Positions 1 through 35,497 of a DNA stretch of 35,497 nucleotides are shown one piece after another. Origin of the DNA: a virus. Every line of letters begins with the position of its first letter. Positions within the stretch are counted from its first letter, which is position 1. The stretch covers positions 1 through 35,497 of IMG/VR virus record IMGVR_UViG_3300044522_001092; one strand, 5' to 3'. Both the position numbers and the translations under genes were made by a program. Under the pieces are notes generated by a model that saw nothing but the letters and a program-made list of their open reading frames with translations, ran no database searches and had not been told where the DNA came from.

Positions 1-127
1 TCGATGGCGTCGGCAAATCCGAGGGCGACGGCATCCACGGCGTCGAGCCATGTTTCTTTGTCCATCATGTCTTGGATCTCGGTTTCTCCGAGGCCTGTCT
101 TGCGGACGTAGGCGTTGCGGAGATTGA
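1..127. repeat. Terminal direct repeat, left copy (circular overlap)
   Basis: These 127 bases match 35371-35497 base for base, and the protease reading frame continues across the join. This is best explained as the overlap left when a circular or circularly permuted molecule is assembled; 127 is a common maximum k-mer length in short-read assemblers. It is not evidence of physical terminal repeats. Confidence 0.92.
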
Positions 128-527
128 CCTTGAGCATGTCGAGGAGGTCGGCTTCCTTGCGGAGGTCTTCGCTTCCGCCCATGCTGACGGTCCATGGGTT
201 GTGGATCATCAAAAGGGCGTTGTCGGCAATGAGGACCGGAGCGCCGGCCATGGCGATGACTGAGGCCATCGAGGCGGCGAGAGCATCGATGTGGACGGTT
301 ACCCCTCCCTTGTGCCGGCGGAGAGCGTTGTAAATCGCGGTGCCCTCAACCACGGAACCCCCGGGCGAATTGATACGGAGGTGGATGTGTTGTCCAGAGA
401 GCTTGCCGATGTCACTGAGGAATTGCTTTGAGCCTGCGCCAAAAGCACCGATTTCGTCGTAAAGGGTGACCGTGGTTTCGTTGTCGCCGGATTTTTCCAG
501 AGCATAGAATGTGGGGTTGGTTGTCAT
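1..527 (-). CDS. ClpP-like prohead protease, N-terminal part (gene continues at 34821-35497)
   Basis: This is the first part of a 358-aa protein that starts at ATG 527, runs off base 1 and continues from 35370 down to the TAA at 34821. It is a ClpP/S14-type serine protease expected to process the capsid shell. The ClpP signatures are visible: an INSPGG turn near residues 52-57, the nucleophile Ser86 in AASMAS, and His109 in MIHNPW. The third position, in DKETWLDA (about 156-163), carries Glu where ClpP has Asp in my alignment by eye. The start overlaps the portal stop as ATGA. Its leader has no Shine-Dalgarno site but an A/C-rich stretch ending CCAATCAACACA. The lambda analogue is gpC by position, although lambda C belongs to the S49 family. 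Confidence 0.9.
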   Translation of the reverse strand, partial: MTTNPTFYALEKSGDNETTVTLYDEIGAFGAGSKQFLSDIGKLSGQHIHLRINSPGGSVVEGTAIYNALRRHKGGVTVHIDALAASMASVIAMAGAPVLIADNALLMIHNPWTVSMGGSEDLRKEADLLDMLKVNLRNAYVRKTGLGETEIQDMMDKETWLDAVDAVALGFADAI

Positions 528-1984
528 TGTGTTGATTGGGTGGCTGCAAAGGTTGCTTGGTTGCGGAGGTTGCTTGGAAATACGGCGTTGAGATCAAGGC
601 CGAGGGCGGCGCATTTCTGCTGGCGGCGTTGGAATGTCTGGATGATGTCGTCTTCCTCCGCTTCGGCATCGAGGCCGAGGATATTGCAATAGCGTTCCCA
701 TGACATGAGGCCACGGTCGAGGAGGTCAGCGTAGAGGCGACCGTCGCGGCCATTGTCCACCGTTATTTTGCGAGGGGTGACCCATTCGACTCTCCACCAA
801 TCGTCGCCAGGGTAAGGGAGGCGACCGGCTTGGATCTCTTGCCAAATCCAGAACTTCCAAGCGGGAAAGCAAAATTGATCGATGACCATCTGCTGGATGC
901 GCTCGAGGAAATTCTGTGCGACCTCGATGAATCCGCGCATTTCCGTGCCGGCTAATCCGGTCAAGAGCATGATGGCCTCGGGTGGAACTCCGACCGCTCG
1001 GGCGATGTCTTCGGAGTAGCTTCGCATGAGTGGCTCGAATGCAGTGCCGGGCGCTTCGTTTTTAAAGGATTGGATGGTCTCGCCGGGCTTGAGGCGAGGA
1101 ATGAGGGTGCCGTTGTAAAGTGAATCGGTGGAGATCTCGTCTCCGTCTTGGTTCGTGATCTTGCTTGCGCCGAGGCCGATCTTGACCGCTTCGTTGCTGG
1201 TGATGGTGAAGCCGATTTGTGATCCTGCTTTGTAAGCACCCTTTACGTATCCGCGAGTTTCGGATTTATCCTGGGCGGGGATGATCGCGCTGTGGAACCA
1301 TGATACGCCACGGGGCTGGCCGACGCGACGGACGTGCCGCATGTGCATCATGTCGGCCACGGGAACATCCACGAACTTCCCGTTCGCCCGGTCGGTGATG
1401 ACGCGGTAGCTGGTGGGCGCGCCGAATTTATCGAGAAGAAGGCCATCATAGGCGCGGTCGCTTGAGCTTGCGGTGCTGCCGACTTGCTCTCCACCGATGA
1501 ATCGAAAGCGTGCGCCTCCGGTTGCGGTGGTTAGCTTTTGCGCAAAGAAATCCCCATCGAGGGCGACTTGCCGGATGATGAGCGATTGCGAAGAGTAGAA
1601 GTTGACGGAATCGGAGGCGTCAAATGCCCATGATTCTCCGCAGGCGCGGTCTTCAAAATGACGCTCGGCAAGGCGGTTCCACTCGGGGTCGGAGGTGCGG
1701 GCCTTGGCAACAATGCCGGTGCCGATAGCGCGTTGCGCGATATGCTCCACGATGTAGGTGACCTCGGGGACGTTATTGTAAAGCCAGCGAGCCTTACGGA
1801 TGAGTTGCTCGCGGGTGCGTGGGGTCAGTTCGCGCTTGGGGTCAACCGTATCGATGAGGATGAGGCCGCGTTGATGGGATATATCAGCGGCCTCGAATGC
1901 TGACGCTTTGGGTGAGGGTTTGCGTCCGGAGCCTTCGCGTTTACCGCCCCATCTTGATTTTTTGATTTCCTGCTTGGAGGCCAT
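524..1984 (-). CDS. Portal protein (lambda gpB-like)
   Basis: This 486-aa protein should form the dodecameric ring at the capsid vertex through which DNA is packaged. Its layout matches the lambda-type portal family: a basic N-terminus, then a segment near residues 60-110 (LIRKARWLYNNVPEV), a central region with VALDGDFFA and the GVSWFHSAIIP stretch, and a C-terminal part containing EAIMLLTGL and DDWWRVEWVTP. The lambda portal is slightly longer (533 aa). It has one of the clearest ribosome-binding sites in the window, GGAGGG a few bases before ATG 1984. It lies between the gpW-position protein and the protease, and its TGA overlaps the protease ATG by four bases. Confidence 0.9.
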   Translation of the reverse strand: MASKQEIKKSRWGGKREGSGRKPSPKASAFEAADISHQRGLILIDTVDPKRELTPRTREQLIRKARWLYNNVPEVTYIVEHIAQRAIGTGIVAKARTSDPEWNRLAERHFEDRACGESWAFDASDSVNFYSSQSLIIRQVALDGDFFAQKLTTATGGARFRFIGGEQVGSTASSSDRAYDGLLLDKFGAPTSYRVITDRANGKFVDVPVADMMHMRHVRRVGQPRGVSWFHSAIIPAQDKSETRGYVKGAYKAGSQIGFTITSNEAVKIGLGASKITNQDGDEISTDSLYNGTLIPRLKPGETIQSFKNEAPGTAFEPLMRSYSEDIARAVGVPPEAIMLLTGLAGTEMRGFIEVAQNFLERIQQMVIDQFCFPAWKFWIWQEIQAGRLPYPGDDWWRVEWVTPRKITVDNGRDGRLYADLLDRGLMSWERYCNILGLDAEAEEDDIIQTFQRRQQKCAALGLDLNAVFPSNLRNQATFAATQSTQ

Positions 1985-2000
1985 GCCCTCCGTGCGGATG

Positions 2001-2282
2001 TCAAATCATCGAGCTGAAACTTGAAAAACTGGCAATGGTCCCGAGTGAGCGTGACCCGTTGCCTTCGGCATAGACTTCCATGACGACGGCGAGGCGGTCG
2101 GTCTTGCTCAGTGAGCTCATCTGTGCGGCGGTTCCTGTGCCGTCGGTGCTCAGGCTGGTGATGATCGTCTCGTCAATCCCGCTTTCGAGCGCGGAGGCCA
2201 TGGCGAGGAGCTCGGCGCGGGTTTTTCCCTGGGCTTTTAAAAGCGCCTTGTATCCTGCGCGGGCAATGTCTTTGTCGGTCAC
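2001..2282 (-). CDS. Small head protein in the gpW position
   Basis: This 93-aa protein lies between large terminase and portal, where lambda carries gpW, the head-completion connector. The sequence has an N-terminal helical half (IARAGYKALLKAQGKTRAELLAMASALESGI) quoted here only in part: a lysine-rich start, an AELLAMASALESG helix, then a Ser/Thr-rich middle and a hydrophobic Ser/Phe-rich tail ending FSSFSSMI. It is somewhat longer than gpW (68 aa), and I see no decisive motif, so the role is inferred from gene order. It is separated from TerL by 22 bases and from the portal start by 16. Confidence 0.65.
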   Translation of the reverse strand: MTDKDIARAGYKALLKAQGKTRAELLAMASALESGIDETIITSLSTDGTGTAAQMSSLSKTDRLAVVMEVYAEGNGSRSLGTIASFSSFSSMI

Positions 2283-2304
2283 GTCCTCGGCGGGATGTCA
2301 AAAA

Positions 2305-4008
2305 TCAGTTTTTCAAAACATGCCATGCGACGTGGCAGAGTTTGAGGGCGTCCATATAGTGATCTTGTGCTACGCTTTTCCAGATGAGTTCAGAACCGGC
2401 GGCGGTCTTGCGCGGGACTAGGCGCTGGCCTCCGAGGCCTCGAAAGAGATCGTCGGTGGAATCCGCCGGCAACTTGAGCGGCGGGTGAGCGTTTCGGATT
2501 CTGTCGGTGAATAGCTCGGTTTTTATGGCGTGGTCAACGAATGTGTAGAGCACGACGCCGGGGAAGTCGGGCAGGACGGTGCGGGAAATCTTGGATCCGA
2601 ATGTTGCGCCTGAGCCTTTGCCTGCGTGCCAGAATCCGCCTGACGCTTGGCATGCGGTGTAAACGCGGAATGTGGCAAATCCGGAATCCATGAGGCCACA
2701 CTCGGGGGAGACCTCGGCACCGGATGGCGTGCGGTAGGTGCGGCGGGGTGAGTCTTCGAGGAGATCCTCGATGGCGAGGGTGGTTCCGTAGTCGAGGACG
2801 TAGGAAGCGCCGACGGCGTCGAAGGCGACGGTGACCCAGTGCTGTTGGTTCTGCCCGATGTCCGCGCATGTGACGAGGTGCGCGGGCTCGATGGGGCATG
2901 TCCCGCGAAGGTAATCACCACGAAGGGCGAGGATGTGCGCCTCGCCGATGCTGCTTTCGACCTGTTCCCACGGCATGGCCATTGTGCTGTTCGTAAAATC
3001 TTGGAGGCCGTTGAGCGTGCCCTTGTCTCTCAGAAATTTAACGGCGAGAGCGCCGAATGTGCAGGATCTCCATGGGGCATAGAGGGAGTTCAAGTGGAAG
3101 GATCGGAATCCGCGTTGCGCGGCGGGGTTTGTGGCCTCCCACTTTCCGCCTTGGAGGGCTTCGATTTTCTGGCCGTCGTTCCATTCGCCTTCGCATCGTT
3201 GGCAGACGTAGCGGGCGGACTCCTCGACGCGGGCCATGTTCCACTTGCCGGCCTCCTTCGCTTCGTTGTCCCACTTCACCTGTTCCCACAAAAGCTCGAT
3301 GCGGTCGTGGCAGTGCGGGCAGGCGAGCATGAATTTCTCCTGGGTGCCTTTCTGGTATTCCTGCCAGATCGCGCCGTCGGGCGTGGTGGGTGTGGAGGTC
3401 TTGACCCTAAGCGCACCGACGAAGGACTTCGTGCGGTTCTCTGCCAGGAAAAGCGCGGAGGTTTCTTGGTCGGTTTCCCTGGCGAACTTGTCCACCTCGT
3501 CCATGAGGAGGAGACCGGCGGGACGGCTGGCGAGGTTCGCCGGGGAGTTCGACCCGACGAAGACGACAGAGCACCGCGAAAAATGCTGCTCGAGGTTTTT
3601 GAATCGGTGGCGGTCCGCTGGCTTCTGAGCGGAGAGCGTGGCGCTGTCGTCGAATAGCGGGAGCCAGCGCGTCTCGGAGAAACTGCGGGCGAGTCCCTCG
3701 GTGGGCATCACCCACACGACCGGCTGCGGTTTGTTGCAAATCCTCCACGCCGTGCCTGCCTGTACCATCGTCGTCTTGCCGGTCTGCGTGCCAAATACGA
3801 GCACAAGGTCGGAGACATCGACATCGCCGAAGCACTCGAGCGGCTCGCGGAGGTAGGGAGTCATGCGCGTGCTGAATGCTCCGGGCATCTGGGTTTGCCG
3901 CTCCGATAGAACAACCTCATCCTCGCACCATTCGTTCACGGTCCGAATGTCGAGAGGGGCAAGGATGTTTTCGACGGCGGTAGCTACACCTCGATCCGCT
4001 TTGGCCAT
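2305..4008 (-). CDS. terL: Terminase large subunit (GpA family)
   Basis: This 567-aa ATPase-nuclease drives DNA into the prohead and cuts the concatemer. The ATPase domain shows a Walker A motif GTQTGKT (residues 73-79, Lys78) and a Walker B motif LLLMDE (Asp170, Glu171). A CPHC and a CQRC pair (Cys230/233 and Cys269/272) form the zinc-finger-like insert typical of the GpA family. The nuclease domain begins near VTCADIGQNQ (Asp383). Length is a little below lambda gpA (641 aa). The start overlaps the end of TerS by 25 bases, implying coupled translation. GpA-type terminases are usually associated with cos-site packaging, but no cos site can be identified by eye. Confidence 0.94.
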   Translation of the reverse strand: MAKADRGVATAVENILAPLDIRTVNEWCEDEVVLSERQTQMPGAFSTRMTPYLREPLECFGDVDVSDLVLVFGTQTGKTTMVQAGTAWRICNKPQPVVWVMPTEGLARSFSETRWLPLFDDSATLSAQKPADRHRFKNLEQHFSRCSVVFVGSNSPANLASRPAGLLLMDEVDKFARETDQETSALFLAENRTKSFVGALRVKTSTPTTPDGAIWQEYQKGTQEKFMLACPHCHDRIELLWEQVKWDNEAKEAGKWNMARVEESARYVCQRCEGEWNDGQKIEALQGGKWEATNPAAQRGFRSFHLNSLYAPWRSCTFGALAVKFLRDKGTLNGLQDFTNSTMAMPWEQVESSIGEAHILALRGDYLRGTCPIEPAHLVTCADIGQNQQHWVTVAFDAVGASYVLDYGTTLAIEDLLEDSPRRTYRTPSGAEVSPECGLMDSGFATFRVYTACQASGGFWHAGKGSGATFGSKISRTVLPDFPGVVLYTFVDHAIKTELFTDRIRNAHPPLKLPADSTDDLFRGLGGQRLVPRKTAAGSELIWKSVAQDHYMDALKLCHVAWHVLKN

Positions 4009-4655
4009 ACGTTTGCCCTCATGGTTTCAATCAGTCTTGAGCACCATTCTAAAAGTGTTCGCTCGATCTCCTTTTGCGGTTGGTTGACGAGGCGTGCCGC
4101 AAGTGTCTTTGGCATGATGTCTATCAACTGCCGGCCAGCACCAAGTGTGCGCTGAAACATTTCGATAGCGTTGTCCGAATAGATGGTGATGCGCTCCGAT
4201 TGTTGCCAGTCGGCAAAGTCTTTTTGCGCCTTAACTCTGTTGTTTCTTGCGGCGATATAAACGGCGTTTGCTTTTCGATAATCCTCGATGCTGCCGTTGT
4301 TGATCTCGATCTCTTTCCGCTTCTGGTGTGCCGCGTCCTCGGCTTGGATCGCTCTTTGCAATGAAAGCTCTGGCGTGTTCGCGGACTCAATGGCGACTTG
4401 CTTCGTTTTTACCTTTGGCGTGGCTTCTGATTTTAGCGGTGGCTCATAAGGCATCGCCTCCGGTGCGGGGGCCGTCGCTCTCTTCGGCGCTGGCGGTGGC
4501 TCGCCTCGCTGGCCACGCTTGGCGCGGGGCGGGGCGTTGGTCTCACGCCACGCTTGGGCGGCGTCAACCGAGGTGGTCGGCATGCCTTTCTTGACGAGGC
4601 GGCTGACGACGCTCTTGTCGATTCCTAGAATGTTGCTTAGTTCCGTTACGCCCAC
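3984..4655 (-). CDS. terS: Terminase small subunit (Nu1-like)
   Basis: This 223-aa protein should recognise the packaging site and recruit TerL. Residues 1-37 form a Nu1-like winged helix-turn-helix (TELSNILGIDKSVVSRLVKKG, given here as its key region around residues 3-24), followed by a Pro/Ala/Lys-rich linker (about 40-90) and a helical C-terminal half (about 95-223) probably used for oligomerisation and TerL contact. The start is GTG at 4655, with a weak AGGG just upstream; no better upstream ATG is in frame. It directly precedes TerL. The gap upstream (4656-4757) is the likely place for a packaging site or a late promoter. Confidence 0.85.
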   Translation of the reverse strand: MGVTELSNILGIDKSVVSRLVKKGMPTTSVDAAQAWRETNAPPRAKRGQRGEPPPAPKRATAPAPEAMPYEPPLKSEATPKVKTKQVAIESANTPELSLQRAIQAEDAAHQKRKEIEINNGSIEDYRKANAVYIAARNNRVKAQKDFADWQQSERITIYSDNAIEMFQRTLGAGRQLIDIMPKTLAARLVNQPQKEIERTLLEWCSRLIETMRANVWPKRIEV

Positions 4656-4757
4656 GCCCTATGCAACGTGTCAAAACTATGCAACGCTCAGAAAAAGAAC
4701 GAGCGTCGGTCAAACTGCTCTAGCGCACGCTTTTAAAAAGATTCCTTATGCCCCCCC
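4656..4757. other. Intergenic gap upstream of terminase, candidate packaging or promoter region
   Basis: This 102-base non-coding stretch separates the early/middle genes from terminase. It contains a direct repeat TATGCAACG (about 4660 and 4678), a short A/T patch (TTTTAAAAAG near 4731), and an 8-C run at 4751-4758 touching the stop of the gene upstream. In lambda the cos site lies directly before nu1, so this is the obvious place to look for one. I cannot recognise cohesive ends or a clear promoter. Confidence 0.35.
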
Positions 4758-5012
4758 CTATGCACTGGCGAGGGATTTCCATCGCGCAAGCGTTTCGCTG
4801 ATCCTGCGCGATTGCGCGAGGTGGTCGTCGTCAGGTCCCATCGGCGTGCGTGAGAGATGCCACCCGAGGTAACGTGCGGCGATTGCGGAGAGCTCATCGG
4901 CGACTGCCCGCGCCTCGTCGCGTTCGCGTTCAAGTTGCTGCGCCCACTCGGTTGGAACAACATGGTTGCCTCTCGAGATGTTGTCCGTCTCTGGTGTTGG
5001 TCGGTCACTCAT
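4758..5012 (-). CDS. Hypothetical 84-aa protein with coiled-coil segment
   Basis: Unrecognised. The start is set at ATG 5012 because it overlaps the upstream stop as ATGA. The protein opens with a polar stretch (MSDRPTPETDN), then has a strongly charged helix WAQQLERERDEARAVADEL and an alanine-rich SAIAARYLGWHL segment, followed by a charged C-terminal helix. It looks like a small helical, possibly self-associating protein. It is the last gene before the terminase gap. The stop lies at the edge of an 8-base C/G homopolymer, so the C-terminus is slightly open to sequencing error. Confidence 0.7.
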   Translation of the reverse strand: MSDRPTPETDNISRGNHVVPTEWAQQLERERDEARAVADELSAIAARYLGWHLSRTPMGPDDDHLAQSRRISETLARWKSLASA

Positions 5013-5440
5013 ACCTTGGCGAGGAGTTCGCGGACTCGCTTGGCCTCGCGTTCCATTGGCTCGAGGAGTTCGAGGGCGCGGTTGAGCCGGTCTTTGTCCC
5101 ATCCTTGGATCTCGTCCGACATCTTGCGCTGCCATAGGATGAACGACTGGCTGAGCCCTTCGATGGTGACGATGGCTTTGGTCTTGTCCGCCGGGTTGAG
5201 TGCGGGCTTTGCTTCGGGTAGGGCGAGGCCGAGGTCTAGCTCGAGCTGCGCTTCGGTGTCGGCACAGAACTCCATGCCCCATCGCTGGGTGCCGTAGTCG
5301 CGTGACTGACTGAGCCACTTGGATGCGGCCTTCTTGCACGTGAGGATGTCGCGGTGAACGTCTGTCCATTCGGCTGGGGTGAGGGTTGCGGGTAGGTTCA
5401 GCGCGTGGAGCGTGAACATCGTGGCGTCTATTAGTTGCAT
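5009..5440 (-). CDS. Hypothetical 143-aa protein
   Basis: Unrecognised. I place the start at ATG 5440 (MQLIDATMF) rather than at upstream in-frame codons, because the upstream part would lie inside the preceding gene and reads as low-complexity basic sequence. The protein has a TPAEWTDVHRDIL motif near residues 21-33, an acidic middle (ELDLGLALPEAKP), and a charged C-terminal helix ending in REAKRVRELLAKV. It looks soluble and helical. Its leader is A/C-rich (AAAACAAACCAC) without a Shine-Dalgarno site. It overlaps the upstream gene by 10 bases and the downstream gene by 4. Confidence 0.72.
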   Translation of the reverse strand: MQLIDATMFTLHALNLPATLTPAEWTDVHRDILTCKKAASKWLSQSRDYGTQRWGMEFCADTEAQLELDLGLALPEAKPALNPADKTKAIVTIEGLSQSFILWQRKMSDEIQGWDKDRLNRALELLEPMEREAKRVRELLAKV

Positions 5441-5961
5441 GTGGTTTGTTTTGTTTGGGTTTTTATCTTTGCTCTGGCTTTTTCTTTTGCTGCTGTGAAA
5501 GGGTTTGTGGCCTTGGCCTTGAAGGTTGCCCGGCTGGATTGGCTCTTGCGGAACTTTGTGCATTCAAAGGCGCTATCCTTTCCGCTGAGGACATCGCGGA
5601 CGCCGAGCGTGTAGTGACTAAGGAGCGCACGGGTGACGCCTAGTTCTCTTGCCACTTCTGCTTGGGATCGGGCACCGTTGAGTTGGTCGAGGCCGGATGC
5701 AAATGCGATGGCGTGAGCCATGGCCGGAAGGTTGCTGGCCTTGAGTAACAATCCGATTACCCTGGCGAGGACGAGGGATTGGGATTTCCGCACCTCCCCA
5801 TCCACGTGAGCCATGACAAGGCCGGCGGCTTTGAGGCTAATGCCAAGGGCGTCGGCGAGTTGTTCCTCCGGGGTGTCCAACTCGTCGGCCATGTCTGGCC
5901 AGTATGCACCGCCATTTTGTTCGTTGAGGCGAGCGGCGGCTTGTGGTGAGGCGGAAAACAT
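5431..5961 (-). CDS. Helix-turn-helix protein, possible late regulator
   Basis: This 176-aa protein has a convincing helix-turn-helix near residues 98-120 (RSQAEVARELGVTRALLSHYT, core positions AEVARELGVT and RALLSHY). Before it are a helical domain (30-95) and after it a basic Lys/Arg/Ser/Thr-rich tail (about 135-176). It could bind DNA as a transcription regulator. Because it sits near the end of the early/middle genes, just before terminase, a role in late-gene activation is possible, but this is inference from position. The basic tail is typical of nucleic-acid-binding extensions. There is no ATP-binding or nuclease motif. Confidence 0.72.
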   Translation of the reverse strand: MFSASPQAAARLNEQNGGAYWPDMADELDTPEEQLADALGISLKAAGLVMAHVDGEVRKSQSLVLARVIGLLLKASNLPAMAHAIAFASGLDQLNGARSQAEVARELGVTRALLSHYTLGVRDVLSGKDSAFECTKFRKSQSSRATFKAKATNPFTAAKEKARAKIKTQTKQTTCN

Positions 5962-5975
5962 AGGTGGTGAAAAGT

Positions 5976-6353
5976 TTACGGCTTTGAGGTTGCTGGCTTT
6001 TTCTTGGTGGTCAAATTGTTTTTGCGTGGCTTAAATGCTTCTGCGATGATGGCTTGTGCGGGTAGCTTGATCGGCATTGCCTCGCAGAGTTTTGGAAAGA
6101 ATGAGGATCGGAGGAAGTGCGCGGCTGTGGTGATGTTCATATCTGCATCGCGAGCGTTGCTGTATTGGGCGTATTCGCTTTCATTACTCACATCGTCCAC
6201 TGCCTGCCAAATCATGGCGTTGAGGAGTTTGCGGTAGAAGTGCAATAGCAGGCGCTCTTTCTCCTCGGGTGATTGCTCTACCGGCTCGGCGGCGAGGTCT
6301 TGAGGTTGGGCGATTTCTTCCCATTTGCCGGGCTTGTATCGTTTCGTTCTCAT
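5976..6353 (-). CDS. Hypothetical 125-aa protein
   Basis: Unrecognised. The start is ATG 6353, overlapping the RuvC-like stop as ATGA; longer forms would only read through the resolvase in another frame. Visible features are a basic N-terminus (MRTKRYKPGKWEE), an acidic helix EEKERLLLHFYRKLLNAMIW near residues 30-50, a polar middle with NARDADMN, and a hydrophobic stretch followed by a very basic tail (KPRKNNLTTKKKPATSKP). It probably binds nucleic acid or a replication partner, judged only from charge and context. Confidence 0.68.
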   Translation of the reverse strand: MRTKRYKPGKWEEIAQPQDLAAEPVEQSPEEKERLLLHFYRKLLNAMIWQAVDDVSNESEYAQYSNARDADMNITTAAHFLRSSFFPKLCEAMPIKLPAQAIIAEAFKPRKNNLTTKKKPATSKP

Positions 6354-6781
6354 TGGTGGGTTGTCCGGTGGTATTCGGCGATGAGTAGGGCGTCGGCGAT
6401 GGCGTGGGTGACTTTGAGCTTTGGGAATAACTCTTGGGCTCGGCGCTTGGATACATTCTTGTCGCCCTTGGTGAGGCACCCAAGGGCTTTTTGCCACGCT
6501 TGAGGGCGGATGTGGCGGAATGGGATTGCGAGGGCTACCAGCGCCATTTCGAGGCCTCCGTATCCGTGCCCGAATGTGAATGCCGACTTGACGCCCATTT
6601 GTGGCGATGAGTGGACGAGTTCGAGGGCGGCGATGGGCTCGGCCATGCATACGCTGTCGCGGAGGAGGTCGAAGATGTCGCGGTCTGTCTCGGGCATCTT
6701 GTGTGCCCATGGGTTGCCGGTCTGCGGGATGAATGCGATGCCGCCGTTGATACCGGGGTCGATGCCGATGTAGAGTTTCAT
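6350..6781 (-). CDS. RuvC-like Holliday junction resolvase
   Basis: This 143-aa protein has the RNase-H-like fold of RuvC resolvases. The first beta strand IGIDPGINGGIA supplies Asp8; ALELVH gives Glu54; and THAIADALLIAEY near the C-terminus gives Asp130, with His126 nearby. Together these form the expected metal-binding acidic set. It would cut branched DNA formed by recombination or replication before packaging, which fits a phage with its own Bet/exonuclease pair. Length is a little below bacterial RuvC (about 170 aa), as usual for phage versions. It is overlapped by four bases at each end, as part of a tightly coupled run. Confidence 0.88.
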   Translation of the reverse strand: MKLYIGIDPGINGGIAFIPQTGNPWAHKMPETDRDIFDLLRDSVCMAEPIAALELVHSSPQMGVKSAFTFGHGYGGLEMALVALAIPFRHIRPQAWQKALGCLTKGDKNVSKRRAQELFPKLKVTHAIADALLIAEYHRTTHQ

Positions 6782-7068
6782 GAGGTTTTGTTTTTGATTC
6801 TGGTGAGTGATGCGGTGATGGATTTGCGGTGGGCTTGGGTGAGGGCTATGGGCTCGGCGTGCAGCCAGTTGTCATGCGGTGAGTGGCTGGCGATGATGAG
6901 AACGGCCCCACCCTGCCCTGCTGCTTCGAGGTAGGGTTGAATGGCGACGCGTTGCGCGTCGGTAAAACGGAATGGCCGGCCAAGCTCGAGCGGGTTGACT
7001 TCCGTGGTGTCAAGGCCGTGGGCGATCTGGAGCGACTGCCAGGGGTGAGGTATCGGAGTAGAGGTCAT
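6778..7068 (-). CDS. Hypothetical 96-aa protein
   Basis: Unrecognised. The start at ATG 7068 is chosen because it overlaps the stop of the PP-loop gene as ATGA. The protein contains a hydrophobic beta-like segment GGAVLIIASHS near residue 55-65, preceded by FRFTDAQRVAIQPYLEAAG and followed by a polar helix ending RIKNKTS. One compact mixed alpha/beta domain seems likely. Position between the PP-loop enzyme and the RuvC-like resolvase suggests a role in DNA metabolism, but no motif proves it. Confidence 0.68.
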   Translation of the reverse strand: MTSTPIPHPWQSLQIAHGLDTTEVNPLELGRPFRFTDAQRVAIQPYLEAAGQGGAVLIIASHSPHDNWLHAEPIALTQAHRKSITASLTRIKNKTS

Positions 7069-7937
7069 ACTCCGCACATCCCCTCGCATTCGTTGCCAAA
7101 TGATTGCTCGTCGAGCCACAGGGAAAGCTGTCCACGCTCGATGTCCGTGCGAAAATCGACTTGATCCAGCGGGACGAGGCTTGGGTGAAGGAACGGGACG
7201 CCGCGCATTCTCTCTGTCTTTGCCTTTACAGCTTGAAGGTCTTTTTCAAATTGCACCGACCTAGCAAATTCCTCTGGCTCTTGATCGCGAAGTCGTCGCC
7301 ACTCGTTGTCGGAGTGGAATGGACAATAAACGCAGGCCGAGCGTGGTGGCTTCGGATATCCATGCGACTCCATCCACTTGAGGCAGTCGCGGCGACCCAT
7401 GCGAAGCTCAACAAGCGGCCACCTATGTTGCGACCACGCGACTCGGCTTGGCTTGATGCGTTGGATTTCATCCCACGAAATCCCGATCCATTGCGTGACG
7501 GTCACATTTTTTTGACCACGCTTCACTTTCCCATGCAATCGTGCTGCACGCTCAAGTTGCTCCACCTTGTAAGAGTATGTGCAAGCACGACCCATAATGC
7601 CACGGGTGCCATCCTTGTTTTGAATAAACGCTGGTATCAGACTCTTGCTCCAGAATCCCGTGCCGTCCTTTCGTTGTTTTATCAAAAGCGACTCCTGAGT
7701 CATATCTCCGCGAGTGACGCGAATAACAGGAAATGGTAACTGGGGTTCCAGCCAATCAAGCCACTTATAAACGCTAGCCGGTTCGGCCTGCGTGTCGGCA
7801 AAGATGGCTGCATCCGGCATCGGCGTGATCTCCCCGTGCTTTGCCATAAGTGCAATGGTGCTGCTTTGCACTCCTGCCCCAAGGGAAAGAAAAGTGTATG
7901 GTGTTTCCGGCGGTGTATTTAGTGGTGAGCTTGTCAT
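7065..7937 (-). CDS. PP-loop ATPase, PAPS-reductase-like, with conserved cysteines
   Basis: This 290-aa protein belongs to the adenine nucleotide alpha-hydrolase superfamily (PAPS reductase, tRNA thiolases, DndC). The PP-loop is SLGAGVQSS (residues 18-26), which binds ATP and releases pyrophosphate. Conserved cysteines stand out: Cys119 in GRACTYSYK, the CVYC pair (Cys202/205) followed by PFHSDNEW, and Cys284/288 in the terminal NECEGMCGV. Several of these could hold an iron-sulphur cluster or a persulphide. Such genes recur in phages, usually labelled PAPS reductase without proof. It lies between helicase and small DNA-metabolism genes, so nucleic-acid modification is more plausible than sulphate assimilation; that is inference. 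It overlaps the helicase by four bases. Confidence 0.85.
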   Translation of the reverse strand: MTSSPLNTPPETPYTFLSLGAGVQSSTIALMAKHGEITPMPDAAIFADTQAEPASVYKWLDWLEPQLPFPVIRVTRGDMTQESLLIKQRKDGTGFWSKSLIPAFIQNKDGTRGIMGRACTYSYKVEQLERAARLHGKVKRGQKNVTVTQWIGISWDEIQRIKPSRVAWSQHRWPLVELRMGRRDCLKWMESHGYPKPPRSACVYCPFHSDNEWRRLRDQEPEEFARSVQFEKDLQAVKAKTERMRGVPFLHPSLVPLDQVDFRTDIERGQLSLWLDEQSFGNECEGMCGV

Positions 7938-9199
7938 TTCGTGCGCCCTTCAAATCGGGAGATGTCCCCGCGCATTTTCACAGGGGCGAAGACGTGGCGC
8001 TCGCCATTGCGGTTTTTTATGACGCGGATGACCGGAGCGGCCTTGTCGGCATGGTCAATGTGGAGAACGTAATCGGCATGGTGTCCCACGGCGCGGGACT
8101 CGCGGAGTTCGCCACCGTCATTCATCTGGGAGGCGGTAAAAACGACGATATTGTGCTTGAGGGCGAGGATTTTGAGGCGGCGGACGACTTCGCTGACCTG
8201 TTGCTCGCGAGTTTCGGCTTTCGATGAGTTGCCGACCGTGCAAAGTTGGATGTAGTCAACCACTATCCATTTCATGCCGGCCTTGGCGCCTTGGTGACAG
8301 GCAACCTCGATGTCATCGATGGTCGTGATCTGGTCGTGGACCGTGATCGGTAGTCGGGCAATGGTGCGGATGCCGATGGCCATTCCCTGCATTTGTTCCG
8401 CGGTCGGGTGGTCGAAGGCGCTGACGACGCGGTGGCCGGACTTGCACGCGGCCATGCGGGATATGACCGAGCTGGCCGTCATTTCGAGGCTGAAGATGAT
8501 GCCTGGCTTGTTCTCGGCTGCGCCGTTGAGGGCGGCTTGCAGTAGGAAAATACTCTTTCCTCCCGAGGTTTCGCTGGCGGCCACGGCCACGGTGCCGAGT
8601 TCAAACCCACCATTGAGAAGATAATCAAGCTCTTGGATGTTGCTCTTGATGCGCTCAGGCGGCACCGTGCTTTCGAGGGCGGTGATGAGGTTTTCGCATT
8701 GGAGCTTTATGGTAAGTGCCGAGTTGTCAATGTCATCGTCCTCGGTGAGCGTGGCGGCGAGGTCGGATAGGTCTGCCGTCATGAGGGAGATGTCGGCCTT
8801 GGTCTCGTGTAGCTTCTGCATCGCCTTCCGGTAGCGGCGGGCCTTAATGAGATCCTTGCGGAAGTCCAAAGCACTCTCCCTGTCCGGTGCTGGGTAATGC
8901 TCTTTGATGATGAAAAGGGCGGAGGCACCGCCGATCTCCTCGAGCTTTCCGGTTTCCTCGAGCTTCGCCTGTATCGTGAAGAGGTTCACTTGTCGCCCGG
9001 CGGCGCGGGTTTCTTTGATCGCTTTGAGGATCGTGCGGTGGGCGGATTGGAGGAAAAGGTCTTGATCCCACTTTGCCATGTCGAGCACGTCATCGGCCTG
9101 GAGGATGATCGAGATCGCGGATTGCTCGGCTGAGAGGTTTTGCGGGACGGTCTGCGTCTGGGTCGTGGCAGGGTAAAAATCGGTTTTTCGGAGGTTCAT
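7934..9199 (-). CDS. Replicative DNA helicase (DnaB-type)
   Basis: This 421-aa protein should be the phage's replicative helicase. The N-terminal DnaB domain (about 20-130) begins with LSAEQSAISIIL. In the RecA-like domain, Walker A is ASETSGGKS (208-216, Lys215), with Ala in place of the usual first Gly; the catalytic Glu239 is in FSLEMT; Walker B is WIVVDYIQL (Asp315); motif H3 is TASQMN (Gln358); and the arginine-finger loop is KNRNGE (395-400). Length is slightly shorter than bacterial DnaB (about 470 aa). It follows the candidate origin region and a replisome-organiser-like gene. No separate primase or DNA polymerase is visible, so host enzymes are probably recruited. Confidence 0.92.
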   Translation of the reverse strand: MNLRKTDFYPATTQTQTVPQNLSAEQSAISIILQADDVLDMAKWDQDLFLQSAHRTILKAIKETRAAGRQVNLFTIQAKLEETGKLEEIGGASALFIIKEHYPAPDRESALDFRKDLIKARRYRKAMQKLHETKADISLMTADLSDLAATLTEDDDIDNSALTIKLQCENLITALESTVPPERIKSNIQELDYLLNGGFELGTVAVAASETSGGKSIFLLQAALNGAAENKPGIIFSLEMTASSVISRMAACKSGHRVVSAFDHPTAEQMQGMAIGIRTIARLPITVHDQITTIDDIEVACHQGAKAGMKWIVVDYIQLCTVGNSSKAETREQQVSEVVRRLKILALKHNIVVFTASQMNDGGELRESRAVGHHADYVLHIDHADKAAPVIRVIKNRNGERHVFAPVKMRGDISRFEGRTK

Positions 9200-9220
9200 G
9201 GTTTTGGTGGTTTCCGTCTG

Positions 9221-9250
9221 AGCTGCGCTGGCGACAGCCAGAGCGCAGCT
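9221..9250. repeat. GC-rich hairpin in the leader of the helicase gene
   Basis: AGCTGCGCT at 9221-9229 pairs with AGCGCAGCT at 9242-9250, extended inside by GGC/GCC with a two-base bulge. There is no T-run on the minus strand, so it does not look like a terminator. It lies 22 bases before the helicase start and may be part of the origin or a leader structure. Confidence 0.7.
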
Positions 9251-9251
9251 A

Positions 9252-9278
9252 TCTATTCGATAGAATAGATATTCTATC
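9252..9278. repeat. Overlapping A/T-rich palindromes, candidate unwinding or binding site
   Basis: GATAGAATA (9259-9267) and TATTCTATC (9270-9278) are perfect inverted repeats with a 2-base spacer. A second palindrome, TCTATTC (9252-9258) with GAATAGA (9263-9269), overlaps it. The stretch is followed by CTAT repeats up to 9288. It is A/T-rich within a GC-rich genome and adjoins the iteron array. Confidence 0.75.
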
Positions 9279-9294
9279 TATCTATCTAGGCCAC

Positions 9295-9356
9295 GTTGGG
9301 TTCGGTTGGGTTACCCGTGGGTTATCGTTGGGTTTCGGTTGGGTTATCGTTGGGTT
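9295..9356. repeat. Iteron array, six copies with about 11-bp period (candidate origin)
   Basis: The unit CGTTGGGTTAT recurs with its TGGGTT core beginning near 9297, 9307, 9318, 9329, 9340 and 9351; one copy (9318) is degenerate in the flanking GTT. The 10-11-bp spacing places each copy on the same face of the helix, as in iteron origins bound by an initiator. It lies in the 171-base gap between the replisome-organiser-like gene and helicase, beside the palindromes. Similar A/C-rich motifs on the minus strand occur in leaders of some other genes, so a leader role is an alternative. Confidence 0.65.
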
Positions 9357-9370
9357 ATTTTTCATAGGGT

Positions 9371-9724
9371 CTAAAGTTTGAGTTTTTTGGGTTTCGGAGC
9401 TTCTTCTTTTGGTCGTCCACCCTTTGATCCGTTGTCCCAAGAATTGAGGATTCGCTTGTTGTGTTCCGCCCATTGGTGAAGGACAAAGTCGCTGCCTTCG
9501 CGGTGAGCAAATCCGGCTTTGATAAGTGCCTGCTCAAATGCCATCGGGTCACCTTCCCAATCGGCAATCGCGGCCACGATCTCGGCTGGCTTTTCGATTC
9601 GTTCGGTGCGCCTGAATTGGCATTGCGCCCAAAGTTTGATGAGAGAGAAGACGCCGGCGTGGCCTGCCATCTTGAGCAAAATCTTGGTTTTGTAGTGGTC
9701 TGGAAAGTCGGGTGATAAGATCAT
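9371..9724 (-). CDS. Replisome organiser / replication initiation-like protein
   Basis: This 117-aa protein resembles the N-terminal domain of phage replisome organisers: it opens with DFPDHYKTKILLKMAG, has a conserved LIKLWAQCQ segment near residue 28-36, a WEGDP turn (about 56-60), LIKAGF near 67-72, a VLHQWAEHN motif (about 81-89) and the NGSKGGRPKE ending. The last motif is common where the winged-helix domain meets a DNA-binding tail. It would bind the adjacent origin and load the helicase. It is short compared with full-length organisers (about 250 aa), lacking the C-terminal DnaD-like part, so a loader function would require the separate helicase next door. Recognition is by pattern memory, without a search. 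Confidence 0.72.
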   Translation of the reverse strand: MILSPDFPDHYKTKILLKMAGHAGVFSLIKLWAQCQFRRTERIEKPAEIVAAIADWEGDPMAFEQALIKAGFAHREGSDFVLHQWAEHNKRILNSWDNGSKGGRPKEEAPKPKKLKL

Positions 9725-9918
9725 TTCTTCTTTTTGTTGTTTAAATGGTTCCGCTGGACGTAATCGCGGACTTGCTCGAGATCCGCCTCCGCCTGCGCCT
9801 TGTCATCGAGGGCGTATGTGTGCCGGTATGGTGGTAGAGGCACGCCACGCTCGAGGCGCGGCCCTATCGGGCAATCGTTCGCGCAGATGGCTAGGCGGAG
9901 GGTGATTGATGGAAGCAT
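9721..9918 (-). CDS. Hypothetical 65-aa protein
   Basis: Unrecognised. Its stop overlaps the replisome-organiser-like start as ATGA, which argues that it is real. The N-terminal half has two cysteines in AICANDCPIGPRLERG, then LPPYRHTYALDDK, a charged helix AEADLEQVRDYVQRNHL, and a run of lysines at the end. The lysine tail suggests nucleic-acid binding. There is no Shine-Dalgarno sequence before ATG 9918. Confidence 0.65.
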   Translation of the reverse strand: MLPSITLRLAICANDCPIGPRLERGVPLPPYRHTYALDDKAQAEADLEQVRDYVQRNHLNNKKKK

Positions 9919-9924
9919 TGTTTT

Positions 9925-9954
9925 AAAAAATCCGCGTTTTTTGGGATTGCGCGG
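9925..9954 (-). terminator. Weak terminator-like hairpin
   Basis: On the minus strand CCGCG (9954-9950) can pair with CGCGG (9936-9932) across a 13-base loop, followed by ATTTTTT. The stem is only five G/C pairs, so this may be an attenuator between the SSB-like gene and the replication genes, or chance. Confidence 0.3.
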
Positions 9955-9991
9955 CCCCCCTTGATCCCCTGCTTATTCAGCGAGGAAATAC

Positions 9992-10276
9992 TCAGAACGG
10001 GATTTCGTCGCCGTCTTCGTCTAGTTGTTTGGGCTTCGGTTGAGGTGCAGGCGCTTGGGCTTTTGGCTTGAGCGTCTTCCAGTTGCCGACGATGGGGCCA
10101 CGTTCGCCGGATTCGCGGGCGGCTTGTGGGATGTCTTGGACGACGAACCCATCGTTTCCGTATTGGTCGGTGCCGTCTCGGTTGTCCATGAAGGTGAGGC
10201 CGAGGTAGGTTCCCTTTTCTCCCTTGTGGAGGTGGGCTTTATCGATTTTCGTGACGTTGATGTTGGCTTTGATCAT
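9992..10276 (-). CDS. SSB-like protein with acidic DEIPF tail
   Basis: This 94-aa protein probably binds single-stranded DNA during recombination and replication. The evidence is the C-terminus DEDGDEIPF, which matches the acidic tip that bacterial SSB uses to recruit partners. It is preceded by a Pro/Ala/Gln/Lys-rich disordered linker (about 70-86) and a small beta-rich N-terminal domain (ANINVTKIDKAHL...). The N-terminal domain is not an obvious SSB OB-fold by eye and contains TFMDNRDGTDQYGNDGFVVQ-type sequence. The start is set at ATG 10276, two bases after the exonuclease stop. It sits with Bet and the exonuclease in a recombination cassette. Confidence 0.75.
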   Translation of the reverse strand: MIKANINVTKIDKAHLHKGEKGTYLGLTFMDNRDGTDQYGNDGFVVQDIPQAARESGERGPIVGNWKTLKPKAQAPAPQPKPKQLDEDGDEIPF

Positions 10277-10278
10277 GA

Positions 10279-11091
10279 TTACTTTGACGCCCAGGTGGGC
10301 AGGCTGATGGTTTCGATGTCTGAGGAGTAGGCCGGCCAGTGACCGGAGGATTGGCAGGCCTCGAGGAGATCGAGGTTGCGGAGGTTGCGCTCGCGGCCCA
10401 TGGCAACGCTGGCAGGGTCGAGGCAATAGACGCCCACGGCGTAGGGTGCCGTTTTTTCTACCGCGATGAATACGAAGTGGGTGGCTCCGAGGAGGTCGAG
10501 GTAGTGGGCGGCTTGCTGCGCGTATCCGTATTGCGCGATGGTCTTGGAAAACGCCTCGGGGGAGGCGTCTTCGGTGGTCTTAATGTCCGCGATGGTGGTC
10601 GAGCCGTGGGAGTCGGTGGCGACGATGTCGAGCCGACCCTTGAGGAGGAGGCCTTCGGGGTTGCTGCGAGTGATGCGCCTAAAAACGCTCACCTCGCGCT
10701 TGGCGTCGGCGAGGATCGCGGCGGCGGCGGGGTGTGCTGCAACGGATGCAGCGGCACCGGCTAGGGCGATATGCTGCTCCTCGGTGATGATCGGGAGCGT
10801 CTGCGCGTCTCGCCATGCCTTGCCTTCCTTGCTGACGAAGGTCATTCCCTCTGGCTTCACCGCGAAGCTACCGGCGAGCTTTTTGGGCTCAAGGGCGGCG
10901 CGGTGGAGGAGTGTGCCAAATACCAGCGCGGGGGTTGGCTCGGGCCTCACCTCTGTGAGCTTGGCTAGGTAGTGCGCCGGGCTGCGGTTGATATTCTTGA
11001 GAGCGGAGATGTTGATCCCCGTGGCGGCACGATATGTCTGCTCCTCGAGGTCGAAATAAACGCCTTCCTGTGAGTCGATAAAGGCGCTCAT
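10279..11091 (-). CDS. RecE-like PD-(D/E)XK exonuclease
   Basis: This 270-aa nuclease should resect DNA ends to make the 3' single strand used by the Bet annealing protein. It has the PD-(D/E)XK core as seen in RecE and the DUF3799 group: FGTLLHRAALEP gives His63 and Glu68, KGRLDIVATD gives Asp155, IADIKTTED gives Asp169 and Lys171, and QAAHY gives a QxxxY motif (Gln193, Tyr197). The N-terminal region includes ISALKNINRSPAHYL, usual in the family. The start overlaps the Bet stop by four bases, the order expected for a coupled exonuclease-annealase pair. Confidence 0.88.
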   Translation of the reverse strand: MSAFIDSQEGVYFDLEEQTYRAATGINISALKNINRSPAHYLAKLTEVRPEPTPALVFGTLLHRAALEPKKLAGSFAVKPEGMTFVSKEGKAWRDAQTLPIITEEQHIALAGAAASVAAHPAAAAILADAKREVSVFRRITRSNPEGLLLKGRLDIVATDSHGSTTIADIKTTEDASPEAFSKTIAQYGYAQQAAHYLDLLGATHFVFIAVEKTAPYAVGVYCLDPASVAMGRERNLRNLDLLEACQSSGHWPAYSSDIETISLPTWASK

Positions 11092-11939
11092 TCTGCGACC
11101 TCCTCGGCGAGGATGCTGTGGATCTCGGCGAGCGCTTTTTCAGCGGCTTCGTCCGAAAGCTCGGTGATGAGCTTGGCCTTACCGATGAGCGCCGGGGCTA
11201 TGACCTTGAGCTGCTTAATGAATGCGCCCTCGAGCACGCCAGCGTCGGCAATGGCGGCTTGCAGTTGCTTCTGTGGCGTGTCGGGCGTGAATGCTGGCAC
11301 GGCGTCCAGTAGGCGAGGATCTGGCAGCATGGGGATGTTGTCCTCGGGGTCGATCACTCGGGCCTTGAATACGGGCTTCTCTGCTGTGAACGCTTGGGCT
11401 TGGCGTCCGCCAATGTCTCGGGCCTCGTCCTCGTCATGGATGCCACTCACTCCAAAGGCGAGGCGGATAGATTGAATGATCGCCTTATTACGAAGCATTC
11501 GGCGCGGCATTTGGTTCCACGGCTCGGTGACTCTTTTGCACTCTTCAAAATACTCGGTCACGCGAACGGGATGCGAGCGGTCCTTGAGGTAGATGGTGCC
11601 GGTGGCGTGTGTCGGGGTCTTGCCGTCTCCGAAAACCTCCACATCCATACCGTCGAAGTTCGGTTGGCGGTTGGCAATTTTTATCCAGCCGTCCACGCCT
11701 ACCATTGGAGCTATGCCACCGCCCTTTTTTGGGAAGGCGTAGAGCTCTTTTAGGAGCGGGTTGAGCTCGTAGGTGTTCGCCGTCACCACCAGGGCGAGCA
11801 GCTCGTCATCGGTCGCGCCTTTGAAGACGGTGTTTTTGAGGGTGCTGTGGAGCTTGGTGGGCTCGACGTTGATGCGTCCGGCCATGACGGCCAGCGCGGA
11901 GGGTTTCGCTTGCGGGATCACCGCTATTTCGTTACTCAT
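11088..11939 (-). CDS. bet: Single-strand annealing protein (Red beta / Bet family)
   Basis: This 283-aa protein anneals complementary single strands. Similarity to lambda Red-beta is readable by eye: the TVFKGATDDELLALVV segment, NTYELNPLLKELYAF, the VGVDGWIKI motif, NFDGMDVEV, and RMLRNKAIIQSIRLAFG followed by GIHDEDEARDI. The C-terminal third (about 185-283) is helical and diverges from lambda, which is normal. It starts at ATG 11939 with only a weak AAGGA about 12 bases upstream. It lies immediately upstream of the RecE-like exonuclease and the SSB-like gene. Confidence 0.93.
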   Translation of the reverse strand: MSNEIAVIPQAKPSALAVMAGRINVEPTKLHSTLKNTVFKGATDDELLALVVTANTYELNPLLKELYAFPKKGGGIAPMVGVDGWIKIANRQPNFDGMDVEVFGDGKTPTHATGTIYLKDRSHPVRVTEYFEECKRVTEPWNQMPRRMLRNKAIIQSIRLAFGVSGIHDEDEARDIGGRQAQAFTAEKPVFKARVIDPEDNIPMLPDPRLLDAVPAFTPDTPQKQLQAAIADAGVLEGAFIKQLKVIAPALIGKAKLITELSDEAAEKALAEIHSILAEEVAE

Positions 11940-11975
11940 TTTTTGGTTTTTCCTTTTTTCTAGGGTTTAACTACC

Positions 11976-12012
11976 GGCTCCGTCGGATTGCCGTCCGGCG
12001 GGGCCACTTTTT
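11976..12012 (+). terminator. Hairpin with T-run on the plus strand, upstream of bet
   Basis: GGCTCCGTCGGA (11976-11987) pairs with TCCGGCGGGGCC (11994-12005) over a 6-base loop (two G-T pairs on the plus strand), and TTTTT follows at 12008-12012. It looks like a plus-strand terminator, although the only plus-strand gene lies further right. On the minus strand the same arms have two A-C mismatches and no T-run. Confidence 0.4.
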
Positions 12013-12024
12013 GTTTCTGGGGAT

Positions 12025-12171
12025 TTACTTATGGGAATTGTCTTCTTCCTCGAACCGGCGGCGGCGTTCTTTGCGGATGCGCTCGCGTTCGCACTCGATC
12101 CCGAGGTGGAAGGTCGTGTAGAGGCTTGCCATAATGAGAGCGGCGGCGATGAGGGCGGTCGTGTCGCTCAT
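12025..12171 (-). CDS. Small membrane protein, 48 aa
   Basis: Unrecognised. The start ATG 12171 overlaps the previous stop as ATGA. Residues 4-20 (TALIAAALIMASLYTTF) form a single transmembrane helix, followed by a highly charged Arg/Glu/Lys-rich tail (CERERIRKERRRRFEEEDN). The positive tail suggests a cytoplasmic C-terminus. It lies in the early operon, away from the lysis genes, so a superinfection-exclusion or host-membrane role is possible but unproven. Confidence 0.6.
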   Translation of the reverse strand: MSDTTALIAAALIMASLYTTFHLGIECERERIRKERRRRFEEEDNSHK

Positions 12172-12380
12172 GGGTTCGCCCTCCGGTTGAGGAGTTGATA
12201 GAGGCCATTGCGCTGACGCTCGAGGCGCCGGCTGGTCTCGCGGAGCGGAATGCCAAATGTGGATCCGGACGCCTTCACTGCGGCCTCGGTCTCCGGCGTC
12301 TCGGTTGTCCAGTCGCACTCGGGGAGTGATTCGGCGCGGTCACGGTCGGCCTCGATCTCGGTCCAGTTCGGCGTGCTCAT
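12168..12380 (-). CDS. Hypothetical 70-aa protein
   Basis: Unrecognised. ATG 12380 overlaps the upstream stop as ATGA. The first half is acidic (IEADRDRAESLPECDWTTETPETEAAV) and the second half is basic (LRETSRRLERQRNGLYQLLNRR), with KASGSTFGIPLRE between them. It appears to be a small polar protein. It belongs to the chain of coupled small genes behind the RHH regulator. Confidence 0.58.
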   Translation of the reverse strand: MSTPNWTEIEADRDRAESLPECDWTTETPETEAAVKASGSTFGIPLRETSRRLERQRNGLYQLLNRRANP

Positions 12381-12496
12381 CGTGCGATCCTCCGAGCGAG
12401 TAGTGCCAGCGAGAGGACAGGCACGGTCATGGTGAGAAAATCGAGAAAATAGCCGAGCGAGCGGCATACGGCGGAGGGGTCGTTTAGGTCGATCAT
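12377..12496 (-). CDS. Very small membrane protein, 39 aa
   Basis: This tiny gene starts at ATG 12496 and ends at TGA 12377. Both ends overlap the neighbouring genes by ATGA, which supports it strongly. It begins MIDLNDPSAVC, then has one hydrophobic helix of about 20 residues containing FLDFLTMTVPVLSLALL, and ends in ARRIAR. The basic end suggests a cytoplasmic C-terminus. Without the overlaps it would be too short to call. No function can be assigned. Confidence 0.55.
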   Translation of the reverse strand: MIDLNDPSAVCRSLGYFLDFLTMTVPVLSLALLARRIAR

Positions 12497-12681
12497 TTGG
12501 CCCTCCCGATTGCGCGGCTAAGATCGTTGCCACCGAGCTTGAGCGCCTTCGTTACTTCGGCCTCGTCGAACCTCCACCAACGCCCAACTTTAAAAGCCGG
12601 GATGCGGCTGTTCCTCGCCCATTCCTCGATGGTGTATTTTGCCACTCCGAGGCGAGCTGCCATGGCGGCTGAGTCGATCAT
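12493..12681 (-). CDS. Excisionase-like helix-turn-helix protein
   Basis: This 62-aa protein matches the small MerR-like helix-turn-helix family used by excisionases: AAMAARLGVAKYTIEEWARN (about residues 5-24) is the HTH, followed by the wing RIPAFKVGRWWRFDEAEV, where the GRWWRF motif is characteristic. It could direct excision with the integrase, or act as a regulator in the early operon. Its start overlaps the RHH stop as ATGA. Since it is encoded away from int, on the far side of the switch region, a pure regulatory role is equally possible. Confidence 0.78.
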   Translation of the reverse strand: MIDSAAMAARLGVAKYTIEEWARNSRIPAFKVGRWWRFDEAEVTKALKLGGNDLSRAIGRAK

Positions 12682-12839
12682 TTCGAGGCCCTCCGTTTGT
12701 TTTTACGTTCCACCATTTCACGCACGGCTTGGACTATCACTTTGCTTGGCGTGATGTTGTCAGTGTCTGCTTTGCGTTTGATTTCCTCCCAAAGTTCCGC
12801 TGGGAAGCACGCGCCTTGTTTTCTGTTTGCTGCTGTCAT
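12678..12839 (-). CDS. Ribbon-helix-helix (Arc/CopG-like) regulator, 53 aa
   Basis: This protein has the Arc/CopG layout in only 53 residues: an N-terminal beta strand (KQGACFP, about 7-13), helix A (AELWEEIKRKADT, about 14-26), the turn DNITPS, and helix B (KVIVQAVREMVERK, about 33-46), with a basic tail. It should bind DNA as a dimer of dimers. I start it at ATG 12839; an in-frame ATG at 12875 would place the operator-like GTGCAC sites inside the coding sequence. It is the first gene of the leftward early operon, so it probably represses or tunes its own promoter, like an RHH Cro or repressor. Confidence 0.8.
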   Translation of the reverse strand: MTAANRKQGACFPAELWEEIKRKADTDNITPSKVIVQAVREMVERKNKRRASK

Positions 12840-12842
12840 GCG

Positions 12843-13001
12843 GTGCACTTTTTTATATTGGTGCACTAATATCAATAAAAAAAGTCAATGGGGGGTTTCC
12901 CTACCGTGTATTTTTATATTGACATCCGCATGAACACTAGCGTTGCGGGGGGATATTTATTTTTAAGTGCACTGCAAAAAATATCGGTTGCATTGGTGCA
13001 C
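12843..13001. promoter_or_regulatory. Divergent control region with four GTGCAC palindromes
   Basis: GTGCAC occurs at 12843-12848, 12861-12866, 12967-12972 and 12996-13001. Two copies adjoin the leftward RHH gene and two the rightward RHH gene; a longer shared form, ATTGGTGCAC, is found at 12857-12866 and 12992-13001. A minus-strand TATAAA lies between the first two, where a bound repressor would block it. The region is A/T-rich, with TTGACA at 12919-12924 on the plus strand but no good -10 at the normal distance. It very likely holds divergent promoters and operators; the exact promoters are not certain. Confidence 0.7.
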
Positions 13002-13024
13002 CTCCTGTGTTTAGTTTCAAAATC

Positions 13025-13324
13025 ATGGGTCGTCCGAAAAAAACAGATGCGGAAAAAGTATCAAAGCCCGGGGTCGCTTTAGACCCTGAGTGCAGAGATA
13101 TTATTGCCCGCATTATAGCTTATGAAATGAAAGTTCGTGGGTCAGATATGACTCCGTCACAAGCTATCAGAACATGTATCCGCCAAGCTTGGCGCTTACT
13201 ATTTAAAGATCTCGAAGAGGGAAAAGCCCAAACGGTTGTTGGTGTCGTGATCCGGCCAGCCTCCGAGAGTTCCGTTTCTGGACCGTCAACTCGTATGAAG
13301 AAGAACTCCCCGAAGGCTTCCTAG
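13025..13324 (+). CDS. Ribbon-helix-helix-like regulator, sole plus-strand gene (99 aa without frameshift)
   Basis: The start is ATG 13025 (MGRPKKTDAEK, a usual opening of RHH/AT-hook-like regulators); GTG 13007 is a less likely alternative. Residues 16-60 resemble an RHH domain: GVALDPECRDIIARIIAYEM, a turn MTPS, and helix QAIRTCIRQAWRLL. It is divergent from the leftward RHH gene and shares the GTGCAC control region, so it is the best candidate for the lysogenic repressor. After residue 67 the sequence AQTVVGVVIRPASESS... looks little conserved. A GGGAAAA heptamer at 13219-13225 is in the right phase for -1 slippage, see the next entry. Confidence 0.75.
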   Translation: MGRPKKTDAEKVSKPGVALDPECRDIIARIIAYEMKVRGSDMTPSQAIRTCIRQAWRLLFKDLEEGKAQTVVGVVIRPASESSVSGPSTRMKKNSPKAS

Positions 13325-13428
13325 GCAAAGTAATCGACCTAACTACCGGCGAAGACTCCTTGCACCCAGACACTTACCTAGACAAAGACGGGGCTGATGG
13401 GGGGGGGGTGGTAACTCGCTCCCTTTAA
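13207..13428 (+). CDS. Minus-one frame extension of the plus-strand RHH gene (frameshift candidate)
   Basis: In the -1 frame an open stretch runs from after the TAA at 13204-13206 to the TAA at 13426-13428, five bases before the integrase stop codon. It has no ATG or GTG start upstream of its coding-like part, so it could only be made by slippage from the RHH frame. A shift at GGGAAAA (13219-13225) would give about 134 aa, with a C-terminal segment including FWTVNSYEEELPEGFLG and VIDLTTGEDS, which looks more protein-like than the frame-0 end. Near its end is a run of ten G (13399-13408). The alternatives are a sequencing or assembly indel, or a true frameshift mutation. Confidence 0.45.
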   Translation, partial: RSRRGKSPNGCWCRDPASLREFRFWTVNSYEEELPEGFLGKVIDLTTGEDSLHPDTYLDKDGADGGGVVTRSL

Positions 13429-13433
13429 TTACT

Positions 13434-14438
13434 TTACAAAGCCCAAAACGCTTTGGCTTCGCTTTGACGAACTCCCCTAGCATACTTTTCTTCTACCATT
13501 CGAGGCGATGAATGCCCGAGGAAATAAGCGGTTTTGCTGCTGTCCTGCCACATGGCACGGTGCATGGAAGCCGAGGTATGGCGAAGGCAGTTTTGAGGCC
13601 ACTCGGCCCACCCCATTTCATTGCAAAGCTCCGTGCGTTCCCGCTTGATGTAGCCTTCCTCTAAGCAGTCCCATTTTTTCGGGAGGTGTCGCCTTAGCGC
13701 CGGCTGGATCGGGACGAAGCGTGGACGTGGCTTGGGGTCGGTGGATTTCCGAATGGGAACAAAGATTTCTTCGGCCTCGATGTGCTTCGGCAGGCATCGC
13801 TCGACCTCCGAGACGCGCATGCCTCCGAACAATCCAAGAACGAGCCAAGCGCGGAGGCGGTTGTTTTTTTTCGTGAGTGCGAGGAGGCGCTTAATTTGCG
13901 GCATGGTCAAGAGGTGGTGCTCCGGCGCGGCCTTTGGCGTGTCGATCTTCAGCACAGGGTTGACCGTTGCGAGCTCGTAGCGCACAAGCCAGTTGAATAC
14001 AAGGCGAAGATAAACAAAGCCCTGTTGCGCCGTAGTCCCGCACCAATTTGGGCGAGAAAGAAAAGCCTCGATGTGAACCGGCTTGATGTCATTGAGATCC
14101 ATGGCGCCGTATTTCTCAACGAAGTGCCCCCACCACCAATTAAGGAGTCGGGTATGGTTGCCCACCTTGAGCTTCGGCATTCTCACCAGGGTAAATTCTT
14201 TCCACGCCTTCTCAACTGAAAGCCCCGAGGATTCCTTGAAGGCGTCGGTGCCTCCGGTCTCCAATTTCTCAGCCAGCGCATCGCGGTGAAGGCGTGCCTC
14301 GAGGCGGGTATTAAAGAAGGTGCGCTTCTCCTTGCCGCCGATACGCGAGAAAACCACATGCCGGTGTTGGCCACGCACCGTGGCCTCGCGGATGGTGATA
14401 ACTGGCTTGTTGCGTCGTGTTGCGTCCGTTGCGTCCAT
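13434..14438 (-). CDS. int: Tyrosine recombinase integrase
   Basis: This 334-aa protein should integrate the phage at the host attachment site. The N-terminal arm/core-binding domain (about 70-165) is followed by the catalytic domain with Arg208 (GLFGGMRVSE), Lys231 (IRKSTDP), Arg286 (CLRHTSA), His309 (LGHSSPRM) and the nucleophile Tyr319 (EEKYARG). At the HxxR position Asn283 replaces His, as in a number of integrases I recall from Verrucomicrobiota and Planctomycetota. Length is normal for the family. It is convergent with the plus-strand RHH gene and lies next to a tRNA-Thr-like attachment sequence. Confidence 0.92.
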   Translation of the reverse strand: MDATDATRRNKPVITIREATVRGQHRHVVFSRIGGKEKRTFFNTRLEARLHRDALAEKLETGGTDAFKESSGLSVEKAWKEFTLVRMPKLKVGNHTRLLNWWWGHFVEKYGAMDLNDIKPVHIEAFLSRPNWCGTTAQQGFVYLRLVFNWLVRYELATVNPVLKIDTPKAAPEHHLLTMPQIKRLLALTKKNNRLRAWLVLGLFGGMRVSEVERCLPKHIEAEEIFVPIRKSTDPKPRPRFVPIQPALRRHLPKKWDCLEEGYIKRERTELCNEMGWAEWPQNCLRHTSASMHRAMWQDSSKTAYFLGHSSPRMVEEKYARGVRQSEAKAFWAL

Positions 14439-14658
14439 AAGGGCATTTTAAGCCATTTAGAGCAACTTTCAACAAGTTTCAAAGGCATTCAGAGAAAACC
14501 CGCACAGCCAATGCTAGAGCGGTTTAGAGGGCTGTAAAGAGGAGAGCCGACGACGAGACTCGAACTCGTGACCTATCGATTACGAATCGAAAATTGGGTG
14601 CTGATTATTAGCAACTTACAAGAGCGTTGCGCGGGCGTTGCGTTTTTTGCTCTTTTTT
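14439..14658. other. 220-base attP region
   Basis: This non-coding stretch lies between the integrase start and the endolysin stop. It contains the tRNA-Thr-like core (14545-14592), GCGTTGCG twice (14624-14631 and 14635-14642, 11 bp apart), and several CTCTAA-type motifs on the integrase side (minus strand, around 14456-14533). These are possible arm-type integrase or IHF-like sites. No promoter can be called with confidence. Confidence 0.5.
14545..14592 (-). other. attP core: 3' half of a tRNA-Thr(CGU) gene
   Basis: On the minus strand the sequence contains an anticodon loop TTCGTAA (anticodon CGT, threonine), a variable loop AGGTC, a full T-arm (ACGAG stem, TTCGAGT loop, CTCGT stem), the acceptor strand CGTCGGC (14552-14546) and a discriminator base at 14545. 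The 5' acceptor strand and D-arm are absent, so this is not a functional tRNA. Phages that integrate into tRNA genes carry just such a 3' segment to restore the gene. Its position next to int supports attP. Confidence 0.75.
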
Positions 14659-15132
14659 CTACGCCAGAACGTCGATTTTTTTGGAGACTCGGTTGCGGAG
14701 GGTGGCGAGCATGTCGCGCTCGGTCATGCCTTTTGCCCATGCGGGCCGGAGCTGGTAGTGGGGCTCGTCGCAGAATTTCCAATCCCCTCCCCATTCGAGG
14801 CCGAGGCTTTTGCCGAGCGTGCCAAGTTCGTTGTAGAGGGGGTGCTCGCCGCAATACTCTTTGCCACGGAAAACTCCGATGTCGAAGGCTAGGCCGAAAT
14901 TGTGGTTCGAGTGTCCGGCGGCGGCGTTGGTGACTTTCTTCCCTGGCGTGGTGCGGCCTCGAGCATACAAGGCGTCCTGCTCCATGTAGGATCGTGTGCC
15001 GGAAATTATTTTGACGTCGCATCCGACCTTTGCGGCAATGGTCTTGGCGACTCCGAGAAAGGAACGGGCGCGCTTTTGTGCCTCGGGGTGGAGCGTGGCA
15101 ATCTGGATCTCGCTGCGTTCGTCTAGGTTCAT
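14659..15132 (-). CDS. Endolysin, M15-type L-alanyl-D-glutamate/D-Ala peptidase
   Basis: This 157-aa enzyme should cut the peptide part of peptidoglycan at lysis. The zinc site of the M15 (VanY/T5 endolysin-like) family is clear: SNHNFGLAFDI supplies His77 and Asp84, and DEPHYQL supplies His125, with Glu123 as the probable catalytic acid. An SGTRSYMEQDALYARGR segment (44-60) is also typical. There is no signal peptide, so it needs the holin. The start ATG 15132 overlaps the lipoprotein stop by ATGA. It is the last gene of the late operon before attP. Confidence 0.9.
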   Translation of the reverse strand: MNLDERSEIQIATLHPEAQKRARSFLGVAKTIAAKVGCDVKIISGTRSYMEQDALYARGRTTPGKKVTNAAAGHSNHNFGLAFDIGVFRGKEYCGEHPLYNELGTLGKSLGLEWGGDWKFCDEPHYQLRPAWAKGMTERDMLATLRNRVSKKIDVLA

Positions 15133-15377
15133 TTGTCGCGGAGGAGTTTGGCTTCGCCGTATTTCTGCCAGGCGAAGGCCATGCCGTTGTCGCCGGGGGT
15201 CTCGGGCGGCGTGTTGGGGATGTATTTTGCGGAGAGGGAGAGTTGGAGGTTGCCGAGCTCGCCGATGTGCTGGCCGAATGGCGGGATGGGCACCGAAACG
15301 CAACTGGTCAGGAATGCCATTCCGAGGAAGACGAAGGAGAGGAGGACCAGCAAGAGTGCGATCCGGCGGGGTCTCAT
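15129..15377 (-). CDS. Small lipoprotein, possible outer-membrane spanin
   Basis: This 82-aa protein has a basic N-terminus (MRPRR), a hydrophobic helix and a lipobox FLTSC, with the lipidated Cys near residue 26. The remaining sequence, with VPIPPF and NTPPETPG, is short and Pro-containing, as in Rz1-like o-spanins. In this position, between holin and endolysin, an outer-membrane spanin is a reasonable inference; it would imply a Gram-negative host. It overlaps the holin and endolysin genes by four bases each. Confidence 0.65.
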   Translation of the reverse strand: MRPRRIALLLVLLSFVFLGMAFLTSCVSVPIPPFGQHIGELGNLQLSLSAKYIPNTPPETPGDNGMAFAWQKYGEAKLLRDK

Positions 15378-15541
15378 CGTCCTTTGCGAATGACGTTGAT
15401 GAGGCCCACCAATCCGAGCCCGGTGGCGACGATTTGGTTCTGGAGCTCGGGGGAGGCGCTCACGCCTGCTGCTGTGGCCAGCAAGATCAAACCGCGCCAC
15501 GTTGAGTTCTGCGACAAAGAATTTAGAATTGAATTGAGCAT
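15374..15541 (-). CDS. Holin-like small membrane protein
   Basis: This 55-aa protein starts at ATG 15541 (MLNSILNSLSQ) just after the preceding stop. It has two short hydrophobic segments: WRGLILLATAAGVSA and IVATGLGLVGLINVI, separated by a SPELQNQ turn, and a basic end (RKGR). The layout resembles small class II-type holins. Its place in front of lipoprotein and endolysin genes supports this. No sequence signature is diagnostic, so it remains a prediction. Confidence 0.68.
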   Translation of the reverse strand: MLNSILNSLSQNSTWRGLILLATAAGVSASPELQNQIVATGLGLVGLINVIRKGR

Positions 15542-15542
15542 A

Positions 15543-15818
15543 CTATTGGGGCCTCGTGTCAAGTTTGCGCTCGACTCGCTCAATGACGGATCTGGCGCTT
15601 GCGATGACGGAGAGCATTTCGGAGTTGGCTGTTTTGAGGTGCTCCACAAACTCCTCGGTCTGTTTGTCCATGCGGGTTTGCAGCACGTCGAGGCGTCCGG
15701 TGAAGTAACGAAAAAGGGTGAATACGGCGGCGAGGCCGATGACTAGGAGGCAGACGAAGAGCCAGCGGTCGCTTTGACCGCTGGCGTAATTCGTCAGCTC
15801 GAGGAGTTTTTGGTCCAT
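15543..15818 (-). CDS. Membrane-anchored coiled-coil protein, possible inner-membrane spanin
   Basis: This 91-aa protein has one transmembrane helix near residues 19-37 (WLFVCLLVIGLAAVFTLF) and then a long charged helix to the C-terminus (RLDVLQTRMDKQTEEFVEH...), predicted to be a coiled coil. This is the shape of Rz-type i-spanins, though these helices are also found in phage-encoded antiholin-like proteins. It overlaps the fibre gene stop by one base (TAATG) and is one base from the holin-like gene. Together the four genes 15818-14659 form a complete lysis cassette. Confidence 0.62.
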   Translation of the reverse strand: MDQKLLELTNYASGQSDRWLFVCLLVIGLAAVFTLFRYFTGRLDVLQTRMDKQTEEFVEHLKTANSEMLSVIASARSVIERVERKLDTRPQ

Positions 15819-16909
15819 TAGGAATTAGCCTGGGCGATGAGGTTACCGACTATGGCGGTGGTGGCCACGTTTGCGAGGCGGTCCGTGTTGAGTGCCGCGA
15901 CTTTTGCCAGCTCGGTGGTCAGTTCTGTGCGGACGGCGCTGGCGTTTGCGGCTGCTGTGCTCGGGGCTGTGTAGCCACTTGTTGCTAGGCGGGTGCTGAC
16001 GGCGGCATCGAGGCGACCTAGCTCGGTTGTGAGCTCGGCGCGTGTGGCCGAGGCTATCGAAGCGGCACTTGGCACGGATGGCGAGTTGGTCAAGGTGGTG
16101 ACCGTTCCGCCGGTGATTTCCTTCGTTGCCGTGGCCCACACTGCGGTTGCGTTTGCGGCTGCGGTCGGTGCTGCTGTGGTCGGGATGCTGTCGATCTTTC
16201 CACCGACGCGCTCGAGGTCGGCGCGGACGGCGGCGACCAGCGAGACTTCCGAGAGGTTGGTGTTGCCGATTGCGCCCACGATGGCGTTGAGGACCGCTTG
16301 GCCATCTGCTTCGTTGAGGAGCGATCCTTCGACTGCGGTGGCGATCTGGGCTGTGGTCGGGGCGGCGCTGTATGCCGAGCTTGCGAGTCTGCTGGAGACG
16401 CTTGCGTCCAGGTTGGCGAGCTTGGTGGAGTTGGAATCCATTTCCTGACGTATGGCTGTGACCGTAGGTGCTGCGCTCGGGGCTGTGTAATCAGCGGCGG
16501 CGAGTCTGGAAGAGATGTTTTGATCCACCCGGCCAAGCTCAACCGAAAGCTCGGTGCGCACTTGTGAGGCGATGGCGCTGGCGGTCGGGACCGTTGGCGC
16601 GTTGGTGAGGGTTGTTGTGGTGGCGCAGAGGGTCACATTGGCCACGGTGTCGCTGGCGGCGTTGAAGGTGCTGGCTGGCACCTCGGCGGTGCCGGACCAG
16701 ACGATGCTGCCGCTGCCGACGTTGGCGGACGCGGAGATGAATGCGACTTGGTATGTGCCTGCTGTGCCGGTCATGTTGCCGGAATAAAATCCTGTGCTGC
16801 CGGTTTCGGGGCAGGAGATGGCAGAGCCCACGGCGGCGCCTGCTTGGTAGCGTTGTGCTGTTACGGTGAGGCCCGATTTTGCGAGCGCGATGTTGAGTTC
16901 GTTGGCCAT
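15818..16909 (-). CDS. Tail-fibre-like protein with internal repeats
   Basis: This 363-aa protein is rich in Ala, Ser and Thr. An N-terminal domain (1-90) with GSTGFYSGNMTGTAGTY looks like a small beta-sandwich. The rest is repetitive: the pattern VRTELSVELGRVDQNISSRL recurs as TRAELTTELGRLDAAVSTRL and again as VRTELTTELAKV, each with a Y-T-A-P ending, and suits a trimeric coiled coil. It is probably a structural part of a fibre or a host-binding appendage. It lies at the end of the tail cluster, just before lysis. Confidence 0.68.
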   Translation of the reverse strand: MANELNIALAKSGLTVTAQRYQAGAAVGSAISCPETGSTGFYSGNMTGTAGTYQVAFISASANVGSGSIVWSGTAEVPASTFNAASDTVANVTLCATTTTLTNAPTVPTASAIASQVRTELSVELGRVDQNISSRLAAADYTAPSAAPTVTAIRQEMDSNSTKLANLDASVSSRLASSAYSAAPTTAQIATAVEGSLLNEADGQAVLNAIVGAIGNTNLSEVSLVAAVRADLERVGGKIDSIPTTAAPTAAANATAVWATATKEITGGTVTTLTNSPSVPSAASIASATRAELTTELGRLDAAVSTRLATSGYTAPSTAAANASAVRTELTTELAKVAALNTDRLANVATTAIVGNLIAQANS

Positions 16910-16913
16910 GATT

Positions 16914-17330
16914 TTAGGAGTTTAGAGTGGTGAGTGTTTCGGTGAGCGTTGCCTCGAATGTGTGCGGGGCGGAAGGCCAGTTGCTGGCGGCTGGGGCGAG
17001 GCCAGTGGCGATCATGCCGTCGAGCCATGCTTGCACGGCGACGAGCTTGGGCGAGGATTTCGCGGAGGCGTCGAGGCGGAGTTTTTGATAGAGCAGCGTG
17101 GTAGAGCGGTTGCCGCCGTAGCCTTGCGAATCTGTCCACTCTTCGGCGGTGAATGTAGGCGCGGATGGAGTGACCCACTGGCCACCTTGCCACGCTGCGT
17201 CTTCGCTTGGCTTGGGCGGCGCGGCTTGCCATTGCTCGGCTTTTGGGTTTCCGGCAGCTATGAGTTCGGCGATGTAGCTCTCGGGGAGTTCGCGGAGTTC
17301 GTTCGTGGTTGTGTTTCTGTAGAAGCTCAT
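16914..17330 (-). CDS. Tail-fibre-associated protein, possible assembly protein
   Basis: This 138-aa protein begins MSFYRNTTTNELRELPESYI, has a proline/tryptophan-rich middle (AAPPKPSEDAAWQGGQWVTP) and a C-terminal helical part. Short proteins with this opening and the Trp-rich middle are often tail-fibre assembly proteins. Here it follows the lectin-like protein, with a 4-base overlap, so a role in folding or capping that fibre is reasonable but not shown. Confidence 0.5.
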   Translation of the reverse strand: MSFYRNTTTNELRELPESYIAELIAAGNPKAEQWQAAPPKPSEDAAWQGGQWVTPSAPTFTAEEWTDSQGYGGNRSTTLLYQKLRLDASAKSSPKLVAVQAWLDGMIATGLAPAASNWPSAPHTFEATLTETLTTLNS

Positions 17331-17968
17331 GGGTAGATGCGAGGATGGTTGGCGACGGTTGCGGCGTTGTTGTTGGTGATGGCGAGTCCGCCTTTTTGGT
17401 CGATAAGATCACGGACGAGGGGGGCGTAGAAGACGAGCGACTGCGGGCGCACCTTGTCGCAGGTCATGCCTTTGGCTAGGCTTGAGAGTTCGGTGGCGCT
17501 GAGGGCGACATTCCAGATGCCGACTTCGGCCGTACGTCCATCCAAATATACACCGGGACTTCCTGAAGAAAGCCTAATTCCAATATTAAATCTGTTTAAC
17601 GTCGGAAATGTGGTGAAATTGGATGTAGTGCTATTGACAGAACCATTTAGACTAACAGAAACAGATGGTTGAGTAAAGACTCCTGCCGCATGATTCCATG
17701 TATTTGCTGTGTAACCAATAGAGCTGTCAAGACTAACATTTGGAAATGCTCCTCCTGTGTCCGCTCTTAATGGATCGCCTGCTACTGTTCCAAACGCAAT
17801 CAATCTATATCCTCGGAATGCATTTGCCCCATTGTCTAAAGAGAGAATTACTTGGGTTGTTGTTATGCTGTCAGAATTAAACCATGCTGCCATTGTAAAT
17901 GGGAGAGCAGTGATGGGCGCAGAGGAAACGCTTAAATACTGCGTAGTGCCATTAAACTCGTAAGCCAT
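17327..17968 (-). CDS. LamG/concanavalin-like lectin-fold tail protein
   Basis: This 213-aa protein is a single LamG (laminin G/concanavalin A-like) jelly roll: it opens MAYEFNGTTQYLSV, has FTMAAWFNSD, a GYTANTWNHAAGVFT motif near residues 86-100, and VYLDGRTAEVGIWNVALSA near the end. This fold binds glycans, so it is likely a receptor-binding module. The DNA is noticeably A/T-richer between about 17530 and 17960 than its neighbours, suggesting acquisition by exchange. It overlaps the genes on both sides (4 bases and one base). Confidence 0.8.
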   Translation of the reverse strand: MAYEFNGTTQYLSVSSAPITALPFTMAAWFNSDSITTTQVILSLDNGANAFRGYRLIAFGTVAGDPLRADTGGAFPNVSLDSSIGYTANTWNHAAGVFTQPSVSVSLNGSVNSTTSNFTTFPTLNRFNIGIRLSSGSPGVYLDGRTAEVGIWNVALSATELSSLAKGMTCDKVRPQSLVFYAPLVRDLIDQKGGLAITNNNAATVANHPRIYP

Positions 17969-18480
17969 TACGCTTCGCTCCTTACTTCGACGGCGATGAG
18001 TTCGGCATCGCCTGTCATTGTGTCGTTGACAACATCGCTGCCCACGCGAGAAATTCTGATCCGGTAAGGCTCGCCGACTGCCACAGTGTCGATTGCGGTG
18101 AGCGAGATGCTGGTCGTGGTGGCGATGCCGCTCGTTCCGTTTGCGGCTCCGTTTGCCTCGGTTGCGGTGTCGAATGAGTCTGCATCGAGATCGGTGTTAC
18201 CACGCTCCAATGCAACGCGCCAACGTACATTGCCGCTTGTAGCGGTGGTTGCCATCCATGTGATGCGGACGCTGAAGCCGCTGGCGAGGTCTGCCGCCTC
18301 GGGGATGATTGCTGGGAATGTTGCGGACTCGATAGTGGCGTCGTCAAAATCGAGCACGGCAACCGAGTTGCGCGTGTCGAGAGTTGCAAACAGCGTTGCG
18401 GGTGGTGAGCTGTCGCTTGGCGTGAATACGGCGAGGGTCTTTGTGCCAGAGGCACCGGAGAGGATGGGTGTTGCGATCAT
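17968..18480 (-). CDS. Tail-associated protein, beta-rich
   Basis: This 170-aa protein starts at ATG 18480, overlapping the previous stop as ATGA; upstream codons would read into the preceding gene. It is Ala/Thr/Ser-rich and probably beta-sandwich (VRITWMATTATSGNVRWRVAL, EPYRIRISRVGSD). It is unrelated by eye to a named family, but looks like a virion surface domain. It lies among the fibre genes, immediately upstream of the LamG gene. Confidence 0.6.
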   Translation of the reverse strand: MIATPILSGASGTKTLAVFTPSDSSPPATLFATLDTRNSVAVLDFDDATIESATFPAIIPEAADLASGFSVRITWMATTATSGNVRWRVALERGNTDLDADSFDTATEANGAANGTSGIATTTSISLTAIDTVAVGEPYRIRISRVGSDVVNDTMTGDAELIAVEVRSEA

Positions 18481-18842
18481 GCGTAGGTGAGTGAGGTTTT
18501 GTTCGACCACGCGCCGGTGGCGCTGGCCTCGGCGGTCACGTTGCCATTGGCGTCTGTTGTGGTGCGGGAGATGTCCCAGAGGGCGGAGTCGTAGATGCTG
18601 CCGCTGTTTGGGAAGTCGGCGTAGGCGAGTTTTCCGTAGTAAAGATTTGATCCGATGATGTCGAAGACTTCGACTTTATCGGGCACGGGACGAGTGCCGA
18701 TGCGGAAGACGTTGCCGCTTGCGTCTTTTGAGTAGAGGCAATGGTCGGCGAGATTCTGGACTAGCTCTCCGACTGCGAGATCGCCAGCGAGTGGGATCTT
18801 GCCAAGGACGGAGGATTTTTTGGGAATGATTTGGGTGGCCAT
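18477..18842 (-). CDS. Tail-fibre-like protein sharing a C-terminal module
   Basis: This 121-aa protein has an N-terminal motif common in phage fibres: LGKIPLAGDLAVGELVQNLA then LYSKDASGNVFRI. The C-terminal third (SRTTTDANGNV ... ATGAWSNKTSLTYA) closely resembles the end of the 461-aa fibre (RRSTTDAAGRV ... ATGSWLNRETLAY), as a shared module. It could be a small fibre or tip protein. The gap upstream (18843-18915) holds strong hairpins. Confidence 0.66.
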   Translation of the reverse strand: MATQIIPKKSSVLGKIPLAGDLAVGELVQNLADHCLYSKDASGNVFRIGTRPVPDKVEVFDIIGSNLYYGKLAYADFPNSGSIYDSALWDISRTTTDANGNVTAEASATGAWSNKTSLTYA

Positions 18843-18858
18843 AGGGCGGGTTTGATTT

Positions 18859-18901
18859 CGCGGAGACCCCCGCGTGGCGAGGCGCTATGGAGCGCCCCGC
18901 C
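18859..18901. other. Two GC-rich hairpins between tail genes
   Basis: CGCGG (18859-18863) pairs with CCGCG (18870-18874). Then GGCG-A-GGCGCT (18876-18886) pairs with AGCGCC-C-CGCC (18891-18901) over the loop ATGG. There is no T-run on the minus strand, so these are unlikely to be simple intrinsic terminators. They may stabilise or process the late mRNA. Confidence 0.6.
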
Positions 18902-18915
18902 GGGGTTGGTTTGGA

Positions 18916-19833
18916 CTAGTAAGAACCTCCATCGATAACCGTCTCGAGCGCCGATATACGGCTCTCGTGGTCGGCCACGTCGGACTCGAGGTCGGTCAAG
19001 CGGCTTGCGCTGGAGACGTTCTCGAGGGTCGTGATGCGGTTGCCGAGGCTGGTGTCAGCCGTTGCACGGGTCGAGGCTTCGCTCGTTACCGAGGACTGCA
19101 CCAATGTGATCGCTGCGGCGCGGGTGGAGGCTTCGGAATCCACATTTGCCTGCACGCCGGAGATTGCGCTCTGGCGGTCGGAAACCTCGTCGAGGATGTC
19201 TTGCTCGGCTGCGCTTACGCGGCCGGCCAAAGCTGTGGCGGCTGTGTTGGTCACGCCCAGCGCTGTGGTGAGCGTTGCATCACCGGCTTCACGGTTCGTG
19301 ATTTCAGTTGCCAGGGCGGCGTTGTTGCTGGAAACGTAACCAGCGAAGGCTGTGTCGTTGGTGGCGTCGACGCTGTTGATGAGGGTGACGATCTCGGCGA
19401 ATGTGTCGCTGTTTGCGCCTGCTGCGGAGAGGATCGCGTCGATACGGCCTTTTTCCACCGTGATCTTGCCGTCCAAAGCGGAGTCGCCGGAAACACGCAA
19501 AGCGGATTCTGCTGATACAGCGGCGGCGCGGTCGGTGAGCTCTTGTGCGAGGCCAGCGGCGATGACGCCTTCAGCACTTTGTGCCCGTGAAATTTCCGAA
19601 TTCAGCGAGGAGGTGAGTGTCGAGTCGCCTGAGCTGCGAAGCGATGCTTCGGCTGCTACTGCGTCGGAGACGAAGGTCTTCTTGGAGAATACGTGCTCGC
19701 CCGCTATTGGAAGAACGCCTTCGGCGGTTCCTATCAGAAAACTCTTGTTCGTGACGTCGAACGCGATTTCACCGACTTGAAGCGAGACCGGCGTGCCGGA
19801 ACCGCGTTTTACTTTGAGTATGGGATTGGCCAT
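18916..19833 (-). CDS. Coiled-coil tail-fibre protein
   Basis: This 305-aa protein starts with MANPILKVKRGSGTPVSLQ then VGEIAFDVTNKSFLIG, a fibre N-terminal motif used for attachment. From about residue 55 to 305 it is a repetitive helical rod, with SAE/ASLRSSGDS-type units, and ends in LESDVADHESRISALETVIDG, strongly coiled-coil. It is probably a homotrimer. There is an A/C-rich leader with no Shine-Dalgarno site. It lies between two fibre-like genes. Confidence 0.72.
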   Translation of the reverse strand: MANPILKVKRGSGTPVSLQVGEIAFDVTNKSFLIGTAEGVLPIAGEHVFSKKTFVSDAVAAEASLRSSGDSTLTSSLNSEISRAQSAEGVIAAGLAQELTDRAAAVSAESALRVSGDSALDGKITVEKGRIDAILSAAGANSDTFAEIVTLINSVDATNDTAFAGYVSSNNAALATEITNREAGDATLTTALGVTNTAATALAGRVSAAEQDILDEVSDRQSAISGVQANVDSEASTRAAAITLVQSSVTSEASTRATADTSLGNRITTLENVSSASRLTDLESDVADHESRISALETVIDGGSY

Positions 19834-19880
19834 GATGTGTGTTTGGTTTTGGTGGTTGGGTTACGTGGTTGGGGAGATTG

Positions 19881-20108
19881 TCAAAAAGTGCCGCAGTCGA
19901 GGATCGGGATCATGAGGGCGTAGGCCGATGCGGTTGTGCTCCACCGGTAGGGCATGCCTTCGTCCATCGCCTGATACAAGCGGTCGGCTTTTCCGACGCT
20001 TGGGAAATTTGAGCGCGTTGGATATTCGACGACGATGCCTGGCAGGGTGAGGTCGAACTGAGAGAGATCGAGTTGCTGGCTGAGGTTGCTCTCGGTGATC
20101 GTTGTCAT
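19881..20108 (-). CDS. Hypothetical 75-aa protein in the fibre cluster
   Basis: Unrecognised. ATG 20108 overlaps the stop of the 461-aa fibre as TAATG. The protein begins MTTITESNLSQQLDLSQFDL, has a VVEYPTRSNFPSVGKADRLYQA middle, given here only in part, and a C-terminal YRWSTTASAYALMIPIL segment. It could be a small fibre cap or chaperone, judging from coupling to the fibre gene alone. Confidence 0.6.
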   Translation of the reverse strand: MTTITESNLSQQLDLSQFDLTLPGIVVEYPTRSNFPSVGKADRLYQAMDEGMPYRWSTTASAYALMIPILDCGTF

Positions 20109-21493
20109 TAGTAAGCGAGAGTCTCCCGGTTGAGCCACGATCCGGTGGCGGTGGCGTTTGTGAGGACGCGCCCGGCGGCGTCGGTGGTGGATCGGCGAAT
20201 GGTCCACGATGTGGCGGTCTCTGGCAGGGCTGGCAAGGCGGGGCGGTCGGCATTGAGGAGGCGACCGCTGTATGTGGTGAGTCCGTCCGTGCTGGTGGCG
20301 AAGGCGAAAAGGTAGAGGGTGGGGTCGATGGGCGGCTGGACGCTGCGGAGGCCGAGGGCGGTGCAGGCGATCTGCGTGCCTGCGGAGGGGGCGGCGTCGA
20401 AGGTGATCGTGCCGCTGGCTTCGCTGACCACGTAGTCGGTGACGGGGGTCTGGGTGACGCCGTTGAGGGCGACGAGGACATGCTCGGGGTCGTTGCCTGC
20501 GAGGCCGTCAATCGGGAATGTGAGGGAGGTGCCGTCGCCGTAGCGGACGGAGGTGTTGATCGAAAGGCCGGGGGCCGAGGCGATGATGAACGAGGACAGG
20601 CCGGTGATGGAGGTTGCCGGGTGGGTGTGGACGGCATCGGCTTTGCCTGCCAGGGCGGTCTGAAGGGTGCCGATGCTGGCGGCGGCCTCGGCGATGGAGT
20701 CCAGCGCGGCGGGGTCGAGATTTGCGGCGAGGTAGTCGATCCGCTGGCCGAGCGCGGCATCGGAGGCAGTGAGGGCGGCGAGGTCGGCATTAAGGCCGGT
20801 GATCTCGCCTTTGAGGTGCGTGTGCGCGGACGGCGCAAAGGTGGATGGCTTACCGGTAAGGGATGACCAATCGACGGGCGGGGAGACAGCGACGACGGCG
20901 CTGGCGAAGTCGGTGATGTCGGCAGAGGTGTGCGTGTGCGCGGTGGCGGGGAATGTGGCGGGCTTGCCGGTTACGCTGGCCCACGTGGGAGGCGGGGCGA
21001 GAAGCGCGATGGCCTGCGCGGTGCGGAGCGGGGTCATCCATGCGGAGTTGTCGGTGCCTGCCTCGGCTTGTGCTTGGGTGGCTTTGCCGTCTGGCATGGC
21101 GGCGGGTGTGCCTTCGGTGCCGATGATGACGCTGTTTTGGATCTCAACCGGGAGCGTTGCGGTGCGTGTGGCTTCCCCGGTGGCGGTCCACTTGACCTCG
21201 AGGAGGGCGCTGACTACGGCGGGGGAGGATGCGAATGCGGCCTCGAGGGGGATGGTGTTGAGATCGAGCACGCCGGAGGCGGCGAGGGCGAGGAAATTGG
21301 CGTCTGCGTAGGTGGCTTTGAGGGCGGTGGTGAAGGTCGTGCCGGATGGGGTTGGCACGGCGGCCCCGCGTTGGACGAACTGGATCTCCAGGGCGAGGGA
21401 GTCGCGGCGCTTGAGCGTAAGCGCGGGGAGAGCGGCGGAGCTTGCCGCCGACTTAACGAACCTCCGAGATGTTGTATCAATGAATAACTTCAT
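20108..21493 (-). CDS. Tail fibre with HxH bead motifs
   Basis: This 461-aa protein has an N-terminal beta domain (1-160), then WASVTGKPATFPATAHTH, WSSLTGKPSTFAPSAHTH and KADAVHTHPATS beads, each with the HTH/HxH pattern that in T4-type fibres binds iron between the three chains. A coiled segment (about 240-280) separates them. The C-terminal region (300-461) is beta-rich and ends with the module shared with the 121-aa protein. It should be a trimeric fibre, probably a main host-binding structure of the virion. Confidence 0.82.
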   Translation of the reverse strand: MKLFIDTTSRRFVKSAASSAALPALTLKRRDSLALEIQFVQRGAAVPTPSGTTFTTALKATYADANFLALAASGVLDLNTIPLEAAFASSPAVVSALLEVKWTATGEATRTATLPVEIQNSVIIGTEGTPAAMPDGKATQAQAEAGTDNSAWMTPLRTAQAIALLAPPPTWASVTGKPATFPATAHTHTSADITDFASAVVAVSPPVDWSSLTGKPSTFAPSAHTHLKGEITGLNADLAALTASDAALGQRIDYLAANLDPAALDSIAEAAASIGTLQTALAGKADAVHTHPATSITGLSSFIIASAPGLSINTSVRYGDGTSLTFPIDGLAGNDPEHVLVALNGVTQTPVTDYVVSEASGTITFDAAPSAGTQIACTALGLRSVQPPIDPTLYLFAFATSTDGLTTYSGRLLNADRPALPALPETATSWTIRRSTTDAAGRVLTNATATGSWLNRETLAY

Positions 21494-21538
21494 GCCGCTA
21501 CGAGGCGGCGAAATGTCAAATGCGCGGCGGGCGCGGAA

Positions 21539-21943
21539 CTAGGTCAGGAGCGGAGCGGAGGACTCACGCGGAGGCGCGGGGGTCGCGGAGGGGGAGATTT
21601 CAGGTCTCAGGTTTCCAGTTTCAGGTTTCTCTTCCGCTCCCCATTTGCCTATCGGGCAACGCTCGGTTGCCATGCGGAGTTTGGCCCATGTGCTGCATCC
21701 GCACTTGCGACATCGGCCCGTGTTGTTGAGTGCCTGCGCGTCCCACTCTGGACAGGCGCGGCAGGTCGCTTCGCGGGCGGCGAGGGCTTCGGGTGGGGTG
21801 GTGGCGAATCCGCTGCGAGCGAAGCGGTGCGCGGCGGAGCCGAATCGGGCGAGCATTTCGGCGCGACGAGCAAGAATTTTAGCAATCTCATCTGGCTGGA
21901 AATGCTCGGCCTTTTTTTTTTCTAAAATCTCATTCGGTATCAT
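21539..21943 (-). CDS. Zinc-ribbon-like protein in the tail cluster
   Basis: This 134-aa protein has a cysteine-rich centre: CRACPEW about residue 68-74, then GRCRKCGCSTW near 83-93 and ERCPIGKW near 101-108. The spacing suggests a zinc-binding fold. The N-terminal part is helical and charged (KKKAEHFQPDEIAKILARRAE) and the C-terminal part is Pro/Ser-rich and probably disordered. I recall this C-rich pattern as common in phage-tail regions with unknown function. It overlaps the upstream gene by ATGA and is close to the fibre gene. Confidence 0.72.
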   Translation of the reverse strand: MIPNEILEKKKAEHFQPDEIAKILARRAEMLARFGSAAHRFARSGFATTPPEALAAREATCRACPEWDAQALNNTGRCRKCGCSTWAKLRMATERCPIGKWGAEEKPETGNLRPEISPSATPAPPRESSAPLLT

Positions 21944-22557
21944 GAAAAAGTAATATTCAAGTAGCCACTGACTGCATTCCCTTCAAAAGAAATATAATCA
22001 TGCGTCGGGTATGATACGCCGTTTATTGTTATCGTCGCTGTGCTGTTAGCCGTGCAAGGAATGCCATTATTATCGAGCACGTCAGCTCCAGTGGCTAGTA
22101 GAAATCCTTCAAATACCATTTCCTCAAGGATGAGCGCATTTAGGCAACCTGTGTTCGTTAGGTACAAAAAGATTGAGCCAATACCGTTGGTGTCGAATTG
22201 AGCGCAATTCCCGCAATCCCCAAAATCGCAACCGCTTGAACTTATTCCGCGAATTACTCCTGCGATACAACCTGAATTGGTTAGATCTATCCATGCCGCA
22301 ACAATGCTTCCAGAAGCACTTGAATAGGGGTCTCCATCCCGAGTAATTGCTACACTGTAATCTATTGTTGCTTGTGTAAATGGCGTGACACCAGCATCAC
22401 CGCGCAATTTTTTTAAAAAATCGGGATCACCAGTTGGTGATTTTGGCGGAAGCTCTCCGCAAGTTTCGCACCCACCACAACACGCGCAATTCACAGCGCG
22501 AAAGCCGCCGTCGGTCTTGATCTTTACTGCGCCGGAGGATGTGAGGCCGAGGGTCAT
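21940..22557 (-). CDS. Cysteine-rich tail-associated protein
   Basis: This 205-aa protein has a cysteine cluster near residues 24-33 (CACCGGCETCG), and further cysteines around 107-118 (GCDFGDCGNC) and after that. The second half is beta-rich (ATITINGVSYPTHDYISF). The many Cys could bind metal or form disulphides outside the cell. Coding DNA is noticeably A/T-richer than the flanks from about 21950 to 22400, again suggesting an exchanged host-range segment. No family is recognised. Confidence 0.65.
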   Translation of the reverse strand: MTLGLTSSGAVKIKTDGGFRAVNCACCGGCETCGELPPKSPTGDPDFLKKLRGDAGVTPFTQATIDYSVAITRDGDPYSSASGSIVAAWIDLTNSGCIAGVIRGISSSGCDFGDCGNCAQFDTNGIGSIFLYLTNTGCLNALILEEMVFEGFLLATGADVLDNNGIPCTANSTATITINGVSYPTHDYISFEGNAVSGYLNITFS

Positions 22558-22652
22558 TAAGAGTTTTAAGTTTTAAGAATTAGGTTTTAAGTTGGCGTGG
22601 TTCGGTGACTGGTGGCTCTTAAGACTTACAAACTTAATACTTAAGACTTGTG
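22558..22652. other. A/T-rich leader with direct repeats
   Basis: This 95-base gap contains GTTTTAAG twice near 22562-22595 and CTTAAGACTT twice (about 22619 and 22639), each containing the palindrome CTTAAG. It lies before the Cys-rich gene. It may hold a promoter or leader for the fibre genes, but no clear -10/-35 pair is seen. Confidence 0.45.
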
Positions 22653-22928
22653 TCAGCATTCCTCCGTTGCGATCCATTGCAACGAGCCGTTTACCACTCC
22701 GAGGACGTGGGTGCCGGTGGTGGGCGCGGCGGGGAGCTTGAGCTTGCGCTGGGGGTGTCCGCCTTGGCCGGTGGTCTGCTCGACGAAAGAGGCATCGATC
22801 TCCAATGTCGCCCATACGAAATTCTTGTCGAGGTCATCGGCTTTTAATTGGTAGGGGTAGCCGCCACTTGAGGGGTTGCCTGCCGTTTTTTTTGCGGCGT
22901 CGAAGGAGACTGGTGGGTCGGAGGTCAT
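22653..22928 (-). CDS. Small tail-region protein, 91 aa
   Basis: Unrecognised. ATG 22928 overlaps the stop of the Ig-repeat gene as ATGA. It begins MTSDPPVSFDAAKKTAG, has SGGYPYQLKADDLDKNFVWA, then a Gly/Pro/Lys-rich stretch and a C-terminal VLGVVNGSLQWIATEEC. The final residues resemble the end of small beta-type virion proteins. It is probably a tail-tip or adhesion accessory judged only by position. Confidence 0.58.
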   Translation of the reverse strand: MTSDPPVSFDAAKKTAGNPSSGGYPYQLKADDLDKNFVWATLEIDASFVEQTTGQGGHPQRKLKLPAAPTTGTHVLGVVNGSLQWIATEEC

Positions 22929-25900
22929 TGTTGGGTAAATGTGACTTCGTAGGCGGTCGTGACCGTGACTTCGTCGAATGCACCGAAATTTTGCACGTCG
23001 TAGCGTTCTATGACCGCCGAAATCACTGAGCTGTAACCCCCCAACGATGTGACGCCGTGAGCTCCATCGATGGGGTTGACTGCTGTGCCATAGGCCACGG
23101 CGCGGGTGATGGTGTGAGTGTTTGCAAGAATCTGAATATTGGACTCGCTATATTTTCCTTGAAAAGTGGGGGCTCCTCCGCCTTCTGGAACTTCTAAGAC
23201 TTTGGTGAGCATTTTGGCGCTCTGTATACGCTTTCTGGTGCGGCGGAAATCGGCTCCGGTGAAGCCGTAGGCGGTAACGACCATCTCGACGAAGCCCGAA
23301 TCTTGGCTTTTGAAGTCGGGGGCTGGGAATATCTTCAACGCAGTGGAGGAGGTCGATGGGGTGACAAGGGTCTGGCCTTGCGCGAACCTCGAGCGGGCGG
23401 CGGCTTCGTTGCTCGGACGCATCTTGTAGACCTCGGAGACCATCACGAGGCCGGATGGGAATGATTTTACCACGCGCCCTGGCTGCAATACGGGATTTTT
23501 GTCGCCGTAAAATATCGGGCCTTTGATGGCGATGGCGATGGAGGCGGTGCTTTTGCCAATGGGTGACTCGGCGATGAGCGTGATGGTGCCGGTGAAATTC
23601 TGCGAGGGCGTGCCCGAGATCCGTCCGTCTTGACTGAGCCCCAGACCTCGTGGAAGTGTGCCTTGAGCTGTCCACTTTGTTGCTGGGCGGGAGGCTTTGT
23701 TTACGAGGCCAACTTCAAAATCGGCTTTGGAGTCAGTTTTGGCTGAGAACTTCTGGCCTGCGGCGATAATGGGAGCGCCTTGAGCGACGACGAAGGTGAC
23801 TTTCGCGTTGGAGGTATCCCATTTATTCTGCGTGGTGACGGTGATCTGGTATGTGCCGGAGGCCTGAGCTCTGCCTAAAAAGACGCCGTCCTTGAAGGTG
23901 ATGCCTGTGGGCAAGGAGGAGGTGGTCCATGTTTCCACCTTGGAACGGCCAGAGGTGATGGTGGCGGTGGTGAAAGCCACCACTGCATCGAGGGCGAAGT
24001 CGACCTTTGCATCGATGGGTGCGATGATGGGCGCGCCGATATCTATGGTGAGGGCTGCGCTGGCTGTGCCTCCGGCCCCTGTGGCTGTGAGGGTGGCAGA
24101 GAATCGGACGGGGTTGGTGAGATTGCCTGTGATCTTTCCGGTGGCGGTATCGATGGCGAGTCCGGATGGGAGGGCGGGCGCGATGCTCCATGTGGTCGCC
24201 GGGCGGTTGGTCGTGTCTTGAGCTTGCAGGGTCGCATCGAAGTCTTTGCCAGCTGCGCCGTAAAACTCTTGAGCCGACACAATCGGGACGCCTGGGGCGA
24301 CGGCGATGGAGATAGTGGCCGACCCTTTGCCTACGGAGTTCTGCGCGTAGGTAGATACAGAACTTGTGCCGACCGCTTGAGGTGTTCCAAATAAACGGCC
24401 TGTCGTGGGGTCGAGGGAGAGGCCTGCTGGCAATGTACCGGTAACTCCCCAAAACGAAACCGGCATCGAGGCGGGTTCGGTCGTGGTGAAGAAGGATTCG
24501 TGCAGGACGCCGACTTTGGCATCAACCAGAGTCGTCGCTATGACCGGAATCTCAGATGAGGACTCCAGAGAAACGGTGTCGGTGTCGGTGCCTCCCGGCC
24601 CTGTGGCTGTGACGGTAAATGTGAATTGGCCTGAGGCGGGAGGTGTGCCATGGACTCGGCCATCGCTTTCCAATGTCGCCCATGAGGGAATGTCGCTCGA
24701 CGTCCATGCGGAAATCGGGCGGTCGGACTCGTCTGCGCCTTGTAGCTGGGCGGAAAAGGGCTCGGTTTGAACTATGGACAACTTCTGGCCGGGAATGATC
24801 TGAGGAGCCCCAAAGGCGATGGTGAAGGCGACGGATTCAACGGATTCGCCTTCGACGGAGAGGGCGGAGATGGAAGATCTGAATGCGCCGCTCTGTGTAG
24901 GCGTGCCGGTTATGGCTCCTGTGGTAGTGGTGATGGCTAATCCTGCAGGCAGGACGGTGGCCGACCAGCTTGTCGCAGGCAGCGCGGCTGCATCCGTGAG
25001 TGCTGGCGTTATCGCGGGGAAAACATCACCCACCTTGCCAGTGAAGCTCTGGCCTGCGGTGATGATGGGGGCGGAATAGGCCGCAGCAATGGTGAAGGAG
25101 ACGGGCGTGACGGCGCTTGTGCCACCGGGGCCTTTTGCAAAAAAGTTTGCGGCAAAAGAGCCTTTAATTGTCGGGGTGCCAACTATGGTTGCGCTGGGGG
25201 CATGAAATACAAGGCCTGCGGGGAGGCCTGTTATTCCCCAACTCGTCGCTGGTCGATCCACCGGATCTTCCAGACTCGGGAGCGGCGAAGTGAACGCCGC
25301 CCCCACCTTGCCAGCGAAGCTTTGGCCGCCGGTGATGAGTGGTGCGCCTGCTGCAATCGTCCACGCTATATCAACTGGCGTACTCGTCCCACCGGGGCCG
25401 GTGGCGGTCAGATGAGATGTGAGTGACGTGACTTGCTGCGGGGTTCCGGATATATTTCCTGAGACGGTGTTAAGCGATAGACCAATCGGGAGCTGATCGA
25501 CTGCAAACGAAGTGGCTGGCCTGTGGGGCGCTGAGTCGAGGAATGCCGAGGCGTATTCAAAAAAACTCTGGCCAACCTTTGAGGAGTAGCTTCTTTTGTA
25601 AAGAAGGGGCTTTTGAACTGCAACGACAATGCTGACCGCGACTGGGGCAGAGACTCCCCCGGGGCCTGTCGCAGTGAGATCAAATGAGAAAGTGCCGTGA
25701 GTGGTCGGCTTGCCTACAATGTAAGTCGAATTTAAGGACGTGCCCGGCGGTAGGGTTCCAGATACAACTTGGAGCGAATCGACTGGGCGGACTGTGGGAT
25801 CTTCGACGGCGATGGGGAATAGTACGTCTTTGCCAAGGGCAACCGTGAAAGTCTGGTTTGGGCGAATGATCGGGGAGGGGTACTGGCTCTCAATAACAAT

Positions 25901-27919
25901 GGAAAGGGGAAATGGCTCAGAGACACCACCAGGGCCGGTGGCGGTGATTTGAGCCAGAAAAGAACCCGATGTTTGAGGCGTGCCGGTGATGAGCCCGGTG
26001 GTGGCGGAGAGATTGGCCCATGGTGGAAGACCACTTCCGCTCCAGCTTGTGACGGGGCGGTTCGCGGCATTTGTGAGCGATGGTGTCCGGCTGAATAGAG
26101 ATCCGGCCTTGCCTGTGAAAATCTGGCCCGGTGAAATAATTGGCGCTCCGGCGGCAATGGTAAAATATACAGACGTCGCAGTGGGGGTGGTGCCACCGGG
26201 TCCTGTTGCGAAACATGCCGACGATGACTTTGCTATAGTCGTGGTTGGGATGCCTGAGACAACTCCCGTGTCTTGGTCGAGGGCGAGTCCGGCTGGCAAC
26301 CATGAAAATTGCAGATTCGTTGCCGGGCGGTCGACTGAGTCTGTGAGGGCGATGGTGGCGCTAAATGCAGTGCCAACCTTGCCGGTGAAAGTCTGTCCCG
26401 AGGTGACGACCGGCACCCCATAAGCAATGGCCAAGATGATATCCTCCGCGTCTGTGCCGCCGGGGCCTGTTGCCGTGAGCGTAATCGTTGTGGTGCCGCT
26501 ATCTTGCGGTGTTCCCGTGATCTTGCCGGTGGTGGCGGATAGCGATGCCCAGATTGGGAGGCCGGTGGCCGACCAGCTCGACACAGGACGTTCGACGGCG
26601 TCCGTGAGTGCTGGTGTGGCGCTGAATGCAACGCCAACCTTTCCTGACAATGTCTGCCCAGCGGTGATGATGGGGGCGGAATAGGCCGCAGCAATGGTGA
26701 AGGAGACGGCGGTAGCTTCGCCCACGCCGCCGGGTCCCGTCGCTGTAACCATGGCGGTCTTGGTCTCGCGGTTGAGTGGCGTCCCGGTGATCTCGCCGGT
26801 GGTGGCGGAGATGCTGAGGCCGAGGGGGAGGCCCGAGGCTGACCAGCTCGCCACAGGTCGGTCGGCGATGTCTGACAGTACGGGCGTGGCGCTGAATGCC
26901 GCACCTCGGTCGCCACTAAAATTTTGAGACGCCTGAATCGAAGGCGCTCCCAAAGCGATCGAAATGGAAACTAATGCCGGAGAGCTTGTGCCGCCGGGGC
27001 CGGTAGCCACCAGAGTCACATTGAAGTTTCCGCGTAGGCTTGGTGAGCCAGAGACAGCGCCGGTCGCGGAGTCTATGGCAAGCCCGGGAGGGAGGCCTGT
27101 GGCCGTCCAGCTTGTGGCGGGGCGATTCGCCGAATCAAGCAGACTAAAAGTTTTGTTGAAAGCGGTGCCGAATTTGCCAGAGGCAGATTGACCCCCTGCA
27201 ATGTAAGGCGCTCCAGCCTCGACGGTAAAAGTGGAATATTGGGCTGGTGAAATCCGCCGGACTTGCACCAATGGTTCGCCATGGGTTAAATACAAAACGG
27301 GCGAATACGTGCCTGCTTTTGTAGGGAGGCCTGAGATCGCGCCGGTGGTGGCGTTAAAACTTAACCCCGGCGGGAGTCCATTAACTCCCCATTCCGAAGG
27401 GCCCCATTTTTCAATAGTTTCTCTGAAGGCCCACACATTGGGACCGTAAGTGTAGCCAGTCCCTACGTCCCAAGTCAGGCCGCGTGCTGGCGCGTTGACG
27501 GGGTCAAGCACAGCCAAAGTGCCGCTGAAACTTTCATTGAATTTTCCCGAGAAAGACTGTGACGGAGCGACTTGGGGCAGTGTATTTCTGACGTAAACGC
27601 GAAATGGACCTTCGTTAAATGCGTTTCCGTTTGAATCGATGCCGGTCAGAAAAATATCAAAATTTCCAGCCGTGGTTGGGGTGCCCGTAAAAACCCAGAT
27701 TTTTTTCACGCCGAAATTTGTGGTCCGGTAAATCAACGAAACACCAGGAGGGAGGCCCGTGGCCGACCAACTCGCTGCAACAAAGTTGGAATTATTGGGA
27801 TAAATCGATTGGAGTGTTTGGCCGATACCGTCGACGAGGAAAGGTTGACCGACGATGGTTGTGTCGGCTGCGATAATGGTGTTGGTGCTCGGGCCGCTTT
27901 GAAGTGTGAGAATTGCCAT
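22925..27919 (-). CDS. Giant Ig-repeat (He_PIG-type) tail protein, 1664 aa
   Basis: This is the largest gene, about one-seventh of the genome. I count about 16 tandem repeats of some 85-95 residues between about residues 20 and 1490. Each has a GQxFxGKxGxxF opening, a middle ending RPxxSWxxxGLPxGL, then TGxxxGTP and TATGPGGT, the signature of putative immunoglobulin-like (He_PIG) domains of cell-surface proteins. The C-terminal 170 residues are different. No signal peptide is present, so it is a virion component, and it directly follows the tape measure, where siphophages encode tip proteins. It probably extends from the tail tip and binds the host surface. It starts one base after the tape-measure stop. 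Confidence 0.85.
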   Translation of the reverse strand: MAILTLQSGPSTNTIIAADTTIVGQPFLVDGIGQTLQSIYPNNSNFVAASWSATGLPPGVSLIYRTTNFGVKKIWVFTGTPTTAGNFDIFLTGIDSNGNAFNEGPFRVYVRNTLPQVAPSQSFSGKFNESFSGTLAVLDPVNAPARGLTWDVGTGYTYGPNVWAFRETIEKWGPSEWGVNGLPPGLSFNATTGAISGLPTKAGTYSPVLYLTHGEPLVQVRRISPAQYSTFTVEAGAPYIAGGQSASGKFGTAFNKTFSLLDSANRPATSWTATGLPPGLAIDSATGAVSGSPSLRGNFNVTLVATGPGGTSSPALVSISIALGAPSIQASQNFSGDRGAAFSATPVLSDIADRPVASWSASGLPLGLSISATTGEITGTPLNRETKTAMVTATGPGGVGEATAVSFTIAAAYSAPIITAGQTLSGKVGVAFSATPALTDAVERPVSSWSATGLPIWASLSATTGKITGTPQDSGTTTITLTATGPGGTDAEDIILAIAYGVPVVTSGQTFTGKVGTAFSATIALTDSVDRPATNLQFSWLPAGLALDQDTGVVSGIPTTTIAKSSSACFATGPGGTTPTATSVYFTIAAGAPIISPGQIFTGKAGSLFSRTPSLTNAANRPVTSWSGSGLPPWANLSATTGLITGTPQTSGSFLAQITATGPGGVSEPFPLSIVIESQYPSPIIRPNQTFTVALGKDVLFPIAVEDPTVRPVDSLQVVSGTLPPGTSLNSTYIVGKPTTHGTFSFDLTATGPGGVSAPVAVSIVVAVQKPLLYKRSYSSKVGQSFFEYASAFLDSAPHRPATSFAVDQLPIGLSLNTVSGNISGTPQQVTSLTSHLTATGPGGTSTPVDIAWTIAAGAPLITGGQSFAGKVGAAFTSPLPSLEDPVDRPATSWGITGLPAGLVFHAPSATIVGTPTIKGSFAANFFAKGPGGTSAVTPVSFTIAAAYSAPIITAGQSFTGKVGDVFPAITPALTDAAALPATSWSATVLPAGLAITTTTGAITGTPTQSGAFRSSISALSVEGESVESVAFTIAFGAPQIIPGQKLSIVQTEPFSAQLQGADESDRPISAWTSSDIPSWATLESDGRVHGTPPASGQFTFTVTATGPGGTDTDTVSLESSSEIPVIATTLVDAKVGVLHESFFTTTEPASMPVSFWGVTGTLPAGLSLDPTTGRLFGTPQAVGTSSVSTYAQNSVGKGSATISIAVAPGVPIVSAQEFYGAAGKDFDATLQAQDTTNRPATTWSIAPALPSGLAIDTATGKITGNLTNPVRFSATLTATGAGGTASAALTIDIGAPIIAPIDAKVDFALDAVVAFTTATITSGRSKVETWTTSSLPTGITFKDGVFLGRAQASGTYQITVTTQNKWDTSNAKVTFVVAQGAPIIAAGQKFSAKTDSKADFEVGLVNKASRPATKWTAQGTLPRGLGLSQDGRISGTPSQNFTGTITLIAESPIGKSTASIAIAIKGPIFYGDKNPVLQPGRVVKSFPSGLVMVSEVYKMRPSNEAAARSRFAQGQTLVTPSTSSTALKIFPAPDFKSQDSGFVEMVVTAYGFTGADFRRTRKRIQSAKMLTKVLEVPEGGGAPTFQGKYSESNIQILANTHTITRAVAYGTAVNPIDGAHGVTSLGGYSSVISAVIERYDVQNFGAFDEVTVTTAYEVTFTQQ

Positions 27920-27920
27920 A

Positions 27921-30788
27921 TTAAATTAGTGCAGCTACTGGGAGCTTGGGTTCGATTTTGCCGACGAGCGTTTTGATGTCAGAGACGAGGGATTTTAGCT
28001 CTTCGAGGATGCCGCTCACGCCGCTCTTGGCGGAGACGTCGAGCTCGATGCCGGACTTCAGGTCGTCGCGGATGGAGGTGATGGCGGATGCGCCGTCGAG
28101 GTTGATTTTTTGTTGTTCGCCGAGGGTTGAGATGTCGGTCTTGACGGAGCCCACGGCGTTGCTGGCGGAGCTTCCATCGAGGGAGAGGTTGACGGGGGTG
28201 CCGAGGTTATTGAGGCCGCTGGCGAGGTTGCCGATGGTGGAGTCGGCGGGCGAGGAGTTCAGCGAGAGGGCGACGGTGGAACCGAGTGCGGCGATTTGGT
28301 TTTTGACGCTCGAGGTCGTTGTGCTTGCTTGGGAGGAGTCGAGGGCGATCTTGGGCGTGGCGGTGGAAATGGCATCCACCTTTGATTTTACTGCCTCGGC
28401 TTCGGTCTTTGCTTGAGTCGCATCGACTTTGATATCGATGGGTTTTTTTGAGGATTCTAGAATGCCGTTCACTGCCGCTTTCGCCTGGTCGAGGTATTCT
28501 GCACCCATGACTTTGGCGGTGAGCTCGGCGGTCCTTCCTTTGGCGAGATCCTCAATGGAGTCCTTGTAATCCTTGAGCGATTCAAATCCTTGTTGCTTGA
28601 GCTCCAATAGCACTTCTTTGGTTGGTGCTATGTTTTTCACCTGGGCGAGGGCATCGTCCCAGTTGTCCGTTTTTGTGAGCTTCATAGCCAAATCGACTTG
28701 AGGCGCGGTCGGGAGGCTGTTGAGGGAGAGTAGGAGATTCTCGAGGGAGTCGGTGCCGGATGCTTTGAATGCGGTTTCGATGTTTTTATTTTCCATCAGC
28801 CCGAGGATCTTGCGGGCTTCGACAAGGTCGGTCTGTCCGGTGACCTTGAGCGCGACATCAATCGAGTGCGGGGTGGCCGTTGCAGAATTGATCTCGGCGA
28901 GAAGGGTTTTAAATCGCGTGTCTTCGACCTTGGTGGTGACGGTGACGATGATGTCCTTGCCGGTGATGGAGTCGGTGATCTGCTTGGTGCGAAGCATGGC
29001 GTCGGCGAAGGCGTTGGCGTTCGCCTCGCCCATGCCGGATTCGGTGGCTTTTTTCCACGCTTCTAGCCACACCTTGCGCTCCTCGAGTGCTTTTTGTTCG
29101 GCGGCATTGCCTGTGGCTTTTGCGGTGGCGAGCTCGAGCTCGTACTGGAGTTCGGATTGCTTTGCGGCTTGGACTTTTGTGGTGGTGTCGAGTTGCTGAT
29201 TGAGTTCCTGCGTGACTTTCTTTGCGCCTTCGGTGGCGGGGACCATGGCTGTTTCCATGGCTGTGCGGGTTTCTTTGCCGCTGGCTTCCATAGTAGCAAA
29301 TCCTGCATTCATCCGCTTGGTGGCCTCTTCGGCTCCGAAGAAATCGTTTTTAAAAACTGTTGTCTTTTCTGCTGCTTTTCCAAACTCCGTGACAACTTGG
29401 GCAGCGGCATCTTTGCTTTTGCCCATGTTATCAAGTTGCTGCGACATGATTTCATCGTTGGCAGCGGATAAAACACTTAGCATTTTTTGCCCTGCTGCTT
29501 CAAAGCCGGGGATTTCTGCTATAGCTGCGCTGAAAGTCATTAGTGCCTCAACGAGATACCTGTCGAAAGTGAGCGCGGCATCTACAAGCGACGTTGTAAT
29601 GAATCCGCCGATGGCGCTTGGTAAATCTGTGCTCATTGATTTCACGATGAAATCAATGAATGTCATTGCACCATTGAGGAGACCGTTCCCAACAGTGGCA
29701 AGCATGACATCAAAAGAATTAATATATGTCTCAATATAGACTAGTGGGTTTTTGAAAGCTCCAATCATGGTGTCGGCTACTCGCAAAACCCAATCCATCG
29801 CCGCCTGACCCCAACCGGCGGCATCCACGCCACTGAGTGCGGAGGTGAATGCGTTGAGCGCGGGTAAGGCGCTTTCTAAAAATCCGGCGGCAAACTCGAG
29901 CACCTTGGTGCTGAGTGCGGCCATGTTATCGCCTACGCCGTCAAAAGCAGCGGCAGAGCGATCCATCACGCCTGGGAGGCCGCCGAGTTGACCCTTGGCC
30001 CCTTCGATCTCTCCGCTGAAATTTTGCAGTATGGGCAGAAGCTCCCCGCCGGATTTGCCGAAGATCGACATCGCGGCCTCGGCGCGCTGCGCTGGATCTT
30101 GAATCGAGGAAATGCGTTGCGCAAAAACACCCATTTGCTCGGTTGGGGTCTTGCCGGAAAGTTCACTCATGGTGACTCCAAGTCTGGCCATGGCGTCGGA
30201 TTGAGCGGCACCGCCTTGAGCGGCATCGACCATGAACTTTTGCATTTTGTTCATAGAGGTGCCGACGGCATCGGCGCTAACTCCGGTATTGGTGAAGGCA
30301 CGTTCGAGGATGAGGAGATTTCCCGCGCTTTCGCCTGTGCGGGAGGATAGGTCATTGAGCTTTCCGCCGATGTCAATGGCTGCGCCGAATTGATCGACCA
30401 CAGCTCGGGCGGCATCGGTGGCGAGCTCAACGGCTTTCATGCCGACCTTTACGGCGGCACCGGCTACGCCTGCGGCGATGCCGATCTTGCCGAGGCTCAT
30501 GTGGCCCTTCTCGCCTGCATCTTCGGCTTTTGCGCCCATGGCCTTGAGGTCGCCACCGAGGGCGTCAATCTTCGGCGAGGTGCCAGCGGCGTCGGTGCCC
30601 ATGGATTTCAGTTTCTTCTCGAGGCCTTCGGCTTGGCCGAGCTTTTTCATGGTCTGCTCGAGTTCACCGAAAGCAAGATCCCCGCTTTTGATTTTCGTTT
30701 GCAGGGTTGTCATCTCCGCCTGCACTGCCTTGAGGGTCTTATCGAGGCCTACGTCAACGGCTCCAAATTCAACTGATACGTCTGACAT
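27921..30788 (-). CDS. Tape measure protein
   Basis: This 955-aa protein sets tail length. It has a helical, charged N-terminus (KAVQAEMTTLQTKIKS), a hydrophobic segment near residues 107-130 (GIAAGVAGAAVKVGMKAVELA), a GKSGGELLPIL segment near 247-257, two or three further hydrophobic helices (350-440), and a long coiled C-terminal half, all typical of siphophage tape measures. At about 1.5 angstroms per residue it would predict a tail near 140 nm. It has the best Shine-Dalgarno site in the window, AGGAGG about ten bases before ATG 30788. No lysozyme or peptidase domain is visible. Confidence 0.93.
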   Translation of the reverse strand: MSDVSVEFGAVDVGLDKTLKAVQAEMTTLQTKIKSGDLAFGELEQTMKKLGQAEGLEKKLKSMGTDAAGTSPKIDALGGDLKAMGAKAEDAGEKGHMSLGKIGIAAGVAGAAVKVGMKAVELATDAARAVVDQFGAAIDIGGKLNDLSSRTGESAGNLLILERAFTNTGVSADAVGTSMNKMQKFMVDAAQGGAAQSDAMARLGVTMSELSGKTPTEQMGVFAQRISSIQDPAQRAEAAMSIFGKSGGELLPILQNFSGEIEGAKGQLGGLPGVMDRSAAAFDGVGDNMAALSTKVLEFAAGFLESALPALNAFTSALSGVDAAGWGQAAMDWVLRVADTMIGAFKNPLVYIETYINSFDVMLATVGNGLLNGAMTFIDFIVKSMSTDLPSAIGGFITTSLVDAALTFDRYLVEALMTFSAAIAEIPGFEAAGQKMLSVLSAANDEIMSQQLDNMGKSKDAAAQVVTEFGKAAEKTTVFKNDFFGAEEATKRMNAGFATMEASGKETRTAMETAMVPATEGAKKVTQELNQQLDTTTKVQAAKQSELQYELELATAKATGNAAEQKALEERKVWLEAWKKATESGMGEANANAFADAMLRTKQITDSITGKDIIVTVTTKVEDTRFKTLLAEINSATATPHSIDVALKVTGQTDLVEARKILGLMENKNIETAFKASGTDSLENLLLSLNSLPTAPQVDLAMKLTKTDNWDDALAQVKNIAPTKEVLLELKQQGFESLKDYKDSIEDLAKGRTAELTAKVMGAEYLDQAKAAVNGILESSKKPIDIKVDATQAKTEAEAVKSKVDAISTATPKIALDSSQASTTTSSVKNQIAALGSTVALSLNSSPADSTIGNLASGLNNLGTPVNLSLDGSSASNAVGSVKTDISTLGEQQKINLDGASAITSIRDDLKSGIELDVSAKSGVSGILEELKSLVSDIKTLVGKIEPKLPVAALI

Positions 30789-30790
30789 AA

Positions 30791-31612
30791 TTATGCTTCC
30801 TCCTGGATTTGCTTTTGGCGGTATTTTAAAATCTTGGTCATCTGCTTTTTCATTTTCCCAGCGACGATGTTTTGACCTTCGAGTTGCTGAGTTGTCGGCA
30901 AGACATCACTGGCATACCGGCATGTATTGGTGATAACCATTGACGGGGCTTTGTTCGCGGTGCGGTCTTCGACGTTGCCGAGCGCATAGTTGCCAAGGTG
31001 CTTCGTGACCCACGATGGAATGTTTCGCGTGTTTTTGATCTCCTTCGCGCACTGCGCCCAACCGGATTTTGCAATACCTACCTTGGCCTGCTGAGACGTG
31101 ACATAGGCGTCAAGCACGGTGGGCGGAACAAAGTATTTATTGATGAACTTCCACCGCCCAATGTCGCGGGTATCTCCACCGGCTGCGGACATGCGACCAT
31201 TCACGAAAGCGCCCTTGTGGATGCCTCTGAGCGTGGACATGGATGCGCCTGGCATGAAGTGGGCTTTGTCCGTGCCATAGACACTGCCGTCTTTCTTGAC
31301 GAAAAGTCGGATGTTGCCTGAGTCGTAGAGTTCTGCGTGGGCTTCCATGAATGGGGTGAGCGGCGCGAATATGCCGGCACGTCCGCCACCTTTGCCGCCT
31401 GTCCTTTTTCCACCTAGCAAGTCCTTTGCAATCGCCCCCTGCCCTTGCTTGTGGCTTTTATCATCAAAACCGAATGGTTGTGTACGGCGCGAAAACTCAA
31501 CGGCCAAGAGACGAGCATTTATGCGGACCGCCTCGGGGATCGTGACCTCGAGGATGGTCGCATAATCTTTCATGATCTCTGCAAATTTGAGGTTTTCGAA
31601 TTTGATTGGCAT
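30791..31612 (-). CDS. Hypothetical tail-region protein, 273 aa
   Basis: Unrecognised. It lies between the chaperone GT and tape measure, in a place where some phages put an additional tail protein. It opens MPIKFENLKFAEIMKDYAT, has a Lys/Gly-rich segment near 65-80 (GGKRTGGKGGGRAG), a FMPGASMSTLRGIHKGAFV section, and a strongly basic C-terminus (KMKKQMTKILKYRQKQIQEEA, a helix of about 20 residues, quoted here in part). It may bind the tape measure or tail tube. The start overlaps the GT stop by one base. Confidence 0.6.
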   Translation of the reverse strand: MPIKFENLKFAEIMKDYATILEVTIPEAVRINARLLAVEFSRRTQPFGFDDKSHKQGQGAIAKDLLGGKRTGGKGGGRAGIFAPLTPFMEAHAELYDSGNIRLFVKKDGSVYGTDKAHFMPGASMSTLRGIHKGAFVNGRMSAAGGDTRDIGRWKFINKYFVPPTVLDAYVTSQQAKVGIAKSGWAQCAKEIKNTRNIPSWVTKHLGNYALGNVEDRTANKAPSMVITNTCRYASDVLPTTQQLEGQNIVAGKMKKQMTKILKYRQKQIQEEA

Positions 31613-32225
31613 TACAATTTAGCGAAGGCGGCGTCTATTTCGGCCTCGAAGTCAAAAAGCGCGGAGGTGTTGTTGCGCTTCCAGCGTTTTGTGATGCCGT
31701 GGGCGTAGGCGTCGGCGTGCAGGAGTTGCAGGCCTGTGGTGAAGGGGATCTCCCACAAGATTTGGCGGTAGCCCCAACCGGTGAGTTTCGCAACTTGGTA
31801 CACATAAGAGGCGAGCCAGTTGGGGCTGTTTAGTTTCCCGATTCGCCGGTGGTGTCGGAGGTGGATTCGGCGGAGTTGATTCGCTCGAACTCGGCTTTGA
31901 CGGCCTCGGTGAGCGCGGTCTGTGCCTCGAGTGTCTGAAAATTCTCGATGTGCCACTTGCGGACGGCGCGGGCGAAGGCGGCGGGGTCATCTGCGATCTC
32001 GAGCACTTCGTCAAGCGGCACGCTGTGGACAAATCCAAATGCGGCGATGGTGAAAAAGTTCCCCTTCTTTCCGGTGTTGTTCGTTTGCACGATGTCAATG
32101 GTGCCTGGCACAAAGCGGCGTAGCTTGAAGTCTCCGACTTTGGTGGCGCCTTCGCGCATGCCTTGCAGGCGGAGGACTTCGTCGTCGGTTTCTAGTTCGT
32201 TGGTTTTTTGGTTTTTGTTTTTCAT
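31612..32225 (-). CDS. Tail assembly chaperone GT, -1 frameshift product
   Basis: This is the longer chaperone (204 aa) made when ribosomes slip at GGGAAAC (31839-31833). After the first 131 residues, which are the G part, the -1 frame continues KLNSPNWLASYVYQVAKLTG and then GITKRWKRNN, ending at TAA 31612. In siphophages G and GT bind the tape measure and bring in tail-tube subunits. The frame-1 part has no start codon of its own, so the fusion is the only way to make it. The coordinate span given is the whole fusion; slippage repeats one base. Confidence 0.85.
31830..32225 (-). CDS. Tail assembly chaperone G, frame-0 product
   Basis: This 131-aa protein starts at ATG 32225 and stops at TAA 31830, just after the slippery heptamer. 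It begins MKNKNQKTNELETDDEVLR, has a FFTIAAFGFVHSVPLDEVLEI segment, given here in part, and helices AFARAVRKWHIENFQTLEAQ, and ends TSDTTGESGN. Between tail-tube protein and tape measure, with a frameshift at its end, it is the lambda gpG counterpart. The start overlaps the preceding gene by ATGA. Confidence 0.87.
   Translation of the reverse strand: MKNKNQKTNELETDDEVLRLQGMREGATKVGDFKLRRFVPGTIDIVQTNNTGKKGNFFTIAAFGFVHSVPLDEVLEIADDPAAFARAVRKWHIENFQTLEAQTALTEAVKAEFERINSAESTSDTTGESGN
31833..31839 (-). promoter_or_regulatory. Programmed -1 ribosomal frameshift site GGGAAAC
   Basis: The minus-strand heptamer is in the correct phase: TCG GGA AAC TAA in frame 0, where X_XXY_YYZ = G_GGA_AAC, with the stop codon next. 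Re-pairing at GGG AAA opens the -1 frame that reads CTA AAC AGC. It matches the lambda G-T site (GGGAAAG) in type and place. Confidence 0.9.
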
Positions 32226-32626
32226 GAGTTTCTGGCAAAGCGGGCGCGGTCTTCGGGCGTGGCGTTTTCGGAGATGGAAATGGTGCGGCCATTCCTCTCG
32301 ATGAGGACTTGGCGGGGCGTGGATTTGATGACGCCCACGAGCTCGTCGCGGTTGGCTAGTACGGCGCGCATGTAGGCGACGGGATGCTCGGGGTTCTTCT
32401 CCGCGAAGCTGTCGGCCTCGGTGGTCATCCACCGTGAAACCTGCTCGGCCTGCTCGCCTGTCTCGGGGTGCTGGGCGTGAAACCAAAAGACCGTGCTCTC
32501 TTGGCCGGATGGGCGAAGGACACGGGTGACGGGTGCAGTCTCGTTCTCAAACTGGAAGCCCATCGCTGTGAGGGCGGAGGCGACCTTGAGGTTCTGCGTG
32601 CTAAAAAGTTGGATTATCTCGGACAT
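32222..32626 (-). CDS. Tail-region protein, 134 aa
   Basis: Unrecognised. It lies between the tail-tube gene and chaperone G. It opens MSEIIQLFSTQNLKVASAL, contains TVFWFHAQHPETGEQAEQV, quoted in part, a helix with SFAEKNPEHPVAYMRAVLA and ends ENATPEDRARFARNS. The position suggests a tail assembly or completion protein. It overlaps the chaperone start by four bases. Confidence 0.62.
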   Translation of the reverse strand: MSEIIQLFSTQNLKVASALTAMGFQFENETAPVTRVLRPSGQESTVFWFHAQHPETGEQAEQVSRWMTTEADSFAEKNPEHPVAYMRAVLANRDELVGVIKSTPRQVLIERNGRTISISENATPEDRARFARNS

Positions 32627-32637
32627 TTATTTCTGGT

Positions 32638-32690
32638 GGGGCAACGGCCCCGGCGAGCGCATGGGGAGCGGGCGAGTGGCCCTGCTCCCC
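32638..32690. other. Two strong hairpins downstream of the tail-tube gene
   Basis: GGGGC (32638-32642) pairs with GCCCC (32647-32651). GGGGAGC (32663-32669) pairs with GCTCCCC (32684-32690), with an inner GGGC/GCCC. No T-run follows on the minus strand, so they may halt RNase digestion or reduce read-through after a highly expressed gene, rather than terminate. Confidence 0.6.
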
Positions 32691-32710
32691 TAGTGCGCGG
32701 GGTTGGCGAC

Positions 32711-33073
32711 CTAGTCGGTCATGGTCGCGGAGTAGTTCTTCGCGGTGAGCGAGAAGCTCTCGAACTGCTCGGCGGCATACTTCGTGTCCACTTTTGTGAC
32801 GATGGTCGTTCCACCGAGTGATCCGCCGGGGAGCGCAACTGTGAGAGCGCCACCGACTGACTGGCTGAACGAGCCGGTCTTCATGCCTTCGATGCTGATG
32901 TCCTTGACGGGCTCGCCTACGGCTACGGCGACTACCGATCCTTGATCGTCTTTCACTTCGGAAAGGGATGCGGATTCAGAAATGTTGAAGGATTTAACGA
33001 TGAGTCCCGAGATGTCGGGCGTGCCGTAAGTGGCGGTGGAAACTGCTGCGGAGCGATAGATTGATGCGGCCAT
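32711..33073 (-). CDS. Major tail (tube) protein
   Basis: This 120-aa protein is likely the tail-tube subunit: it is small, beta-rich (DISGLIVKSFNISESASLSE, TTIVTKVDTKYAAEQFES), has a Gly-rich VALPGGSLGGTT loop, and stands at the right place before the chaperones and tape measure. Typical tube proteins are 130-250 aa, so it is short, and its identity rests mainly on position and composition. Its leader ends CCAATCAACACC directly before ATG 33073, almost identical to that of the protease, and hairpins follow its stop. Confidence 0.72.
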   Translation of the reverse strand: MAASIYRSAAVSTATYGTPDISGLIVKSFNISESASLSEVKDDQGSVVAVAVGEPVKDISIEGMKTGSFSQSVGGALTVALPGGSLGGTTIVTKVDTKYAAEQFESFSLTAKNYSATMTD

Positions 33074-33114
33074 GGTGTTGATTGGTGGGTTGAGGTTTCA
33101 CCAATTTCGGCGTG

Positions 33115-33516
33115 TCAAATTTCGATCACCGCGAGGCTCAGATCCGCTGTGGTCGTCCACCGCTCCGAGCCGATGGAATCGCTGAATGAATTGAGGTCGG
33201 CACCGGCGAGGATGAGGCCCGAGGGCAGGAATGAGACGAGGCCCGCGATGCTGAGGAGGGAGGCTTTGACTGCACCGGAGATGCCTTGGTGCGCGGCGAG
33301 CGAATCCTCGATGACGGCGGGGGTCGAGACGATGAGCTGGGCGCGGACTTTGTAGTGGCGAAGCGCGAGCGTGTCGGTGTTCTCGCAGGACACGAAGACC
33401 ACGGTCTGATCGCCTGGGATCGTCTCGGCGCTCTGTCCGGTCAAGATCACGATGTCGGCTAGGTCGGGATCGGTTAAAAGCCAATCGCGGATGGCGAGTT
33501 CGAGGGCGGAGTTCAT
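33115..33516 (-). CDS. Tail completion / minor tail protein candidate
   Basis: This 133-aa protein starts at ATG 33516, overlapping the upstream stop as ATGA. It reads MNSALELAIRDWLLTDPDLAD, quoted in part, then IVILTGQSAETIPGD, VVFVSCENTD, and a C-terminal RWTTTADLSLAVIEI beta strand. The pattern resembles small tail-terminator proteins (gpU/Gp37-like). It sits between the connector and tail-tube genes, where such a gene is expected. Confidence 0.62.
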   Translation of the reverse strand: MNSALELAIRDWLLTDPDLADIVILTGQSAETIPGDQTVVFVSCENTDTLALRHYKVRAQLIVSTPAVIEDSLAAHQGISGAVKASLLSIAGLVSFLPSGLILAGADLNSFSDSIGSERWTTTADLSLAVIEI

Positions 33517-33842
33517 AGAGTCGAGCCGGGCGCGATGGTGGCGACGTATTCGCCTGGGGTGGATATGAGCTCCTTGAGTGTCTGGACGGTGTAGGATTTG
33601 CCACCGACAAGGATCTGCTCGCCACGGCGTGGCGGGGTGCTCAGGGATGTGGCCAGAAAACGGCAAGTGAACTCTCCGCCCTGGCGAAGTCCGCCGGTCT
33701 CAAGATCAAGGCCGATGGCGAGGGGTGAGAGCACGACGCGGAGGGGCTGGCTGCGGAATGTGCCCGTATGCCCAAGTGCGGCGTTGCGAAGCGCGGAGGC
33801 GGTGAGTTGAAATGAGCGGATCGCGTCGGGCGACATACCCAT
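33513..33842 (-). CDS. Head-tail connector protein candidate (FII-like position)
   Basis: This 109-aa protein follows the capsid terminator. It contains QPLRVVLSPLAIGLDLETGG, given in part, then GEFTCRFLATSLSTPPRRGEQ, and ends LKELISTPGEYVATIAPG; a small beta-rich domain like the gpFII/head-completion group. The start may be ATG 33842 or 33836. No diagnostic motif is present, and the role is from gene order. Confidence 0.6.
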   Translation of the reverse strand: MGMSPDAIRSFQLTASALRNAALGHTGTFRSQPLRVVLSPLAIGLDLETGGLRQGGEFTCRFLATSLSTPPRRGEQILVGGKSYTVQTLKELISTPGEYVATIAPGSTL

Positions 33843-33860
33843 GCTGCTGTGTCAAAAAGA

Positions 33861-33895
33861 AAAGCCCGGCTGGTGAAAGGCTCCAGCCGGGCTTT
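33861..33895 (-). terminator. Strong bidirectional terminator after the capsid gene
   Basis: AAAGCCCGGCTGG (33861-33873) and CCAGCCGGGCTTT (33883-33895) form a perfect 13-bp stem over a 9-base loop. T-runs lie on both sides, with TTTTT on the plus strand and TTTTCTTTTTG on the minus strand. It lies 22 bases after the capsid stop, on the minus strand, and should partly stop the capsid message. Confidence 0.93.
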
Positions 33896-33917
33896 TTGCG
33901 GTGCGGGTGTCGGGGAA

Positions 33918-34772
33918 TTAAGCGCCTGCTGGCACGATGAGGGCCATCGTTCCACCAGTGATGCCTTTGGCTGCGCCGAACATCACTTCCAAGGAAGCGA
34001 TGAGCGAGCGGGTGCTCTTGTCGCTGTAAACATTGTAAGCGATGGTGAGGCCGATCTGATCGAGCGTGACGCTGTCGGAGACCATGTAGTCGTTGTCAGC
34101 AAGTGCTGGCACGGCGGAGGCCATGACGAGCGCTTCAGGAGCGCAAGCGAAACCAGCGAGGTTGGCTTGGCCGCCGAAGGAGGATGCGTAATGCACACCA
34201 TTCTCGAAGCCGTAAGCGCCTTCGCTCAAGCTGATGTTCGTTGTGTTTGTTGGAATCAGGTTCGAGTAAATCACGGGATTCACGACGAGGCCCTTGCGTG
34301 CGCTCTTCGATACTGCTGCCCAGAGATCAGGAAGGTCGCCGCTGGCTCCGTTGATGCTGCCTGCCGCTGAGGTGACGGTTGCTGCGCCGAAATTGGCGAC
34401 GGTGATCGGGGCTGTGACGAGTGCCCAGATTTTGTCGGCGATGGCGTCCAAGTTGATTTGGATCAAACGGTCCAAGCGGTGCGCGCTTTGGAGGTCGCTG
34501 TATGCCAAACCGAAAGGTTGGTAGATGTGATCAAGAACGACCGAAGCTTTGCCGATGGTCGTGCCGCCGATGCTGTTGAAAACCGATGGATTGACCTCTG
34601 TGCTCGCTGTCGCGGATGCGATAGGAACGTGGACGGTGTCCTTGGGTTTCTTAACGTCGGACGAGAAGTCGGACGCGAACAGGTTCAACGCCGTGAGGCG
34701 CTTGCTGAGGATGGTTTTTGTCTGTGCGGCGATAGAATCCGCAACCAGAGCTGAGTCGAATGTATTTGCCAT
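33918..34772 (-). CDS. Major capsid protein
   Basis: This 284-aa protein is the likely capsid subunit. It opens MANTFDSALVADSIAAQTKT, quoted in part, contains TVHVPIASATASTEVNPSV (beta hairpin region), LDRLIQINLDAIADKIW (helix), an NPVIYSNLIPTNTTNISLSEG segment, given here in part, and a C-terminal KGITGGTMALIVPAGA. Location after protease and before the connector fits. It is a normal size for the HK97-like fold, but no sequence signature proves the family. Its start is preceded by a 48-base A/C-rich leader without a Shine-Dalgarno site, and it ends in a strong terminator. Confidence 0.82.
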   Translation of the reverse strand: MANTFDSALVADSIAAQTKTILSKRLTALNLFASDFSSDVKKPKDTVHVPIASATASTEVNPSVFNSIGGTTIGKASVVLDHIYQPFGLAYSDLQSAHRLDRLIQINLDAIADKIWALVTAPITVANFGAATVTSAAGSINGASGDLPDLWAAVSKSARKGLVVNPVIYSNLIPTNTTNISLSEGAYGFENGVHYASSFGGQANLAGFACAPEALVMASAVPALADNDYMVSDSVTLDQIGLTIAYNVYSDKSTRSLIASLEVMFGAAKGITGGTMALIVPAGA

Positions 34773-34820
34773 ATGAGGTGGTGTGGTTGTGTTTGGGTTG
34801 TTGGTTGGGTTCTCCTCGGC
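34773..34820 (-). promoter_or_regulatory. A/C-rich leader of the capsid gene
   Basis: The minus strand of this gap is almost only A and C, with AACCCAACC and ACCCAAACACAACC and no AGGAGG. It precedes the most highly expressed structural gene. Such unstructured leaders could help initiation without a Shine-Dalgarno site. Confidence 0.5.
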
Positions 34821-35497
34821 TTATGCTTTGGAAATCTTTTGGCGGGCTTGCCAGATGAGAGATTTGTGCTTCTCAAAAAGGGAGGATGCGGCCTTGCGGT
34901 CGCCGGACTCTACGGCGGCGAGATACTCGGCGACGGGGTCCATGGCTTCCGGTGCGGCATTCTCGATAATGGGAACGACGCGGGCGGCGGAGAGACCGAG
35001 GCTGCGCTCGAGGCGGGCGAGGTCTTGGCTGACGGTGTCGAACTTCGCTTTGTAAGCGGAGGATTCGGCTAGTGCGCTGTCGAGCTTCACGGAGAGCTCG
35101 TTGTATTTTGCAAGGATCGAATCGGCGATGGTTGCCTTGGCTTGCGGTTCGTCCACGATGATCTCTTCGGCGACCGGTTGCTCTGCCTCTACGGCGGAGG
35201 GTTCTTGGGATTCGACCTCGAGGATGGGCTCGGCTGGGATGGATTCGCTGACTACGGTTCCAGCTTCGGGAACTTCGATCTCTGCTTTTTGGCTCATGCC
35301 CTTTGCGAAGTTGTCAAATCTGGCGCGGAGATTTTCGGGGGTGGCTGTTGCGGCTGCTGCGACTCCTTCCTCGATGGCGTCGGCAAATCCGAGGGCGACG
35401 GCATCCACGGCGTCGAGCCATGTTTCTTTGTCCATCATGTCTTGGATCTCGGTTTCTCCGAGGCCTGTCTTGCGGACGTAGGCGTTGCGGAGATTGA
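34821..35497 (-). CDS. ClpP-like prohead protease, C-terminal part with scaffold-like tail
   Basis: This is the rest of the protease gene that starts at 527; bases 35371-35497 duplicate 1-127, and the segment covers about residues 134-358. The end of the ClpP domain is followed by a Glu/Pro/Ala-rich acidic linker (about residues 205-258) and a predicted coiled coil (about 258-300), ending in a basic helix. Such an extension is typical of protease-scaffold fusions. An in-frame ATG at 35297 (residue 201, MSQKAEIEV) could start a separate 158-aa scaffold, as Nu3 starts inside lambda C; an AAAGGG lies just upstream, but too close for an ideal ribosome-binding site. The capsid gene follows after 48 bases. 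No separate scaffold or decoration gene is seen between them. Confidence 0.88.
   Translation of the reverse strand, partial: NLRNAYVRKTGLGETEIQDMMDKETWLDAVDAVALGFADAIEEGVAAAATATPENLRARFDNFAKGMSQKAEIEVPEAGTVVSESIPAEPILEVESQEPSAVEAEQPVAEEIIVDEPQAKATIADSILAKYNELSVKLDSALAESSAYKAKFDTVSQDLARLERSLGLSAARVVPIIENAAPEAMDPVAEYLAAVESGDRKAASSLFEKHKSLIWQARQKISKA
35371..35497. repeat. Terminal direct repeat, right copy
   Basis: Exact second copy of 1-127. Removing one copy gives a circle of about 35,370 bp in which no gene is broken. Confidence 0.92.

Follow-up and report, generated by a model that had tools for sequence, protein, structure and literature searches.

A conserved slippery heptamer suggests two C-terminal forms of a putative phage switch regulator

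Results

Gene layout around the slip site

The window, that is the whole 35,497-nt stretch of viral DNA analysed here (IMG/VR record IMGVR_UViG_3300044522_001092), has a layout of the temperate-phage type. The features on which the analysis is built are listed below by their positions in the window.

12678–12839, minus strand: divergent second small RHH-like regulator gene (MTAANRKQ...), with two GTGCAC sites directly upstream
12843–13001, no strand assigned: four GTGCAC palindromes (at 12843, 12861, 12967 and 12996), putative operators of the divergent switch
13025–13324, plus strand: frame-0 regulator gene, 99 aa (ATG at 13025, TAG at 13322–13324), with counterparts kept in relatives L001, L002, L126 and L094; it comprises a putative RHH-type DNA-binding domain (about residues 15–60), a linker and a 32-aa tail past the slip site
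13219–13225, plus strand: slippery heptamer G_GGA_AAA (GGA is codon 66, AAA codon 67), also the exact 5' border of a cassette that differing N-domains share
13219–13428, plus strand: −1 frame segment GKSPNGCWC...SLREFRFW...GKVIDLT..., giving a 134-aa fusion protein upon shift
13233–13265, plus strand: possible stem-loop 7 nt 3' of the heptamer, in the window-type subfamily only and without covariation support
13237–13344, plus strand: conserved core of the −1 domain, CWC ... DLT, 36 codons
13322–13324, plus strand: frame-0 stop TAG inside the −1 codon CTA_G, kept in 86 of 93 relatives
13434–14438, minus strand: convergent tyrosine integrase gene, 334 aa

The preliminary description of this DNA had placed GGGAAAA at 13219–13225 in the G_GGA_AAA phase of the 99-aa open reading frame, and both position and phase were the same on re-reading. 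The −1 frame is open from 13207, just past the TAA at 13204–13206, and ends with the TAA at 13426–13428, nearly reaching the integrase open reading frame, which ends at 13434; there is no ATG, GTG or TTG among its 73 codons, as had been reported. The proposed product sizes were likewise reproduced, with 99 aa in frame 0 and 67 + 67 = 134 aa after a shift, whereas the frame-0 tail, previously given as 33 residues, counts 32 past the heptamer. This tail is basic, rich in Ser and Thr, and predicted to be disordered. Standard gene callers would give the short form only and miss the −1 domain.

Some further details of the neighbourhood were registered. A short open reading frame beside the divergent regulator (12493–12681, minus strand) looks like one for an excisionase-type HTH protein. 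A run of 10 G stands at 13399–13408, shortly before the −1 frame closes; in many relatives a G run of variable length occupies this place, often right before the −1 stop (for instance GGGGGTAA), and it is absent from L094 and others, so that it could be a mutable tract. Beside the integrase start, positions 14545–14590 resemble the 3' half of a tRNA (anticodon arm and T arm, minus strand); ARAGORN found no complete tRNA gene there, and the segment is probably attP.

Identity of the regulator, its operators and the −1 domain

The RHH label given to the gene in the preliminary description is supported indirectly: related N-domains match RHH_1/Arc just below the cut-offs (20.2 bits for RHH_1 against a cut-off of 20.5; best PDB match of their profile MetJ, E 0.3), while the window regulator itself has no match in Pfam, PHROG or NCBIfam. 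Its frame-0 model has helices at residues 21–37 and 44–59 behind an extended segment, with low confidence (pLDDT 59.7). By its pattern and these weak profile scores below the cut-off, we treat the protein as a putative RHH regulator. For the −1 domain, profile searches of Pfam, PHROGs and PDB gave nothing significant, and its model is a single helix of low confidence; a fold search with the two low-confidence models, frame-0 and −1, was empty.

GTGCAC occurs in four copies in 35.5 kb, all of them within 12843–13001 between the divergent regulators, two ahead of each gene. Upstream of several further N-domain types different words are repeated (GGTGCTA, GTGCACA, CTTATAA, TTGCCAA), and these are nearly absent elsewhere in their loci. 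All these words are putative operators, and their distribution fits autoregulating repressors of differing immunity specificities.

Relatives and their slip sites

Relatives were collected by searches with the −1 frame peptide and then with profiles made from the module, which gave a set of 93 loci including the window, with identical copies removed and nearly all from IMG/VR contigs; 70 unique relatives served for start-codon and slip-phase counts and 36 sequences for the open-frame test. Two host MAGs point to Chthoniobacterales, and we take the family to belong to numerous uncultivated phages with verrucomicrobial hosts. Two contigs with the same regulator as the window (L001, L002) keep GGGAAAA, both tails and TAG, and the peptide search also returned contigs where this −1 module stands behind a regulator N-domain of quite another kind. 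All 93 loci encode a small CWC...REFRFW...GW...DLT domain, always in frame −1 relative to a short open reading frame for a regulator.

The window's type of slip site, GGGAAA[A/G] in phase, is present in 74 of the 93 loci. One more (L172) has an A_AAA_AAA heptamer, and the remaining 18 have only A_AAA or A_AAG tetramers with no X_XXY_YYZ heptamer; such A_AAR tetramers are frequent by chance. These 18 include single-base variants, for example GGAAAAG in L144 where L143 has GGGAAAG. Divergent chromosomal copies keep the heptamer in L094, L096 and L100 and have GGGAAAT in L097. All GGGAAA words found within 60 nt upstream of the domain in the 70 unique relatives are in the slip phase (63/63), and this placing, together with the open −1 frame, exceeds chance. 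Since the distance between heptamer and CWC varies from 15 to 48 nt across the relatives, the heptamer is conserved within a linker that is otherwise variable. Thus both frames and GGGAAAA are kept among the relatives, which is the outcome that the preliminary description had linked with real slippage.

In L182, L189, L190, L195, L197, L200 and L234, which are without GGGAAA, the cassette starts with a common GCAAAAATCTTCAA behind differing regulator domains, a possible second type of slip site (A_AAA). In L118 (5001–5543), as well as in L129, L134 and L146, there is no −1 stop before the ATG of the next gene, for a predicted 137-aa lipoprotein, so that translation after a shift could run on into that gene. 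In a Chthoniobacter MAG partial copies of the module stand alone (L093 1501–1650, and L095, which is L054 2237–2434) with 50 nt of common sequence downstream, and they appear to be remains of prophages or small mobile pieces.

A cassette shared by different N-domains

Grouping of the N-domains by the 3-mers which they share gave 18 clusters, and one −1 cassette is common to all 18, so it appears joined to no fewer than 18 kinds of regulator. Comparison across clusters covered 113 locus pairs whose modules agree by 80% or more; their identity is about 0.3–0.4 upstream and reaches 1.0 where the heptamer begins. Because the alignment was anchored on the heptamer this jump is partly there by construction, but the low identity just upstream is not. 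Loci L028 and L158, for example, have 99% of the module in common and unrelated N-domains. As homology across families begins at the heptamer, the slip site travels with the −1 domain. A single-frame fusion of regulator and −1 domain was found in none of the 93 loci, and a search of cultured phages and plasmids gave no credible relatives.

Selection on both frames

The −1 sense frame is the only one open in all of the 36 sequences tested; antisense coding was rejected, the antisense frames being closed in most sequences. Upstream of the heptamer the usual third-position pattern of frame 0 was observed in the two N-domain groups that align without gaps. Past the frame-0 stop, differences counted in independent pairs fall on the three −1 codon positions as 29/10/86 (p 5e-17), and in the overlap as 145/95/185 (p 6e-7). 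A second, previously unused set gave 10/5/26 past the frame-0 stop (p 1.5e-4), and in this smaller set the phase bias in the overlap alone was not significant (p 0.17). Judged by these substitutions, the −1 frame is under purifying selection, opposite to the lack of conservation in relatives which had been named as an argument against slippage. In 50 of 70 loci no ATG, GTG or TTG precedes the domain in the −1 frame, and in L029 and L147 a −1 stop stands one codon ahead of the heptamer.

The frame-0 stop leaves a mark of its own. In 86 of the 93 loci this stop is a TAG in an unchanged codon position, which forces the overlying −1 codons to end in A (ATA, GTA, CTA, TTA): 91% of them do so, compared with 0–6% at most other Ile/Leu/Val columns, one Leu column being an exception with 57%. 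This codon pattern is the mark expected of a dual product and not of a decayed gene, and since the stop itself is conserved both products seem to matter.

Stimulatory elements

A stimulator, either a downstream structure or an upstream Shine-Dalgarno sequence, is a frequent and not an obligatory companion of programmed −1 frameshifting. Among the relatives no conserved stimulatory structure was found: folding z-scores are weak on average, covariation in a hairpin of one subfamily is no higher than in shuffles, and an element similar to Shine-Dalgarno lies upstream in only 4 of 63 loci. Of the two GGGAAA[A/G] heptamers, G_GGA_AAG is one of the three most efficient motifs in E. coli, and G_GGA_AAA is weaker, being inefficient by earlier work in the same host (PMC4066793).

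Discussion

Alternative explanations

An apparent frameshift in one genome comes most commonly from a sequencing error or an indel that recently split a single-frame gene, and the preliminary description named a simple indel as the main alternative. This cannot be upheld for a set of 93 unique loci, in none of which the two parts are in one frame and in which the frame-0 stop is itself conserved; the common arrangement of the relatives excludes an error or indel for practical purposes. Somewhat more room, though still little, is left for separate production of the −1 peptide, by internal initiation at a non-standard start with AGGGA of the heptamer as the ribosome-binding site. GGGA is similar to the Shine-Dalgarno core, and G-rich motifs are able to drive weak −1-frame initiation on AUA (PMC4066793). 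We consider such initiation improbable in view of the 50 loci of 70 lacking ATG, GTG and TTG and of the lack of a conserved alternative start codon at a fixed distance, which the variable length of the linker (15–48 nt) precludes.

The −1 segment adjoins the integrase gene and might therefore be an attachment site, so that the phage would carry the 3' end of a host gene, restored upon integration, and selection would act on that gene; part of the module indeed occurs in an ATG-led 65-aa open reading frame of a Chthoniobacter MAG. This copy, however, is without the CWC part and looks like a remnant, and the integrase gene is 3–5 kb off in other relatives. A tRNA-like 3' segment, which is typical of attP, flanks the integrase gene on its opposite side (14545–14590 in the window; also in L092). 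Only 6 of 213 genomes of the order were matched, two of them by spurious matches of 15–16 residues with an internal stop, so that no widely conserved host gene was found, and we rate this origin of the segment as very improbable. Even less is to be expected of a conserved DNA or RNA element, such as a recombination site or structure, with −1 coding as its by-product. In its favour, the exchanged cassette is bounded exactly by the heptamer and one subfamily gives a weak hairpin signal, but substitutions track the third positions of −1 codons, the −1 sense frame is the only one always open, and covariation is absent.

Proposed function of two C-termini

The frameshift reading of the window gene is thus strongly supported by comparison of the relatives, and the gene very probably encodes an autoregulatory phage switch protein which obtains two C-termini via −1 slippage at GGGAAAA. 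Most ribosomes would stay in frame 0 and end at TAG, producing the 99-aa regulator with its short disordered tail, and a fraction would slip −1 on G_GGA_AAA to give the 134-aa form with the CWC/REFRFW domain. The N-domain may bind the repeated upstream operator words and repress, the two isoforms being presumably able to mix in dimers, and the −1 domain could be a protein-contact tail altering oligomerisation, stability or the response to an inducing signal. If it alters the behaviour of the regulator in this manner, the frequency of slippage would help to set the lysogeny switch. A broader reading, which we offer only tentatively and find rather doubtful, is that a recombining slip-site cassette is common to many unrelated phage repressors, and that the proportion of isoforms is set by slippage, and through it by the translational state of the host, which would bias the choice between lysis and lysogeny.

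A regulator made in two forms by frameshifting would be unusual for a phage switch. If true, recoding joins the means by which temperate phages establish immunity and monitor their host, and more than 90 unique loci provide a comparative set for measuring what governs slippage in an unstudied phylum.

Comparison with known systems

Programmed −1 frameshifting is known in IS elements and, among phages, mainly in structural genes. Like the shift proposed here, that of the lambda G/GT-type tail chaperone is a −1 event in a phage gene, takes place on a heptamer of G_GGA_AAG type and yields a minor product extended at the C-terminus; the gene in the window, in contrast, encodes a small DNA-binding regulator next to the lysogeny switch, and its frame-0 product runs 32 residues beyond the slip site to a conserved TAG. 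The motifs X_XXY_YYZ or A_AAR and two products from one start are also features of dnaX and IS3-type systems, which differ in function and protein families, and there is no proven stimulator here. With MetJ/Arc/CopG RHH repressors the window protein has in common the N-domain pattern, size and putative palindromic operator words by the gene, but it matches no RHH model, and no counterpart was found for the tail coded in the −1 frame.

By analogy, the nearest precedents are two regulators. FseA of ICEMlSymR7A (msi172/msi171) is a frameshift-fused transcription regulator governing excision of a mobile element (PMC5009743, PMC10359603). Fusion of a regulator by frameshift is the common feature; the +1 shift, two larger open reading frames, DUF2285 domains and the role of activator belong to FseA alone, while the shift in the window is −1, regulator and −1 domain have no Pfam match, and no sequence link to FseA was seen. 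The cro gene of Lactobacillus phage A2, like the gene described here, combines −1 frameshifting with a lysogeny switch: frameshifting during its decoding in E. coli shortens the product by 12 aa, an effect registered for a single phage and apparently irrelevant in the natural host (PMC5009743). The papers searched contained neither a description of phage repressors that conserve a −1 site as a family nor a link between ribbon-helix-helix proteins and a frameshifted phage regulator. Programmed −1 frameshifting as such is known, and its use in a switch regulator, together with a cassette shared among regulators, appears to be new.
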